Below, one piece after another: positions 1-64,000 of a DNA stretch of 64,000 nt. How positions within the stretch are numbered: position 1 is the first letter of the stretch; the number at the start of each line of letters is the position of its first letter. The notes beneath the pieces were generated by a model. The model made no database searches. It saw nothing but the letters and a program-made list of their open reading frames with translations, and was not told the origin of the DNA. Origin of the DNA: Bradyrhizobium sp. CB1717 (lineage in GTDB: Bacteria > Pseudomonadota > Alphaproteobacteria > Rhizobiales > Xanthobacteraceae). Location: positions 7,967,001-8,031,000 of the forward strand of contig NZ_CP121666.1 in NCBI RefSeq assembly GCF_029714325.1, in the 5' to 3' direction. Made by a program: the position numbers and the translations under genes.

Positions 1-2
1 AT

Positions 3-866
3 ACCGTGGTCGGCGCCTTCGCCCGCGGCGATGTTCTGCAGGTTCTCCTGTTCGCGATCCTATTCGGCTTTTCGCTGATGGCGTTGGGAAACCGTGGGGA
101 GCGGCTGCGAGGCATGATTGACGACGTCGCGCACGCGGTGTTCGGCGTGATCGCTATCATCATGAAAGCGGCTCCGATCGGCGCCTTCGCGGCCATGGCC
201 TTCACTATCGGCAAGTTCGGGCCGGCAGCACTCGGCAATTTGATCGGTCTGATCGCGCTGTTTTACGCGACGGCGGCGTTATTTGTCGTGGTGGTGCTCG
301 GTTTGATCGCGCGCCTCGTCGGCTTTTCAATCTTCAAGTTCATCGTCTATATCAAGGACGAGATTCTGATCGTGCTCGGCACATCGTCCTCTGAAAGCGC
401 GCTGCCGCAATTAATGGAGAAGCTGGAACGGCTGGGCTGCTCCAAGCCCGTGGTCGGCCTGGTGGTGCCAACTGGCTACTCCTTCAACCTCGACGGCACC
501 AATATCTATATGACACTTGCGACATTGTTCATTGCCCAGGCACTCGGGGTCGATCTCACCTTTGGCCAGCAGCTCACGATCCTGCTCGTGGCGATGCTAA
601 CGTCGAAGGGAGCAAGCGGCGTCACCGGCGCGGGCTTCATCACGCTCGCTGCGACGTTGTCGGTGGTCAACCCAGCGCTGGTGCCGGGTATGGCAATCGT
701 ATTTTCGATCGACAAGTTCATGAGCGAGGTGCGCGCCCTTACTAACATCACCGGCAATGGCATCGCCGCCGTGTTCGTGTCCTGGTGGGAGGACGAGCTC
801 GAGCACGCGACGCTGCAAGCTCGGCTCAACCAGCCCAACGTTTCCACCACTATCGACACACGATGA
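3..866 (+). CDS. dctA: C4-dicarboxylate transport protein DctA, 3' part
   Basis: Cut by the window edge: the reading frame is open from the first bases and about 287 residues remain of a family usually near 430-450. DctA is an inner-membrane proton/sodium symporter that imports succinate, malate and fumarate, the carbon source of nitrogen-fixing bacteroids. Seen here: hydrophobic segments, the serine-rich reentrant motif [10 protein letters not shown], the substrate/cation-site run [14 protein letters not shown], the second hairpin [13 protein letters not shown], and the late helix motif [13 protein letters not shown]. All are hallmarks of the dicarboxylate/amino acid:cation symporter (DAACS) family. 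It lies upstream of and co-oriented with a nodV-like gene, but about 1.1 kb of noncoding DNA separates them. Family call is very safe; DctA rather than a GltP-type paralogue is inferred from the motif wording and the symbiotic context. Confidence 0.9.
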
Positions 867-1947
867 GATAGTCTCGGATCTAACCGCCGCCATTCAAAGA
901 CGCGTCGAATGCGAGCGCAGCGACATTTCTCGTAGTTCGAACCGAGACAGCTGACTTGACACGAGCCGGAACTTTCACGCGCTATCTCCAGTGCGCCAGC
1001 CCTTGCCCCGCCTCGCCCCCGGCAGCCGCCCTGAGAAGGGCCCGCCGAGCAAAAGAGTCGCTTTTTTTTAACAGTCATTTTCAAGGGCGTCTTCACCGTC
1101 AAGCTTGCGGCCATCTGAACGCTTCTGCGACATTTGCCGTGCAAGATAATAGGACTGTGACAGAACGTGTCCAGCCTGACGAACTAGGTGTTGCTTTGCC
1201 TACAATCGCATGTGCGCGGTCACTGCGCTTGCCTCGTCCGACCAACGAGTGGTAGCGATCTTGCACACAACACATCATCCCTTGTTACGGTCCGCGCTGC
1301 CGCATTAGATCAGATGGTGTGTGATCAGCACGGATTAGATGGCACCTCGCAGAGCCGTGGCGACCCGCAGACGGCTAGTGTCGGTTCGGCGTCGCTGCGC
1401 GCGCTCGATTCCGGCCAACGACCCGGAGAAAAGTCCCCCGCACCGCGGCGTGATGGCCCTAGGACATACAAAGCTTCGCGTAACTTCGCCTTCATATCTC
1501 GGCACATCACCATTGCGCTTTCTTTCCGCATGACCGATCGCACCGGCGAGATGAGTGGTCCGGCAGCTTGTCTTTGTTCTTTCCGGTTCGGCGAGGGGCG
1601 CCCGATTGCTCCTGCTCAACGTCTCGACTGAACTGCAGCCGCTGTCCTCGTGCGGCGGGGTAAGGGAGTTATCCTCGGCTGCAGCCTGGAGCGCCTGCCC
1701 GGAGTTATCGGCAGCGGAGGAAAGCAGACATCTGAGCATCGATTGCAGGCGTGTCAGAGCGCCATATTGAAAGGTTTAGGACAACTATACGTACGTCTGT
1801 GATGCAATTTTTCTCGGCGCGTGCTCAGTTCACCACCAAGCAATCGAGCGGAACCGCTCACCAGCGGGTGCTGGTGCCGAGTATTGCCCTATTTTTGCCT
1901 AAAATGTTATAGGTCTCCCGCCGGAGAACAAGCCGGACGGCATCAAA
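867..1947. other. intergenic stretch without recognisable gene
   Basis: About 1.1 kb between dctA and nodV. All frames are short, mutually overlapping and have no recognisable motif. It includes an oligo-T tract near 1067-1075. It must hold the nodV promoter; I could not identify a convincing nod box or sigma-70 hexamer pair. Confidence 0.5.
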
Positions 1948-4623
1948 ATGCGTAGCCCGATCAGCAGTTTAGAACGTTCAGCCTCTCAGTTTACCATCGG
2001 CAGCATAGCGCTGGCCGTGGTAACACTGGCTTGCTTGTACGTTCACGCGCATTTCGCAGCGACGGCGTTCGCCTATTTGTTAGTGGTATTGCTGTTTTCG
2101 TTGATGGGCAGCTTCATCGCGTCGTCCGCGCTTTGCATCGTAGCCATCGCTGCTCTCGCTTACTACTTTGCGCCGCCGGCGTTCAGCCTGCGAATCGATG
2201 ACCCCCAAGATCTGCCGGTGGTTGTTGCATTCTTTATCGCCTCGATTGTGGGAGCGCACCTGATCGGAAAGCTCCGCCAGGAAAGAGAGGCTGCGCGTGT
2301 GGTTGCGGCCAAGCTTCAGCGGAGTGCGGCCGATTTGGAGGATCGCGAAAAACGCTGGCGCGCCATCTTCGAGCACAATCCGGCCATGTACTTCATGGTC
2401 GATGAAGCCGGCATTGTCCTCAACGTCAATACGCTCGGCGCGACACAACTAGGCTATCCTCGTACTGAACTGATCGGTCGATCCGTGCTGGACGTATTTC
2501 TCGAGGAGGATCGCGCGTTCGTTCGCGAATGCGTTCGGACGTGCCTTGAGGATGTCGGACAAACGCGCACGTGGGACGTCCAGAAAGTCAGGAAGGACGG
2601 CTCGGTGTTGTGGGTGCGTGAAAACGCCAAAGCCATGCTCTGGGGCGATCAGCAGCCCATTGTCCTTATCGCCTGCGAAGATATCACGGAGCGAAGGCGG
2701 ACCGAACTTGCCCTGCAGCGGAGCGAAGCACATTTGGCCCAGGCGCAGGAGTTGAGTCACACAGGCAGCTTCAGCTGGAACCCCACTACGGGCGAAGCCT
2801 TCTGGTCAAGGGAAACATTTCGGATTTTCCAATTAGATCCAGAGACAGTGCCGCCGGGGCCGCAGCTCGTCGTTGAGCGCACTCATCCAGATGATAGGGC
2901 TTCGGTTAAGGAAATTATCGATCGCGCGATGCGAGACCTGAGCGATTTCGAGCACGAATACCGGCTTCTGCTACCGGACGGCTCGGTAAAGCACATCCAT
3001 GCGCAGGCACGAGCGACGAGGACAGCCTCTGGTGAGGTCGAGTTTGTTGGGGCGGCTACGGATGTTACGGCGGCGAGGCGAGCAGAACAACAGCTGCGCC
3101 GCAGCGAGGCCTATCTGGCCGAAGCCCAGCATCTCACTCACACAGGCAGCTGGTCCTGGGACGTCCACGCTCTAGATTTCATTTATCGCTCCGCTGAGGT
3201 CGATCGCCTGTTTGGATTTGACCCACAAGAGCCGGTTTCGATAGACACTATTCGATCGCGCATCCATCCGGAAGACTTGCCACTGTTACAGGAGGTGCAA
3301 CGCCAGGCGATTGAACACGAGGAGGAACGGTTCGAATATGACTTTCGTATCCTTCTACCAGATGGCGGGATAAGACGCATACACTCCGTTGCGCACGTGG
3401 CGGTCGGCAGCGATGGTAACGTCAGCGAGCTGATCGGAACCCATATGGATGTGACCGAGCAACACGCAGCTAGGGATCGACTGGAAAACACACTTGGCGC
3501 GCTGCGCGAAAGCGAACAGCGCTTTCGCGACTACGCCGAAACAGCTTCCGACTGGCTCTGGGAGACCGGGCCGGATCATCAGGTCACTCACTTATCCGAG
3601 CACACCAGTGCTGCGGGAATTTTGGCGACAGGATTGATGGGCCTGCTTCGCTGGGACATAGCGTGCGACGTCGACGAGGAACCTGAGAAGTGGCGGCAGC
3701 ATCGGGCGACGTTGGAGGCCCATCTTCCGTTTCGGGATCTCGTCTACCGCACCGTGAATCGGACAGGTTCTCCGATCTACGTCCGCACGAGCGGCAAGCC
3801 TTTTTTCGATGGAAAGGGGAATTTTCTCGGCTACCGTGGCGTCAGCACTGACATCACCGCTACCATTCGCGCCGATCAAGCCGAACAAGAACTACGAAAG
3901 GCACAGGCGGAGCTTGCGCATGTGACGCGTGTAACGACGTTAGGAGAGCTGACAACTTCGATCGCCCACGAAATAAACCAGCCACTCGCCGCTATTATCA
4001 GCAACGCCGATGCGTGCCTCGGTTGGATGGGGCGGGAAGCTCCTAATCTTCCCGCCGCGCGCTCTTCGGTGGAGTGGATCATCGAAGACGCAATCCGGGC
4101 AAGCGAGGTAATCCGTCGTGTTCGCGCGCTCGCGAAGAAGGGCGAGATTGAGATGGTGCCGCTCGATATCAATGAGGTTGTTAAGGACGTCATTGCGTTG
4201 GTAACACGAGAGCTGGCGAGTCACCGAGTCACGTTACGAACTGAGTTGACGGCAGGGCTGCCTACGATCCTCGGCGATCGGATTCAGCTACAACAGGTGA
4301 TCATCAATCTGGTGATGAACGGAATTGAGGCCATGGACGCAGTTACAGACCGGACGCGCGAACTGCTGATTCAATCGTCGAAGGACGATGTGGGGCACGT
4401 CCAGCTTGCCGTGACCGATTGCGGCGTCGGCATCGCCGAGAACGACGCGGACCGCGTCTTGGATCCCTTCTTCACCACCAAATCGACTGGCCTTGGAATG
4501 GGTCTTTCGATCTGCCGGTCGATCGTGGAAGCTCATGGAGGACGACTGTCAATGGTCCACAAAAATGGACCGGGCGCGACGTTCCAGTTTGCCCTGCCGC
4601 TGCATAAGGAGGCCGTCTCGTGA
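1948..4623 (+). CDS. nodV: NodV-type multi-PAS sensor histidine kinase
   Basis: A 891-residue hybrid-free sensor kinase, almost the length of Bradyrhizobium NodV (about 890). N-terminal membrane domain with about four hydrophobic helices (residues about 15-110, KdpD/DUF4118-like), then four PAS-type repeats: about 130-250 ([20 protein letters not shown]), 260-380, 390-505 (the second and third share HTGSFSW/HTGSWSW) and 520-645, followed by HisKA with [10 protein letters not shown] (phospho-acceptor His674) and an HATPase domain with N box [16 protein letters not shown] and [18 protein letters not shown]. NodV with NodW senses isoflavones and activates nod genes in soybean bradyrhizobia in parallel to NodD1. 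The stop overlaps the GTG start of the next gene (GTGA), so kinase and regulator are translationally coupled. Other FixL-like PAS kinases are possible, but the pairing and lengths fit NodV best. Confidence 0.82.
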
Positions 4624-5303
4624 CAGCACGATTTGACTCGCCAAGTGAAGGCAGCAACGCCAAGACCTCGACAAAGGCGATGGTCTTCGTCGTCGAGGAT
4701 GACATCTCCATGCGTCGCTCGCTTACGAACCTTTTTCAATCGGTAGGGTTGGACGTCATTGCATTCGGATCGGCTCGCGAAATGCTGCAGAGCACAATCC
4801 CGGACGTTATCAGCTGCCTAGTTCTTGATGTCCGGCTGCCGGGCTTGAGCGGCCTTGACTACCAGACCGAGCTAGCGAGGTTGAACATACATATTCCGAT
4901 CATTTTTATTACCGGCCATGGCGACATTCCCATGACCGTCAGAGCCATGAAGGAAGGAGCGGTCGATTTTCTCAGCAAACCATTTCGCGATCAGGAAGTG
5001 CTTGATGCCGTGGTTGCGGCGACCGAACGCGATCGCAAAAGACGGGAGGCTCAGCAGATCGTCGCGAACCTGCAGTCTCTATTTGAGACCTTAAGCCCGC
5101 GCGAGCAGGGGGTGATGAAACTGGTCGCTGCCGGCCTGATGAACAAGCAGGTAGCCGCCGAGCTTGGGCTCGCCGAGATCACGGTCAAGATCTACCGGGG
5201 ACACGTCATGAAAAAGATGCGTGCACGGTCGCTGGCCGACTTGATCAGAATGACTGAGACGCTGGGAATTCGCGCCAATCGTTCTGAACAAACCCAAGCA
5301 TGA
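4620..5303 (+). CDS. nodW: NodW-type response regulator (FixJ/LuxR family)
   Basis: 227 residues, the length of NodW. Receiver domain (about 18-135) with acidic pocket VVEDD, phospho-acceptor Asp70 in [10 protein letters not shown], Thr in FITGHGD and Lys in FLSKPF; then a LuxR/GerE helix-turn-helix (about 155-215) with [15 protein letters not shown] and [16 protein letters not shown]. Asp70 is the phosphorylation site reported for Bradyrhizobium NodW. The start is GTG, overlapping the nodV stop by four bases. The protein should dimerise on phosphorylation by NodV and activate nod promoters; family knowledge also says NwsB can substitute for it. No sign of damage. Confidence 0.85.
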
Positions 5304-5388
5304 TTTTACAATTTCATCAGTCGAGCCCACTTTTCGCTGAAGGTGGCTAATGCTTGCAGCCGCTATTCTTCCTTCAGGAGGGCTCGTC

Positions 5389-5775
5389 TTGCCCACGCCT
5401 TTGATTTCCGTCGTTGACGACGACGCCTCAGTCCGTGCGGCGACAGATAATCTTTTGAAATCGCGTGGCTACATCGCCCAAATATTTGCGTCGGCCGAGG
5501 AACTCCTGAGGTCCCCGCAATTGGACGAGACATCCTGTGTCATTACCGATGTGCAGATGTCGGCTATGAGCGGCTTGGAGCTGTTGGCAGAGATGCGGAC
5601 ACGTGGTTACGACGCACCATTCATTTTCATTACCGCTTTCCCCGACGACCGCGTGCGCGCGTCAGCGCTGCGCGCCGGGGCTATTGGCTTCCTCGCCAAA
5701 CCCTTTGCCGGACAAGCCTTAATCGAGTGCCTCGACACCGCACTGAACGCGTATGACGGCCGAGGCGGCATCTGA
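5389..5775 (+). CDS. stand-alone CheY-like receiver protein
   Basis: A single receiver domain with no output domain: SVVDDDASVRAATDNLL (acidic pocket), Asp54 in CVITDVQMSAMSG, Thr in FITAFPDD and Lys in FLAKPF. I place the start at TTG 5389 because AGGAGG sits seven bases upstream and the protein then begins directly before beta-strand 1 (MPTPLISVVDDD); an ATG at 5350 would add 13 unrelated residues. It lies 85 bases after nodW on the same strand, so it probably belongs to the nodVW transcription unit and could act as a phosphate sink or adaptor for NodV or another PAS kinase. Such FixJ-like single receivers are frequent beside rhizobial PAS kinases. Function not established. Confidence 0.8.
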   Translation: MPTPLISVVDDDASVRAATDNLLKSRGYIAQIFASAEELLRSPQLDETSCVITDVQMSAMSGLELLAEMRTRGYDAPFIFITAFPDDRVRASALRAGAIGFLAKPFAGQALIECLDTALNAYDGRGGI

Positions 5776-6677
5776 TGCAATCAACCTGCGGCTTGAATTG
5801 ATGTCGATCTAAACGCCCCACGTGTCGATCTCGCCACCGATTAACCTCTTCGCGGTCAAACACGCTACTTGCTCTAAAACGCGAGCGAGAGGCCAATTGG
5901 TTGCCATGTCCATGCTTTACCGACTATCGCCGGGCGGGCTACATTGGTGCAGAACAACGTTTTCGCTGCGAGGGCCGGAAGGGTACGCTAGCCCGACTCA
6001 TTCTGTAGGTCGACGTTCAACGTAATGCTCGCCCAAAGCAATCGACGACCCTAAGCACTTCTTAACTTGTCTGCATCGAGGCTATATACTCCATTGCAGA
6101 GTGGAGCTGGCGCGAGAGCGCTCGACAAAGCAAGAGATTGGCTGTTCGCAGCCCGACTGCAGTGACGATGATAACGACGCTTCGCCTAGGACAACCACCT
6201 CGCGTGTTGTGTTGAGGCTTTTCTGGTGAAAGAGCGCTGCACGATGCTCGTGCTCACGGCGTCGTTAGGTCCGTTGACGCATGCCGGCCGTCTTGCCTAT
6301 CGGGCGCCGCTTCGCTGTGCATTTCCTTGCCCACCGACTTACGGCAGGCGCGACGCGCTTACTACTTCGTAGGCCGTCCTCTGTAGAAGACTTCTGCCTC
6401 CAAGCCGTCCAACGTGCTCGGCGCAACAGGCCCGGCCCATCGGCGGCCGGGCGCACTTTGGTGGCGCCCCATGCAGGTCCTCGCCGCAGCGAGCATTGTG
6501 AGCCCCCTACTTCCAACGCTCAAACAACTCAGCAACCGCCGGCCCAAGGAGCACTCTGGGGGCAGTCTTCTGAGCCAACTCAGAGGAACTCTCAGCCGAA
6601 AAGGCTATAAGCACAGAGGAGCCCGGAGCAGGCTAGATTAGTCTACTCCATCGGGCCCAATCACGGGTGATCCATGG
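5776..6677. other. noncoding stretch, no gene recognised
   Basis: About 900 bases between the receiver gene and the GH127 relic. Frames on both strands are short and overlap one another without conserved motifs. Nothing supported. Confidence 0.5.
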
Positions 6678-7105
6678 TCACATAAAATCATCCTCATAAT
6701 CGTATGCTGAGCGGCTCGCTGGGATCTCGGTATCACTACCTTCACTGTCGTCAGCTTTGGAAAGATATCGCGCAGGAGCGCCTTTTCGTTGCCATTCGCC
6801 GTCGCTATTCCTTACCCACTTGTCTGACTTCTCTGGGTCGAGAACCATGTTGTCGGCGTCAACCTCGACGAATCCCATCTTTGCCGCACCGGCTCTTGCT
6901 TCCGGATTAGCCGGACGCGAATTGAGCAGCGGCTGTTCGCCGTCCATTCGAAGCTGGTGCTCGAGCAGGATATCGCCAGCGTTCTCGACAAGCGGATGAA
7001 CGACTCGAAAATCCACAGTAGAGGTAGTCCCGTGGTGTCCAGGAAATAGCTTCTTCCACCTTTTGACGTCGGAGTACTCTTGGGGGTTGTCGCGGATGTA
7101 CTCGA
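6678..7105 (-). pseudogene. 3' fragment of an unidentified gene fused to the GH127 relic
   Basis: On the minus strand an open frame ends at 6678 and encodes a hydrophilic, well-behaved C-terminal segment of about 140 residues (contains SDVKRWKKLFPGHHG, LLNSRPANPEARAG and an acidic Asp/Glu/Ser-rich tail ending YDYEDDFM). It starts abruptly where the upstream GH127 coding sequence stops matching its family, in a different frame. The composition (polar, charged, no membrane segment) would suit the C-terminus of a secreted or host-directed protein, but I do not recognise the family. It is best read as the tail of another gene joined by deletion. Confidence 0.45.
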
Positions 7106-8385
7106 TCGACGCACTTGCATTGGCAGCGATAGTTTGACGCGATCTCCCTGCCGCCACGTTCGGCGAATGTGCAAATATCCCTTGCGCGGCTCGCAATTCA
7201 CGGGCTCGCCGTTCACGCTCGCCTGCGGCGCGCTGCACCATTCCGGCAGGCGCAGGGCGAGCGTGTGGGCAATTGGCGGCGCAGATTCGACGGCGATTTC
7301 CACCCGGTCTCTCCAGGGATAGCTGCCGCTTATGAGCAACCGCAGCGCATGCCCGTCGACGGATATTGCCACCCTATTACCAACGTAGAGATTTACATAG
7401 AGCGCGTCGGTGCTGGGCGTGTAGATGTAGTGGCCAATCGATGTGAAAAGGCGTGCGATGTTCGGTGGGCAGCACGCGCAGCCCAACCAGCGTCGTCGCA
7501 CCGGCGAGACGTGATTGTAGATGCCATTAGACCTCCGCGTTTTGGGATGCACTTCGAGCGAGTTAACATAGAAATAGTGACGCCCGTCGAACGCGATGCT
7601 GCCGAGAACGGTATTGAAGAGCGCGCGCTCCATCACGTCGGCATAGCGCCCGTCCAGTTCCATCTCCAACATACGGCGCGCGAACATCATCAGGCCAATT
7701 GACGCGCAACTTTCCGTGTACGCCGTATCATTTGGCAAATCGTAATTGCTGCTGAACGCTTCGCCGGCGCCTTGCGAGCCGATGGCTCCGGTAATATAGA
7801 TCTGGCGCTGGACCATGTTTTGCCATAGCCGCAGGTAAGTTTGGCGCTGCTGCTCGTTCTGACGCAGACGCGCGAGATGAGCTACTGCCGTCATCAGGTA
7901 TACAAAACGCACCGCATGATCGGTTGCAGTCCGCTGCTCCGAAAGCGGCAAGTGCGCTTGGCTATACGATTTGCTTTTTATCATCCAAGGCGTGCCGTCG
8001 GATTTGGGGACGCAGGATTGCTGGCGCTTCTCGTACTCAATGTCGTAGAAGTGTGGCTCCGTGCCGCGTTGCTCCACGAAATAATTGGCTAGCGTGAGAT
8101 ATCGCTGCTCCTTTGTCGCTTCGTAGAGGCGTGCCAACGCAAGTTCGATTTCCGGATGGCCATCATAGCCGTGCAACTGATCGCGCTCTGGGCCGAAAAC
8201 TGTGCAGAGGTGGTCAGCAAGCCTGCAAACGACCTCCAGCAACCGCCGCTTGCCAGTCCCCTGAAAGGATGCGACACCCGCTTCAATCAAGTGGCCAGCG
8301 CAATAGAGCTCGTGGCACTCCGTTAGGTTCGTCCAGCGCTCCTGAGGCGCGTTCAGTATGAAATAAGTATTGAGTGAGCCGCTGC
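7100..8385 (-). pseudogene. GH127 beta-L-arabinofuranosidase (DUF1680) relic, both ends missing
   Basis: Minus-strand frame with clear GH127 sequence: CHELYCAGHLIEAG (upstream of the first ATG at 8290, so the homology begins before any start codon), YDGHPEIELALARLY, GAIGSQGAGEAF, DTAYTESCASIGLM, FYVNSLEVHP and the zinc/nucleophile motif CACCPPNIARL. Intact HypBA1-like enzymes are about 630-660 residues and remove terminal beta-L-arabinofuranose from plant hydroxyproline-rich glycans. Here the N-terminal portion is lost (a stop interrupts the frame near 8390) and the C-terminal portion is replaced near 7100 by an unrelated fragment in another frame. Probably not functional. Confidence 0.8.
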
Positions 8386-8920
8386 TACCCGCCGAAGCGG
8401 CAAACTGGACTGCTAAATCCTAAGCGATCGTCGCTAGGGGCGAAGTGCATGCTCAACGTGCCCAACATGGGGCGGATGCTGGCAATCGGGAAAAGTCCGT
8501 TGTCGCGCGTATACGCTGCCAGTGAATAAGCCGCGACAGAGCGGCCCGAAGTTGTTGTGTGCACCGACTTGCTCGTCGGCTTCGGCAAGGTGGGAGGATG
8601 AGTTAGAGAGTCACTTTTGTGGACCGAGCTTCAGGCTGATTTGGCCCCTGCAAAGCAGATAGCAGGTTGGGTGACCGAGAGCCGACTTGGATCTCCCAAT
8701 TGTACGTAATTCCCACGTTTTATCGACCGTTCCGCTCGAACGACAGGAAGGTAACGCTCACGCCCGTTGGCGTTGGTCGGTTGACGATGATGACGCAAGC
8801 AGGACCGACTCTGCTCATCGAGCTGGATCGGTCTATGATTGACCTGTTGATACTGGGATCGTTCTCCTTGAGCTCGCCCACTCCATTAGTGGCCTCAATG
8901 CTCCAATAATTACTGCCGCC
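8386..8920. other. noncoding stretch beside nodM
   Basis: About 530 bases. A minus-strand frame at 8385-8588 looks protein-like but matches nothing I know and lacks a good start; it may be another relic abutting the GH127 gene. No terminator for nodM is evident. Confidence 0.4.
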
Positions 8921-10747
8921 TCATTCCACAGTCACCGATTTTGCTAGATTACGCGGCTGATCCACGTCCGCGCCCCTTACGAGCGCGGTATGGTAAGCCA
9001 AGAGCTGAACCGGAATGGCATAGACCATCGGCGTAAAGCTTGCGACCATCTCTGGCAGCACAATGGTCATGAGTGTGTCCACCGTCGCTTCCAAAGCTCC
9101 CTTCGAATCGGTGATCAGGATGATCTTGCCGCCCCGAGCCGCCACTTCTTGCATATTCGAGACGGTCTTCCCGAAGACCTCGTCATAAGGCGCGATCACC
9201 ACCACAGGCACTGCCTCATCTATCAGTGCGATCGGTCCGTGCTTGAGCTCACCGGCGGCATAACCTTCTGAGTGGATATAGGCAATTTCCTTCAGCTTGA
9301 GTGCGCCCTCCAGCGCCAGGGGGGCCGATGTGCCACGACCGATATAGAGCACGTCCCTTGTGTCGGCGATATAACGCGCGAGCTTCTCGATCTGCGGTTC
9401 AATCAACAGTGCCGCAGCAATCAACCGCGGCACTTCGATAAGCTCACGCACAAGCTTCGTTTCATCGATCTCAGACAGTTTATCACGCTCTTTGCCTGCT
9501 GCGACGGCAAGCGCGGCCAATACCATCAGCTGGCAGGTGAATGCCTTGGTGGAGGCGACGCCGATTTCTGGCCCCGCCAGCGTCGGCAGAACGGTTTCGC
9601 TCTCCCGCGCAATCGTCGACGTCGGGACATTGACCACAGAAATCGTGTGCACGCCCTGGTCCTTGGCGTATCGCAACGCAGCTAGCGTGTCAGCGGTTTC
9701 GCCCGACTGCGAGATGACGATCGCGAGATCGCCCCGGCTCAATGGCGCCTCCCTGTAGCGGAACTCGGACGCTACATCGATCTCGACAGGCAAGCGCGCC
9801 AGCCGCTCGAACCAGTATTTGGCGATGTGCCCAGCATAGCTTGCGGTGCCGCACGCGGTAATTGAGATGCGCTGAATGGATTTAAAGTCGAACGGCAATG
9901 TGAGCGGCAGGGCGACGCGCTTGGCCGTCGTGTCGAGATAATGCGCCAATGTTTTGCCGGCCACTGTCGGCTGTTCGTGGATTTCCTTGGCCATGAAGTG
10001 GCGATAATTCGCTTTGTCCACAAGGAGTGACGATACGCCAGACTTTGAAGTTTCCCGCTCGACGACAGATCCGTTTGCGCTATAAATCACGCACGTCGTG
10101 CGCGTAAGCACGGCCCAGTCGCCGTCTTCAAGATAGGTGATGGTGTCGGTCAAAGGCGCGAGCGCGAGCGCGTCCGATCCTAGATATACTTCGCCGTTAC
10201 CATGTCCGATCGCAAGGGGCGACCCCTTACGCGCACCGATCAAAAGATCATCGTGGGCCTTAAAAAGGAATGCCAGGGCGAAGGCACCGCGCAGCCGCGG
10301 CAGCGAGGCTTGTACCGCATCCTGCGGCGAGTAACCCTTCTTGAGATAAGATTCGACGAGATGCGCCACCACCTCCGTGTCTGTCTCTGAGCTAAAATGG
10401 GCACCATTCCGCTCCAGTTCGGCTCGCAGCTCGCGGAAATTCTCAATGATCCCGTTATGAACGACCGCGACATTTTCCGTCGCATGCGGGTGAGCATTGC
10501 TCTCGGTCGGCTTTCCATGAGTCGCCCAGCGGGTATGACCGATGCCGGTATGACCCGACGGCGGATAATACCGCAGCTGCTCCTCAAGGTTTCTCAGCTT
10601 ACCTTCAGCGCGGCGGCGCTCGATACGGAGACCTTCGAGAGTCGCGAGGCCTGCGGAGTCGTAGCCACGATATTCCAATCTCTTGAGCGACGCGACCAAC
10701 TGCCCAACGACCGGACCACGCCCCAAAATGCCAACAATTCCACACAT
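8921..10747 (-). CDS. nodM: glutamine--fructose-6-phosphate aminotransferase (NodM/GlmS)
   Basis: 608 residues. Converts fructose-6-phosphate and glutamine to glucosamine-6-phosphate. The N-terminal Ntn glutaminase domain begins MCGIVGIL, and the catalytic Cys must follow Met1 directly; this fixes the start at ATG 10747 rather than the TTG at 10756. Further motifs: GHTRWATHG, NGIIENF, TDTEVVAHL; two SIS isomerase domains with TACGTASYAG, SQSGETADTLAAL, STKAFTCQL, IGRGTSAPLALEGALKLKE, SEGYAAGELKHGPIAL; C-terminal LAKSVTVE. I call it NodM because it sits in the nod region; bradyrhizobia carry a separate housekeeping glmS, and sequence alone cannot fully separate them. NodM feeds UDP-GlcNAc supply for Nod-factor backbones. 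A TTGACA-like hexamer lies on the minus strand at 10833-10838. Confidence 0.88.
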   Translation of the reverse strand: MCGIVGILGRGPVVGQLVASLKRLEYRGYDSAGLATLEGLRIERRRAEGKLRNLEEQLRYYPPSGHTGIGHTRWATHGKPTESNAHPHATENVAVVHNGIIENFRELRAELERNGAHFSSETDTEVVAHLVESYLKKGYSPQDAVQASLPRLRGAFALAFLFKAHDDLLIGARKGSPLAIGHGNGEVYLGSDALALAPLTDTITYLEDGDWAVLTRTTCVIYSANGSVVERETSKSGVSSLLVDKANYRHFMAKEIHEQPTVAGKTLAHYLDTTAKRVALPLTLPFDFKSIQRISITACGTASYAGHIAKYWFERLARLPVEIDVASEFRYREAPLSRGDLAIVISQSGETADTLAALRYAKDQGVHTISVVNVPTSTIARESETVLPTLAGPEIGVASTKAFTCQLMVLAALAVAAGKERDKLSEIDETKLVRELIEVPRLIAAALLIEPQIEKLARYIADTRDVLYIGRGTSAPLALEGALKLKEIAYIHSEGYAAGELKHGPIALIDEAVPVVVIAPYDEVFGKTVSNMQEVAARGGKIILITDSKGALEATVDTLMTIVLPEMVASFTPMVYAIPVQLLAYHTALVRGADVDQPRNLAKSVTVE

Positions 10748-11747
10748 ATCGATCAATGCAGCCCAAGTTTAAGGATCCGACGTCCCCCTACAGGAACCCG
10801 GTCATGAAATTCGCTTGCCGGATGGTAACAGGTGTCAAGTTCGATTTTCGCGCCCCCCTGTATCGCCGCCGCATTCACAAGCGTGAGTTAGATCTCTTTC
10901 AGCCATCATCGCTTCGTCCGCCGATCGAGTACAAACGGCGCAGCAGCTCTAGCTTGAATTGTCCTGTCTTACTGGAGACATTTTTCCGGCGCGGGTTTAA
11001 CAGACTTATCATACTCGAACCGAGGCAACTTACGCTCGGTCAAGGTTAAAGGATTGCCGTCGAAGCTCCATTGTACGAAAGTAAGCTCTCGATATCGAAA
11101 CGTTCGACCATCTATACCAACGTTTGCTATTCTTTCTCACTTTGCCTTGCGTCGACCGTCCCCTGCCTGCCGCGGTTGGATATAGGCAACGGCGCCGATC
11201 ATGGTTGATGAGTCGACCTAGAAGACTGCGTGTTCTGTTCGGAAGCTAACAGCGCTTTGTAGACCGCGGCTCTATGAGCAGCCTTGGCTGTGTGCTGACT
11301 TGCATGCCGTCATTCCAACAAATGCATTGACGAATGTGACCTCAGCTTGTCGCTCTCCCACGCCATGAGGAGACCACGCGAATGCACACGTGCGCCTGAG
11401 GATAGATAAGGAGCACAGAACCGTCGCTCCTCTCTCATTGGAAACATCGCCGAGAGGTAAGCGCGTCCTGGGCGCGCGTAAGGGCGTTTTCCCATTCATC
11501 TCGCCTTAGGATCCGCGCGGCTAGGGTTACTGGGCTGGATTCTTGACGCTCAATGTGTTGGCATCCTTCAGTCCAAATATAAATCAATGTATATGGTGTG
11601 CATTCCTGCATGATGTGTATGACTGGAGCTAACGATCGCGTTCCTTTAATTGCGGGTGGAGCGCGCGAGCACATCTAGATTTTTCGAGAAACGGCTTCGA
11701 AATTGTGTTTCACAGCGAGGCTCTTTGCGGCGCAACCAAGAGAGACC
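10748..11747. other. divergent intergenic region between nodM and noeL
   Basis: About 1 kb separating divergently transcribed nodM and noeL, with no convincing gene. It contains a stretch at 11066-11125 with pieces reminiscent of a nod box (CTCCATTG, ATCGAAAC, ATACCAAC) but with wrong spacing, so I do not call it one. Confidence 0.4.
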
Positions 11748-12833
11748 ATGCCGGCTCAGGACTCAAAGCGGCGCATTGCGCTAATTACGGGCGTCACCGG
11801 GCAGGACGGCGCATATCTCGCTGAGTATTTGCTCGGTCTCGGCTACACCGTGCATGGGATCAAGCGCCGATCGTCCTCGTTCAACGCCGCGCGGGTCGAT
11901 CATCTTTACCAGGATCCGCATGCCGGCAACGTGCGGTTCCTGATGCACTACGGCGACATGACGGATTCGACCAATTTGATCCGCCTCATGCAGCAGATCC
12001 GCCCCACCGAGATCTACAATCTCGCAGCTCAAAGCCACGTCGCCGTCAGCTTCGAGAGCCCCGAATACACCGCCAATGCCGACGCGATCGGCGTGCTACG
12101 CCTCCTGGAAGCGATCCGCATCCTGGGCATGGAGAAGGAGACGCTGTTCTACCAGGCCTCGACCTCCGAGCTCTACGGCCTCGTGCAGGAGATCCCGCAG
12201 AAGGAGACGACGCCGTTCTATCCACGCTCGCCTTATGGCGTGGCCAAGCTCTACGGTTATTGGATCACAGTGAACTACCGCGAAGCCTATGGCATGTTCG
12301 CGGCCAACGGCATCCTGTTCAATCACGAGAGTCCGATTCGCGGCGAGACCTTCGTGACCCGCAAGATCACCCGTGGTGTCGCCCGCATCGAGGTCGGTCT
12401 CGAACAGACGCTCTATCTCGGCAATCTCGACGCCAAGCGCGACTGGGGCCACGCGAAAGACTACGTCGAGGGCATGCATATGATCCTTCAGGCCGACAAA
12501 CCGGACGATTTCGTGCTCGCCACCGGCGAGACCCGATCGGTGCGCGAGATGGTCGAGCTTGCCTTCGCGGAGGTCGGCCGCCGAGTCGAATGGCGCGGCA
12601 CGGGCGTCGATGAGACCGGCGTCGACGCCAAGAGCGGCAAGACCGTGGTGAAGATCGATCCGACCTATTTCCGGCCGACCGAGGTCGATCTCCTGGTCGG
12701 GGATGCCAGCAAGGCGCGCGAGAAGCTCGGCTGGAAGCCGAAGCGGACCTTTGCCCAGCTCGTCGAGGAGATGATGGCGAGCGACCTCGCCGAGGCGAAA
12801 CGGGACGCGGTCCATGGCAAGCGCTGCATTTGA
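11748..12833 (+). CDS. noeL: GDP-mannose 4,6-dehydratase
   Basis: 361 residues from ATG 11748 (an upstream in-frame ATG at 11703 adds residues unlike the family). Extended SDR enzyme: nucleotide-binding [15 protein letters not shown] near the N-terminus, NLAAQSHV, catalytic Ser/Thr plus YxxxK in [15 protein letters not shown], and [16 protein letters not shown]. It makes GDP-4-keto-6-deoxymannose, first step to GDP-L-fucose. The downstream gene overlaps by 20 bases and performs the second step, so this is the noeL-nolK pair that in bradyrhizobia supplies fucose for the 2-O-methylfucosyl Nod-factor decoration. Third codon positions are strongly G/C, unlike nodV upstream or the RND gene downstream, suggesting a different origin within the island. 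A role in LPS or exopolysaccharide fucose is an alternative. Confidence 0.9.
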
Positions 12834-13821
12834 CCTGACCGGCAAGAGCGTCTATGTCGCCGGCCATCGTGGCATGGTTGGCAGCGCGCTGGTGCGCCGG
12901 CTGGCGCGCGAGGACGTCAAGCTCGTCACGGTGGACCGGCGTGAGGTCGACCTCTGCAACCAGGCCGCCGTGTTCGACTGGTTCGCAAAGGCGCGCCCGC
13001 AGGTCGTATTCCTCGCCGCCGCGAAGGTGGGCGGCATCGTAGCCAACGACACGCTGCGCGCCGAGTTCATCTACGACAACATCGCGATCGCGGCGAACGT
13101 GATCCAGGCCGCGCAGCAAAGCGGCGCCGAGAAGCTGATGTTCCTCGGCTCGTCCTGCATCTATCCGAAGCTCGCGCCGCAGCCCCTGCGCGAGGACTCG
13201 GTCCTGACAGGCCCGCTGGAGCCGACCAACGAGCCCTATGCGATCGCCAAGATCGCCGGCATCAAGATGGCGGAGGCCTATCGCAGGCAGTATGGCACCG
13301 ACTTCATCAGCGTGATGCCGACCAATCTCTACGGTCCCGGCGACAATTATCATCCCGAGTACAGCCATGTAGTTGCCGCCCTGGTCCGCCGCTTCCACGA
13401 GGCGAAGCTCGCGGGCTCGAAGAGCGTGGTTGTCTGGGGTACCGGCACGCCGCGCCGCGAATTTCTCTACGTTGACGATCTCGCCGACGCCTGCATCCAT
13501 CTGATGAAGACCTATTCCTCGCCGGAACTGATCAATATCGGTACCGGCGAGGACATCAGCATCGCCGAGTTAGCACTCATGGTCGCGGCCGCCATCGGTT
13601 TTCGCGGTGAGATCAGATTCGACACGTCGCGCCCTGACGGCACGCCGCGCAAGCTGCTCGACGTCGGGCGGCTGTCCGGGCTCGGCTGGCGCGCCACGAC
13701 CTCGCTTGAGGACGGCATTCAGCTCGCATACCGGGCGTATCGCACCGACAGCGATGGACGGCACCAGAGTGATCTGCCTGGCCGGAATAACGGGCCAATC
13801 CTAGCTATCAATCGGCGGTGA
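12814..13821 (+). CDS. nolK: GDP-L-fucose synthase (epimerase/reductase)
   Basis: 335 residues, slightly longer than the usual 310-325 because of a divergent tail (about 20 residues ending LAINRR). Rossmann motif [37 protein letters not shown], catalytic YxxxK in [32 protein letters not shown] and [14 protein letters not shown] are all family signatures of NolK/WcaG. It converts GDP-4-keto-6-deoxymannose to GDP-L-fucose with NADPH. The start lies 20 bases inside noeL, implying translational coupling. High GC codon use as in noeL. In bradyrhizobia the product is used by the fucosyltransferase NodZ, which is not in this window. Confidence 0.9.
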
Positions 13822-14103
13822 ATGTCCAGCCTAGCGGACTTGCCGCTCACGTAACGACCAACTTTGCTTCGCAGTTGACAAGCGTTATTGTCAATGACCG
13901 GGCTCGGTCGGACGCCAAGAACCCAAGTGACGCGGTGTATCCTACCTACGACGCAGCCAGCCACTTGCAGGAAACGGAGAATGGCCATGATTGATCCTGC
14001 TGCCATGAAGTGAGAGCTCATCGTCTCTAAGCCGCTAAGCGGCGACCGCTGGACGGTCATTAGCCGGAAGCGTACTGGTGTCCCTTTCCTCTCGGCCAAC
14101 GCC
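13822..14103. other. short intergenic region between convergent genes
   Basis: About 280 bases between nolK and the convergent MFS relic; no gene and no clear terminator hairpin seen. Confidence 0.4.
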
Positions 14104-15245
14104 TTAGCGATGGTCTGTCATCATCATCCTCGCTGACAGCGTAACGATGGACATGAGCGCGCCCAACATCCCAAACGCCAAGCGCAAGCCAAACATGTGT
14201 GCGACGAGCCCAATGCCGGAGGCCCAACGAGTATACCCGCATAGCCGGCCGTCGTGATGACCGCGATAGCAACGCCTGCTGGCATCATTTTCTGTTTGCC
14301 GGCGCGTCGACAAAGTACAGGTACAACATTTGAAATACCCAATCCAATAAGCAGGAACCCCGCCATAGCAATCAACGCAACTGGCGCGGCCACCACAGCC
14401 AAGAAGCCTGTTACGATCGGCAGAGTCCCGAGTAACAACGTGGCACGGTCTCCGATTCGCGCCACCACGGCATCTCCGCTGAGACGCCCTGCGGCCATTG
14501 CGATTGAGAAGAGCATACAACCAATGCCCCCGTGCGCTTCCGCGAGAAGGTCTCGTTCAATGAGAAGCAAAGCGCTCCAATCGAGCATTGCACCTTCGAC
14601 AAGAAAGGTGATGGCCGCGAGCACAGCTATTAGCAGCACACTGCGATGGGGCAAAACAAACGATTGCCCCTGCTGCCCCGCCCCCGCCGCGAGCAACCCC
14701 GGCCAGGCCGATACAATCGCGATCGTCATTAACGCCGAACAGACCAACGTCGAAAAAAGCGGGCCAAGCTGCAGCGACAGGAACGAGGTCACGGCGGCAG
14801 AGCCGGTGAATTCCCCAATGCTGTACTGGGCGTGGAAGCCAGACATCAATGGACGGCCCGTGTCGCGCTCCAATTCAATCGCATAAATGTTCATGGCTAC
14901 ATCAATCGACCCGAGTGAAACGCCGAAAGCAAACAGCGAAGCACCGAGCCTGACAGGTGTGTCGGCAATTGCAAGGCACGGCAGCATGATTGCGAGTCCA
15001 AGTCCACCCCCGAGGATAATGGGCTTGCTGCCGTACCGCGCATTCAATACGCTGGTCAAAAGCATCGCGACAACGGATCCCGTTCCGAGACAGAGCAGCA
15101 GAAGACCAAGCGTGCGGTCATCGACCGCGATCCGCACCTTAGCGAGTGGCACCAAAGGCCCCCACGCCGCGAGGCCGAATCCGGCCACAAAAAATGCGAG
15201 CCGTGTCCCAAGCAGGTCGGCAGACCAATTAGCAGACAGTATCAC
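14104..15245 (-). pseudogene. MFS transporter with a 3' single-base frameshift
   Basis: The main minus-strand frame from ATG 15245 encodes a typical major facilitator protein (about 11 hydrophobic segments; NARYGSKP in the loop between helices 2 and 3; FGVSLGSIDVAMN; FHAQYSIGEF). Near 14214-14218 the frame switches: after AGILVGPPA the natural continuation GLVAHMFGLRLAFGMLGALM lies in another frame, which then runs to a stop at 14104. One lost base (a GCAATTGGG-like sequence reduced to GCATTGGG) would explain it. As it stands the translated product ends at 14124 with an unrelated hydrophilic tail in place of the last helix. Substrate unknown. It could be a recent inactivation or a sequencing error. 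Confidence 0.7.
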
Positions 15246-15901
15246 AGGCGCTCCTGAGAGAACGGGCTCGCGAGCGCGACGCCCCTCATCCTGCGTGCGT
15301 CGCCTGCTAGCGACGCTATCGACTATGATGGCCTCAAGCTGGCGTTCTTTATCCCTGCAAATGCAATGCCGTCACAGAAATCACTGGATTCGTCACTAGG
15401 CGAGCGGGCGGTGATCGTCGAGCCCGTGGATACGGTGTTTCGCTTATTCCTTCCCGGTTAAGCTGGCCATAAGAGGGTGACAGTTTTTGCTGATCTGCGA
15501 CAACCGGAGTCGCAACCCCTAACTGTGGCTTTGTCGTAAAGCCTACAAACCCCGCAAAGCCAACGGCGCCGGACGCCACTGTGTACTTGCCGCGAACACC
15601 GCCGTAGTTTTTCGACAGCTCTTGCACAATCGGGAGCTCTCATGACGAGTAGCGGCGCTGACTCACGGGACCAATACAAGACCGCTATCACGCGCAAGTC
15701 GTCAATGTCGGTCCATACTCTTGATATTCGATTATTCCTGGTTTCGGGCGGCCAGGTAGCTTTCATGACATCATTCGCGCCGCGGAAGAGGCAGCGTCGC
15801 TCAGGTCCACGACGCGCGCACATTCGATACCGAGGTGCCCGCCGGCATCGTTCGAGCGCCTATATCCGCAGTTCGCCGAGACCGTCGCTCCAACCAAATC
15901 G
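15246..15901. other. degenerate region, no intact gene
   Basis: About 650 bases upstream of the MFS relic. Minus-strand frames around 15349-15627 contain a glycine/valine-rich stretch that looks once-coding, but I cannot assign it. No intact gene. Confidence 0.4.
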
Positions 15902-16204
15902 GACTGTGGGCAGGAATGAGCAAGTGTAGCAGGTACAGATCCATCAGTATCGCCGCCCTCACGTTATAAGCCCAGGTGCTCTGCATTAGATCGAGCTCGA
16001 TCATCACCAGTGACCAACCGACAGCGCGCGCGCACCCGCATCAAAGCTCAAGCAGATCCGTCGAAATATCTCCGGATGCAGCCGACGCATGAGGTAGGAG
16101 CCCAGCAGGATGTCAAGCATGACAATGGGTATAAAAACATAGAGCAAGCTGCCGCTCTCGGGAACGAGCCGAGGTGATAGTAGACGAAGGGGGGCACGCT
16201 TCAT
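15902..16204 (-). pseudogene. C-terminal remnant of a TauE/SafE-like permease
   Basis: Two minus-strand frames together rebuild the end of a TauE/SafE-type membrane permease: first a hydrophobic run with SYLMRRLHPEIFRRI and LSFDA, then, after a frame change near 16006, LDLMQSTWAYNVRAAILMDL. The pattern of one helix, a basic loop with FRR, then a last helix is what that family shows at its C-terminus. The 5' two thirds are absent. Family call is from pattern only. Confidence 0.45.
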
Positions 16205-16988
16205 TCTACCACGCGAGTCCAGGGCTAGGCCGGCGCGGAATTCGTGTTTAGCCAGCCCTGATTATTAAACAACATCGATAAGGGAGGGCCGCAGATAGTC
16301 GTCACCGAACGAGCGGATACCCAGCATCCACCCGAATGGCAGGCGGATCCGCCAGCTTGCCTCGATAGGGCGGCGTCAACCCGCAGCTTGCAGCACGATC
16401 AGGGCCAAAATCGTGTGGGAAAATTTGATCCAGCCCGGCCGGAGCGAGGTCAAGGCATGGCCGGCGCGCGCAAGGCCCGGCAAGAGAAGCAAGATGGGAA
16501 ACACTCGTCTCAAACCGCCGGCACGCCCTTCAGATTGACGAGAAGGACGTAGACATTGACGAAGACTCAATGATGACCTGCGTCGGTCATGTATACGAGC
16601 CCCTGACGACGACCGTTCTCGACCCGTTGGTCCAGGGAATTGAACTCGTGTCAATTAGTCCTAAAGGGTTCAAACCAGCGTCATCTTTTTCAGCTAGCAA
16701 CGCAACGCGCGTCAGACGGAAGCAAATAGTTGTCGTTCTAGAGCCCGTAGCGTAAGTGGTAACGCCATCTTTTACGAGAGAGCATGAATTCTCTTCTCCT
16801 CGGCGAGATCGATTTTTGTAGTTCACCTTAGCGGAGCAGCCGCGGATCACCCACGTGTTCTTCACCGAGCACCTGATGGTCGCCAAGCTCGGCACCACGG
16901 GCGTGAAGATCTCGACGCGTAAGGGAGCGTGAAGCGCTCGGAGGCTGCTTCGCTCACTACACTGAGCGAAGCTGGATTGATTTTATCG
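16205..16988. other. degenerate region, no intact gene
   Basis: About 780 bases. A plus-strand 3' end at roughly 16850-16932 (reads FFTEHLMVAKLGTTG, stop at 16930-16932) looks like the tail of a lost gene; I do not recognise it. Small hydrophobic minus-strand fragments around 16520-16560 are also relic-like. Confidence 0.35.
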
Positions 16989-19900
16989 TCATTGCTTGAC
17001 CATCTGAGCATCAGCAGCGCCGGTGAGGTCGCGCTCGGCGGCGATCTTCGCGCGGCCGGAGCTCGCATCGGCACGATGATCGGACGCGATCGCGACATAG
17101 ACCGCCGGCAGCACGAAGAGCGTGAACAGCGTGCCTATGGACATTCCCGCGACGAGCACGAGCCCGATCGAGAAGCGGCTCGCAGCGCCAGCTCCCGTTG
17201 CGGTCATCAAGGGTATGAAGCCCGCGACCATTGCCGCAGTTGTCATCAAGATTGGACGCAGTCGGACGCGCGCCGCCATCTCTATAGCCGAGCGACGGTC
17301 AAGTCTCTCCTTGAGCTGCAGCTCATTGGCGAACTCAACCATCAGGATGCCTTGCTTGGAAATCAACCCGACCAGGGTCAACAGTCCCACCTGGGTGTAG
17401 ATGTTCATCGTCGCCCAGCCAAAGAATGGCGGGATCAACGCGCCGACGATTGCCATCGGCACGCTGATCAGGATGATAAGGGGATCGCGCAGACTTTCAA
17501 ACTGCGCCGCAAGCACCAAGAATATGATTATGAGTGCAAATGCAAAGGTAATGGCCAGTTGGTTGCCCTCGTGCACATATTGGCGGGCGTCGGCGAGGAA
17601 GTCGTGGCTGAAGCCTGCGGGCAGTTTCTTCGCCTCCGCTTCCAGGAAGTCCACGGCCTGCCCGATCGTGACGCCGGGCATCGGCACGGCCTGAAAGGTC
17701 GCGCAGTTGAGCTGGTTGTAGTGTGTGAGCGCGTTCGGATCGGTTGCAGCCTCGATGGACACTACGGTAGACAACGGGAGCATCGAGCCCGTCGCAGTCT
17801 TCACATAATAGCTCCCGATTGCTTGCGGCGCCAGGCGTTCCTCGCGTGGCACCTGCGGGATCACCTGGTAGGAGCGGCCCTGTAGATTGAAGCGGTTGAC
17901 GTAGTTTCCGCCAAGTAGAGTGGCGAGCGCGTTACCGACTGTCTGCATGGTGATGCCAAGCTCGTTGGCCTTGGATCGATCAACCTTGATTCGTACCACC
18001 GGCTGGTTGAACTCGAGGTCGGAGTCGCTCACCATGAACAGACCGCTCTTCCGCGCGGCATCCTTCAGCTTCGACATCTCCTCGTAGACGGATTGGAAGC
18101 CCAGCGTCGAATTGATCACCATCTGCACTGGTAGGCCATCCGAACCGCCAGGAAGCGGCGGCAAGCTAAACGCAAACGCGTTAATGCCTTCGATTTTGGA
18201 CAGCTCGGTCTGGACAAGGGACTTTAGTGCAATGGATGATCGCTTGCGCTCGTCCCATGGCTTGAGCAGCATGCCGGCTATGCCAGTCTGCTGGCCGCTA
18301 ACGCCATTGAGTACAAAGCTCAAATCAGTCTCTGGAAATTTCTGGAGCGCGTGTTCGAGCTTGGCGCCGTAATAGTCGAGGTAATCGATATTGGCATATT
18401 TCGGCGCCTTGGTTAGAGCGAATACGATACCTTGATCCTCCTCGGGTGCGAGTTCCTTGGGAGTATGCAAATAGAGAAAGCCGACGAGGCCCAGGATAGT
18501 CAGCGCAAACAGGCCGGTAATCGGACGATAGTCGAGCGAGCGGTCGAGCTTGTTGCCGTACCATCGTGTGATGGCGCTGAGCCCGCGATTCACAAATCTT
18601 TCAAACCGCCCCCCGTCAGCGCGCCTCAGGAAGAGCGAGCACATCAGCGGCGACAGCGTCAAAGCGATCACGCCCGACACGATCACAGCTCCCGCTAGCG
18701 TAAACGCGAACTCGCGGAACAGCGCACCAGTGAGGCCGCCGAGAAATCCGATTGGGGCATACACCGCAGCCAAGGTAATCGTCATGGAGACTACGGGGCC
18801 GACGATTTCGCGCGCGCCCCTTATGGCAGCCTGTAGTGGCGGCGCATCTTCTTCTAAATGGCGATGAATGTTCTCCACCACCACGATCGCGTCATCGACC
18901 ACGAGACCGATCGCGAGGACCATCGCAAGGAGAGTCAGGAGATTGAATGAGAACCCCAGCGCCAGCATCATGCTGCAGACACCGACGAGCGACAACGGAA
19001 TAGTAATCACCGGAATGATGACCGACCGCAGCGAGGCCAGGAATAGGAAGATTACTACCACCACGATCACGACGGCCTCGATGAGCGTCTTCTCCACTTC
19101 ATCGATCGACGATTGAATGAATTTGGTGGAGTCGTAGGCCACTTTCATCTTCATTGATGGCGGCAGGTTACGCTCCATTTCTGGAAACAGCGCCCGAACG
19201 CCTCGCACTATGTTTAGCGGATTGCCTTGCGGGCTCGCCTGAACGCCGATAAAGACCGCGTGCTCGCCGTTCATTGCGACGCTAGTGTCTGCGGTCTGCG
19301 CGGCAAGCTCGACTACCGCAATGTCCTCCATGCGCACAAAACCACCGTCATTGGCTTTGACGATCATGCGCTTGAATTCATCGACACTCCGCAGATCCGT
19401 GTTTGCCGTGACATCGGAGATAGTGAAATAGCTCTTGGTCTGGCCGGCCGCGGCCTGGAAGTTGTTAGCCGCGATTGCAGCCGAAACTTCGGCTGGCGAC
19501 ACGCCGTACCCTGCCATTTTCCCAGGATCGAGCCATAGCCGCATCGCAAAACTCTGCCCCCCCAGGATGTCTGCCGCTGCGACACCGTCGACGGTTGACA
19601 TCACGGGTTGCACGACGCGCGAGAGGTAGTCGGAGATCGCGCTGGCCGCCAGTTCCTCGCTGGAGAAGGCGATATACATGACAGCGGTGGCCTGACCGGT
19701 CGACTTAGTGACGACCGGATCGTTTGATTCCTTCGGGATTAAATATTTGACTGAATTGACTTTAGAGAGCACCTCCGTAAGCGCTTCGTTGGGATCGAAA
19801 TTGAGCTTGATGTAGACTCTGATGGTCGAGATACCAAGCACAGACGAGGAATTGATGTAGTCGACGCCCTCAGCGGACGCGACTACCTGCTCCAGGGGAG

Positions 19901-20093
19901 TGGTGATGAACCCCTGGATCAGGTCGGCGGAGGCGCCAGGATAGGAAGTTGTGATAGTGACGACCGTATTGGATAGCTTGGGATATTGCCTGATCGGCAG
20001 TACGGTGGCCGCGCGCAAGCCGATCAGCATAATCAAGGAACTGATAACAATAGACAATACCGGACGTCTGATGAAAAGCTCAGTAAATGCCAT
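16989..20093 (-). CDS. RND-family multidrug efflux permease (HAE-1 type)
   Basis: 1034 residues, full length for AcrB/MexB-type proteins. N-terminal MAFTELFIRRPVLSIV, SYPGASADLIQGFITTPLEQ, proton-relay aspartates in GLVVDDAIVVVENIHRH (TM4), TPKELAPEEDQG in the second half, and the late motifs SVPMAIVGAL, LISKQGILMVEFANE and RPILMTT. It forms the inner-membrane pump of a tripartite efflux complex driven by protons. No membrane-fusion adaptor gene precedes it (20,094-20,660 holds none) and no outer-membrane factor follows, so a partner must be encoded elsewhere or the system is incomplete. It resembles the class that includes rhizobial NolG, but I cannot assign that name. Substrate unknown; plant flavonoids are a plausible guess from context only. 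Confidence 0.88.
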   Translation of the reverse strand: MAFTELFIRRPVLSIVISSLIMLIGLRAATVLPIRQYPKLSNTVVTITTSYPGASADLIQGFITTPLEQVVASAEGVDYINSSSVLGISTIRVYIKLNFDPNEALTEVLSKVNSVKYLIPKESNDPVVTKSTGQATAVMYIAFSSEELAASAISDYLSRVVQPVMSTVDGVAAADILGGQSFAMRLWLDPGKMAGYGVSPAEVSAAIAANNFQAAAGQTKSYFTISDVTANTDLRSVDEFKRMIVKANDGGFVRMEDIAVVELAAQTADTSVAMNGEHAVFIGVQASPQGNPLNIVRGVRALFPEMERNLPPSMKMKVAYDSTKFIQSSIDEVEKTLIEAVVIVVVVIFLFLASLRSVIIPVITIPLSLVGVCSMMLALGFSFNLLTLLAMVLAIGLVVDDAIVVVENIHRHLEEDAPPLQAAIRGAREIVGPVVSMTITLAAVYAPIGFLGGLTGALFREFAFTLAGAVIVSGVIALTLSPLMCSLFLRRADGGRFERFVNRGLSAITRWYGNKLDRSLDYRPITGLFALTILGLVGFLYLHTPKELAPEEDQGIVFALTKAPKYANIDYLDYYGAKLEHALQKFPETDLSFVLNGVSGQQTGIAGMLLKPWDERKRSSIALKSLVQTELSKIEGINAFAFSLPPLPGGSDGLPVQMVINSTLGFQSVYEEMSKLKDAARKSGLFMVSDSDLEFNQPVVRIKVDRSKANELGITMQTVGNALATLLGGNYVNRFNLQGRSYQVIPQVPREERLAPQAIGSYYVKTATGSMLPLSTVVSIEAATDPNALTHYNQLNCATFQAVPMPGVTIGQAVDFLEAEAKKLPAGFSHDFLADARQYVHEGNQLAITFAFALIIIFLVLAAQFESLRDPLIILISVPMAIVGALIPPFFGWATMNIYTQVGLLTLVGLISKQGILMVEFANELQLKERLDRRSAIEMAARVRLRPILMTTAAMVAGFIPLMTATGAGAASRFSIGLVLVAGMSIGTLFTLFVLPAVYVAIASDHRADASSGRAKIAAERDLTGAADAQMVKQ

Positions 20094-20829
20094 ATCGACC
20101 CGTTTGAAGAGTGGGATGCAAATTCAAGCGGCAATGATCACAATGCGGCGGCTGTGCTAGAGCCCCCAGTATGAGGGACGTGCTATTGGCTACCCCAAGG
20201 GCTCACGTGCTCGCGAGCTCGAACGCCCGATCCTTCGCTTCCATCTTGGTCGCTCGAGTGAATGTTATTCCGTTGCTCTGATGGCAGATCGCGACCTCGA
20301 TGGCACCTTCTATAAAGCCCCTGTCTTTTTGCGTGCAATCGGCCAAAGGTGCGACACCTGATCGGAACTCAACGACTTATAGCAAGGCATCAGGTTTCGC
20401 ACTGACCCGCAGACCGAATGATCCGGGTTCAACATCGAAAGTACAAACGATCTGACGGGTGCTCAACTCTACAAAGGTAAATGGGTGATATAGCCTGGGC
20501 TGCAAAGCACTATACCAACGTTTGTCGAATTGGTCGCTGATCGCCATTGCGCAACTCGTGATGTTGCAGGACACAAAGTTCTCGTCCCCACAATATTCCG
20601 TACGCACGCGTTATCGCTTCGCTAGGTCGCTAAACAAAGTCGCCTCGGAGTTGGCCCTTGGCTACTAGCTCGACGCCCCTTTTCCGAGCAGTGCCTTGAG
20701 CATTCCTTGCCGCTCAATATGCTGCGCGCGGTTTGCGCCACGCATAGCGCTACCGAGTTGGCAACCCAGTATTACATTGTCGATCAGCTGCGTTGAGCCG
20801 ACGTAGGCTGCCGCACAAAGCGCCGCGGG
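20094..20829. other. mostly noncoding region upstream of the RND gene
   Basis: Apart from the possible small ORF at 20377-20607 nothing recognisable. In particular there is no adaptor (HlyD/AcrA-like) sequence, which would be expected immediately upstream of an RND permease. Confidence 0.45.
20377..20607 (-). CDS. possible small protein, unknown
   Basis: A 76-residue minus-strand frame with protein-like composition (for example WYSALQPRLYHPFTFVEL and FDVEPGSFGLRVSAKP) and two cysteines near the start. It lies upstream of the RND gene on the same strand. No family recognised, no strong ribosome binding site; it may equally be a relic. Confidence 0.25.
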   Translation of the reverse strand: MRTEYCGDENFVSCNITSCAMAISDQFDKRWYSALQPRLYHPFTFVELSTRQIVCTFDVEPGSFGLRVSAKPDALL

Positions 20830-21398
20830 GCGGCGCACATCTGCGCTCAAGCACTCCCAGGGGGCTCATCTCCTGCTTCAGCCGAGCGATCTTTTCCTTG
20901 ATCCTCATCATTTTGATGCTGATCGCTTCCGATGGCTCCTGCCGATCGGCGCTATCGAGTTGACGCAGATATCGACCGACGCTTTCTCGATCTGCGCCTT
21001 CCGCCTCACCATCTTGGCATGCGTGAAGTTGCGGTCGCGGTTGTTCACCGCCTTGAACTTGCCGCCGTCGATTGCGACGCTTGGTGTCTGCAACAGGCCG
21101 GTCTGCCGGATAGTGCAATGAACTTCGCACAAACCTTCCGGATCGCCGCACCATTGTCCTTCCGGAAATTGGGCGATCGTCTTATGATCGGGAGCCAGGC
21201 GGCCGATCAGCTACATCAGCTCGATATTGCGGCACGCCTCCGAGGCGATCACACGCTCAAAACCCAGTCTGTGCAGATCGAGCGCCTCGACAAACACATC
21301 GATAACGGACCGCGTTGTCCCTCGCTTACCCAATTCTCCAGACATTCCGGCAAGAGCGTCAGCTGGGATCTGTCCGCGCCTTCAACGAAGCGTCCCAT
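20830..21398 (-). mobile_element. IS1182-family transposase relic
   Basis: Read on the minus strand and switching frames, the region reproduces an IS1182-type DDE transposase: start MGRFVEGADRSQLTLLPECL at 21398, then LDLHRLGFERVIASEACRNI, LIGRLAPDHKTIAQF, SVAIDGGKFKAVNNRDRNFT, RYLRQLDSADRQEPSEA and IKEKIARLKQEM. About 35-40 residues between the LGFE and SRRLE-like blocks are deleted, there is an in-frame stop after the ELM segment, and frames change at least twice, so it is dead. The 3' half of the transposase is missing. Confidence 0.75.
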
Positions 21399-21460
21399 CC
21401 TTATCCCTCATCAGGAAACGGAAGAATCTCAGCCGCTCGCGGCTTTTCACACAGCCAGGG

Positions 21461-22084
21461 TCATGACGCGGTGACCTTGATGCGGAGGCTTGTGGCGAAT
21501 GCAGCCTTGAGGAGGACCACGGCGCTGCCGTGTCGCTCGCTCTTCATCACCTTTCTGAAGGAATTTCGGGAGGCATCGTCGAGACAGATTTCGACATAAT
21601 GTCCGCCAGGCTCTTCGCGGCGAGCCGCAGGCTGCTCTGTCGGTTCCGCCACATGTTGATCGATGGCCTACACGGTTGAACTTGCAGAGCTTGTTTTGAT
21701 TTCGTTGGATCAGGTCGCCGGGATGTTCACGTTCATAGCGCCGCACCGACTCGGCCGGACGCAATCGGCTCAATCCTAGCCGCCGCTGGATAGGGCTGGT
21801 GGTCGCCGGCGACAAGCCGGCCTCGGTTGCGATCTATTTGCTTGTGTGGCGCTGTCGTCGCACTCCTTCGGCGCATGTGGTAGGCAGGGTTTGGCTTGAC
21901 ATGAAAGAGGTCTTGTGGAGCGATCACGGTCCATCGACGCCTGCCTCGCGGAACGCTTGACCCACTTGGCGACGGACTTCGCCGAAATATCAAAGTGCAC
22001 CCTTTGTCAGGTCATCTACGATGACGCTCCGCGCCATGGCCTCTCAGCCTTCGGCGTCAGAGGTGCATCCTTATGGGTGCCCAT
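21461..22084 (-). mobile_element. IS481-family transposase relic
   Basis: Minus-strand relic beginning MGTHKDAPLTPK at 22084 and continuing in shifting frames with AKSVAKWVKR (helix-turn-helix of IS481 transposases), an LSPATTSPIQRRLGLSRL-like segment, RRYEREHPGDLI and a following block corresponding to CIDDASR of the DDE domain start. Several stops and frame changes; the catalytic C-terminal half is absent. It abuts the IS1182 relic, indicating nested or sequential insertion and decay. Confidence 0.7.
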
Positions 22085-22144
22085 CGATCCTCCGGGAGTG
22101 GGCTAAAGCTTTGACAACTTTTCTCCCTCGTTCAGGACCGGTTG

Positions 22145-22162
22145 GACAGCTTACCGAAAGCT
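22145..22162 (+). promoter_or_regulatory. tts-box-like or IS-terminal palindromic motif, copy 1
   Basis: GACAGCTTACCGAAAGCT differs at two fixed positions from the core of the rhizobial TtsI-binding tts box (GTCAGCTTNTCGAAAGCT). However, no type III effector gene follows within 300 bases, and a near-identical motif occurs at 23386-23403 among IS debris, so a terminal repeat of an old IS element is an equally good reading. Confidence 0.3.
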
Positions 22163-22970
22163 CACACTAGTGGTCTCACAGACATCCGACCCGAACCGGC
22201 TGACACCCAGGCGGCTCCTCTAAAAGCGCGCGTATGCGCGCGGCGATCTGCCGTGCTTCGTTGGGCCGCAGGTTGGGTTTCATGCAATCCAGTATGGCTA
22301 GCATCGCCCGAACTTCGTCGATGTTTAATGTCGCGACCTTGCGATCTGATAGTCCCAGCGACTGATCGGCGGCACGGACCTGATTGGACACAAGCACCGC
22401 AAGCGCTTGCGACCGCAGGGACGCGATATGCCGCTCGATAGTATGCATTTGTTGGCCTGTAGCCGCCCTGTGGGCAGGTGTCGCAAGCGCTCGTGGCAAC
22501 CCGGTCCAAAGACTGGGGCTGGCCACCTTTGCTGAGAGGCTCAAATTCTCAAGGGCTACCAAGCTGTATCTTCGAGAAGTAACGAAGGCCACCTACCAAA
22601 ATCGGTCGGTCCCGTCCTCATCGGCGACTCTCCAAGCTGGGTAGCCGGATCTTTGCCTTGAAGAAACTGGAGACACCAGCATGTCCAGACACGTGCGCAT
22701 TGCATAAACAAGAATGATAGGCCAAACGCACATGAGAGACGCAAAAATGTTGGCGGAGTAAATTCGAACCGCGATAGAAGCAGTCCGTTGGAGAGATTAT
22801 CCAAGACCTCGAAAGCCGCGCCAGGGAGTACCGCATTGAAGAATCGGAGAGGTGTCGGCGCCGTAGTCGCCACACATGGGCGGAGACAATTGCATCAAGA
22901 CAACAGCGGACGGAATGCAGCCAGGCAATCTCTGAGTGTTGCTGATGATTATCGGAAGCAGTGCGAGCGC

Positions 22971-23021
22971 GATTCGGCGTCGTTGGTTGCGCTGGAGCAG
23001 ACGCTGTCCCTACCCCGCCCG
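22971..23021 (+). repeat. short dispersed repeat, degenerate copy
   Basis: GATTCGGCGTC, about 30 bases, then ACGCTGTCCCTACC: a weaker version of the unit at 23304, 23914 and 26037, with the same internal spacing. Confidence 0.35.
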
Positions 23022-23303
23022 CACTGCCAGTTGAGCTTAGCAGAACTTGGTTCAGCGCTTGTCCCCCAACGCGCACACAGGGGCACCGCTGCCCCGGCCA
23101 CCCAGCTACTGTTCCGAACTCAGCTTGAAGTGGCGGCAAGAAGCTGATCGGAATTTTATCGCTCGCAAAACGAGCAAAATCGACAGAACGAGAACTAATC
23201 CGTGAGTTGGAAGCGATGCGAACGCGGCTCGGCGCCTGACGGTCTGGGGGCTCATGAGGCACTATCCTGCCGCATCCGCAGTGCAATGAGCTTAACGGAA
23301 GCG

Positions 23304-23350
23304 TGACTCGGCACATGGTGGTCCTTCAGCTCATGCGCTGTCCCTGCCAC
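23304..23350 (+). repeat. short dispersed repeat, copy 1
   Basis: TGACTCGGCAC, then GCGCTGTCCCT starting 31 bases after the first base. It is preceded by TGCCGCATCCGC and, about 90 bases upstream, by a CTCGGCGCC block, the same order as at 23825-23965, so the real unit is about 140 bases. Probably remains of an IS end or a MITE-like element. Confidence 0.45.
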
Positions 23351-23385
23351 GCCCCCGTTAAACCCAACGATTCTTTATCGGGGCA

Positions 23386-23403
23386 GGCTTACCGAAAGCT
23401 GAC
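23386..23403 (-). promoter_or_regulatory. tts-box-like or IS-terminal palindromic motif, copy 2
   Basis: Minus-strand GTCAGCTTTCGGTAAGCC, sharing GCTTACCGAAAGCT (plus strand) with the motif at 22145-22162. It lies within 40 bases of a repeat unit that recurs at 23.9 and 26.0 kb. No effector gene is seen downstream on the minus strand. Confidence 0.25.
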
Positions 23404-23913
23404 ACGGCTGCGAAGCAATTTACAAAACGAAAAGCCATGTGGGCCGCTTGCCGTCGGCAGCAATATCGACGTTTACGCCTCGGCCAATAGCCATTCGGCG
23501 CGCTTGCGATCAGCGGCAGCCGCACCGGGGCTACGCGCCGGATTGACGCTCAGCCAATCCACTGCACGTTTGCGACTGATCGTCGCTATGACCTCACGCC
23601 CCCGGCTCGTGCGGCTCTTCGACCGTGGCAGGATTGGCCATTCGGATCGCGCATCTGTTGCTTTCGAACCCGAATACGTCGCGCCGCTTACCAGGTCGCT
23701 GGTTTCGCGTGTCGAGGACGATTGGGTCCCGATTTGTCAAAATGCGTTACTGAGCTCGATCGCGGCGATCAGCCGGTAATGCGAAAACTAGACGCAATTG
23801 GCGAGTTCGAGAGAAAGCAGCGCGGATGCGACTCGGCGCCTATGTCCACCGGGGGACGGTGGATAAATGCGCTATTTTGCCGCATCCGCTTCGCCGGGAA
23901 CCTAGGGGCGACA

Positions 23914-23965
23914 TGACTCGGCACCCTCCATTGGAGGAAGGAAGGCGCTGTCCCTATCATGTGCC
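23914..23965 (+). repeat. short dispersed repeat, copy 2
   Basis: TGACTCGGCAC and, at the same 31-base spacing, GCGCTGTCCCTATCATGTGC. The larger unit starts near 23825 with GCGGATGCGACTCGGCGCC and contains TTGCCGCATCCGC, so GCGGATGCG/CGCATCCGC form a perfect 9-base inverted repeat. Confidence 0.45.
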
Positions 23966-24393
23966 GCTGGCTCAATAGTCAGCCTCGGGGATCACAAGGC
24001 TAACCCACCCGACTTTCCCGTGAGGCCCGTCGCCTCAGGGCGGTGGGAGTTTAGCAAGAGAGCGGCGTCGGGTGACCTACCAGCATTAGTGGTGATGCAC
24101 AGCAATGGAGAAACTGTTGGTCAAACTTGACGACCGGGCGAGTTAACGCCGCTCAGTCCTCCCGAACGATCAGACGACGCCGGGGTCGCCGCTATTTCGC
24201 CACATCTCGGTTTCAGCTGCCGTGAGTAAAATAAATCCGAGCGCCCCCTAAAGCATCGGCCAGCCCAGCATTTCGTCACAACGCGGATGGCGCGAGCTGG
24301 CAACGAGACTTGAGGCAGCTCCTCGACAAGCGGAGGGCGGTTTGCGCCGACCGCCTAGCGCTACCTGTGGGAGCGATCTTGCGCACCCCTGGA

Positions 24394-24681
24394 TCACTTG
24401 CCACCCACTATGATGACGGTTCGCGCATCGTCGATTGGCGCAGCGATAGTATTCTGCTTGTCAACATTCTTCGGCACCAATGACGCAGTCCCCGGCTCGA
24501 AAATCGGTGCGGGCGTGACACTGCCGCGACGCTGTCTCCACTGCGTTGCGACATCGGGTTTCGTCGTCACCTCAGCAAGGTTCTCAGTTCGCGTCGGTTC
24601 ATAAACCAATGTCTCAGCGTCGAGCGCCAGCGAAGACGCGGCCGGTAACGAGACCGCAGCGATGTCGCTCATGCCGCCCAT
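24394..24681 (-). CDS. possible small protein, unknown
   Basis: Up to 95 residues from an ATG at 24681 (second ATG 24672). Composition is protein-like, with an Ala/Ser-rich start, Thr/Glu-rich middle and tail ARTVIIVGGK, but no domain is recognisable. AAGGT lies about 14 bases before the first ATG. It stands alone in a decayed region, so a relic is as likely as a gene. Confidence 0.25.
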   Translation of the reverse strand: MGGMSDIAAVSLPAASSLALDAETLVYEPTRTENLAEVTTKPDVATQWRQRRGSVTPAPIFEPGTASLVPKNVDKQNTIAAPIDDARTVIIVGGK

Positions 24682-26036
24682 CGTGAGCTTCTGACCTTTA
24701 CGATGGCAGCACGCTTCATACCGGGTTCGGGGTATCAGGCGCTCCGTTACGCCGTTGCAGAGCATCTTTGCGTACAAGCATTGGAGCCCCCTCACTACAC
24801 CGCGGCTTTGTCGCGCCGATATAGCTCCCGGCGCTGTTTGCGATTCTGGCGAACCTCTCGTTCCCCAGCACCTCCACGCTCCCTTTGCTTGCGAGAGACC
24901 AAGGTACGACGACCACGGCTTGCGGCGGCGAGCATTGGCTTAGAGGCGTTTGTCCCTCGAGCTGGCGTCTGCAGCAAGCTCCTGCCGTTAGGGAGCGCAG
25001 TTGCGCGATGAAGTTCGCGGCGAACAGCTCGCTGTCAAGCAGAGCTCTGTAGAGAGGCGCAAGCATCCATGCCCTTCTTATCACTAAGCATCGGTCAATT
25101 CCTTCTCTCGCGGTCGACCGAACCGCTTTCGTTCCCAAAATGAAGCTACGCCAGCAACGCGATAACGGCTATGCGTGCCGCAATGCAGCCGGGCCTTTTG
25201 CGTACTGTCAGCGCGTGGCTCCGGAGTCTGGTAGGATCTTTCGCGATGGATTGCGAGAATTGGCGCGGCCTCAACTTGTGAGGCTGGGAGGCGATCGGTC
25301 TTGATGTTATCTGTGCTCAGCACAGGTCTGAAAGTCGCGTCTGCCGGTGCGTCGACGCTATGCCACCATTTGCTTCGTCGGGACTCGGCGGAATAACCGG
25401 GAATATGGCAAATTGTGAATGCGGGATCGGCTGCGGAACTAGGCGCGGAAGAGAAGTGCGCTGCCGGCCCTCGTCGGCCTTAGGATCTGCCAGATTTTGT
25501 TTGGCGACGATGATCGGAAAGGTGTGCTGCAAAGATCCGCTCGCCTGCCGGATCGCAAAGGCGCGCATCAATCGGCGGCGTTTGGCGGCACCAGCATAAT
25601 TCGGCGTCCTCTGCAGCTTAGCCGGGTCAAGGAAGCTGTGACCTGTCGATCTAAGAGGGCGCAAATCGACGTCGCAGATCGAGATCAGAGACATTGTCCA
25701 TTGGTGACAGAACCGATCTCAGCGGCGCCAAGTATCGTTCGGCAGCCGCCTCGGCTCATGATGTCGCTTGCCAAGGAACGTGTCCGCCCACTTATGCAGC
25801 AGATCGCGAGAGTGACGCAGCGCAGCGTAACTGGCTGCCCGCCTTTCAGCGTCTCAAGGCTCTGGCTGACAGGAATCGGCGGGCAGGGATCGGGCATGGC
25901 TCACCTGTTAATGTTTTGAAGTATTCTGAGCCCGGAAGGTCTAGAACAAGAGGGGAGGCAGCGCGGGCCGGCGCTCGCGCTGTTCAAAGCTCTGAAACTA
26001 CCGGCTCCGCGCTGCCAGCGAAGTTAAATGACGATG

Positions 26037-26089
26037 TGACTCGGCGCTCGTCGAAGAGGCCCTTGGAAAGCGCTGTCCCTATCACGTGC
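26037..26089 (+). repeat. short dispersed repeat, copy 3
   Basis: TGACTCGGCGC and, 33 bases from its start, GCGCTGTCCCTATCACGTGC, matching copy 2 over most of the 3' block. Confidence 0.45.
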
Positions 26090-27092
26090 GCCACTTCGCT
26101 CGCCAGCGTCACGGTATTGCAACGCTGCCACCTAGCACCCTTGGGCGGCTGCCCGGGGCGTTCTGCCTTTTTATCGTAGAGAAGTCCCGCAAGGCACCCA
26201 CCAGATTTGGTCGGTTGAGCTGGTTACCAAGAAGAAATTGAAGTGAAAACGAGTCGTTGTGCCGACCACTCCTGCCCCGCATCCAAGCCTGACGCCGCTT
26301 ATCGCGAGGGGCAATGAGGAGCTTCTGGCTTGTTCACAGTAGGCACGGATCTGATTCGCGCCGCATCAACGTGAAGCCACCGGCCAACTCTCAGGAATAT
26401 CAAAATGTCAGAACCTGAAGGCATTTCGCAGAATTGGCTATAGTATATGGGCCCTTCATCTGAGACAAAAATTCGACAGAAAATCGTACCTGGCCATATG
26501 CTTATTGCGGTTGCGCCCTATGAGGGTCTTTCCTGTGTATCTTCGAAACCGGTCCCGCGAGGAACCTGCCAGATTTGATCGGTGGGCTCCCCCTCACAGG
26601 CCATTTCCGCTCGCCTGGATAGACCTGCCTAAGGACCGTTGAACCCCACCCTGGCCTAAGGTCTAGCTACTGGCTCTAATCACGCCAAGGTGATGGCGAA
26701 ATCGATGGCCGGAATAGAGCTCTGGCGAGGCCCGGAGTTTCCACTCAGGTATTCGGTAGATGGAGAGGGCGTGCGCTTTGACGGTATCAATTCCGCGCAA
26801 GCAAAGCCATTGGCTCCTCTCTTTTTCTTCGCTTGGGCATCCGATTGTACGACGAGTTAATAGCGGCCGTTGCACTAAGTTTTCATCCGAGCAGGATGCT
26901 CGACATGATCAGTTCCCCCCACGTCTTGTTGACTGGCCCCAGCGCAGGTGCGTGCACCTCGTTGAGCAGAGCGATGGCCTAAAGGTTCGATCGTGCGGGA
27001 AGCCGATCGCAACTTTTGCTTGCAGACGAATCCAGACAAGGCGATCTTACGTCTCGCGCGAGTACTTGCCCGTGTGGCCGCGAGGGAAGATC

Positions 27093-28751
27093 ATGAAAGA
27101 CAGCTCATCGATCGAAGCGATAAGGAAAAGAGCGACGATCTATGCTCGATTCTCAACCGATCTACAGAACGAGAGATCGATTGAGGATCAGCTTTCACTT
27201 TGTCAGAGCTATGCAGAACGCGAACGCTTAACTGTTGTCAGCACCTATGAGGATCGAGCCCGTTCGGGTGGCTCAGTCATGGGACGCGAAGGCCTTCTTC
27301 GGATGTTTGACCAAGCGCGGGAGAGATCCTTTGACGTAGTAATCGTCGAAGCGCTCGATCGTCTTTCTCGCGACATGGAGGATCTCGCAGGCATCCATAA
27401 GCGGCTGACTTTTCTCGGAATCGAGATCCGGGCGGTTCACGAAGGTGTTGTCAACACCGTGCTGGTCGGCCTTCGCGGCTTGGTCGGACAACTTTATCGT
27501 GAAGACAACGCTCACAAGGTGCGTCGTGGCCTAGCAGGGCGGGTCAAGCAAGGTTTGGCTGGAGGTGGCCTGACATACGGATACGCCCCGGTTGCCGGAA
27601 AAAGCGGCGAACGGGTCGTCCTCGAGACCGAGGCACAGGTGATCCGGCGCATCTTTCAGGAATACGTGGACGGTCGAACGCCTCGCGAGATCGCACACGA
27701 TCTCAACAAGGAAAGGGTATCACCTCCGCGAGGGCGCGCATGGAATGCTTCAACTATCAATGGCAACGTTCAGCGTGGCGCCGGAATTCTGCAGAACGAG
27801 CTTTATGTAGGGCGCCTCGTCTGGAACAAGGTCAGGATGGTGAAAGATCCCGACTCGGGAAAGCGCCTGTCACGACCGAATCCGAGGAGTGATTGGCAGA
27901 TTGCTGAAGTGCCGCATCTTGCAATTGTCAGTCCAGAGTTGTTCACAGCTGCCCAGCAACGCAAAGGGGAGCGCAGCCACGGCCACCCCAGCCATCAACG
28001 TCGGCCCCGTCGGATGCTATCTGGCTTACTCCATTGCGGTTCATGCGGCTCGGGTATGGCAACGAATGGACGGGACAAATCGGGGCGCGTTCGGATTCGC
28101 TGCTCAGCGGCTACCGAAAGTGGCACGTGTCCTGACGCCAAGACGTTCTATTTAGACACGGTCGAGACTGCAGTCCTCAGCGGGCTAAAGGCCGAATTGC
28201 GTGCGCCGAACGTTCTTTCGGAGTACGTGCGCACATATGTAGAGGAGCGGAAGCGCCTCGCAGCTACATCAAACGCAAAGCGGCAGCGCCTTGAGCAGCA
28301 GCTTGGGCAATTGAACCGGGAAATCGAACGACTGGTGGATGCGATCGCAAAAGGACATGGCGATCCGTCTATTCTCGGACCGCGATCAACCGCGCTGGAT
28401 GCCAAACGAAAGCGGATATCCGAGGAGTTGCAAAGTGAACCGCTTGCCCTGAAGGAAGTCGCGCCGCATCCGGCCATCCTCAAACGATACGAGGATCAAC
28501 TCGGTCGGCTTGAAGGAGCACTAGCAAAAGGTGCCCGTGCGGGCGACGGAGAGGCCGCAGAAGCCATCAGAGACCTGGTCGAGAGGGTCACTGTGTTCCG
28601 CGATCCAGCGCGCCCAGGTGGTGTAGCCGTGGAGATAGCAGGCCGGCTAAATGCCCTGCTCGGGGAAAAGGCCTATCCCAACCACGTCAAAGGAGTGTGG
28701 GGAAAGGTGGTAGCGGGAGAGGGACTCGAACCCCCGACCCCAGGATTATGA
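27093..28751 (+). CDS. large serine recombinase
   Basis: 552 residues from ATG 27093 (GAGGGA precedes it; the frame is open further upstream but without family sequence). Resolvase domain (about 14-150) with catalytic Ser21 in YARFSTDLQNERSIEDQ and EALDRLSRDMEDL; recombinase domain with GYAPVAGK, NKERVSPPRGRAWNASTI, and GRLVWNKVRM; then a zinc-ribbon region (LLHCGSCGSGM and a later Cys in RCSAATESGTC) and a coiled coil (about 390-440). Such enzymes integrate and excise phages and ICEs. The last dozen or so codons, reading VVAGEGLEPPTPGL, are the antisense of a tRNA 3' half, showing the gene runs into its own attachment core. Likely the recombinase of the element to the left. Confidence 0.88.
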   Translation: MKDSSSIEAIRKRATIYARFSTDLQNERSIEDQLSLCQSYAERERLTVVSTYEDRARSGGSVMGREGLLRMFDQARERSFDVVIVEALDRLSRDMEDLAGIHKRLTFLGIEIRAVHEGVVNTVLVGLRGLVGQLYREDNAHKVRRGLAGRVKQGLAGGGLTYGYAPVAGKSGERVVLETEAQVIRRIFQEYVDGRTPREIAHDLNKERVSPPRGRAWNASTINGNVQRGAGILQNELYVGRLVWNKVRMVKDPDSGKRLSRPNPRSDWQIAEVPHLAIVSPELFTAAQQRKGERSHGHPSHQRRPRRMLSGLLHCGSCGSGMATNGRDKSGRVRIRCSAATESGTCPDAKTFYLDTVETAVLSGLKAELRAPNVLSEYVRTYVEERKRLAATSNAKRQRLEQQLGQLNREIERLVDAIAKGHGDPSILGPRSTALDAKRKRISEELQSEPLALKEVAPHPAILKRYEDQLGRLEGALAKGARAGDGEAAEAIRDLVERVTVFRDPARPGGVAVEIAGRLNALLGEKAYPNHVKGVWGKVVAGEGLEPPTPGL

Positions 28752-28752
28752 T
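28708..28752 (-). other. attachment site: 3' half of a tRNA with CAT anticodon
   Basis: Minus strand reads from anticodon loop (CATAA) through variable loop, T arm (GGGGGTTCGAGTCCCTC) and acceptor end CGCTACCA: the 3' half of a tRNA-Met or tRNA-Ile2 (CAT). The 5' side beyond the anticodon loop does not pair with TCCTG of the anticodon stem, so the 5' half is absent and the molecule cannot be functional. This is the usual core of tRNA-targeted genomic islands. It overlaps the end of the serine recombinase and lies 156 bases before a tyrosine integrase. Confidence 0.75.
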
Positions 28753-28907
28753 ATCTCGCCTCTTGTAGTCTGGCGCGTTCGTACAGCATTTTCACCGCAA
28801 ATAATTAGAAAAAAACGCTCTGAAACGCTCCTCGGCGCCTTTCTGCCGACGAGATTTTTGGACTTCAACGGTACCAATGTGGTACGTACCTCCGAATTCT
28901 TCGGTTT

Positions 28908-30425
28908 ATGGGAAGCAAAGTGGCATCGCGTCGCGTGGAAATGACAGCGGAGATCGTCGCGGAGGCGATCGAACTAGCCGTCGAGGGCAAGACCAAGCTC
29001 CTCGACTACTACGATATCAAGCAGCCCTACTGGGTCCTTCGGGTCCGCGGTCATGCCGCTTCCTGGCTGGTCAAGACGCGGACCCGCACGGTCAAAATCG
29101 GTTCCACGATCCCACCGGCCAAGGCGGCGAACATCCCGGAGTCCCGCCGGCGTGTGGACGCAGCAAGCGATGGGTTCCTTGGACTGCGGGACGCTCAAAA
29201 GCTGGCGCGAAAGAAGTGGGCCGAATTGGACGAACGCCCCCAGACCCAGATCGCCCCGGAAACGCCAGGATGGACCTGGGGCAAACTGGTCACGGAGTAT
29301 CGCACCTATCTTGGGGAGATGAGGGAGGACGCGTCCGGCAAGCCGATCTTTCCCTCCGAAGACACTCAGAACGACGCCCGCTTGCTCTTCGCTCGGCCTG
29401 AAGTGTCGGAGCACGAGAACAAGCGACTAGCCGACCTCGACGAGGAATGGTTCGAGGGGGTCCAGGCGAAACTACACGGGAGAAAAACCGGCGGCTTCAC
29501 TGCCTACCGCAAATTTCGCGCGTACGCCCAGGCGGCTCTCACCTGGGCCGCGACATACAAGCGGCGGGAAAGTGGCCTGACGGGACGCCGATGGTGGCTG
29601 GCTGCCGAGAAGCGGCAGCGCACGGACAAGGAAGTGAGGGCGAAGCGGCAAAGGCAGACCGCACTGCAGAAGAAGAAGGAGAACTTCAAGGTTGAACACC
29701 TTGGCCAGCTTCTGGCCGAACACGAACGGTTCTGCGCTTGCCGGACCGGCAATGCGCGGGTCTCACCCTCCGTTCGCTGGGGTCTGTGGTGGGACGCTTT
29801 GACCGGGCATCGGCGCGGTTCGGGCACCTGGATCGCCCTTGAAGACGTCCAATACAAGGATCCGAACGGCAAGGCCGGCTGGGGACTCGCTACTTGGCAA
29901 GCCGAAGTCATGAAGGCCCAGAACGACTTCACACTGCCCATGCCCCCATTGGGTCTGCACATCATCGACTGCTGCATGCGCGACTGGAAGAAGGCGGCGG
30001 CCGAGCGCAAGAAGCCGATCGCCCGCGTCAGCAAATGGGTGTTCGCCTCCCGCGTGACAAGCATCGGCGATGTCGCGGTCTCGGGATCCGCACTCGCCAA
30101 CCACCTCCGCAGCCTTAGGGGGTTGCGCCAAGGCAACCACCGCGACGTGCTGCGCGGAATTCCGCTCTTCTCCATGCACATCATCCGCTCCACGCTCGGC
30201 GACTTCATCCTCGATCACACCGAACTGCCGCCAGGCACCGCATCGCTGATGATCGGCCATGAGATCGCGGGCGACCGCAGGGACGAACTCGACCGCGTCG
30301 GACGGACCGGCAAGCGCTGGTACTTCCAGGCCCAGCGCATACCGGAGAAGACCGCCGCGATGGAAAAGTGGAGCGAGGCGCTCCTGAGGGCCTACTTCGC
30401 CGCCGGCGGGCGCTATCCAGAGTGA
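28908..30425 (+). CDS. tyrosine integrase (island type)
   Basis: 505 residues. The catalytic C-terminal part shows HxxR as His424-Ile-Ile-Arg427 (MHIIRSTLGDFILDH), SLMIGHE with the second His at 451, and a Tyr in KRWYFQAQRIPEKTAAMEKW at the place of the nucleophile in P4-like integrases. The N-terminal 200 residues carry an arm-type region and a core-binding-like segment. Long lysine/arginine-rich middle (about 235-265). Its position right after the tRNA 3' half is the classic place for an island integrase, so it probably inserts the element that extends to the right. The first conserved Arg is less obvious. High GC codon usage. Confidence 0.78.
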   Translation: MGSKVASRRVEMTAEIVAEAIELAVEGKTKLLDYYDIKQPYWVLRVRGHAASWLVKTRTRTVKIGSTIPPAKAANIPESRRRVDAASDGFLGLRDAQKLARKKWAELDERPQTQIAPETPGWTWGKLVTEYRTYLGEMREDASGKPIFPSEDTQNDARLLFARPEVSEHENKRLADLDEEWFEGVQAKLHGRKTGGFTAYRKFRAYAQAALTWAATYKRRESGLTGRRWWLAAEKRQRTDKEVRAKRQRQTALQKKKENFKVEHLGQLLAEHERFCACRTGNARVSPSVRWGLWWDALTGHRRGSGTWIALEDVQYKDPNGKAGWGLATWQAEVMKAQNDFTLPMPPLGLHIIDCCMRDWKKAAAERKKPIARVSKWVFASRVTSIGDVAVSGSALANHLRSLRGLRQGNHRDVLRGIPLFSMHIIRSTLGDFILDHTELPPGTASLMIGHEIAGDRRDELDRVGRTGKRWYFQAQRIPEKTAAMEKWSEALLRAYFAAGGRYPE

Positions 30426-30619
30426 CGCGGCGCGATCGCGCCTCCGGCGCTGTACGACAGCGGACGTCCTTGAAAACTCGCCCGCCGTCCCTTGTCGATG
30501 TTTTTTCTTCAGATTTTTTTTTACGTGACGTTTCAACCTCCTGGAAAAAGTGAATCCTTGCGAGCTATCCCCGCACGCGATCCGTCGATTGCGCCCCTCG
30601 TTTTTACGCTTAGATCACG

Positions 30620-31231
30620 ATGGAACGCTTGGGGACATTCGCCGGTGGCGGACGATCGAACAAGCCCAACTTCAACCCACAAGGATCGCTCGGGGCCCGC
30701 CAGATTCCGACTTTTACGATCCGTCCGGCCTCCTGGCTTGCTCCCGACGTATTCTACGTCGGTACAGACGACGAACGCGGCGTACTGCTTCGCCTCGACG
30801 GCGACGTTTGGCGCGCCTGCTCCTCGGCGGTTCAAGTGTTCGAAGGTGGCATCTCCGTCGCGGGCAAGAATGTCGACTTGATCGAGGCGGCCGAGCGGGC
30901 GATCGCATTGGGCCTCGATTCGCTGCTGCTGAAGCAATTGGAAGAGCAGCGGATCGAAGCGAAGGTGCGAGCGGCGGATCGCTGGACGCATCTCATCAAA
31001 CGCGGGGCCCTCGGTGACGGCCCCTGCGGCACCGAATCGTCGGGCGAATGGTTTCTCGTCGAGCTCGCCGGTACGCGGCTGGAATGCGGGAAGCCGGCTT
31101 TGGAGCTGCTAGACGGGTTTTCGGCTTCCGAGATCGAGAGCATCCGGGACGCGATGAGAGTCCTGGGACCGGACGGCTGGTATTGGCCGGTGGTTCATCG
31201 AACCCCGGCAACAAGCTCCATACGGTCGTGA
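30620..31231 (+). CDS. hypothetical protein
   Basis: 203 residues of protein-like sequence with no recognised family. Begins MERLGTFAGGG; mid-part has alternating hydrophobic pattern with an amphipathic helix (VDLIEAAERAIALGLDSLLL), Cys residues at scattered positions, end region with GPDGWYWPVV. Possibly a cytosolic cargo protein of the integrated element; it stands alone between the integrase and a convergent minus-strand operon. Confidence 0.55.
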   Translation: MERLGTFAGGGRSNKPNFNPQGSLGARQIPTFTIRPASWLAPDVFYVGTDDERGVLLRLDGDVWRACSSAVQVFEGGISVAGKNVDLIEAAERAIALGLDSLLLKQLEEQRIEAKVRAADRWTHLIKRGALGDGPCGTESSGEWFLVELAGTRLECGKPALELLDGFSASEIESIRDAMRVLGPDGWYWPVVHRTPATSSIRS

Positions 31232-31340
31232 CCGTCCAGAAGCCCGAAGGCCTTCGTCATCGCCGCGGCGTCTTCTCCTGACGCTCTCCGCTCTTAAGCA
31301 GGCGTGCGCTGCGCTCTCGCTGCCGGCTTTTTCCCGGTGC

Positions 31341-31517
31341 TTACTTCGCGGGCTTCTTGCCGGCGATGGACATCAGCATCTCCTTTCGACTAGCGGAGGC
31401 TTTCTTCCTTTCTTGATGCGCTTGGCCCCTTCGCGGCGGCGGCCTCCCGCCCGAAGGATCGAAATGTTGGGCCGATCCCATATGGTCGTGCTGATGGAGC
31501 ACGTAGGTTGCGATCAC
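31341..31517 (-). CDS. very small basic protein, possible
   Basis: 58 residues from GTG 31517, whose start overlaps the stop of the upstream gene (GTGA), ending in KKPAK at a TAA. Histidine-rich beginning, then Arg/Lys/Pro-rich. Translational coupling is the main support; no family known. Confidence 0.35.
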   Translation of the reverse strand: MIATYVLHQHDHMGSAQHFDPSGGRPPPRRGQAHQERKKASASRKEMLMSIAGKKPAK

Positions 31518-31735
31518 GAGTAGAACAAGTCGTCGTCGAGAGCGGCCTGGAGATCGGCGATAATGGCCCTTATCTGCTTGCGCGAATACATCGGTGAAAG
31601 ATAATCAGTCTTGGGCAAAATGATGCGGACCCCCCTCGCCGTGAAGCCTACCGAGGTAAACGTCTCGAGCTTTCGTTTCTTCGCCATGCTGCTCTTTGCC
31701 ATGCTGCCTCTCAATTTCACAGGTTTCGGGAACAC
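31514..31735 (-). CDS. small hypothetical protein
   Basis: Up to 73 residues (three in-frame ATGs near the start; the MAKKRK start is equally possible). Contains MYSRKQIRAIIADLQAALDD, a likely helical segment, after a beta-like half (GFTARGVRIILPKTD). Fourth gene of an apparent five-gene minus-strand unit led by 32507-32710. No family recognised. Confidence 0.45.
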   Translation of the reverse strand: MFPKPVKLRGSMAKSSMAKKRKLETFTSVGFTARGVRIILPKTDYLSPMYSRKQIRAIIADLQAALDDDLFYS

Positions 31736-31824
31736 GTCGATAGTGTTTGCAGGCAGAACCGGCGTAAGCGAGTCAATTCCACATTCAACCGCCTCGGAAG
31801 CGTGGAAAACCCGAAATGGGGAAG

Positions 31825-32190
31825 CTAACTTTTCTTCGCGGCAACCAGTTTAACGAGACTGCCTTGCCGTGCGATCCTCAGTTGCGCACAGCGCCCGCGC
31901 GCTACCGCGCCGGGGATCAGAAGACGACGGCAGCAAGGTCGCCGCAGCCGTGCGCGCTCGATATCCGTCACCTGCCGCGTGGTCGGCTTGAACATCTTCG
32001 CGAGTTCGGGTCGGATAAATCTGAGAGCGTGGCGCATTTCGATCACCGCGTGCGGCAGTCTCAGTTCGCCCGACCTCGCCTTGGCGAAGACCGCGGCCGA
32101 TATTTCGTCTCTGGTCGGCGTTTGGGCCATTTCGTCGTATCGATCCGCCAAAGGTCGAAGCGTCTTCAACGCCGTTATGCCGTCTGCCAT
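31825..32190 (-). CDS. small hypothetical protein next to XRE regulator
   Basis: 121 residues starting 17 bases after the XRE gene, with GGAG upstream of the ATG. The first 70 residues look structured (MADGITALKTLRPLADRYDE, PHAVIEMRHALRFI, LAKMF); the tail is Arg/Cys-rich and less typical, so the end may be altered. Could be the partner of the regulator in a toxin-antitoxin-like or phage-control module, but there is no recognised toxin motif. Confidence 0.45.
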   Translation of the reverse strand: MADGITALKTLRPLADRYDEMAQTPTRDEISAAVFAKARSGELRLPHAVIEMRHALRFIRPELAKMFKPTTRQVTDIERARLRRPCCRRLLIPGAVARGRCAQLRIARQGSLVKLVAAKKS

Positions 32191-32207
32191 CTCGAAGACT
32201 CCGTCGC

Positions 32208-32510
32208 CTAGGTCTTCTCGATCAGCTTCTTCCGGACCATTCCCCCTTCCGCGAACGTAAACTCAAGCTCGAACCCCTGCTCGAACACCCATCGGATCTT
32301 CTCTAGCACAGCGCGGCGTCTGGCGTCCGGTTTCTCGGGAAGCGCGGCTTCGACGGCTACCACGGTCTTTCGCGTTATGCCTGCAAGCGAAGCCAGTCGC
32401 GCCTGATTGATGCCCGCAAGCTTGCGGGCACGCCTGATCATAGCCGGTGAAAGAAGCGGGCGTATCTCGCCTCGAGCCAAGTGCAGCCATCCGTCTGAGG
32501 TCCGCCTCAA
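32208..32510 (-). CDS. XRE-family helix-turn-helix regulator
   Basis: 100 residues with a Cro/CI-type helix-turn-helix at about 24-80: MIRRARKLAGINQARLASLA followed by GITRKTVVAVEAAL, then a helical extension and FELEFTFAEGG. The start overlaps the preceding small gene by four bases (ATGA). Likely represses its own small operon, typical of mobile-element regulators. DNA target unknown. Confidence 0.7.
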   Translation of the reverse strand: MRRTSDGWLHLARGEIRPLLSPAMIRRARKLAGINQARLASLAGITRKTVVAVEAALPEKPDARRRAVLEKIRWVFEQGFELEFTFAEGGMVRKKLIEKT

Positions 32511-32710
32511 TCCTTGAAGCGCTGACCGCCGGCTGTCCAGAGTTCAAGGATTCGTTTCCAAGGATTTCCTCGCACATGCGCCGGTGTTTGCATGGGAATA
32601 CCAAGTCTTAGATTCGCGTCAGATGGACGCGGGGCGATGACTTGCATTCCGGATCTGCGCGGGACCACGCGACGCTTGAATGCTGCTTTTCCGCCGACGC
32701 TGACCTGCAT
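32507..32710 (-). CDS. small hypothetical protein leading the XRE operon
   Basis: 67 residues, basic, with no recognised domain (MQVSVGGKAAFKRRVV, later NPWKRILELW). Supported mainly by the ATGA overlap with the XRE gene. Low-certainty start. Confidence 0.4.
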   Translation of the reverse strand: MQVSVGGKAAFKRRVVPRRSGMQVIAPRPSDANLRLGIPMQTPAHVRGNPWKRILELWTAGGQRFKD

Positions 32711-33521
32711 CCCGAACGTCTTCAGGTACCGACGCCGATAGCGGCGTTAGATCAAATGTCACCGACAACACAATTTTGCCATATTTTTTGATGAACACGA
32801 ATGCTCCAACTTCTCGGAGGCGACCCTGATGGAATGCAAAGCCGCCATCCTGCACCTCGTCGGACTCCGCTCGCGCGCGGTTGCGCCCGCAGTGCTCAAG
32901 CGCCACGACGACCTGCGTCTCGCTCAATTGCGCGGCAAGGGTCTCGCCCACCATCCCATCGATGGTTCGAAAACGGAGATGACGTCCGTGATCGTCGCCA
33001 TGGAAGCGATTCGGCGGCGGACGTGTTCCACCAGGATCTCGCGCAGCGAGAGCTTGGTGCGGATGAATGATTCCCGCGTGCTCCGGTCGGTGCCAACGGC
33101 GGGGGTCTTCTGATGTACGGTTCGCATTCCCGTAGTCCTTTCCTTTCGCCTTTTGATCATCGATTTTGTTCGGCCTTCGAATCCCCGCACGGCCCGTCGC
33201 GAGGCGAACGCCCACTCCCCCCAATTGGAGAGCGTCATTTGCGTCTGAGCGTCACGCTCTATGGCGCCCGACGCTCAGCCTCACGGACCGGCAAGAACTT
33301 CGCCCATTTGTTGGTTCTGGCTCGCTTGGCATTAGGCGCTCCTAGCCGTTCTCATATCCTCCGCATCGCCCCGGAAGTTCCGCGGCACGCACGTCCCGGA
33401 TGAGCCTGCTGTTCGCGCCCCGGTTGGTCCGCGCGCAGGCATAACGACACCCGAAATCTCTCAATGTCTGCCGCATCGGCGGCGAAGTGCGGCTTCCCGC
33501 GCGAGCGATGGAGTATTGCAA
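32711..33521. other. ambiguous region, possible frameshifted minus-strand gene
   Basis: A minus-strand start at 33127 (MRTVHQKTPAVGTDRSTRES) gives about 45 protein-like residues up to ATITDVISVFEPSMG; a plausible continuation (GETLAAQLSETQVVVALEHC) lies in another frame, so a frameshifted gene of about 120 residues is possible near 32780-33127. 33,240-33,520 holds nothing obvious and should contain the promoter of the rightward operon. Confidence 0.3.
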
Positions 33522-33968
33522 ATGAACAAGACCGTCTCCGCCGATGAACACGAAAGCTGGCCCGCTGTCTTGACGTATTGGCGGTCGCTGCCCGCCGAAA
33601 TGTTCGATCACCGCTTGCAGGATGAGGTCTCTTCCTGTGTTCGCAGCGTCATGACGACTATGGGCGACTTGAGGTCCGCCCTTGAGGGCGACGTAGCGAC
33701 GGCCTGCAGTCTGGCTCTCAAGACGACGATCCCCGCTCGCATCGGTCCACACGTCGACTTGGTTATGACGGCGCTCTTGAACTGCGCTTTTGTGAATCCG
33801 GCTGCCGCCCTCGTTCTCTCCAGCCGGCTGGAGCAGATGCCGTTGCCGTGGCGCAGTCGAACCCGTCTTTCGACATCTTGGAAGGTATATAACATCTATC
33901 TCGCCCGGCGCAGCTACGGGCGTCGTTCCATTCCCGTTGCCCTCCTCCGGCGCGACGACGAACGATGA
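33522..33968 (+). CDS. small alpha-helical protein, first gene of phosphoesterase/DUF2130 operon
   Basis: 148 residues from ATG 33522, ending four bases inside the next gene (ATGA). Predominantly helical: HRLQDEVSSCVRSVMTTMGD, LRSALEGDVATACSLAL, LVMTALLNCAFVNPAAALVL, then STSWKVYNIYLARR. The third gene of the operon (34570-35106) shows the same order of features (LR-ALxG, A-SL, L-MT-LL, A-V, TSW, basic tail), so the two appear to be distant paralogues flanking the phosphoesterase. No named family. Probably a partner or subunit of the downstream enzymes. Confidence 0.55.
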   Translation: MNKTVSADEHESWPAVLTYWRSLPAEMFDHRLQDEVSSCVRSVMTTMGDLRSALEGDVATACSLALKTTIPARIGPHVDLVMTALLNCAFVNPAAALVLSSRLEQMPLPWRSRTRLSTSWKVYNIYLARRSYGRRSIPVALLRRDDER

Positions 33969-34573
33969 AGCTGAAGCTTCAGATCTCATCCGATCTGCAT
34001 ATCGGCTATCCCGGCGCCCGCGGCTTCCCCCCGCTTGTTCCTGGCACCGATATTGTGCTGATCGCCGGCGACACCTGCGAGGGGCTGCAGCGCGCCATCA
34101 GGGAAATGCGCGCAGCCTATCCCCAAGTGGAAATCGTGACCTGCGCCGGCAATCATGAATTCTATCACGGTGCGTACTTCGAGCAGCTCGCCGAAGGACG
34201 CGCATGCGCCCGCGAGTTGGGTGTTCATTTCCTGGAGGATGGCCTGGCCTCCTTCGGACGCCTCCGGATCCTGGGTTGCCTAGAGGCGGAGCTCGCGCGC
34301 CATCACGCCGGTACAACGATCGTAATGACCCACACCGGGCCGACTCTAGACCACGTCGCGCCGTCCGACCGGTCGGAACTGATCTCGGCTGCGTACGCCT
34401 CACGCCTGGATGATTTGATTGATCGCTTTCAGCCCGACCACTGGATCTCGGGTCACGTTCACTACCCGGTAGATTTCGTTCGCGGCCGCACTCGGCTGAT
34501 CTCAAATCCTTGCGGATATGCGGGCGAGATCGCCGCCTTCGACCCGTCCTTCACCATTGAGGTCGAGGCATGA
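33965..34573 (+). CDS. calcineurin-like metallophosphoesterase
   Basis: 202 residues with the five metallophosphatase blocks in order: SDLHIGY, GDTCEG, GNHEFYHG, THTGPT and GHVHYP, then LISNPCGYAGE, the ending typical of the 'YpgQ/SSO-like' bacterial subgroup. Full-length relatives are about 240-280 residues; here the stretch between GNHE and THTGP is roughly 40 residues shorter, so the cap/insert is reduced. It overlaps both neighbours by four bases. Metal-dependent hydrolysis of a phosphodiester (nucleotide second messenger or nucleic acid) is likely; the substrate is unknown. Linked with a DUF2130 nuclease-like protein it may belong to a defence or DNA-processing module. Confidence 0.75.
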   Translation: MKLKLQISSDLHIGYPGARGFPPLVPGTDIVLIAGDTCEGLQRAIREMRAAYPQVEIVTCAGNHEFYHGAYFEQLAEGRACARELGVHFLEDGLASFGRLRILGCLEAELARHHAGTTIVMTHTGPTLDHVAPSDRSELISAAYASRLDDLIDRFQPDHWISGHVHYPVDFVRGRTRLISNPCGYAGEIAAFDPSFTIEVEA

Positions 34574-35106
34574 CGGACGACATCAGGCGCCCGATGAGTG
34601 GCTCGAATCCCTCCGCGCGGCACTCAGTCCATCGGTCAGGTTCCGATGCGGTCGCAAGGCCGAGCGCAGACCCGCTCCACTGGTGGCGGACGCGAGCAGC
34701 GGACGACTTCGACGATCTGGATCTTCGCGTCTTGGTGGTGCTGCTGAACCGGTTTGCATTGGTGAGGCATGGCTTGAGGGATGCCCTATCCGGCTCCTCG
34801 TTGGAGGCGATCAGTCTTCTTGCTCGACGTCCTTCCCTGGCTGGAGATCGCGATCTGCTTATGACTTGTCTTTTGAGAAGCGCTCTCGTTGGCGCGACGG
34901 AAGCGCGGCATTTTCTCATTCAGACCCTTCGACGGGACGGGCAGCATGCCCTTGCCACATCCTGGCGGCTCGCACGACAGGACCTTCTCCGCCTCATCTT
35001 GCGCAGGAAGAAGCGGGCGGTCCGACAGCACATCCCGCGCCGCGCTTTCACGAAGCGGAGATGTCGAGAACGACGTCAAAAAACTCCGTCACCACGCTCC
35101 GACTGA
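34570..35106 (+). CDS. alpha-helical protein, third gene of phosphoesterase/DUF2130 operon
   Basis: 178 residues, start overlapping the phosphoesterase stop (ATGA). First about 45 residues polar and likely disordered; then DFDDLDLRVLVVLLNRFALV, HGLRDALSGSSLEAISLL, DLLMTCLLRSALVGATEA, LATSWRLARQDLLRLILRRKKR and a strongly basic tail. The helical part follows the same pattern as the first gene of the operon. The basic tail would suit nucleic-acid or membrane contact. No known family. Confidence 0.55.
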   Translation: MTDDIRRPMSGSNPSARHSVHRSGSDAVARPSADPLHWWRTRAADDFDDLDLRVLVVLLNRFALVRHGLRDALSGSSLEAISLLARRPSLAGDRDLLMTCLLRSALVGATEARHFLIQTLRRDGQHALATSWRLARQDLLRLILRRKKRAVRQHIPRRAFTKRRCRERRQKTPSPRSD

Positions 35107-35158
35107 CCGCATAGCTTCACCCTTCTAACGACGACTTCAACTAACGCAGGAAATCCCG

Positions 35159-36478
35159 ATGAACCTCAAGGCTACAACTCCCGTCCCACACGAGCCGGTC
35201 CTTCACTGCCCCAATTGTAATCATCCTATCCGGTTGACGGAGTCGCTGGCTGCGCCGCTGATAGAAGAAACCCGCACGAGGTTCCAGAAGCAGCTCGCAG
35301 AGAAGGACACCGAAGTCGCTCAGAAGCTCGATCTGCTCCGGCGTGAACGCGACGACCTGGCCAAGGCTCGCGAAGCGATCGATGACCAGGTCCGACATCG
35401 GCTGGAGAGCGAACGAGCGGTAATCGTCTCTGCCGAAGCGAAGAAGGCGCGTGAAGCGGTTGCGGCGCAGCTGAAGTCCAAAGAGGAAGAAGCTGCCGGA
35501 CTTCGCCACGCGCTCGAGATCAACGACGCCAAGGTCGCCGAGGCGCAGCGGGATCATGCCGAGCTTCTCCGCAAAGGGCGCGAGCTCGACGAATCTAAGC
35601 GAGAGCTCGAGCTGACGATCGAACGGCGCGTGCAGGCCTCCGTCGACGATATCCGGGCGAAGGCCAAGCAGGAGGCCGACGAATCCGTTCGCCTGCGCCT
35701 CCTCGAACGGGAGCAGACCATCGGCTCGATGGCGCGGACAATCGAAGGTCTCAAGCGCAGGGCCGAGCAAGGATCCCAGCAATCGCAGGGAGAGGCCCTG
35801 GAGCTGGATCTGCAGGACCTTCTGGCCACACGTTTTCCGTCGGATTTGATCGAGGCGATCGGCAAAGGTGAGCTGGGGGCAGATATCCTGCAGCAGGTCA
35901 ATGGTGCTATCGGACAGCGAGCGGGCACCATCATCTGGGAATCGAAACGCACTAAGATCTGGAGCGACGGTTGGTTGGCGAAATTGCGGGAAGATCAGCG
36001 TCGCTCGGGCGCGGATGTCGCCTTGATCGTTTCCCAAGCTCTTCCGAAACATGTCGAGCACTTCGATTTCATCGACGGCGTATGGGTAACGCATCCGCGC
36101 TGCGCGCTGCCGGTGGCGATCGCCTTGAGGCAGTCCGTGCTCGACGTGAACGGTTCACGCTTGGTGCAGCAGGGCCAAAAGACCAAAGTCGAGCAGATCT
36201 ATCAATACCTGACGGGCATCCGGTTTCGGCAGCGCGTGGAAGCCGTGGTGGAGAAGTTCAACGATATGCGCGACGACCTGGACAAGGAGCGCAAGTTCGT
36301 GAGCAGGCAATGGGCGAAGCGCGAGACGCAGATCATCGCCGTCATCGAGTCGACCGTGGGCATGGTGGGCGATCTTCAGGCGATCGCCGGTAGGGCCATG
36401 CCTAAGATCCCCTTGCTCGACTTGCCGGAACTCGCGGCTCGCGATGATACCTCCGCAATTCCGGAAGCTGACATTTAG
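35159..36478 (+). CDS. DUF2130 protein, PD-(D/E)XK nuclease-like
   Basis: 439 residues. A short zinc-knuckle-like start (HCPNCNHPI, Cys17 and Cys20), a long coiled coil (about 30-205), then the DUF2130 core: GEALELDLQDLLATRFPSD, GKGELGADIL and IIWESKRTKIWSDGWLAKL. The arrangement of an N-terminal acidic helix, Asp242 and Glu261-Ser-Lys263 has the form of a PD-(D/E)XK nuclease site; this reading is mine from the motif. The C-terminal part is again helical. The layout (coiled coil followed by nuclease core) recalls RmuC. It lies 52 bases after the helical protein, on the same strand, closing a four-gene operon. DNA-binding role is likely; activity unproven. Confidence 0.75.
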   Translation: MNLKATTPVPHEPVLHCPNCNHPIRLTESLAAPLIEETRTRFQKQLAEKDTEVAQKLDLLRRERDDLAKAREAIDDQVRHRLESERAVIVSAEAKKAREAVAAQLKSKEEEAAGLRHALEINDAKVAEAQRDHAELLRKGRELDESKRELELTIERRVQASVDDIRAKAKQEADESVRLRLLEREQTIGSMARTIEGLKRRAEQGSQQSQGEALELDLQDLLATRFPSDLIEAIGKGELGADILQQVNGAIGQRAGTIIWESKRTKIWSDGWLAKLREDQRRSGADVALIVSQALPKHVEHFDFIDGVWVTHPRCALPVAIALRQSVLDVNGSRLVQQGQKTKVEQIYQYLTGIRFRQRVEAVVEKFNDMRDDLDKERKFVSRQWAKRETQIIAVIESTVGMVGDLQAIAGRAMPKIPLLDLPELAARDDTSAIPEADI

Positions 36479-36538
36479 CGATGGACACACGGGCGTCGCG
36501 CTGTAGCTCGGACTCCTACCATCATTAAGGTCGTACAC

Positions 36539-36745
36539 ATGGCCAGTTCGAAACGCCCCCAATCGCCGGATAATGTCGTCGACATGGTGCCAAAGCGCCT
36601 CGTCGACCAACGCACGCCGCGGCGGGGCACAGTCCTGATCGACGGCATCTACAACCGCGAACTCGGGCCGGTTCGAGACAACGGCGGAAGGGTCGTACTC
36701 AGAGCCAGAGGAAGACGCACTGCTACCGGGCGCGCTGCGAAATAA
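36539..36745 (+). CDS. small basic hypothetical protein
   Basis: 68 residues, 60 bases downstream of the DUF2130 gene on the same strand. Contains VDMVPKRLVDQRTPRRGTVL and an Arg-rich tail. Not recognised; may be the last cargo gene before the repeat-delimited blocks. Confidence 0.4.
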   Translation: MASSKRPQSPDNVVDMVPKRLVDQRTPRRGTVLIDGIYNRELGPVRDNGGRVVLRARGRRTATGRAAK

Positions 36746-36960
36746 CTGGAAAAAAAGGTCGCATAAGTCCTTCGGCTTGCAAATGTCTCGGCACAAATGC
36801 AGCGGGACATGGCGGAGAGAGTGGGAGAAGTTTCCCGAAATCCTATCCTTAGCGATATCAGAGCCTTAGCGAGCGGCCTCGGCCGACTTGCACGCTTATT
36901 GTACCACTTGACTGTATCAGGTCCAGAAGTAGGAGTTCCGGTGAGCAATGAGCGCCAAGC

Positions 36961-37260
36961 TCCGGCCCCCCGAAAACCGTCTTCAAAAGTTCCACCAAAC
37001 TCGAGCGCCAAAGCAGCGGGTTTTCGCCGCCAGCTCGTATCGACTTCCAAATTCATCAACGATTTGCAGCCACCCGGCTCGGCTGCGCCACGGGAGAAAT
37101 CCGGTCCCGCTTGGGATAAGGAGCCCTCAACAGCGCCTACACCGAGGCGAATTCGTTCTGAGCGCCTTAGTTTCAGAAGCCATGAATGGTTGGAAGGCCA
37201 AAAAAAGCGCGAACTGGCGGGCCGTAGCTTCGACTGACAGAGATATGCAATGCAGCATCT
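36961..37260 (+). repeat. diverged 270-300 bp repeat, copy A
   Basis: Aligns over about 270 bases with copy B at 41581-41850: shared blocks include CCACCAAA-TCG, CCAAATTCATCA, CTGCGCCACG-GAGAA, AGCCCTCAACA, CTACACCGAGGCGA and ACTGGCGGGC. The copies are visibly diverged (roughly two thirds identical by eye) and have no shared intact frame. Its right end is about 65 bases from the stop of the minus-strand gene block 37325-41282. Confidence 0.6.
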
Positions 37261-37324
37261 GCCGCCACACATCAGTGTCTCTCGGCGACTACACCGCAAG
37301 TGCCAATTTTGAAGCCGGATGGTG

Positions 37325-37948
37325 CTACAGCTTGGTCCGAGGACAGAATTTGCGCAGTGCCTGTAAGGCGCTCGTCTTCTGCTGACACACCTTCTTGCAC
37401 AGACCGTCGAACACACCCTCTTCGACCGTGTTCAGGCCGTAGGGAAGATGATGCCGCTGCGCGATCGCGAGGAGGCTGTTGTGGCCCCAGCGCAGCCCGG
37501 GGTACATGACGTCAGCAGGGTAGCACTTGACGTCATTAATCGGATCCTCTGTGGCGCAGTAGCGAAAATACTCCGCCATCACGGCGCATTCGTCTTTGTT
37601 AAATCGAAAATTTTGCTTGAACAACTGGCAGGAAAAACCGATGTCGGTTTCTTCCGGGGTGACTGTCGCCTCGCAGTCGGCTACCTGGCGATTACCCCTG
37701 GGCAGTACCACGAGTGCGCGGCCCGTAAACTTGAATTTGGTGTTCGCCGTACATTCAACGTCTTTAAAATTGCAGGCCCAGATCATCTCTACGGCCGTCA
37801 CTTTCATGTGCTTGCTCTCGAAGTGCTTACGAATGTCGATCTCGGCCTTGTAGCCAAGCGTCTGCAGCTTGATGGCCTCGGCGTCAGGAATTTGCTGAGC
37901 GGCGGCCGGACTGATCAGCAGCCCCAGGATCAAAGCAATGCGGTACAT
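37325..37948 (-). CDS. exported Cys-containing hypothetical protein
   Basis: 207 residues from ATG 37948, where a signal peptide begins (MYRIALILGLLISPAAAQQ, cleavage likely after AAA or AAQ); the frame is open upstream but gives no sensible N-terminus. The mature protein has about ten Cys (CNFKDVEC, CEATV, CQLF, DECAVM, RYC, KCYP, LCKKVC, FC), suggesting disulfides in the periplasm. Family unknown. Last gene of the first repeat-bounded block. Confidence 0.65.
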   Translation of the reverse strand: MYRIALILGLLISPAAAQQIPDAEAIKLQTLGYKAEIDIRKHFESKHMKVTAVEMIWACNFKDVECTANTKFKFTGRALVVLPRGNRQVADCEATVTPEETDIGFSCQLFKQNFRFNKDECAVMAEYFRYCATEDPINDVKCYPADVMYPGLRWGHNSLLAIAQRHHLPYGLNTVEEGVFDGLCKKVCQQKTSALQALRKFCPRTKL

Positions 37949-38074
37949 GGCAAAGCCCGTAAATGAAAAATGATCGGGAGACGGTAGGCCTAAGACGTCC
38001 TGAGTAAAGAGCCCAGGGACGCTGAAACACTCAGTGAATATCAGCCTATTTCGCTTTGTTCGTGGGCCCATCAG

Positions 38075-38953
38075 TTACAATTGACGAAAACCGTGCTCGC
38101 CGGTCTTTAGATCATGAGTGTATACGGCTTTCGGTGCATCTAAGGCCAAGTGGTAGAAGTGAATACGAAAAGCCAGTCTTCCGAACAATCGCACCTGTAC
38201 CATTGCATGGGGATTGTTTCCTTCGAAGCACAGCCCGTGAAATGGTGCATAGGTTGGGGCTAACAAACGCTCGACGCTAAAGGCGGCTGTATCGCCACTC
38301 CCTTTCAACACACCCCTAATTTCATTTAGGTGTGCAGTGTCATTGCAAATCGCCGTTCCTGATAGGAGAGCAAGAAACTCGAACGCGATCTTAACCAGCA
38401 CGAGCTCGTTCACTGAGCCACCACCTAAATCTGGCTCGGCTTTGTCCGTCGCCCAATTTATGATGATAAGGCCGGGCAATAGCTCGACCTTCGTCTGCTC
38501 GGGTATGCTCGTTAGGCGCGCTGACGCGGCCCGTACAATTTCGATGTCGTATCCACGCCTCGCCGCTATTCGCTCAATGTGACCAACAGCGTCCTTAGTT
38601 GGCACCATTAGGGACCCATCAACATGCTGAAAGGTCTTCGGCATCAATTCTCCCGCGCGGTACGTCGCGCGGGCGCGGATCGGACCACTCTGAGCAATCC
38701 ATTCTTGTCCCTCCTCAATTAGCTGATAGGTCGCGGCAGGGAGTTCGCCCCTCAGATTTGCGACTGCTAAACGGATTGCGGGATCAGCCTTTGCCCTTGC
38801 CTCAAAGGTCGATCCAAAGACACTATTGCAGGGTTTGCAGACAAAATCGCACGTTAGATCGCCAGCGAGGGAACTCGGGATCACGTGCTCTTCCGATAGA
38901 AGTCCAGGTTGGAGGCAAATAATGCACTGTTTTCCGAACCAAGGTAGTTTCAT
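38075..38953 (-). CDS. HNH endonuclease domain protein
   Basis: 292 residues. N-terminal HNH_5-like zinc motif: CIICLQPGLLSEEHVIP (Cys-x2-Cys, then EHVIP) followed by CKPCNSVFGSTFEARA (second Cys-x2-Cys with Asn and the FE-R motif). The remaining about 220 residues are unassigned and probably recognise the target. Such proteins are frequent in defence islands as restriction-like nucleases. It precedes the exported protein by about 125 bases on the same strand. Enzymatic activity is inferred from the motif only. Confidence 0.7.
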   Translation of the reverse strand: MKLPWFGKQCIICLQPGLLSEEHVIPSSLAGDLTCDFVCKPCNSVFGSTFEARAKADPAIRLAVANLRGELPAATYQLIEEGQEWIAQSGPIRARATYRAGELMPKTFQHVDGSLMVPTKDAVGHIERIAARRGYDIEIVRAASARLTSIPEQTKVELLPGLIIINWATDKAEPDLGGGSVNELVLVKIAFEFLALLSGTAICNDTAHLNEIRGVLKGSGDTAAFSVERLLAPTYAPFHGLCFEGNNPHAMVQVRLFGRLAFRIHFYHLALDAPKAVYTHDLKTGEHGFRQL

Positions 38954-39228
38954 GTGCGAACACTGCTGGCAACTGATCGGCGCTGAATTTTTAGCAAGAT
39001 AGGATGACCGACAGGGATTTCGAAACTTTTTAGCAATTTCCCCGCGAGAGCGTGGGTCTTCGCCGCATTCCAGGTGATCTCACCCAGGGCGCCCAGTTCG
39101 TGCTGAGCCGTAGGTTTGCGATGGCGAAATATGCTCAGAACGGCCGCTTATGTTGGGGCGGGTAACCGCGTGAGCGCACAAAGGCATTGAACGTCCCGGC
39201 GACCCGTCTAGCCATAGGGCGGCGCCAA

Positions 39229-39729
39229 TTAACCGCTGAGCCGATTGTAAAGCGCTTCTAACAATTCGCGCTCCTTTTTCCCGTGTCGCCACGCGATCCG
39301 GGTTGATGAAAACAACGATCCGTCGTGGTTTTCGATTTCTATGTACTTCGGAATGATTGCCTTGTTCTCGCCTCTTGCACACAGGACCGTTCTGTCGTGC
39401 GCGAACCAATATTCGATGAACTCATTTTGAGGCATTGGTTCGCTGCGGCCTAACAATTCCCTTACAGTCTCGATGCGGGGCCTCAAGTGTGCTCGTGTCA
39501 GACCCTGCCTCGCTTCATATCGATAATTCAGCTCGTGGAACTTCCTTAACGCGGCTTCTGTGACGCCTACGACGTGCCATGCGAACGGCTTCGCGGACAT
39601 GATTGAGGTCAATATTCGAGTGCAATGACTAACAGTCCAAATATGGGGCGCCTCAGTATGCGCCGCGTGGACGGCGCGGTACAGCGCGTGATAGGTGTGT
39701 GCGCCTTCGATAGTTGATACTTGAGACAC
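39229..39729 (-). CDS. hypothetical protein, partner of HEPN-like gene
   Basis: 166 residues; starts 16 bases after the stop of 39746-40171, so the two form an operon. Contains YHALYRAVHAAHTEAPHIW, a Trp/His-rich central part and a helical C-terminus (KKERELLEALYNRL). No known domain. As a co-transcribed neighbour of a HEPN-like protein it is a candidate neutralising or targeting partner, but that is inference from position. Confidence 0.5.
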   Translation of the reverse strand: MSQVSTIEGAHTYHALYRAVHAAHTEAPHIWTVSHCTRILTSIMSAKPFAWHVVGVTEAALRKFHELNYRYEARQGLTRAHLRPRIETVRELLGRSEPMPQNEFIEYWFAHDRTVLCARGENKAIIPKYIEIENHDGSLFSSTRIAWRHGKKERELLEALYNRLSG

Positions 39730-39745
39730 AACTACCTCCTCTCGG

Positions 39746-40171
39746 TTAAATCTCCTCCACGTGCTTCATCAGCCAAGCCCTGAACGCCTCCATTTTCGGC
39801 GTCCAGACTTCCAATTTTGATGCAGCCCTTGCGATCATGAATGCGGCAGGCGCGCATTCGATTTCCATTTGCGTATCACCACCATGTTTGAGCCAATCGC
39901 GCTCCCGGTTCAGCAGCGCAATCCATTCCTTTCTTTCTGGAAACCGCTCTTGGGCGCGCGGGTTCTCTCGAAGCCACGAGAACATGTGAAGTCCGTCTCG
40001 GCTGATCATTCCCTCGGCTGCCCCGGCGAGCGTCAGGGCTACATCGAATGCACCAAGCCCAAACGCGTCTATCGCGGCCTCCACCTGTCTCGTAGCGGCC
40101 TGTGGTGCGCTCAGGTGTAGGGATGGAGCAGGCAATAGCGGGCCCTTCCAACCTGACTGATCGGATGTCAT
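39746..40171 (-). CDS. HEPN-like small helical protein
   Basis: 141 residues, almost all helical. It carries RDWLKH within LLNRERDWLKHGG, which fits the R-x4-H motif with a polar residue after Arg that marks HEPN ribonucleases; AGAAEGM and a C-terminal helix are also in keeping. If right, it would be an RNase toxin or effector of a defence or toxin-antitoxin pair with 39229-39729. The N-terminus is uncertain: an alternative minus-strand frame starting at 40259 is also protein-like over the first 30 residues, so a frameshift near 40170 cannot be excluded. Confidence 0.45.
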   Translation of the reverse strand: MTSDQSGWKGPLLPAPSLHLSAPQAATRQVEAAIDAFGLGAFDVALTLAGAAEGMISRDGLHMFSWLRENPRAQERFPERKEWIALLNRERDWLKHGGDTQMEIECAPAAFMIARAASKLEVWTPKMEAFRAWLMKHVEEI

Positions 40172-40292
40172 CGGCGGAGACTATTATCCTGTTTTCGAGC
40201 CCGGCGCGTAGCGACCAAAGATCGTCGCCAAGCGACGGGCGGTCTGCCAATGGCGTCATGGTTCAAAGCACCCACCTCAAACATCATTAGCC

Positions 40293-41282
40293 TCAAGTGA
40301 TGATCTGTCTTAGCTCGTTTAACGAGAGCCAAGGGCGACGACTATGCACCATGCGATGACAATTTGCGCAAAGAAGGATCAGATCATTGAGCTTGGTTTT
40401 TTCTCCAGGCTGCAGCTCCGAAACTGGTTTGGCATGATGACATTCGATGAAGCCGTTGCCTCGATCACCGTATTTCAGACTGAAGTTAAAACCGCACGCC
40501 TCGCAGTGAAGTGCTCCGTTCGCCTGTAGTGCCTGCAGCTTTCGACGCTCCACAATCCGATAGTCGCGCTCGCGAATTTGGTGCAAACGGGTGAGTATTC
40601 TGCCCTCTTCGGCATCCTCCCCTTCTGGCTCGGGGTTAGGAAAATTCTGAATACCGACCACTGCGGCCCGGATTGCCTTCGCTGCCGAGCGGAGCCGCTC
40701 AGGTTCTTCTGCGAAAACGGTCCAAACCTCCACCTCGCCCCTTCCCCCTCCCGAAAGGCCTTTTCCCTTTTCGGAGGGATCTAAACGCCGGAAATTTTGC
40801 AACTTCATCGCCACGCCATTCGCATTTCGGAAACTTTCCTCACTGCTCGTGGTCGTTGTGCGTGCGAGACGGTTTAGAAGACCGGACAGCTCGATCACGT
40901 CCGGGTGCTTGTCATCCGGAAATGAGGGGCGGTGTCGCAGGTAAAGTTCGAGCGCGAGAATTAGCTCCTCTCTGGTCCAAACTGGATTGCGCCGGGTTGT
41001 CGGCTCAATGATCTTAAAACCTAACTCTCGCAATTTGCGAGCTGTTGGTTGCCCCCCGTGAAATTCACTTTGAGCCAAAGGACCTCGGCTGGGATACTGG
41101 TAGCCGTGCGCCGCGCCTATGATCGCCTTGGCGTCGTATTCGTGCCCATCGGCGTCTACCAGCATCCACCCACGGGATGAACCAAAACCGTACTTCTTAA
41201 GAAAATGGCGTTGACCGAGCCCCCGGAATTCTTCGAGTGCACGAAGTACCGCGCTCGGGTCCGTTAGGTCCTCTATTGTCAT
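40293..41282 (-). CDS. McrA-like HNH restriction endonuclease
   Basis: 329 residues. The N-terminal part (KKYGFGSSRGWMLVDADG, YDAKAIIGAAHGYQYP, ARKLRELGF) matches the head domain found in ScoMcrA-type proteins; the C-terminus is a classic HNH: ALHCEACGFNFSLKYG, IECHHAKPVSEL, LNDLILLCANCHRMVH. Such enzymes cut DNA carrying modified bases or phosphorothioates (type IV restriction). Middle linker about 170-225. First gene of the block bounded by repeats A and B. Modified-DNA dependence is family knowledge, not visible here. Confidence 0.78.
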   Translation of the reverse strand: MTIEDLTDPSAVLRALEEFRGLGQRHFLKKYGFGSSRGWMLVDADGHEYDAKAIIGAAHGYQYPSRGPLAQSEFHGGQPTARKLRELGFKIIEPTTRRNPVWTREELILALELYLRHRPSFPDDKHPDVIELSGLLNRLARTTTTSSEESFRNANGVAMKLQNFRRLDPSEKGKGLSGGGRGEVEVWTVFAEEPERLRSAAKAIRAAVVGIQNFPNPEPEGEDAEEGRILTRLHQIRERDYRIVERRKLQALQANGALHCEACGFNFSLKYGDRGNGFIECHHAKPVSELQPGEKTKLNDLILLCANCHRMVHSRRPWLSLNELRQIIT

Positions 41283-41580
41283 ACGTCAAATACTCGTATC
41301 ACGTGCTAAAATGTGAAAACTAGGCTAGAAGCCTCAACCACAGGTTAAGATGGTGGTATTAGGCGAGCAAGACACGTTTTCTCAGGCACGTTTATTCAGA
41401 TGAAAACACCCGGCCCTTAGCCAGCGCTAAGAGATCAATATTTCAAAACTCTCAGGCTTACGCTTTCCGCATATCAAACTTCCTTGCGAGTGTTCACCAA
41501 TCAAAGCATCACAGCGATGCAGCCATTGCTCGTTTAGGTTCGCCGCTCTCGATGTGAGAGGACCGCAGGCTCTCGGTGCA
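41283..41580. other. intergenic region upstream of the McrA-like gene
   Basis: About 300 bases, AT-richer than its neighbours (several TTTT/AAAA runs), holding the promoter of 40293-41282 and leading into repeat copy B. No gene. Confidence 0.45.
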
Positions 41581-41850
41581 TCTCCAAAACCCACCAAATT
41601 CGCCCGCCAGGACACCGGGGTTCCGGGCGGCAAGCCGGATCAACTACCAAATTCATCAGGCCCAGATCCAATCGATTTGCCTGCGCCACGAGAGAAGCCC
41701 CCCGCAGTGGATTGGAAGCCCTCAACACCCCTACACCGAGGCGATTTCATACGGAGCACCTTAATTCAGGTTCCCTTTAGGGTTGGATGGCTGAAGAAAG
41801 CTCGGACTGGCGGGCGATGTCTCGACCTGGCAGAAGTATGCTGTCTGCTA
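41581..41850 (+). repeat. diverged 270-300 bp repeat, copy B
   Basis: Second copy of the unit at 36961-37260, in the same orientation. It ends 12 bases before the stop of the Nmad2-like gene, just as copy A ends shortly before a minus-strand stop. Confidence 0.6.
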
Positions 41851-41861
41851 GTGCCCGCGCT

Positions 41862-42485
41862 TCAGACCATGTGGCACGATTTTGTGCGGTGACAAACGCC
41901 TGGACGGGAGGCATTGGACGGGCGGCCAACTACCTTTTCGGGCGTCGTCATCCAAATCCAGTTCTTCATTTTCTCGAATTCCAGACGTAGAGCCGGTTCG
42001 AGCCTCACGCGCTGGCCCCGTCCAAGCTCCGTCACCGCGCACGCAACTGTCGGAAAGCGAGCCTTGTACATGTCGGTAGCGGCGTTCCCAAAGTATCGAA
42101 AGTCATTGCTCAAGAGGACATTCGCGCGCAAATACTCTGGAAAGTCACCCAGATCGTGCCTGAGGTCTGTAGGTTTGTCGTGAAACTTGGCGTCCTTGCG
42201 ACGCTGAAATCGACCCTGCTTGAGGTAGTAGATGCAATCGTCTCGACTGGCATAACGCTCATCGACGAAATATCGGCCCTCATGAAGTGCCTGAGTGACC
42301 CGCGCGGCGTAGATCAGGCAGTTGTCGCTGTATAGCGAGCTTGCGGCGAAGCCAAAAATCAAGTCACCTACCTGAGCGGTAGCGCGGATCGTCGGCTTGC
42401 ATATTGCAAGCGAGAGAATGCCGTTCTTTACGCAGGGAGCGGCGCCGCTATCAACTGTGAGTTTATAAAAATAGACACGAGGCAT
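41862..42485 (-). CDS. Nmad2-like nucleotide-modification-associated protein
   Basis: 207 residues from ATG 42485 (MPRVYFYKLTVDSG, the conserved N-terminus; the open frame upstream overlaps the previous gene and is not family-like). ILSLAICKPTIRATAQVGD and LIFGFA are the signature of the Nmad2 domain, described by comparative genomics beside enzymes of modified-base metabolism. Later YFVDERYASRDDCIYYL and NVLLSNDFRYFG. It follows the Nmad3-like gene by 8 bases in the same operon. These domains are thought to sense or process hypermodified nucleotides; no activity is proven. The last about 15 residues look atypical and adjoin repeat B. Confidence 0.65.
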   Translation of the reverse strand: MPRVYFYKLTVDSGAAPCVKNGILSLAICKPTIRATAQVGDLIFGFAASSLYSDNCLIYAARVTQALHEGRYFVDERYASRDDCIYYLKQGRFQRRKDAKFHDKPTDLRHDLGDFPEYLRANVLLSNDFRYFGNAATDMYKARFPTVACAVTELGRGQRVRLEPALRLEFEKMKNWIWMTTPEKVVGRPSNASRPGVCHRTKSCHMV

Positions 42486-42493
42486 TTTCGCGA

Positions 42494-43204
42494 TCAATTG
42501 TTTGCTTGAACGAGAACCGTGTGCTGTTCCTTCAGCCAGTTGCAAAAGCGTTCGGGTTTCAAAAATCGCGGCAAACGAGCACTGCGCTGAAGATATCCAT
42601 CTTTTACTGACAGGCCGCCCCAGGCTTCGATTAGATCAGATCGCACCCGGTAAGCTCGATCCTTAAATTCTCCGACTGGTAAGCATCGATCCAACCTACC
42701 TGATACGAGTGGTCGTCCTCGAACGATGAGGTCCAGATTGTTAGGGTCGATAACTCGACGAGAATGCGCGTTTTGGTGCCGAGCCTCGGGCGAGATGTTG
42801 ATGGCCAGCGCGAACTCGTCAACTACAAAAACTCCGATAATGGCATATACAAGGGGACCTGGCTGCAAGGTATCCCGCAGACCAGCATAGAAGACGAGCA
42901 CGTCCCCTCGACTAAGATTTGCTTTGAGCTGCTTGGCTCTTTCCCCGACATCGCCATAGGTCAAGTGATCGAAATCGGGATCCAGGTGCATCTGCTGCAA
43001 TCTTAGATGACCCGGCAGTTCAACGCCAAACGCTGAGAGCGATGCGTTTAGTGAGGCATACGGTCGCTCCAACCCGGGATGAACAGAGCGGCTTTCTGGA
43101 ATGGGCACATAGACGAACTTGCGGGTAACACCATTAACAGGACCATTCCAACCGCCGCCACCTGGGCTAGTGTCAGCGCCAACTCGACAGAGAAGTGCGT
43201 TCAA
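42494..43204 (-). CDS. Nmad3-like nucleotide-modification-associated protein
   Basis: 236 residues. I choose TTG 43204 because GGAGG lies four bases before it and the protein then begins MNALLCRVGADTSPGGGGWN, the family N-terminus; an upstream ATG at 43240 adds 12 odd residues and leaves no ribosome binding site. Further family marks: FVYVPIPES, HLDPDFDHLTYGD, GDVLVFYAGLRD and LVYAIIGVFVVDE. Nmad3 occurs in phages and bacteria near DNA base-modifying genes. Here it is sandwiched between a PD-(D/E)XK nuclease gene and Nmad2, suggesting a modified-DNA recognition/cleavage module. Confidence 0.68.
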   Translation of the reverse strand: MNALLCRVGADTSPGGGGWNGPVNGVTRKFVYVPIPESRSVHPGLERPYASLNASLSAFGVELPGHLRLQQMHLDPDFDHLTYGDVGERAKQLKANLSRGDVLVFYAGLRDTLQPGPLVYAIIGVFVVDEFALAINISPEARHQNAHSRRVIDPNNLDLIVRGRPLVSGRLDRCLPVGEFKDRAYRVRSDLIEAWGGLSVKDGYLQRSARLPRFLKPERFCNWLKEQHTVLVQANN

Positions 43205-43258
43205 GTGTCCTCCGGAACGATAAGCATGCCTGAAATACACGATTTCATCTGATCTAGA

Positions 43259-43930
43259 TCAGCTCTCGCCTGACACGCTGAGAAACAGACGATGAATTCT
43301 GTCCGCCAAAGGATGGTTCGCGGCAAGCCCGACGTGCACATTCTGTCTCAATAATTCAGAATGCCAAGCCGCGGCGTCGGCGGGGCATATGCGCGCCGCG
43401 TCTCCCTTGTCACCGGTAAAGTAAACGAACAACAATCGCGCCGGTACGTTATGCCGATTTAGAAATTCAAGAACAGCGAGACGGTTGCAATATTGATAGT
43501 AGCCGTTAAGCCAATCGCGGTCGGCAGCCACGCCGAGCGCGACCTTTGTTCTGGACAAGGTGGCCCTAATTAGAGGAAGCCCACCGGAAGGGCTGGCCTG
43601 ACAGGAGGATCGAAGCTCTTGGGTGTTGGCCTTCGCTTCCACCAAGAGCCACTCGGTCAGCCCATTTGCTTTGATCTGAGCGACGGCATCCCAATTTGGC
43701 GGATTTCCTCGCTGCGGCCACACCTCTTTCCAGACATCGTGGATGGGGTCCCCTGGAGGAAGAAACTCCAGTCCCTTCAGTTCACCGTCCAGCCATGTCC
43801 TGCTTCGATCGAAAGGGTAATCGAGCCAGGAAGCTACTTCTGCCCCGGTAGTCTCAAGGATGCGCTTTTCCAGCAACATTCGATGCCGCCCGAGGTAACG
43901 CAAGAGATGACACTCGCTGCCATAGCCCAT
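43259..43930 (-). CDS. PD-(D/E)XK nuclease-like protein
   Basis: 223 residues from ATG 43930 (MGYGSECHLLRYLGRHR). Likely active site: Glu50 in WLDGELKGLEFL, Asp81 in NWDAVAQI and Glu98-Ala-Lys100 in TEWLLVEAKANTQEL, the spacing and strand pattern expected for a PD-(D/E)XK fold. First of three tightly spaced minus-strand genes with Nmad3 and Nmad2. An alternative longer start (44017) would overlap the upstream gene. The family is an uncharacterised one seen in bacteria; nuclease function inferred from the motif. Confidence 0.62.
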   Translation of the reverse strand: MGYGSECHLLRYLGRHRMLLEKRILETTGAEVASWLDYPFDRSRTWLDGELKGLEFLPPGDPIHDVWKEVWPQRGNPPNWDAVAQIKANGLTEWLLVEAKANTQELRSSCQASPSGGLPLIRATLSRTKVALGVAADRDWLNGYYQYCNRLAVLEFLNRHNVPARLLFVYFTGDKGDAARICPADAAAWHSELLRQNVHVGLAANHPLADRIHRLFLSVSGES

Positions 43931-44013
43931 TCCTATTTCTGCCACTGCCGCCCCCCGAGCTATCGAAGCCGCGATGTTAGAGCAGTTGCGCGGCAAATGT
44001 CCTCCGCGATACG

Positions 44014-45087
44014 TCACCGCCGACAGACCTTCTTCATGAAAGCCTTGTTATCCATGGCCTCGCCGCCTGAGCAGGCGGCTCTGCACATCTGTTGCATGCC
44101 GTCGTATGAAATCCCGGCGTACCGATCCTCTATTCGCAACAGACTAAAATGACCGGAGTTGGCCTGAGCCATGCTGCATTCCGACGTATTTCGTTCCGCG
44201 CTTCTGCATTCCTCGTATCTACCTAAAAGGTCGCCACATATGTCTTCGTCCAATGGCTCTTGAGGATCGAGCTTACTTTTGCGCAACGTGAATTGACCAG
44301 CGCGGAAGGTCACAGTTTGCAGCTGCTTCGCTTGGCGATGAATGAACACGATCTCATTTGATTGGAAGTTCAATTTCGCGACACGGATGTCGCAGGCGAG
44401 ACAATCTTCGGCGAGAGGCTTGATGAGGGCCTGTTTTCCGTCTTCAACGATGAGCTTCCAGTCCCACCAGCGGCTTCCTGTTCCAGAGAAGCTCGTAGAA
44501 ATTACAAGAAAATCGAAGTCCTTGGTCCTATATTGCTTCTCGAACGCAATCCTCTCAGTATTGGGACATAAGAGTTTTTCGTTATTGCGATAAACACATG
44601 GAAAATGGTTTTCGTCATCTGCTTTGCCTTGGTTCGCAGGGTCGTCTCCCACTTTATAGAATGCCCCTCTGGCTTTAGCAGTGTAACGCTCGTCGGGTTC
44701 TTCGCCGTCTAGCGATCTCCCGCCACCCATTTGCACGGGAGCAGGACTAGGTGAAACTCCCCCCAGCAGCTTATTGCATTGACTGTAATAGCCGCCGCCC
44801 CGTTCGATCCACTTCAATCCGCCGTTCGCGTTGTTTGTCTTGTTCGCGTTGTACTGATCCACGCAAGTGTGCATGCGTGCCTTGGCCGGAGTTTCCTGCG
44901 CGTATCTCGGATCAACTGCTGAGGGAAAAACGGCATTGTTGACGGAAGCGGAAGCAGCCAGCGCGGCGGGGCCCTCGTTACCTGTTTCGGCTACTGCTGG
45001 GCCAGACGAAATGGCTACGAGCAGCACCCATACTGCTGGACGAGCGGCCGTACTGATTACTTCTCCCATCGCTCGCTGACATTTCAT
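44014..45087 (-). CDS. exported Cys-rich hypothetical protein
   Basis: 357 residues from ATG 45087, giving MKCQRAMGEVISTAARPAVWVLLVAISSGPAVAE, a signal peptide with cleavage near AVA-E. An open frame upstream to 45183 runs through repeat copy C and is rejected. Cys pairs throughout (HTCVDQY, YSQCNKLL, FPCVYR, LLCPN, CLACDIRV, DICGDL, EECRSAE, MCRAACSGG, KVCRR) suggest a disulfide-bonded periplasmic protein; end is basic. Shares general style with 37325-37948 but no clear homology by eye. Lies 83 bases upstream of the nuclease gene, possibly same transcript. Confidence 0.6.
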   Translation of the reverse strand: MKCQRAMGEVISTAARPAVWVLLVAISSGPAVAETGNEGPAALAASASVNNAVFPSAVDPRYAQETPAKARMHTCVDQYNANKTNNANGGLKWIERGGGYYSQCNKLLGGVSPSPAPVQMGGGRSLDGEEPDERYTAKARGAFYKVGDDPANQGKADDENHFPCVYRNNEKLLCPNTERIAFEKQYRTKDFDFLVISTSFSGTGSRWWDWKLIVEDGKQALIKPLAEDCLACDIRVAKLNFQSNEIVFIHRQAKQLQTVTFRAGQFTLRKSKLDPQEPLDEDICGDLLGRYEECRSAERNTSECSMAQANSGHFSLLRIEDRYAGISYDGMQQMCRAACSGGEAMDNKAFMKKVCRR

Positions 45088-45129
45088 CGCGATTTGCTCC
45101 CGTAAGCGAAATTCACTCCAAGAAGAATG

Positions 45130-45205
45130 CCTGCAAAATTTCCCACCAATTTGGCCGCCTGAACAACGGGTTTTCGCCGCCAAGGCGCGCCAACGTCCAT
45201 ATTCA
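45130..45205 (+). repeat. partial copy C of the diverged repeat
   Basis: Matches the first third of copies A and B: CCCACCAATTTGGC, CGGGTTTTCGCCGCCA (identical to copy A over 15 bases) and ATATTCATCA. The 3' two thirds are missing. It again lies directly after (in minus-strand sense downstream of) a gene, 45243-46118. Confidence 0.5.
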
Positions 45206-45242
45206 TCAGCCGCTGCGGTAATCTTGCCCGGCGCGTCCGCGA

Positions 45243-46118
45243 TTAGAAGAGTGCAGCTTGGACTGCGCGGTCTACGTCGGCCAAGTCGAAGGCAGTCTCC
45301 AGATAAGAGTTATGGTCAGTATAGAAGCGCACCACCATGCGACGAGCAGTCAGGATTTCCCTCAGCATCCCCGTAGCTGGAATTGGACCCTCTCCAGAAA
45401 ATATTACAGACGTTACTGCCTGTCCTGTCGTCAATGTACGTGTCACGCTTCCGCGGATGCCCGTTGTATCTAGAAATTCTACATCTTTGTCGTCCAATTT
45501 GTACGCCGCTACGCGACCCGCTTTGACGGTCTGCTCGAATGATCCTCGGGGAAGCGACAATCCAATTTGAATAGGGCGGTCTTTGATACCGCGAAACAGC
45601 GCGACCCTATATCCTTCAAGGTTTGTAAGCACCGCAGCCGCTATGGTCGCTCCGCTGGCATCGTCGCGCAAGTTTTTTGAGACGGTCCAGGCCCCAATCT
45701 GCGTGCTGGTAGGCTTCTCGTTGGGCTGCTGCGTCGCCGCTGGCAATTCTGGTGGGCTGCGCGACGATTGATCTACAAACCAACGCTCCTCGCCGATTTT
45801 CCAGGCGCAAGCTCTCGCCTGCTCTCCAACCCAGCAAGGGCCCGACCGGGTCAACGTGCCGAGTGGGTAGTCGGCACTACTTCGCCCGGGCGTTCCATTC
45901 CAGTTGGCCGTTGCCGTGCCGTTCGGGTTGCGCTTGACTGAAATAAAGTATGGGCTGCCGCCACCAAAGCCGAGAGTAAAGCTCCCGCCTTGGTGAAACT
46001 CGCCGTTACAGACGCCATCCAGGTACCGTGTCCCTTGAACGTCAAGTAGGCAGTCCACCTCATTGGCCAGGACGGAAGTAGCCCAGAGCAAAGACAACAA
46101 GCCGAGTAATACCCGCAT
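45243..46118 (-). CDS. exported hypothetical protein
   Basis: 291 residues with signal peptide MRVLLGLLSLLWATSVLANE. N-terminal domain with Cys pairs (DCLLDVQG, VCNGEF, CWVGEQARACAWK) and a Gly-rich beta pattern; a Pro/Ser/Thr linker at about 120-140; then a second beta-rich domain (IGAWTVSKNLRDDASGATIAAAV, GLSLPRGSF) that resembles the YscW-like/invasion-associated fold in pattern only. Begins two bases before the truncated integrase frame ends. Function unknown. Confidence 0.6.
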   Translation of the reverse strand: MRVLLGLLSLLWATSVLANEVDCLLDVQGTRYLDGVCNGEFHQGGSFTLGFGGGSPYFISVKRNPNGTATANWNGTPGRSSADYPLGTLTRSGPCWVGEQARACAWKIGEERWFVDQSSRSPPELPAATQQPNEKPTSTQIGAWTVSKNLRDDASGATIAAAVLTNLEGYRVALFRGIKDRPIQIGLSLPRGSFEQTVKAGRVAAYKLDDKDVEFLDTTGIRGSVTRTLTTGQAVTSVIFSGEGPIPATGMLREILTARRMVVRFYTDHNSYLETAFDLADVDRAVQAALF

Positions 46119-46119
46119 T

Positions 46120-46989
46120 TCAAAATCTCATCGCAATTCGTGTTGTAAGCGCAATAATAGGTCTCTTATCACAGGACAGCCGCCAATCATGAACATGGCC
46201 ATGCCGGTCTATGGGACGGAAGATCGGGCCCTCGCAAATCCCTGAGATCGCCAGCCAGGCTTCCAAGGCGGCGACCGGACACCAGCGCCCACGGGCGAAC
46301 GGAATTCCGATTTTCTGACCTTGGGCCTCCTGATCGGTTTTCGACCGTTGCAGGTGCAGGATGATGCCCTGGCGGACGTTCTCGACGTCACCGACGTTCA
46401 ATCCGACCAGCTCGGACCTGCGGAGTGCACCGGCAAAACCCGTCAGGAGGAGAGCGCGATCCCGATGGTCCTTGCGCTTGCCCCCAGTCGCGTCCAGCAA
46501 CCGCATTAGCTCCTCCCGTAGCAGGGGCTTGGCCTGATGTTGGGCGTAGCCCCTCGTCCGCTTGATGCCTCGCAAAGTCGCCCTGACGAGTGGGGACTGG
46601 GCTGGGTTGGGTACCCCGTGCACCTGGTGGGCCTTCGAGATCGAGGCTAGTCGTCTCACCAAGGTCGCCACACTCAGCCTTGCTGCGTTGCGTGCAAGAT
46701 ATTCTGCCAGGGTTTCCGGGGAAGCAGGTATGGTACCGCCACCCCGTTGAAATTCCCGGAGGTCGCTTTCGTACGCACGCCGACTATTGGCCGACACGCT
46801 GCTTTCGATAAAAAACCGCGTCCCTGTAGACGTCTTAGTTGCAAGTGCAACTAATTGCATTCGACCTTCAAAACGATCAAAAAGGGTCGGTGTAACCTCC
46901 GATAAAGGGGGATTATCACGAGTTAGACGAAGTGCAGAATTCGAGCAGTTGCCCAGTTGCTCACTTGAGCCCGCGAGATCAGCAAACAT
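46120..46989 (-). pseudogene. tyrosine recombinase truncated before its catalytic C-terminus
   Basis: From ATG 46989 the frame shows a SAM-like core-binding domain (SRRAYESDLREFQR, ARLSVATLVRRLASISKAH) and the start of the catalytic domain with box I Arg in TGFAGALRRSELVGL, LQRSKTD, RGRWCPVAALEAWL and FRPIDRHGHVHDWRLS. After RLS, near 46175, it leaves the family and ends in an unrelated 15-residue tail, so the H-x-x-R, second His and Tyr nucleophile are missing. Its start overlaps the previous gene by 11 bases (coupled). Truncation coincides with the border to the 45.2-kb gene, i.e. a recombination junction. Confidence 0.72.
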
Positions 46990-48046
46990 TTGCGCGCTCC
47001 TGGTTAAGCCTCGGCAGGTCAAGCCGCATTAACGCGAAAATCTCTGGTGGGCCGTAGCACTCCTCATCCGCCAGCTTCCGGAGGAGACATCCTGTCGGCC
47101 AGGAAAGACGGTTTTTGACTAGCCCACCCTCGATCCGAAAAAGAACATCGCCAAGAAACGCCACCCATCGTTCACGAGGGACGTGCTGGCGAACCCATGT
47201 TGCAGCAGGAGCATCCGTCCGCAGAAAACATTGAAGGGCTTGGCGACCCTCACGACAATAGATGTCGTAGGCCCAACCCGGGACGCCTCGAATGCTGCTC
47301 TCGGGTGGCAGGTCATCTGATTGTAGTTGTCCACGGATCGTAGCGGCCTCAGCGGCAAGCAGGGCGACGAATGGGCAAAGCACTTCGCCGATCCTCCGGA
47401 AGCCTTCCCAGGAAATCGCGGCGACCGTGTGCGGATAGCCCAATTCTCGCAAAGCATCGAAGAGGGCGGCCGGATCACCGCGCCGCTTCTCCATATATGG
47501 CGAAGGACGTCGATCAGTGCCGACCGCGAACCACGCCGCGATCGCCCGAACCGGCCATTCCGCCCTACCCGTCGCGATACGAATTAGCTCGTCCACCGAT
47601 TTAGCCGCAAGTGCGTGTCGAGCGCGACGATACCTTGGGTGTCGCTCAGCAGCGATCAGCACATCATCGGCCGCGCGGCACTTCGGTGCCTCCGAGAGCA
47701 GCTGGACAAGCGTGTCTGCCGTCCGCCACTCTCCTCCCCATTGGCCGCGCAGGCGCTTTCCACCGAGCGCGCAGGTCACGTTGAACACAGTATCGAAACT
47801 GGCGACCCCCACATCCTCGAAGGCGATTGCTCCCAATCGTCGCCAGAGCTTTTCCGGTGCAACCCGGAGCAATGTCGCCGCTGCGCGTTGGGCTAGTGCA
47901 TGTTCGCCACGGCGCACGGCCTTTTGAAGCGCCGACATGGCGACCCATGGCGACACAGCCAGTGGGTCAGGAATTGCCGGGTTCGACGCTTCGATCAGTT
48001 CAGCTAACCGGGTGCGCGCTTGGCTCAGGATCAGTGGTCCATTCAT
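46979..48046 (-). CDS. RarA/MgsA C-terminal-like protein, integrase partner
   Basis: 355 residues. WVAMSALQKAVRRGEHALAQ followed by PEKLWRRLGAIAFEDVGVAS resembles the clamp-loader-type helical domain of RarA/MgsA (there: small-helix bundle with ...IASEDVGNA), but the AAA+ ATPase domain is absent. The rest is helical with Trp/Arg-rich segments (GWAYDIYCREGRQAL, RERWVAFLGDVL). It overlaps the recombinase gene by 11 bases, implying joint function, perhaps in directing recombination or replication restart of the element. Domain call is by pattern; confidence moderate. Confidence 0.5.
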   Translation of the reverse strand: MNGPLILSQARTRLAELIEASNPAIPDPLAVSPWVAMSALQKAVRRGEHALAQRAAATLLRVAPEKLWRRLGAIAFEDVGVASFDTVFNVTCALGGKRLRGQWGGEWRTADTLVQLLSEAPKCRAADDVLIAAERHPRYRRARHALAAKSVDELIRIATGRAEWPVRAIAAWFAVGTDRRPSPYMEKRRGDPAALFDALRELGYPHTVAAISWEGFRRIGEVLCPFVALLAAEAATIRGQLQSDDLPPESSIRGVPGWAYDIYCREGRQALQCFLRTDAPAATWVRQHVPRERWVAFLGDVLFRIEGGLVKNRLSWPTGCLLRKLADEECYGPPEIFALMRLDLPRLNQERANVC

Positions 48047-48423
48047 CTTCGCCTCCTTGCAGGGGGCGGTGACAACTGACCCAGTTTTATTGTGGCCCTA
48101 TAGCTCACCTAGTAAAGAGGAATTGTCTCGATCCGGACACGAAAGCTCCGAGACACACCGGGGACACAGAGTGTGACAAATCGGGAAGTGCGAGGGTAGA
48201 GACACGCTGATCTGCTTTTAGACCCCGTCTGAATACCGCGTTTTTTGCCTGCAAACCGCCTCGTCGCTTCGGCAATTGTTGTCTCGGCGCCTGTCCTCGA
48301 AGACAAAAAGGTCTCTCGGCAAGAACTGCGGATGTGGTTGCGCGCCACTTCTCCGAAAACTGATTGAACTAGTTAAGCGGTCAATATCAGTCTGGGCGGA
48401 GTTCAAGAGCTGCCAGGTGCGTC
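48047..48423. other. divergent promoter region
   Basis: About 380 bases between the leftward RarA-like gene and the rightward HTH gene; AT-richer, no gene. The HTH product is a natural candidate to bind here. Confidence 0.4.
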
Positions 48424-48672
48424 ATGAATGACTTTGAACAGTCCGATGAAGTGAAGCGAGCCAAGGACGCCGCTCAGAATTCGCCTTGGATTTCCATTAC
48501 GGAAATTGCGCAGGCTTACAGTATTTCCCTGCGTACGCTTCGCCGAATGCAAGCCGAAGGATTATTGCCGCCGCGCACCAAACGCGGGCGTTATCTGCTG
48601 TACCGGAAAGCTGATATTGGCGTGGCCCTGGCAATTGGCAGACGCGCGCTAAGGCGTAATCGAGAAGTGTGA
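48424..48672 (+). CDS. MerR/excisionase-type helix-turn-helix protein
   Basis: 82 residues. WISITEIAQAYSISLRTLRR followed by MQAEGLLPPRTKRGRYLLYR is a winged helix-turn-helix of the MerR/Xis class (two helices, wing with RGRYLLYRK, then ADIGVALA). Such proteins act as excisionases or small regulators of mobile elements; divergent placement from an integrase operon fits. Start ATG 48424 with no strong SD. No effector-binding domain, so not a full MerR. Confidence 0.65.
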   Translation: MNDFEQSDEVKRAKDAAQNSPWISITEIAQAYSISLRTLRRMQAEGLLPPRTKRGRYLLYRKADIGVALAIGRRALRRNREV

Positions 48673-48788
48673 GCCTCTCTAACATCTGGCGCTGGTGAAC
48701 GGGTCCTGATGCACTTGGTCGCCCGTCTCGGGATGGCACCGCTGAAGCTCCACGGAAGGCCGCACGTGCGAGTATCTGACGCGCGGCT

Positions 48789-48898
48789 AGGGAGATAACG
48801 TAACGAGGCATTCTGAGGACGAATGCGACAGCTGCTCCCAGGAGCAGCGATGAGGCACCAAGCAACCCCCAAAGGCCGGCGGTCAACCAGATGGGCAT
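48789..48898 (-). pseudogene. 5' fragment of a ZIP-family metal transporter
   Basis: From ATG 48898 the minus strand encodes MPIWLTAGLWGLLGASSLLL and AFVLRMPRYVI, the first helix and loop of ZIP/ZupT-like transporters, which should continue with an MAFGxGVLISA-like helix. Instead the sequence becomes unrelated just before 48,790. The gene is cut off after about 37 residues; the cut marks a border between resident chromosome on the right and foreign DNA on the left. Confidence 0.55.
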
Positions 48899-48909
48899 CG
48901 GAGCCTCAG

Positions 48910-49071
48910 CTAAATTTCGCGTCCCGGTGGTGGCGAGACCTGGCTTGCGCTCTTCTCCCGCGTCTTACTTGCCTTCTTCGCCACCGAGCGGCGCTTCAGG
49001 ACCGATGCCAAAGCGCGCGCCATCTTGCGCGCGATCTTGCCTGCAGCCATTGCGCGTGCGCCGTTTGCCAA
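48910..49071 (-). CDS. small Lys/Arg/Ala-rich protein
   Basis: 53 residues starting at TTG 49071 with GGAGG six bases upstream; sequence AGKIARKMARALASVLKRR then KKASKTREK, histone-H1-like in composition. It lies between the SDR gene and the truncated ZIP gene on the same strand (11 bases to the latter). Could be a nucleoid-associated small protein; not recognised. Confidence 0.45.
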   Translation of the reverse strand: MANGARAMAAGKIARKMARALASVLKRRSVAKKASKTREKSASQVSPPPGREI

Positions 49072-49129
49072 AGTCAGATCCTCCAGTTGGTGCGTGAGCG
49101 ATGCGCCCGGCGGTTCATGACCCTGCGGC

Positions 49130-50002
49130 TTATCCTCCGCTTGCGAATCCGGGGAATAGGGTCATGCCTCCGTCGATGAACAGCGTGGCGCCGGTGACGT
49201 AGTCGGCGGCGTCGGAGACGAGCCAGGCGACCGCCTGCGCGATGTCGTCCGGCTCTCCGATGCGCTTGTAAGGCACCAGCGTCATTAGGCTTTTGTACGC
49301 CTCCCTCGTCTCCCAAGCGGCCTGATTGATGGGCGTCCTGATGGCGCCGGGTGCGATGCCGTTGACACGGATGCCGAGCGGGGCGACTTCCTGCGCGATG
49401 CTCCTCATCATCTGCATGACGCCGCCTTTCGACGCCGCGTAGTTCGCGTGTCCCGCCCACGGTATCTCCTGATGGACCGAACTCATGCAGACGAGCTTGC
49501 CGGCGGCGGCCGAGATTCCGCCGACGATGCCGCGTCTCTTGAATTCGCGCACGGCCTCGCGCGCACAGAGGAACTGACCGGTCAGATTGACGCCGATCAC
49601 CTTGTTCCACTGATCGAGGGTTATTTCGTGGAAGGGGGCGTCGCGCTGCAGGCCGGCGTTGTTCACCACGACGTGCAGCGTGCCGAAATGATCGATGGCG
49701 CGGGCGAACATCAAGCGGACGTCATCCTCGTTGCTGACATCCGCCTCGATCGCGATCGCTTTCCTGCCCCGCGCTTCGATTTCGTGCGCGACCTCTTCGG
49801 CCGATCCGGGATCCACGACGTAGTTGACGACGACGTCCGCCCCGGATGCGGCCAATCCCAGCGCGACGGCGCGGCCGATGCCTGAGTTGGCGCCGGTCAC
49901 CAGCGCAGGCTGCCCCTCCAGTGTCACGGGAAAGCGGACCGGCGGTCGCGAGCGCTCGCCAGGACTTGCTGGAGCGGCCGGGTCGGTTGAATTCACTGCC
50001 AT
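49130..50002 (-). CDS. SDR oxidoreductase, glucose 1-dehydrogenase-like
   Basis: 290 residues from ATG 50002, preceded by AGGAGG at six bases. Classical short-chain dehydrogenase: cofactor motif TGANSGIGRAVALGL, NNAG in VVNNAGLQRD, catalytic Ser in KLVCMSSVHQ and YxxxK in ANYAASKGG, then NGIAPGAIRTPIN and a C-terminal YVTGATLFIDGG. The VVVNY and NNAGLQRDAPF wording fits glucose 1-dehydrogenase-like enzymes (NAD(P)-dependent oxidation of glucose to gluconolactone). It follows the GH15 gene by 10 bases, so glucose released by that enzyme could be its substrate; this link is inference. N-terminal 28-residue extension is Pro/Arg-rich. Confidence 0.82.
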   Translation of the reverse strand: MAVNSTDPAAPASPGERSRPPVRFPVTLEGQPALVTGANSGIGRAVALGLAASGADVVVNYVVDPGSAEEVAHEIEARGRKAIAIEADVSNEDDVRLMFARAIDHFGTLHVVVNNAGLQRDAPFHEITLDQWNKVIGVNLTGQFLCAREAVREFKRRGIVGGISAAAGKLVCMSSVHQEIPWAGHANYAASKGGVMQMMRSIAQEVAPLGIRVNGIAPGAIRTPINQAAWETREAYKSLMTLVPYKRIGEPDDIAQAVAWLVSDAADYVTGATLFIDGGMTLFPGFASGG

Positions 50003-50012
50003 GGTGGACCTC

Positions 50013-51842
50013 CTAGTCGGAGCCCGCGGCTTCCTCTCCCTTGCTGGGAAGCGCCTTCTTGCTGCCGCGGTGCTCCGAAGGCTTTTCGCGGTGGGTGAGA
50101 TTGTGGGCGGTGTTGACGAGCGCGATGTGAGAAAAGGCTTGCGGGAAGTTTCCGACCAGGCGCCGGCGCGAAATGTCGTATTCTTCCGATAGCAGGCCGA
50201 CATCGTTGCGAAGCGCGAGAAGCCTCTCGAACAATGCCTTGGCGTGGGCGTCGCGGCCGATCAAATGGTAGGCGTCGGCCAGCCAGAAGCTGCAGGCCAG
50301 AAACATCCCCTCCCCCGGCGGAAGACCATCCTTTGTCGCACCCGTATCGTAGCGGCGGACGAAACCGTCCTGGAGCAATTCGCGTTCGATCGCTTGGATC
50401 GTCGAAATCACGCGAGGATCCTCTGGTGGCAGAAAGCCGACAGCCGGGATCAGCAACAAGCTCGCGTCGAGCTGCGGCTCGCCGTAGACCTGGACGAAGG
50501 TTTTGCGCTCTTTGTCGTAACCCTGCCGGCACACCTCGTCGTGGATCGCGGCACGCTGCGCTTCCCACTCCTCGACCGGGCCCTTCAGGCCGAATTCGGC
50601 AGCCGACTTGATAGCCCGATCGTAGGCGACCCACGCCATGATCTTCGAATACGTGAAGTGCTTCGCGCCGCCCCGGACCTCCCATATGCCCTCGTCCGGC
50701 TGGCTCCAGATGCTCTTGAGATGGTCGAGCAGCGCGCACTGGACCGCCCAGGCGCGCTTGTTCTCGCGCAGCCCGCCGCGGCGGGCCTGGTAGAGGGCGT
50801 CCATCAACTCGCCGTAGACGTCGAGTTGAAGCTGCGTGTGCGCAGCGTTTCCGACCCGGACGGGCTTCGAGTTCTCATATCCGGAAAGCCACGGGACTTC
50901 CCGCTCGGTCAGCCTGCGTTCGCCGGTCACCGCGTACATGATCTGGAGTTGCTGCGGACTTCCAGCGACGGCCCGGACGAGCCAATCCCGCCATGCGCGC
51001 GCCTCGCCGAAGAATCCCGCGCCCATCAGGGCCAGAAGCGTCAACGTGGCGTCACGAACCCAGCAGAAGCGGTAGTCCCAGTTTCTGGGGCCTCCGATCT
51101 GCTCGGGCAGCGAGGTCGTGGCCGCGGCGACGATGCCGCCGCTGGGTCCGAAGGTCAGCGCCTTGAGGGTTATCAGGGATCGCTGGACCGCCTCCGAATA
51201 TGGCCCTGCCGTCTTGCAGCGGCTGGACCAATCGCGCCAGAAATCCTGCGCCTGTTGCAGTAGCGCAGCGGGATCTTCGGGGGCGGCGGGATCCTGGTAG
51301 GAAATCTGATGGGAGAGGACGAAAGCTACGGTTTCGCCGCGCGCGACCGAGAAGGAGCCCACGGTCTTCATGGCTTCGCCGCGCATGGGCACCCCGGTCC
51401 TGAGCATCAGCATCGACGCGCCCGCGACCATGCTGACCGCGCCGTCCTCGAGGCGGCTGACCCAAGGTACGCTGGTCCCGTAGTCGAAGCGCGCGACGAG
51501 TTCGCTGCGCATCTCGACCTCGCCCCCCAAACCTTCGACGATTCTGACGATCTTCGACAGATCCGTCTTAGGTGGCATGAGATCGATGAGGCGGACGCGA
51601 CCTTGGTCGGTCGTAAAGATCGTCTCGAGGACCAAGGTGCCCGGGCGGTAGCGTCGCTCGCTGGTCCAACGAGCCTCGGGGCAAACCTTCCAGTATCCGT
51701 TCCGCTCATCGCCGAGCAGCTTCGCGAAGCAGCTGTCCGAATCGAAGCGGGGGACGCAGAGCCAATCGATCGAGCCGTCGCGCCCGACCAGAGCCGCAGT
51801 CTCACAGTCGCCGATCAGGGCGTAGTCTTCGATTCGAGGCAT
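50013..51842 (-). CDS. glycoside hydrolase family 15 protein (glucoamylase/trehalase-like)
   Basis: 609 residues from ATG 51842 (MPRIEDYALIGDCETAALV, the conserved start of bacterial GH15; a GTG at 51893 would add 17 odd residues). N-terminal beta-sandwich then (alpha/alpha)6 barrel with GRDGSIDWLCVPRFDS, GGPRNWDYRFCWVRDA, ERREVPWLSGYENS-like segment, DEGIWEVRGG (general acid Glu), FTYSKIMAWVAYDRA and EGMFLACSFWLADAY plus LLSEEYD (base Glu region). Hydrolyses alpha-glucosidic bonds (glucan or trehalose) and sits in the cytoplasm, no signal peptide. First gene of a GH15-SDR operon. Confidence 0.88.
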   Translation of the reverse strand: MPRIEDYALIGDCETAALVGRDGSIDWLCVPRFDSDSCFAKLLGDERNGYWKVCPEARWTSERRYRPGTLVLETIFTTDQGRVRLIDLMPPKTDLSKIVRIVEGLGGEVEMRSELVARFDYGTSVPWVSRLEDGAVSMVAGASMLMLRTGVPMRGEAMKTVGSFSVARGETVAFVLSHQISYQDPAAPEDPAALLQQAQDFWRDWSSRCKTAGPYSEAVQRSLITLKALTFGPSGGIVAAATTSLPEQIGGPRNWDYRFCWVRDATLTLLALMGAGFFGEARAWRDWLVRAVAGSPQQLQIMYAVTGERRLTEREVPWLSGYENSKPVRVGNAAHTQLQLDVYGELMDALYQARRGGLRENKRAWAVQCALLDHLKSIWSQPDEGIWEVRGGAKHFTYSKIMAWVAYDRAIKSAAEFGLKGPVEEWEAQRAAIHDEVCRQGYDKERKTFVQVYGEPQLDASLLLIPAVGFLPPEDPRVISTIQAIERELLQDGFVRRYDTGATKDGLPPGEGMFLACSFWLADAYHLIGRDAHAKALFERLLALRNDVGLLSEEYDISRRRLVGNFPQAFSHIALVNTAHNLTHREKPSEHRGSKKALPSKGEEAAGSD

Positions 51843-51931
51843 GCTCGGTGCCAACCGGAAGGTTTGCCCTCCAGTTCCGGGAGATCCCGGCACAAACGCT
51901 CATACTTTCGGCTGGTGCCTCAAGACCTGTG

Positions 51932-51957
51932 GGAACCCGCGAACGCCTTCGCCCGTT
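51932..51957 (+). promoter_or_regulatory. EcfG-type (general stress sigma) promoter
   Basis: GGAAC at 51932-51936 and CGTT at 51954-51957, spacer 17, ending 20 bases before the start of the iron permease. GGAAC-N16/17-CGTT is the consensus for EcfG-controlled general stress promoters in alphaproteobacteria. Confidence 0.55.
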
Positions 51958-51977
51958 CTGACGTCGTCGGAGGTCTC

Positions 51978-52433
<456 letters not shown>

Positions 52434-52589
52434 TCGCTGCGGCCCCCATACCGCGCAGGGCGTTCGGGCCCCCCCGCAACATCGTACAGGTAGGTCGTCA
52501 GGATAGAAGGACGTGGCTCTCGAAACATAGGTGTGCCCTTGGCCGATCACCTGCGCGATGCGGCGACGAAAGCTACGCTCCGATGGGTG
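52434..52589. other. short intergenic region between convergent genes
   Basis: About 155 bases between the iron permease and the convergent small gene. Nothing recognised. Confidence 0.4.
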
Positions 52590-52799
52590 TTAGCGGCGTT
52601 CTAGCCGGGCATTTGCGTCGCGCGCCGACGCTGAGTTGAACTGCTGCATACCGATTTCTCGAATGGTCAGCTCGGAGAGCGCGACCGCATCGGTCACTCC
52701 GCGCTGATGAAGTTCGAGCATCTTCCTTGCAACGATGGCGCAAAAGGGATCGTCGCGATCGACGAGTTCGAGTTTTCGGAGAGCGGCCCTGAAGGCCAA
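52590..52799 (-). CDS. small conserved-type hypothetical protein
   Basis: At least 69 residues. LRKLELVDRDDPFCAIVARKM and LSELTIREIG follow a pattern common to small rhizobial proteins (acidic hydrophilic helix, VDR-DP, VARK, final IREIG). The start is unclear: TTG 52799 lacks a good SD, and the frame is open upstream through a plausible DIPIPPEKQNVLELAF without an ATG. Function unknown; lies divergent from opgG. Confidence 0.5.
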   Translation of the reverse strand: MAFRAALRKLELVDRDDPFCAIVARKMLELHQRGVTDAVALSELTIREIGMQQFNSASARDANARLERR

Positions 52800-52979
52800 C
52801 TCCAGAACGTTCTGCTTTTCGGGCGGAATGGGGATGTCTGCGAACGAGCGCGTAATCGGCCTGGTTGTGCTCCACGTGGTGCAGGCGGGAGCGCAATCGG
52901 TCTCTCAGCCACCGACGCCTACGGGCAAAGCCTCGGCCGATGATGCTGGAAGTACGTACCTCCGGAACTCGAGAGACGA

Positions 52980-52999
52980 GTCCTATCTTTCGATAGGAC
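52980..52999. other. perfect 8-bp hairpin upstream of opgG
   Basis: GTCCTATC-TTTC-GATAGGAC, a perfect inverted repeat about 80 bases before the opgG start and 20 bases before its predicted EcfG promoter. It lacks a T run in either direction, so it is more likely an operator or mRNA structure of a divergent transcript than a terminator. Confidence 0.4.
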
Positions 53000-53016
53000 G
53001 GTGACGGGCAGGCCGT

Positions 53017-53041
53017 GGAACTCACGGGCATGGTGGTCGTT
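53017..53041 (+). promoter_or_regulatory. EcfG-type promoter of opgGH
   Basis: GGAAC at 53017-53021 and CGTT at 53038-53041, spacer 16, about 40 bases before the opgG start. Matches the general-stress sigma consensus. Confidence 0.5.
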
Positions 53042-53080
53042 GCTTGGCCGCGGCAGCAGCAGTAGCGAGTAGGAGTGCAC

Positions 53081-54586
53081 GTGAACCGACGCCAACTTGT
53101 TCGAGGGTCGGCTTTGTTGCCGGCGTTGCTGTTCGCTTCGCGCAGCGGCTTCGCCGCTGCGTCGGACGACGCCTTCGGCCCATCGACGGTTAGGGATCTG
53201 GCCCGTGCGATCGCAAGCAAGCCGTTCGAGGCGCCCGACGAGAAGCTGCCCGGCGGGTTGAAGGATCTCGACTACGATCAGTACCGATCGATCCGCTTTT
53301 TGCCTGAACGTGCCCTCTGGCGCGGCAAGAATCTCCCGTTCGAAGCGCAGTTCTTCCATCGCGGCTTTTTCTACAAGAACAGGGTGAACATCTTCGAGGT
53401 CGCGGACGGAAAGGTCGCCGAGATCAAGTACCGCAAGGCAGACTTTTCCTTCGGCGAGAAGGTTCCGGCGTTCGAGGACGCTGACCTCGGGTTCGCCGGC
53501 TTCCGCATCCACGCGCCCTTGAATCGCGCCGACTATTACGACGAGGTCTGCGTCTTCCTGGGCGCGAGCTATTTCCGAGCCGTGGCCAAGGGGCAGACAT
53601 ACGGGCTATCCGCACGGGGGCTCTCAATCGATACGGGCGAGGCCAAGGGCGAGGAATTTCCGCTCTTCAAGGCCTTCTGGCTCGAGCGGCCGGCGCCGGG
53701 TGCGACTTCGATGGTCATCCATGCACTGCTCGACAGCAAAAGCTGCGCGGCGAGCTACCGCTTCACCGTCCGGCCCGGGGAGACGACGGTATTCGACGTC
53801 GAAATGTCGGTCTATCCGCGGCTCGAATTGCCGCGCGCCGGTCTCGCGCCGATGACCAGCATGTTCTTCTATGGTCCGAACGACCGCAACGATATCGACG
53901 ACTTCCGGCCCTCCGTCCACGATTCCGACGGTCTCGCGATCTTCAACGGCAAGGGCGAAAGTCTGTGGCGGCCGCTCAGCAATCCCCGCGACCTCCAGAT
54001 CAGCACTTTCCAAGATCTCAATCCGCGCGGCTTCGGCCTCATGCAGCGGGAGCGAAACTTCTTCGCCTATCAGGACATCGAGTCCAGCTTCGAAAAGCGC
54101 CCCAGCCTCTGGGTGGAGCCGATCGGCGATTGGGGCGAGGGCGGCGTCACGCTGTTCGAGATCCCGACCAAAGAGGAGGTTCACGACAACATCGCCGCGT
54201 TCTGGCGGCCGAAGAACCCGCTGCAGGCCAAGGGCGAACACAACTACACCTATCGGCTGCATTGGGGGCCGGATAGTCCGAAGCCGCATTCGCTGGCCCG
54301 CTTCACGCGGAGCGGGATAGGGGCGCGGGGCGAGGACGCCCGCCTCTTCGTCCTCGATCTTGTCGGCGAGAACCTGAAGGGCATCGATCCGGCCGGCGTC
54401 AAAGGCGTGGTGACAGCGGAGAAGTCAGAGCTGAAGAACATCGTCACGCAGCCCAATCCCTACACCGGTGGCTGGCGGCTGAGCTTCCAGTGCCAGGTGA
54501 AGGGAGAGCCGATCGAGCTGCGGGCGTTTCTGACCGAGGGCGACAAGCCCTTGTCGGAAGTCTGGGTCTACCGATGGGCACCTTGA
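53081..54586 (+). CDS. opgG: glucan biosynthesis periplasmic protein OpgG/MdoG
   Basis: 501 residues. GTG 53081 is chosen since AGGAG lies five bases before it (a GTG at 53075 overlaps that SD). N-terminus MNRRQLVRGSALLPALLFA is a Tat-like (RR) signal peptide. Mature protein: PDEKLPGGLKDLDYDQYRSI, LPFEAQFFHRGFFYKN, a beta-sandwich ending GPNDRNDIDDFRPSVHDSDG, SLWVEPIGDWGEGGV, PTKEEVHDNIAAFW; about 500 residues is standard. OpgG acts in the periplasm on osmoregulated beta-glucan backbones (branching or release). It overlaps opgH by 13 bases. Confidence 0.92.
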   Translation: MNRRQLVRGSALLPALLFASRSGFAAASDDAFGPSTVRDLARAIASKPFEAPDEKLPGGLKDLDYDQYRSIRFLPERALWRGKNLPFEAQFFHRGFFYKNRVNIFEVADGKVAEIKYRKADFSFGEKVPAFEDADLGFAGFRIHAPLNRADYYDEVCVFLGASYFRAVAKGQTYGLSARGLSIDTGEAKGEEFPLFKAFWLERPAPGATSMVIHALLDSKSCAASYRFTVRPGETTVFDVEMSVYPRLELPRAGLAPMTSMFFYGPNDRNDIDDFRPSVHDSDGLAIFNGKGESLWRPLSNPRDLQISTFQDLNPRGFGLMQRERNFFAYQDIESSFEKRPSLWVEPIGDWGEGGVTLFEIPTKEEVHDNIAAFWRPKNPLQAKGEHNYTYRLHWGPDSPKPHSLARFTRSGIGARGEDARLFVLDLVGENLKGIDPAGVKGVVTAEKSELKNIVTQPNPYTGGWRLSFQCQVKGEPIELRAFLTEGDKPLSEVWVYRWAP

Positions 54587-56688
54587 ACACGGCGCCCCGC
54601 CCGGTCGCCGGCGATATTACGAAGCAGCGGCTGTTGCCCGGCGAGTCCCCGCTTCCGATGGCTCCTGGCGACCTCGCAAAAAGCCGGGTCCCCGACCGCG
54701 TTCCTGCGGCAGTGGGCCCCGCGATGGCCTGGCGACGCGGCCTCATTCTGCTCGCGACCGCGGCACTCACGGGGGCTGGCGGGTTTGAGATGTATCGCGT
54801 GCTGGAGGTCGGCGGCGTCACCGTCCTCGAAGCAATGGTGCTGGTGCTGTTCCTCGTTCTGCTCGCCTGGGTGGCTTTCTCGTTCGCGTCCGCGCTCGTC
54901 GGCTTCTTCGTGCTGTTGACCCGTCGTCCGGACGCGGTAGATGCGGAGCTACCTTCGATCGCAAGCCGCACCGCCATGCTGCTTCCTACCTACAACGAAG
55001 ACCCGCACCGATTGACGGCGCGGCTCCATGCGATCATCGAATCCTTGGAGGCGACCTCTCACGGGGAGCTGTTCGACTGGTATGTTCTGAGCGACAGCAC
55101 CGATCCGGACATCTGGGTCGCCGAGGAGAAAGCGTTGCTCGCGCTGCGACAGGCTGTCGGGACGTCGCGGCTGTACTATCGTCACCGCGCCGACAACACG
55201 GCGCGCAAGGCCGGCAACATTTCCGAGTGGATCACCCGGTTCGGCGCCGTCTACGACTTCATGATCGTGCTCGACGCCGACAGCCTCATGAGCGGACAGA
55301 CCATCGTCCGGTTGGTCCATGCCATCGAGACCAATCCGACCGCGGGGCTCGTCCAAACCCTCCCCATGGTCGTCAATGCCCGAAGTCTGTTTAGCCGCGT
55401 CCAGCAGTTCGCGGGCCGGCTGTACGGGCCGATGATCGCCGCCGGCGTCGCCTGGTGGCACGGCTCGGAAGGCAATTACTGGGGCCACAATGCGATCATC
55501 CGGGTGAAGGCGTTCGCGGAAGCGGCGGCGCTGCCGCAGCTTCGGGGGCGCAAGCCGTTCGGAGGGCACATCCTCAGCCATGATTTCGTTGAGGCCGCGC
55601 TGATGCGGCGGGCCGGTTGGGGCATCTACATGCTGCCGACCCTCGGCGGAAGCTACGAAGAAGTGCCGCCCTCGCTGCTCGATTTCGCGGCGCGCGATCG
55701 GCGGTGGTGCCAGGGCAATCTTCAGCATCTCGCCGTGGTGCCCGCTCGCGGTCTCCACTGGGTGTCGCGCCTGCATTTCATGGTGGGCGTAGGAGCCTAT
55801 TTGACCGCGCCGCTTTGGCTGCTCTTCCTGCTGCTGGGGATGCTGATCTCGCTGCAGGCTCGGTTCGTGCGCCCGGAGTATTTTCCCAAGGGTTTCTCCC
55901 TCTTTCCGACATGGCCGGCCCAGGATCCAGTGCTCGCCATTTGGGTGTTCGTCGCCACGATGGGATTGCTGCTGCTGCCGAAGCTGCTCAGTCTGGCCCT
56001 CATTTGGACGCGGGGCTCGGTGAGGCGCCAATTCAGCGGCGCGTTGCGGACCTCGGCTGGGGTTCTAGCCGAGGTTGTCGTATCCGCGCTGATGGCGCCC
56101 GTGATGATGATTTTTCAGTCGATCGCGGTCGTCGAGATTCTGGCCGGCCGCGATGCCGGCTGGCAGACGCAAAGGCGCGATGACGGTACGGTGGAGCGCC
56201 GGGAGCTGTATCGGAAATACGGAGTCCCGACCTTGTGCGGCGTTGCGATGGCCGCAAGCGCTTACGCTGTTTCGCTACCGCTTCTGCTCTGGATGTCGCC
56301 GGTTATCGTCGGGCTGCTGTTCGCGGTGCCTATCGGTGCGCTGACGGCCAAGCCCGCCTCCGGCGAACTGTTTGCCACCCCTGAAGACCGGGAGCCGCCG
56401 TCAGTCTTGCGCCGGGCCAACGAATTGAGCGCGGCGGCGGATGTCGGCATCAAACCCGCTCTGATGGCGCTACGCGAAGACTCCGAGTTGCTGGCCTTTC
56501 ACGTCGCTCAGCTGGCGCCTCCTCGCGCCGTCCGGCCTGACACGGTTGACGCGAACCTGGTGGTCGGGCGCGCCAAGGTCGATGCCAGCGATACTTTCGA
56601 GGAGGCCGCCGCGCATCTGTCTTCCCGCGAGGTCTTCTCGATATTGAATGACGCCTCGACGCTCTCGACCGTGCTGCAGAAGCGATGA
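54574..56688 (+). CDS. opgH: glucans biosynthesis glucosyltransferase OpgH/MdoH
   Basis: 704 residues from ATG 54574 inside the end of opgG; the frame is open 28 codons further upstream but that is opgG sequence. GT2 inner-membrane enzyme polymerising beta-1,2-glucose from UDP-glucose. Two N-terminal helices (about 55-120), then MLLPTYNEDP, WYVLSDSTDPDIW, DNTARKAGNI, VLDADSLMSG (DxD), HDFVEAALMRRAGW and RDRRWCQGN (the QxxRW-like motif), then five or six C-terminal helices from VGAYLTAPLWLLF onward, and a cytosolic tail. Shorter than the 847-residue E. coli protein because the N-terminal extension is reduced, as in other alphaproteobacteria. Confidence 0.92.
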   Translation: MGTLNTAPRPVAGDITKQRLLPGESPLPMAPGDLAKSRVPDRVPAAVGPAMAWRRGLILLATAALTGAGGFEMYRVLEVGGVTVLEAMVLVLFLVLLAWVAFSFASALVGFFVLLTRRPDAVDAELPSIASRTAMLLPTYNEDPHRLTARLHAIIESLEATSHGELFDWYVLSDSTDPDIWVAEEKALLALRQAVGTSRLYYRHRADNTARKAGNISEWITRFGAVYDFMIVLDADSLMSGQTIVRLVHAIETNPTAGLVQTLPMVVNARSLFSRVQQFAGRLYGPMIAAGVAWWHGSEGNYWGHNAIIRVKAFAEAAALPQLRGRKPFGGHILSHDFVEAALMRRAGWGIYMLPTLGGSYEEVPPSLLDFAARDRRWCQGNLQHLAVVPARGLHWVSRLHFMVGVGAYLTAPLWLLFLLLGMLISLQARFVRPEYFPKGFSLFPTWPAQDPVLAIWVFVATMGLLLLPKLLSLALIWTRGSVRRQFSGALRTSAGVLAEVVVSALMAPVMMIFQSIAVVEILAGRDAGWQTQRRDDGTVERRELYRKYGVPTLCGVAMAASAYAVSLPLLLWMSPVIVGLLFAVPIGALTAKPASGELFATPEDREPPSVLRRANELSAAADVGIKPALMALREDSELLAFHVAQLAPPRAVRPDTVDANLVVGRAKVDASDTFEEAAAHLSSREVFSILNDASTLSTVLQKR

Positions 56689-56875
56689 ACGGCACCGAGC
56701 GCTTCGCGGACCTCGCTCGGGCTCGATCCAATCCTTGATCGACAATTTCCTGCACGATGTGCGCGCCTCTGTGCTCGCGCCTCCGAGGTCCGGGAATATG
56801 TGGCAACTATCCTTCCGGAACCTTGCCATCATTCGCGGGTTCTCGCATGCCGCATCTGGCGGCGAGGAGAACAAG

Positions 56876-57214
56876 ATGAACAAGCTTCTACTGACGACGG
56901 CCATGGCCGCGCTGATCTCCACGGGCGCGATGGCGCAGTCGACGGTCGTCACCACCACCGGCACCGGTCACGCGGCCGCCGTGCAGATCGAGCCGGAATA
57001 CCGCACCAAGATCCGCACCTACGTGACCGAGCACAAGGTTCGTCCGGTCCAGCAGAAGATCGTGGTCGGCCAGCCTGTGCCGCGCGAAGTCGAGCTCGAG
57101 GTGGTGCCGGCCGACTGGGGTCCTTCGCTCACCAAGTTCCGCTATGTCTATTCGGGCGAGCGCGTGATGCTGGTTGATCCCTCGACCCGCACGGTCGTCC
57201 AGGAAATCGACTAA
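56876..57214 (+). CDS. secreted DUF1236-like protein
   Basis: 112 residues from ATG 56876 (AGGAG seven bases upstream). Signal peptide MNKLLLTTAMAALISTGAMAQ, then IEPEYRTKIRTYVTEHKVRP, VPREVELEVVPADWG and RYVYSGERVMLVDPSTRTVV: the DUF1236 pattern frequent in Bradyrhizobium as small periplasmic proteins in multiple copies. Function unknown; often stress-induced. A strong terminator follows. Confidence 0.8.
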   Translation: MNKLLLTTAMAALISTGAMAQSTVVTTTGTGHAAAVQIEPEYRTKIRTYVTEHKVRPVQQKIVVGQPVPREVELEVVPADWGPSLTKFRYVYSGERVMLVDPSTRTVVQEID

Positions 57215-57218
57215 GCTT

Positions 57219-57250
57219 TTGGCGGGTCGCTGAACGTAGCGGCCCGCCAA
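57219..57250 (+). terminator. hairpin terminator after the DUF1236 gene
   Basis: TTGGCGGGTCGCT, loop GAACGT, AGCGGCCCGCCAA: 13 paired positions with one G-U pair. T-rich only upstream (CTTTT), so it may work as a bidirectional or Rho-aided stop. Confidence 0.6.
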
Positions 57251-57301
57251 ACCGATCCGGCCGCCGCCGATATCTGATTTCTCATTTGCGAATGGCCGTT
57301 C

Positions 57302-57724
57302 ATGCCGATCATCCGTTATTTCGTCTTCGTCGGCGGGTTGTTGCTGGCGCTGCTCTTCGCTGCGGATCGGTACTTGCCGGCTCCCGTCGAAGCCGCGGCC
57401 GTGGCAGATCCCGACAGGACCACCATCAGGATAAAATCGGCGAGGAGCCTCCCGGAGAGGATCGTCTTCGACACCACCCCGCGCACTGACGTGCCGATCA
57501 TCGCGCAGACTGATCCGCTCCCTGACGAACCCCGGCAGCAAGTGCGAGAGGCCATGGCCGCGATGCCGGTAGAGCCGCCGGCCGAGGTAAGGAAAGAGGC
57601 GCCTATGCGGGCCTCCGCAGCGGCCCGCCCGCATCCGAAGCGCTCGGCAAAGCTGCAGAAACGGACATTAGACAGGCGTCTTGCCTTCGAGCGGCCCGAC
57701 CCCTTTGCTGGCGGATGGTGGTGA
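57302..57724 (+). CDS. membrane-anchored hypothetical protein
   Basis: 140 residues: one N-terminal hydrophobic helix (YFVFVGGLLLALLFAADRYL) followed by a polar Pro/Ala/Arg-rich periplasmic part and an aromatic end (PFAGGWW). Such short single-span proteins with IRIKSARSLPERIVFDT are common in Bradyrhizobium genomes. No known function. Converges with 57804-58232 on a perfect hairpin. Confidence 0.65.
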   Translation: MPIIRYFVFVGGLLLALLFAADRYLPAPVEAAAVADPDRTTIRIKSARSLPERIVFDTTPRTDVPIIAQTDPLPDEPRQQVREAMAAMPVEPPAEVRKEAPMRASAAARPHPKRSAKLQKRTLDRRLAFERPDPFAGGWW

Positions 57725-57753
57725 CGGGACGCTGGCCCTTTAGCCGCAAGGAA

Positions 57754-57781
57754 AAGGCCGCGCCTCCGATAGCGCGGCCTT
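57754..57781. terminator. bidirectional terminator, 10-bp perfect stem
   Basis: AAGGCCGCGC, loop of eight, GCGCGGCCTT between two convergent genes; flanked by GAAAA on the left, giving a U run for leftward transcripts. Confidence 0.75.
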
Positions 57782-57803
57782 CCTGCATGCGGATCGGCTG
57801 CAC

Positions 57804-58232
57804 TCACCAGTGGCGGTGGTGCCGATGCCAGTGATGGCGAACGACCGGATAAGACCCGCGATAGTAGGCGTAGGCCGGACGAACGACGCGGCGATAGCGA
57901 TAACCGTAGGACACGGGCGCCGTGTAGTAGGTCGTGGTGTAGCCGCCGCCCCAACGATAGGGCTCGTTGTATCCGTAGTCGTAGGCATAGGGGCCGCCAT
58001 AGTAGCCGGCCCCATAATAGCGGGGGCCACCGTAGTAACCATAGCCAGGTCCCCAGCCATATGCCGAGGAGGCAATACCGCCAATGACGGCGCCCGCAAC
58101 CAGGCCGCCGGCGATGGCCGGTCCCCACCCACCCCAGCCGCCTCGCCAGTGGGCTTCGGCAGGAGACGTCGTGGCGACCGAGGCCAGACCGAGGGCGCCG
58201 ACCATCAGCGCCGACATTGCAATCTTCTTCAT
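57804..58232 (-). CDS. secreted Gly/Tyr-rich protein
   Basis: 142 residues from ATG 58232 (AAAGGA before it). Signal peptide MKKIAMSALMVGALGLASVA with cleavage after AEA, then a WRGGWGG segment, a glycine-zipper helix (AIAGGLVAGAVIGGIASSA) and repeats of GYYGGPRYYG/YDYGYN type, ending in a His/Arg tail (HHWHRHHRHW). A common bradyrhizobial type of small outer-envelope protein; the glycine zipper suggests membrane association and the His tail possible metal binding. Function unknown. Confidence 0.75.
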   Translation of the reverse strand: MKKIAMSALMVGALGLASVATTSPAEAHWRGGWGGWGPAIAGGLVAGAVIGGIASSAYGWGPGYGYYGGPRYYGAGYYGGPYAYDYGYNEPYRWGGGYTTTYYTAPVSYGYRYRRVVRPAYAYYRGSYPVVRHHWHRHHRHW

Positions 58233-58512
58233 CCAGCATCCTTTCACGTTGTTCGAACGCCCCGCCGACAACGGAAGAAAATGGCAATGGTTTCGGCGAG
58301 CGGGCAATGGATGCTCGGCGCCGGGGCAGCTTCACTCAAGAGCATCGAGCTTGGGCCACAACAGTAAGGTCCAGATTGGGTTCAGTTACTGTTGCGTCGC
58401 GGAAGTTCCAGAAGTTTGTCTCGCTGCGCCTGCTTCACGGCCGCGCGTTAACACTGTTGAATTCGCCGCGGATCGCTTCTGCGGTAAGCTAAATCTTCTG
58501 TTGGGGGTTCCC
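58233..58512. other. divergent promoter region
   Basis: About 280 bases between the leftward Gly/Tyr-rich gene and rightward small genes. No gene and no clear sigma-factor hexamers found. Confidence 0.4.
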
Positions 58513-58713
58513 ATGTTCGATCCGACAACGACGGCGCTTTTGCGCGCCGTATTCGATGAAGTCTGCGAAGACGTCTCCCGTCATGAAACGGAGGCACGCA
58601 CCCACGTGGCTTCAAGGATCCTGGAAGCGGCAAACAATGGCGACATCTCGCCGGAGAGGCTGAAGCAAGTGGGACGCGAGGCCCTCCACGACGCGCCGAC
58701 GATGTGGCGATAG
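58513..58713 (+). CDS. small conserved-type hypothetical protein
   Basis: 66 residues, wholly helical and charged: TTALLRAVFDEVCEDVSRHE, ARTHVASRILEAA, SPERLKQVGREAL. This pattern is widespread as short rhizobial proteins of unknown function. No good SD, but GGGGG lies seven bases upstream. It precedes 58729-59136 by 15 bases. Confidence 0.65.
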   Translation: MFDPTTTALLRAVFDEVCEDVSRHETEARTHVASRILEAANNGDISPERLKQVGREALHDAPTMWR

Positions 58714-58728
58714 GCGGAGCAAGGCGGG

Positions 58729-59136
58729 GTGAACTTCCAGGTCACCGTGCTCAAGATCCTGGTGAGCTATCCCGATGGATTCGCCGTCATGGCGGACCTC
58801 AAGCGCGACATGGCGATCCTGGCGACGAGCGGGCGGGACTGGTCCGATCGGACCAAGCGTCTCGCCGCTCGCGTTTCGGAGCTCGATATCTTCTCGCATG
58901 GCTTGGTCGAGCGTCTGAACGGCGGATGGCGCATCACCGAGAAGGGTCGTGCGGTGCTCGAACTGATGGAAGCAAAGCCTGCCGAGATGCGGACGGAGAG
59001 CGTTGCGCCCGCCGTGGAGCCGCCGGCTTCAGACCCAGCGGCGTCTCCACCTCTTGCCGCCAGGCGCTCCGGCCGAAGCCAGCGCCTGCAGCGCCGTCGT
59101 GCGGCACGCGAGCGGGCCCCCGCCAAAGCGTGCTGA
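58729..59136 (+). CDS. winged-helix-like hypothetical protein
   Basis: 135 residues from GTG 58729. The first 85 look like a winged helix: VTVLKILVSYPDGFAVMADL, WSDRTKRLAARVSEL, DIFSHGLVERLNGGWRITEK, GRAVLELM (helix, helix, wing with GGWRIT). The tail is Pro/Ala then Arg-rich. Related short proteins occur repeatedly in Bradyrhizobium; a DNA-binding role is plausible from the fold and tail, not shown. Confidence 0.65.
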   Translation: MNFQVTVLKILVSYPDGFAVMADLKRDMAILATSGRDWSDRTKRLAARVSELDIFSHGLVERLNGGWRITEKGRAVLELMEAKPAEMRTESVAPAVEPPASDPAASPPLAARRSGRSQRLQRRRAARERAPAKAC

Positions 59137-59239
59137 ACGGGCGCCTTGTACGGACGAAGCGGATGACCGGGAAAAACCGGAAACTTTGCCGACAGTCTTG
59201 AGTTGCCAGCGATCGGGATCGGTCACCGGGAGCGAAAAG

Positions 59240-59449
59240 ATGGTCGACGATGTCATCTTGAAAAATGCCACGGAGACCGTCTGGACGGTGTATCAGGCAC
59301 GGCACCCCGGTGTCGACGCTCATGATGGCCGACGCTGTCTCATGGAGCGCCACCTGCATCGGAGATGGGAAGAGCGACAGAGCGACACTGAGGAACTCGC
59401 CACCTTCGGGTTAGCTTACCTGCACCGGCTTCCCAGAGACGAATGTTGA
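59240..59449 (+). CDS. small hypothetical protein
   Basis: 69 residues from ATG 59240 with GGGAG upstream. [40 protein letters not shown] and [15 protein letters not shown] give a compact helical protein of a type seen repeatedly in Bradyrhizobium. Function unknown. Confidence 0.65.
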
Positions 59450-59454
59450 CGTGC

Positions 59455-59577
59455 ATGAAAGTGCTCGTCGCACGCGCAGCCATCGGAAGCACAAGGCCCG
59501 GCTGGACGCTGCTCGGAATTTCGTTTCTCATCTCCGCGGTCGTCGTTATCGGCTTGCGTATCGTGTTCGGTGCGTGA
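59455..59577 (+). CDS. 40-residue single-span membrane protein
   Basis: ATG 59455 to TGA 59577. Short basic start, then one hydrophobic helix ([20 protein letters not shown]). Its stop is two bases before the glycosyltransferase start (TGACGATG), which suggests coupled translation and supports it being real despite its size. Confidence 0.5.
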
Positions 59578-59579
59578 CG

Positions 59580-60647
59580 ATGCGGATAGCCCAGCTTGCA
59601 CCATTGGCTGAGAGCGTTCCTCCGAAGCTCTATGGTGGCACGGAGCGAGTGGTCGCCTGGCTGGTGGACGAACTTGTCGAACTCGGACACGACGTCACCC
59701 TGTTCGCAAGCGGGGATTCGAGGACGAAGGGTAAGCTCCATGCGGTTTGGCCGCGCGCGCTGCGCCTGGGGCGGCGGGGCGTCGATCCGAACGCCGCCTG
59801 CGCGCTGCTCATCGAAGCCGTCGCCGAGCGCGCGCGCGACTTCGACGTCATCCACTCCCATGTCGATTGGCTGCCGCTGCCGGTCCTGAGGCGGACCGGC
59901 GTGCCCTTTCTGACGACCATGCACGGGCGGCTCGACCTTCCGGGCTTGGCGGATGTGATCGGCGATTTTCCGGAGGCCCCCTTCGTCTCCATCTCCGCCA
60001 ACCAGCGCCGCCCGATTCCTGACGCGAACTGGATCGCGACGATCCACCATGGGCTTCCCAAGGACCAGTTTCGAGCATCGTTCGAGAGCGGTTCGTACCT
60101 GGCTTTTCTCGGACGGCTGACGGCGGAAAAAGGACCGGAAGATGCGATACACATCGCCCGCGCGATCGGGATGCCGCTGCGGATCGCGGCCAAGATACCC
60201 CGGGCGGAGACGGCGTATTTCAAGAAGAGGCTGGAGCCCGAGATCGATGGCGAGCAAATCAAACTCGTCGGCGAAGTGGACGAAGCCCGCAAGGAGCCTT
60301 TCCTGGCCGGGGCCGCCGCGCTCCTGTTTCCGATCGATTGGCCGGAGCCATTCGGACTCGTCATGATCGAGGCGATGGCATGCGGTACGCCCGTGATCGC
60401 GTACCGCTCCGGATCGGTGCCGGAAGTCGTCGAGGACGGGATCACCGGCTTCATCGTCGACGGCGAGGCGCAGGCGATCGAAGCGGTCAAGAAAGTCGAC
60501 CGGCTGGATCGGAGCAGGATTCGCGCCCGCTTCGAGGAGCGTTTCGCGGCTAGTCGCATGGCGCGGGAGTACGAAGACAAGTATCGCGAGCTGGTCGACG
60601 GCGCGGAAGCCGCGGCCCCTATCGTTAAGAGAGCATCGGCCAAATGA
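59580..60647 (+). CDS. glycosyltransferase family 4 protein
   Basis: 355 residues from ATG 59580 ([20 protein letters not shown], the conserved start; the frame is open upstream but is other coding). GT-B fold: [41 protein letters not shown], then the acceptor/donor halves with [34 protein letters not shown] and the EX7E-type donor motif [23 protein letters not shown]- or GDP-sugar dependent, retaining; acceptor unknown. It overlaps the start region of the L,D-transpeptidase gene, suggesting a cell-envelope role. Confidence 0.85.
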
Positions 60648-60658
60648 AAGGACAGCAT

Positions 60659-61654
60659 ATGTGGTCTCGGGCGGTAAACTTGTCGCTGGTTTTGGTCGCG
60701 GTGCTCGCCGCTGGTCAGGCCTCGAGCGCCGAATTGAACCCGGACGCGATCAATTCGGCCGAGCCATCGAAGAAGTCGCTATCCAAGGACAAAGCGACGC
60801 CCGCGGGCGTCCGGCTGCAGGTGCTGCTCGATAGGGCGCACTTTTCGCCGGGCGAGATCGACGGCAAGTTCGGAGAGAACGCGAGAAAGGCCTTGCGCGC
60901 GCACGCGGAGGCACAGCAGCTGCCAAGTGCCGATCGGCCGACGGAGGAAGCGTGGAAGGCGTTACGGGCCGACGAGCGGCCAGTCACCTCCGATTACACG
61001 ATCAGCGAGAAGGACGTGGCTGGTCCCTTCCTTGAAAAGCTTCCTTCGAAGATGGAGGACATGAAAGACATTCCGAAACTCGGCTACACCAGTCCTCGAG
61101 AGGCCATCGCCGAGAAGTTCCACATGAGCGAGCAGCTACTCTCAGCACTCAACCCCGGTAAGAAGTTCGATCGCGCTGGCGAATCCATCGTCGTGGTGGA
61201 TACTGGCGTCGGAGAGAGCGGTGAGCCGCCGAAAGCAGACAGGATCGAAGTGGACAAGACGCGGCAGACCGTGAAGCTGTACGACAAGTCGAACGCCCTG
61301 ATCGGCTTCTATCCGGCGACCGTCGGAAGCGAAGAGAAGCCCTCCCCATCGGGTACGCTCAAGGTGACCGAGGTCAGCCGCAATCCGACCTATCGTTACA
61401 ACCCGGACTACCACTTCAAGGGCGTGCGTTCCGACAAGCCGTTCACGATCAAGCCCGGCCCCAACAATCCCGTCGGGACCATATGGATCAGCTTGTCGGC
61501 CGAAGGATACGGAATCCATGGCACGCCGGAGCCTGGAAAGGTCTCGAAGGCGGAATCCCACGGTTGCGTGCGCCTTACCAATTGGGATGCCGAGCGTGCC
61601 GCTGCGAGCGTTGTGAAAGGCACGCCTGTGGAATTCATCGCCGACCGTCGTTGA
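60659..61654 (+). CDS. L,D-transpeptidase (YkuD) with peptidoglycan-binding domain
   Basis: 331 residues from ATG 60659, preceded by AAAGGA at six bases; the alternative ATG 60644 overlaps the glycosyltransferase stop but lacks an SD. Signal peptide MWSRAVNLSLVLVAVLAAG, PG_binding_1-like domain (VRLQVLLDRAHFSPGEIDGKFGENARKAL), and YkuD domain with RIEVDKTRQTVKLY, PATVG, SPSGTLKV and the catalytic block IHGTPEPGK ... SHGCVRLTNWD (catalytic Cys). It forms 3-3 crosslinks or anchors proteins in the peptidoglycan. The fold and motifs are complete. Confidence 0.9.
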   Translation: MWSRAVNLSLVLVAVLAAGQASSAELNPDAINSAEPSKKSLSKDKATPAGVRLQVLLDRAHFSPGEIDGKFGENARKALRAHAEAQQLPSADRPTEEAWKALRADERPVTSDYTISEKDVAGPFLEKLPSKMEDMKDIPKLGYTSPREAIAEKFHMSEQLLSALNPGKKFDRAGESIVVVDTGVGESGEPPKADRIEVDKTRQTVKLYDKSNALIGFYPATVGSEEKPSPSGTLKVTEVSRNPTYRYNPDYHFKGVRSDKPFTIKPGPNNPVGTIWISLSAEGYGIHGTPEPGKVSKAESHGCVRLTNWDAERAAASVVKGTPVEFIADRR

Positions 61655-61871
61655 GGTATGGCGGGCGCTATTCATCTAGATAAACGTCGGTTCACGTGCT
61701 CGACCTCCGCGCAGTGGCAGCGCCGACCCGCCGAAGCGCGCTGGAGGCGCATGGTCAAGGAACGATTGCACCCTCGCTCGGTTGCCCGGTGGCGGACCCT
61801 CGCAAAGCGAGGAGGCTTGGACTTGTGTCAGCCCGTCCGGAAAGCAATCGAACATAGAGGAGGAGATTTCG
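61655..61871. other. intergenic region before the PG-binding protein
   Basis: About 215 bases. Contains GGAAC near 61772 with GGTT 16 bases later, a weak variant of the general-stress promoter, and the strong SD AGGAGG at 61858-61863. No gene. Confidence 0.35.
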
Positions 61872-63491
61872 ATGATGAAGAGAGTGAAGAGTAAGTTTCT
61901 GGTCACGACGGCGGTGCTGCTTGCGGGCGTGGGCTTTGCCTCGGCGCAAGGCGTGAGCGGTGCGGGTGGCGCCGGCGGTGCAGCGAGCGAAAAGGGAATG
62001 TCGGCGGCCGGACAATCCGGAGGTGCGGCCAGCAGGGAAGGCGCTTTCCACAACGAGGGTGCGACGCAGGGCCGCGGGGCGGAATCCCGCGAGAGCGGTA
62101 GGGCTGAAGGCTCTTCTGCACGCGGCAGCGAGTCCAACCGCGCGCAACGCGACGAGTCGGGCACGCAAGAACGTGGCCGCGCCGAGGGCCAGCGCGACAG
62201 CAGCAAGGGTCAGACGGCGGGTCAGGGGCGCGACTCCGATCGAGACAACGCGCGGCAGTCTCAGGACTCCAGCAAGGAGCGCGACAGCAGCAAGGAGCGC
62301 GCGCAGCAACACGGTCAAAAGGACAAGGACCAGGCGGCCGGTCACAGCAAGTCCGAGCGCGACAATACGCAGCGGACGGATGACCGCACGCAGGACAAGG
62401 GCAAGGCGGACAACAAGGCCGACAACAAGGCCGGCGGTCAGCAGAGCGGATCGGGCCAGAGCGCTCAGGACCGCAATTCCAGCACCGGCACAAACCAGAG
62501 CGCTGCGCAGGGCCAGACCAACACGCAGGATCAGACCCGGACGGCGGCCGACGGTCAGATCCAGACCCAGAGCGGCAAGAACGTGACGGCGCAGCAGCGC
62601 ACGACGCTGCAGCAGTCGGTCTTGCAGGCCGGCAACGTTCCGCATGTCAACGCGAGCTCGATCAACTTCCAGGTTCGCGCCGGCATCTCGGTCCCCTCGA
62701 GCGTTACCATAGCCTCGGTCTCGACCTACCCAGCGCTGATCGACGTCTTCCCGGCCTACCGCGACGACAGCTTCTTCGTCGTGGAGGACGAGGTCGTGAT
62801 CGTCGACCGAGACCGTCGCATCGTCGACGTGGTCCCTGTCGGTCCGCGCGCACGCTTCGCCGGGGCCAGCCATGGTGGCGGCGCAAGCAGCGGAGCCAGC
62901 ACCATGGCGGTGGTCGATCTTCCGCCGGACGACATCCGCGTCATCCAGCGCGTGCTGATCGAGCGTGGCCTGCTGCATGGCGAAGCCGATGGCATCTGGG
63001 GCCCGGAGACCCGCGAGGCCATCACTGTCTACCAGCGTCAGCAAGGCATCGCCGTGACCGGCAGCATCGACATGCGCACCGTGTCGTCGCTTGGCGTCTC
63101 CGGCCGGCTAAGCCAGCAGGCGAGCCAGACTATCCAGTCGCAGTCTTCGTCGACCGGCGCTCAGAATTCGCCCGGTACCCAGACCTCCACCGGCACCCAG
63201 CCCCCCGCGGGTCAGGGCCAGACAGGGTCCGGCACCGCTCAGAATCAGACGGGCCAGCTGTCGAACCAGCAGAACGCGACTGGTCAGACGGCCAACCAGA
63301 ATTCCGGTCAGGCGCAGAACCAGCCGTCGTCGACCACCGGGCAGGGCAGACCCAGTCAATCGAGCACGACAGGGCAGTCCCCCTCGCAAGGTGGAAGCTC
63401 GTCCACATCCAGCCAGCCGAGCGCAAACCAGCCGAGCGCAAATCAGAGCACGTCGCCCGGAGCGCCGTCGGGGGCCGGTTCGAGCAAATAA
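61872..63491 (+). CDS. secreted low-complexity protein with DUF1236-like and peptidoglycan-binding domains
   Basis: 539 residues from ATG 61872 (second ATG at 61875), AGGAGG upstream. Signal peptide MMKRVKSKFLVTTAVLLAGVGFASAQ; a 200-residue disordered region rich in Gly, Ser, Gln, Arg, Asp (repeated SKERDSSKER, KADNKADNKAG); a DUF1236-like part (TAQQRTTLQQSVLQAGN, INFQVRAGISVPSSV, DDSFFVVEDEVVIVDRDRRIV); a PG_binding_1 domain (VIQRVLIERGLLHGEADGIWGPETREAITVYQRQQGI); then a Gln/Ser/Thr/Gly-rich tail. Probably an envelope protein tethered to peptidoglycan. Neighbouring L,D-transpeptidase could link the two. The long antisense frame on the minus strand is a composition artefact. Confidence 0.82.
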   Translation: MMKRVKSKFLVTTAVLLAGVGFASAQGVSGAGGAGGAASEKGMSAAGQSGGAASREGAFHNEGATQGRGAESRESGRAEGSSARGSESNRAQRDESGTQERGRAEGQRDSSKGQTAGQGRDSDRDNARQSQDSSKERDSSKERAQQHGQKDKDQAAGHSKSERDNTQRTDDRTQDKGKADNKADNKAGGQQSGSGQSAQDRNSSTGTNQSAAQGQTNTQDQTRTAADGQIQTQSGKNVTAQQRTTLQQSVLQAGNVPHVNASSINFQVRAGISVPSSVTIASVSTYPALIDVFPAYRDDSFFVVEDEVVIVDRDRRIVDVVPVGPRARFAGASHGGGASSGASTMAVVDLPPDDIRVIQRVLIERGLLHGEADGIWGPETREAITVYQRQQGIAVTGSIDMRTVSSLGVSGRLSQQASQTIQSQSSSTGAQNSPGTQTSTGTQPPAGQGQTGSGTAQNQTGQLSNQQNATGQTANQNSGQAQNQPSSTTGQGRPSQSSTTGQSPSQGGSSSTSSQPSANQPSANQSTSPGAPSGAGSSK

Positions 63492-63517
63492 ATGCCTGTA
63501 CCGGCAGACAAATTCGA

Positions 63518-63541
63518 GGAGCTCCGCTTAGGCGGGGCTCC
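63518..63541 (+). terminator. hairpin terminator
   Basis: GGAGCTCCGC, loop TTAG, GCGGGGCTCC, ten pairs including one G-U, followed by ATTTGCTT; 27 bases after the stop of the PG-binding protein. Confidence 0.65.
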
Positions 63542-63879
63542 ATTTGCTTGCGGACTAGTTTGCTCCGCTTCCGAAGACGCTTGTCGTGACGCTCTTTCAT
63601 GCGGCGACAAGGCTGCCCGAGCGGCCGCTCGCGAGCGCGAGCGGCGATGAATCGTTCAGGAATATGTCGATGATCTCAGAGACCTGCTTGAGAAGATGGA
63701 ACGCGCTTGGTCGAATTGACCGGCCGCAACACCGCCTCACAGTGCGGTCTGTGCCTGCGAACCAGGTTCCCCTTGCCGAGTTGCCCTGGCGTCGCTCCGA
63801 CATCGCCCCACCGGCCGTTCCAGCTCTGGAACGAAACGCGATGTGTGCATTTGTAACATAGCAGGCAAAGCAGGGGCGC
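63542..63879. other. intergenic region
   Basis: About 340 bases between the terminator and the response regulator. Frames are short on both strands; no gene recognised. Confidence 0.4.
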
Positions 63880-64000
63880 GTGGTGGCGGAACTTCCAATC
63901 GTCCTGGTCATCGAAGACGAGGACGCTATCCAAGCTATCGTTGATGATGCCCTGACCGAGGGTGGTTTCGAAATCGCTACCGTGAAGACGGGCGAGGAAG
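63880..64000 (+). CDS. response regulator receiver, 5' part
   Basis: Frame opens at GTG 63880 (or GTG 63883) after CAGGGG and runs off the window. It encodes ELPIVLVIEDEDAIQAIVDD then ALTEGGFEIATVKTGEE: beta-1, the acidic Glu-Asp-Glu pocket and helix 1 of a CheY-like receiver. The phospho-acceptor Asp lies beyond the window, so subclass cannot be told; short single-domain receivers of this kind are common in Bradyrhizobium. Confidence 0.8.
   Translation, partial: MVAELPIVLVIEDEDAIQAIVDDALTEGGFEIATVKTGEE

What the first reader, a model, noticed from the sequence alone, without database searches (positions are those of the whole stretch)
41862..43930. Three-gene operon: PD-(D/E)XK nuclease-like + Nmad3 + Nmad2
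Sequence shows three tightly spaced minus-strand genes: a protein with E50...D81...E98-x-K100 spacing, an Nmad3-like protein (TTG start behind GGAGG) and an Nmad2-like protein. Nmad2 and Nmad3 are domains predicted from comparative genomics to act in metabolism or recognition of modified DNA bases. A compact bacterial operon pairing both with a nuclease, inside a nuclease-rich mobile region, looks like a modified-DNA-targeting defence system or a self/non-self modification system that I do not know as an experimentally described type.
Basis: partly seen in the sequence, partly recalled or inferred. Interest (0 to 1): 0.78.

Follow-up and report, generated by a model that had tools for sequence, protein, structure and literature searches.

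The report
Modified-DNA reader pair beside nucleases
A soil bacterium carries two adjacent genes, one shaped like proteins that recognise chemically modified DNA or RNA, next to DNA-cutting enzymes, which looks like part of an anti-virus defence that recognises modified foreign DNA; this is a prediction, not yet a tested function.

Summary
In detail: three minus-strand genes encode a PD-(D/E)XK nuclease-like protein (g1), Nmad3 and Nmad2. Nmad3-Nmad2 is a recurrent gene pair; g1 is not part of it: no Nmad gene was found in 86 loci around other g1 homologs (44 of them 12 kb or longer). The Nmad3 model resembles EVE/ASCH/YTH modified-base readers, by Foldseek best the DNA-reading domain of an archaeal McrB, so Nmad3 is more likely a reader than a modifying enzyme; each match is weak, but they agree. 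In the one other of 265 Bradyrhizobium genomes with this Nmad3, the pair is followed by McrB-McrC. That McrB and the HNH gene after the window's pair share an N-terminal domain (47% identity) that also matches the type IV enzyme ScoMcrA. Best reading: a modified-base reader pair giving specificity to exchangeable type IV-like nucleases, with g1 a recent, independent neighbour. More distant Nmad2s often sit by TIR, MazG-like and UDG genes, near a published, unvalidated predicted defence type. Not shown: binding, cleavage, phage protection, co-transcription, Nmad2's fold.

The parts
43259..43945 (-). g1: PD-(D/E)XK nuclease-like protein; start given as 43930, likelier GTG start 43945
   Evidence: no Pfam, PADLOC or NCBIfam match up to E 1 and no PHROGs match up to E 0.1
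42494..43204 (-). Nmad3; predicted EVE/ASCH/YTH (PUA-superfamily)-like fold; TTG start
   Evidence: Pfam PF18754; model pLDDT 92.9
41862..42485 (-). Nmad2, partner of Nmad3, 8 nt downstream
   Evidence: Pfam PF18753; pairing elsewhere with 76, 46, 103, 112
40293..41282 (-). McrA-type HNH endonuclease with ScoMcrA-like N-terminal domain; candidate type IV-like effector, 579 nt after Nmad2
   Evidence: Pfam HNH; PADLOC mREase_IV hits; EcoKMcrA E 8.3e-6 and ScoMcrA E 2.7e-4; 47% to the N-terminus of the other locus's McrB
38075..38953 (-). HNH_5 protein; neighbour, link not shown

Best explanation
Nmad3-Nmad2 is a two-gene module that recognises modified bases in foreign DNA. Nmad3, with an EVE/YTH-like fold, would hold a modified base in its pocket; Nmad2 would be its partner, perhaps a second reader. 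The module would direct or license an adjacent type IV-like nuclease: here the McrA-type HNH protein with a ScoMcrA-like N-terminal domain, in the other Bradyrhizobium locus an McrB with the same N-terminal domain plus McrC. g1 is an independent PD-(D/E)XK-type nuclease that joined this lineage recently and may be an accessory effector. Shown: the families, the pairing, the fold resemblance and the shared N-domain. Inferred: base binding, partnership with the nuclease, DNA cutting and phage defence.
Confidence: 0.45

Rival explanations
1. The three genes form one dedicated system: the Nmad pair recognises modified DNA and g1 cuts it.
For: 54 nt gap, same strand; one metagenome contig length, 1902 bases, is listed for both a close g1 (89%) and a close Nmad3 (86%), which suggests one contig with both.
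Confidence: 0.15
2. Nmad2 and Nmad3 are enzymes or helpers of modified-nucleotide metabolism and mark the cell's own DNA.
For: The Pfam name; distant plasmid Nmad2s lie near NTP pyrophosphohydrolase and UDG genes, thymidylate synthase and nucleotide kinase, or pyrophosphohydrolase and nucleotide kinase.
Against: Reader-like fold of Nmad3; no such gene recognised among the ten window proteins scanned. The enzyme neighbours were seen with the TIR-linked Nmad2s.
Confidence: 0.15
3. The pair reads modified RNA or has a housekeeping role, and its place beside nucleases is island clustering.
For: Many of the matched YTH structures are RNA readers; Pfam-type Nmad3 occurs without an Nmad2 match in 9 of 10 other alphaproteobacteria, some beside genes that look like core genes to my eye (not annotated).
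Against: The own-subfamily Nmad3 is rare and patchy (2 of 265 Bradyrhizobium, own included); a ScoMcrA-like N-domain protein follows the pair at both loci.
Confidence: 0.25

Closest known systems
EVE/YTH-McrB and McrBC type IV restriction (PMC7641849 and PMC11090510, passages seen)
   Same: An EVE-superfamily-like reader linked to McrBC; no methyltransferase recognised among the ten window proteins scanned
ScoMcrA / EcoKMcrA-type HNH enzymes (PMC3009677, search listing and start of abstract only)
   Same: HNH domain and ScoMcrA-like N-terminal domain
   Different: The window protein has 329 aa; the Pfam and PDB-sequence searches showed no sulfur-binding or SRA domain
Predicted NMAD/MazG/UDG/aGPT-Pplase defence domains (DefensePredictor, PMC13092281, two passages seen)
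   Same: Unvalidated defence prediction that includes an Nmad domain
   Different: The passages do not name which Nmad; the window pair has Nmad3 and an HNH gene, and no TIR, MazG or UDG gene was recognised by it

Membership tests
Pfam Nmad3 (PF18754) | score over the curated cut-off | tested here: met
   86.3 bits, cut-off 27; residues 3-164 match positions 2-177 of 247, a distant subfamily
Pfam Nmad2 (PF18753) | score over the curated cut-off | tested here: met
   101.5 bits, cut-off 26.1
PD-(D/E)XK superfamily (g1) | conserved acidic/lysine active-site residues | tested here: met
   81-84 of 86 homologs keep each of four residues
PD-(D/E)XK superfamily (g1) | core fold | tested here: inconclusive
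PD-(D/E)XK superfamily (g1) | nuclease activity | not testable with these tools
   needs an assay
EVE/PUA-superfamily reader (Nmad3) | PUA-like fold | tested here: inconclusive
   consistent matches, none strong
EVE/PUA-superfamily reader (Nmad3) | sequence-profile relation to EVE or ASCH | tested here: inconclusive
   none found, but the EVE-ASCH control failed too
EVE/PUA-superfamily reader (Nmad3) | binding of a modified base | not testable with these tools
   needs an assay
Type IV restriction system | nuclease related to known type IV enzymes | tested here: met
   HNH neighbour; McrBC neighbour in G052; that they belong with the pair is inferred
Type IV restriction system | cleavage that depends on modified DNA | not testable with these tools
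   needs an assay
Conserved g1-Nmad3-Nmad2 operon | recurrent linkage of g1 with the pair | tested here: not met

The most novel reading that the evidence does not exclude
Nmad3 and Nmad2 are a free-standing reader pair that supplies modified-base recognition in trans to exchangeable effectors (McrBC, McrA-type HNH, PD-(D/E)XK; TIR with the related Nmad2 branch), the separate-gene counterpart of readers fused to McrB.
Probability: 0.25. Interest if true: 0.72.

Novelty: new variant of a known kind. Interest (0 to 1): 0.5.

Why it matters
As far as I recall, Nmad domains were named from gene neighbourhoods. A reader fold for Nmad3 would turn 'modification-associated' into a testable role, base recognition, and would explain its place beside type IV nucleases. 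The g1 family is also a widespread nuclease-like family without a Pfam match: none for the window protein, and only chance-level hits (E 0.12 or worse) for 8 relatives.

Tried and rejected
Conserved three-gene operon: rejected. Constant partner for g1: no cluster of neighbours within four genes reaches more than 4 of 87 loci. Pfam and PADLOC on 134 neighbours within two genes of g1 (45 loci chosen, 42 with a g1 gene called; proteins of 900 aa or more and Arg- or Pro-rich frames dropped) showed 3 DNA methylases and 1 McrBC match among mixed families; only the first 25 of 168 and of 92 families were printed. Common origin of Nmad2 and Nmad3: best profile probability 10%, not shown; by eye both have a GD...F segment as in EVE, which is only suggestive. 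Solved relatives by sequence: no hit for Nmad3, and only hits above E 0.1 to unrelated molecules for Nmad2 and g1. Phages: no match for Nmad2 or Nmad3 in that collection. Wider searches: own-subfamily Nmad3 in 1 of 398 of the phylum sample, Nmad2 profile in 2 of 249 of the order sample, own genome included in each, so few loci could be read. Distant plasmid Nmad2s: 10 of the 11 records were opened; 7 have an annotated TIR gene directly before Nmad2, 2 do not and 1 is unannotated. Contig-length comparison: all 120 g1 and 120 Nmad3 rows, but 118 of 120 Nmad2 rows; one has no length and one (P0353, 1322) I left out by mistake; by eye 1322 matches nothing in the other lists. Papers: two papers that I recall as defining Nmad or related domains are not held; searches listed nothing that I saw describe Nmad3 as an EVE-like reader, in a library that lacks most subscription papers.

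Full report
Observation. Pfam confirms Nmad3 (E 3.3e-24) and Nmad2 (E 5.9e-29); g1 has no match in Pfam, PADLOC or NCBIfam up to E 1, nor in PHROGs up to E 0.1. The genome is a single 9.23 Mb contig with one Nmad2. It is a Bradyrhizobium by inference: the closest Nmad proteins, 96-97% identical, are named B. japonicum, and its same-genus relative G052 has a contig of 1,014,921 bases, the length listed for an Nmad3 protein named B. australiense. 'B. australiense' below rests on that equality.

Linkage. Profiles of Nmad2 and Nmad3, own and broader types, find nothing in 86 g1 loci; the median locus is 12.3 kb and 44 are 12 kb or more, so short contigs limit this (for the first 80 and L002). In the homolog lists Nmad3 and Nmad2 share 17 contig lengths (2.4 expected from jittered lengths; 8 of 4 kb or more against 0.08), while g1 and Nmad3 share one (2.3 expected) and g1 and Nmad2 three (2.9 expected). 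Equal length is a proxy for the same contig, not proof. In a sample of 385 alphaproteobacterial genomes Nmad3 occurs in 11 and Nmad2 in 13; the two genomes with both (the own and G166) have them adjacent, Nmad2 in G166 being only a partial match. Further pairs: B. australiense (L110) and a viral contig (L104), the latter with a broader-type Nmad3. The other nine genomes with Pfam-type Nmad3 have no Nmad2 match.

Neighbours. In B. australiense (this Nmad3 is in 2 of 265 Bradyrhizobium genomes, the own included) the pair is followed by McrB (MrcB_N, AAA_5) and McrC, and preceded by a large NACHT/GT4-conflict protein. In the window it is followed, 579 nt on, by an HNH protein whose N-terminus is 47% identical over 96 residues to that McrB's. 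Both N-termini match ScoMcrA (E 2.7e-4 and 9.3e-13), and the HNH domain matches EcoKMcrA (E 8.3e-6). Among 90 relatives this N-domain is matched in the own genome, B. australiense and G033; G033's 6 kb contig shows no Nmad gene, so the nuclease can exist without the pair. G023 has matches to the HNH protein's middle and HNH regions and to EVE within one 761 aa frame, which suggests the same modules used with an EVE reader.

Other Nmad2 branches. Of 10 plasmid regions opened, 7 have an annotated TIR gene directly before Nmad2. In the 12 regions, seven (L140-L146) have a MazG-like gene nearby, by my eye; others look solitary. This resembles, but does not equal, a published unvalidated prediction (PMC13092281, passages).

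Verdict. The pair is real; the trio is not conserved. A reader role in type IV-like defence fits best but rests on weak fold matches and two loci.

Noticed in passing
L105:6601-8663; also L010 and L013: g1 homologs near ParB/DNA-methylase-like genes (cluster; 3 DNA methylases among neighbours), in L105 on a viral contig; these may be restriction-modification pairs.
   Followed up: partly
L140-L146, L123, L003, L005, L007, L125, L217: Clusters with TIR, Nmad2, MazG-like NTP pyrophosphohydrolase and UDG genes, not every gene in each; L004 has thymidylate synthase and nucleotide kinase instead.
   Followed up: partly
L110:3422-8338: A 1639 aa NACHT-like protein with a GT4-conflict glycosyltransferase domain upstream of the B. 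australiense pair.
   Followed up: no
L102:7959-9356: Nmad3 at the start of a 466 aa frame in a viral contig; the rest of the frame is unexplained.
   Followed up: no
window:36000-46000: G+C of 53-57% in 2 kb steps, against 55-63% to the left and 59-65% to the right, with recombinase-like genes around: perhaps a mobile island.
   Followed up: partly
window:35159-36478: DUF2130 protein in the same region, function unknown.
   Followed up: no
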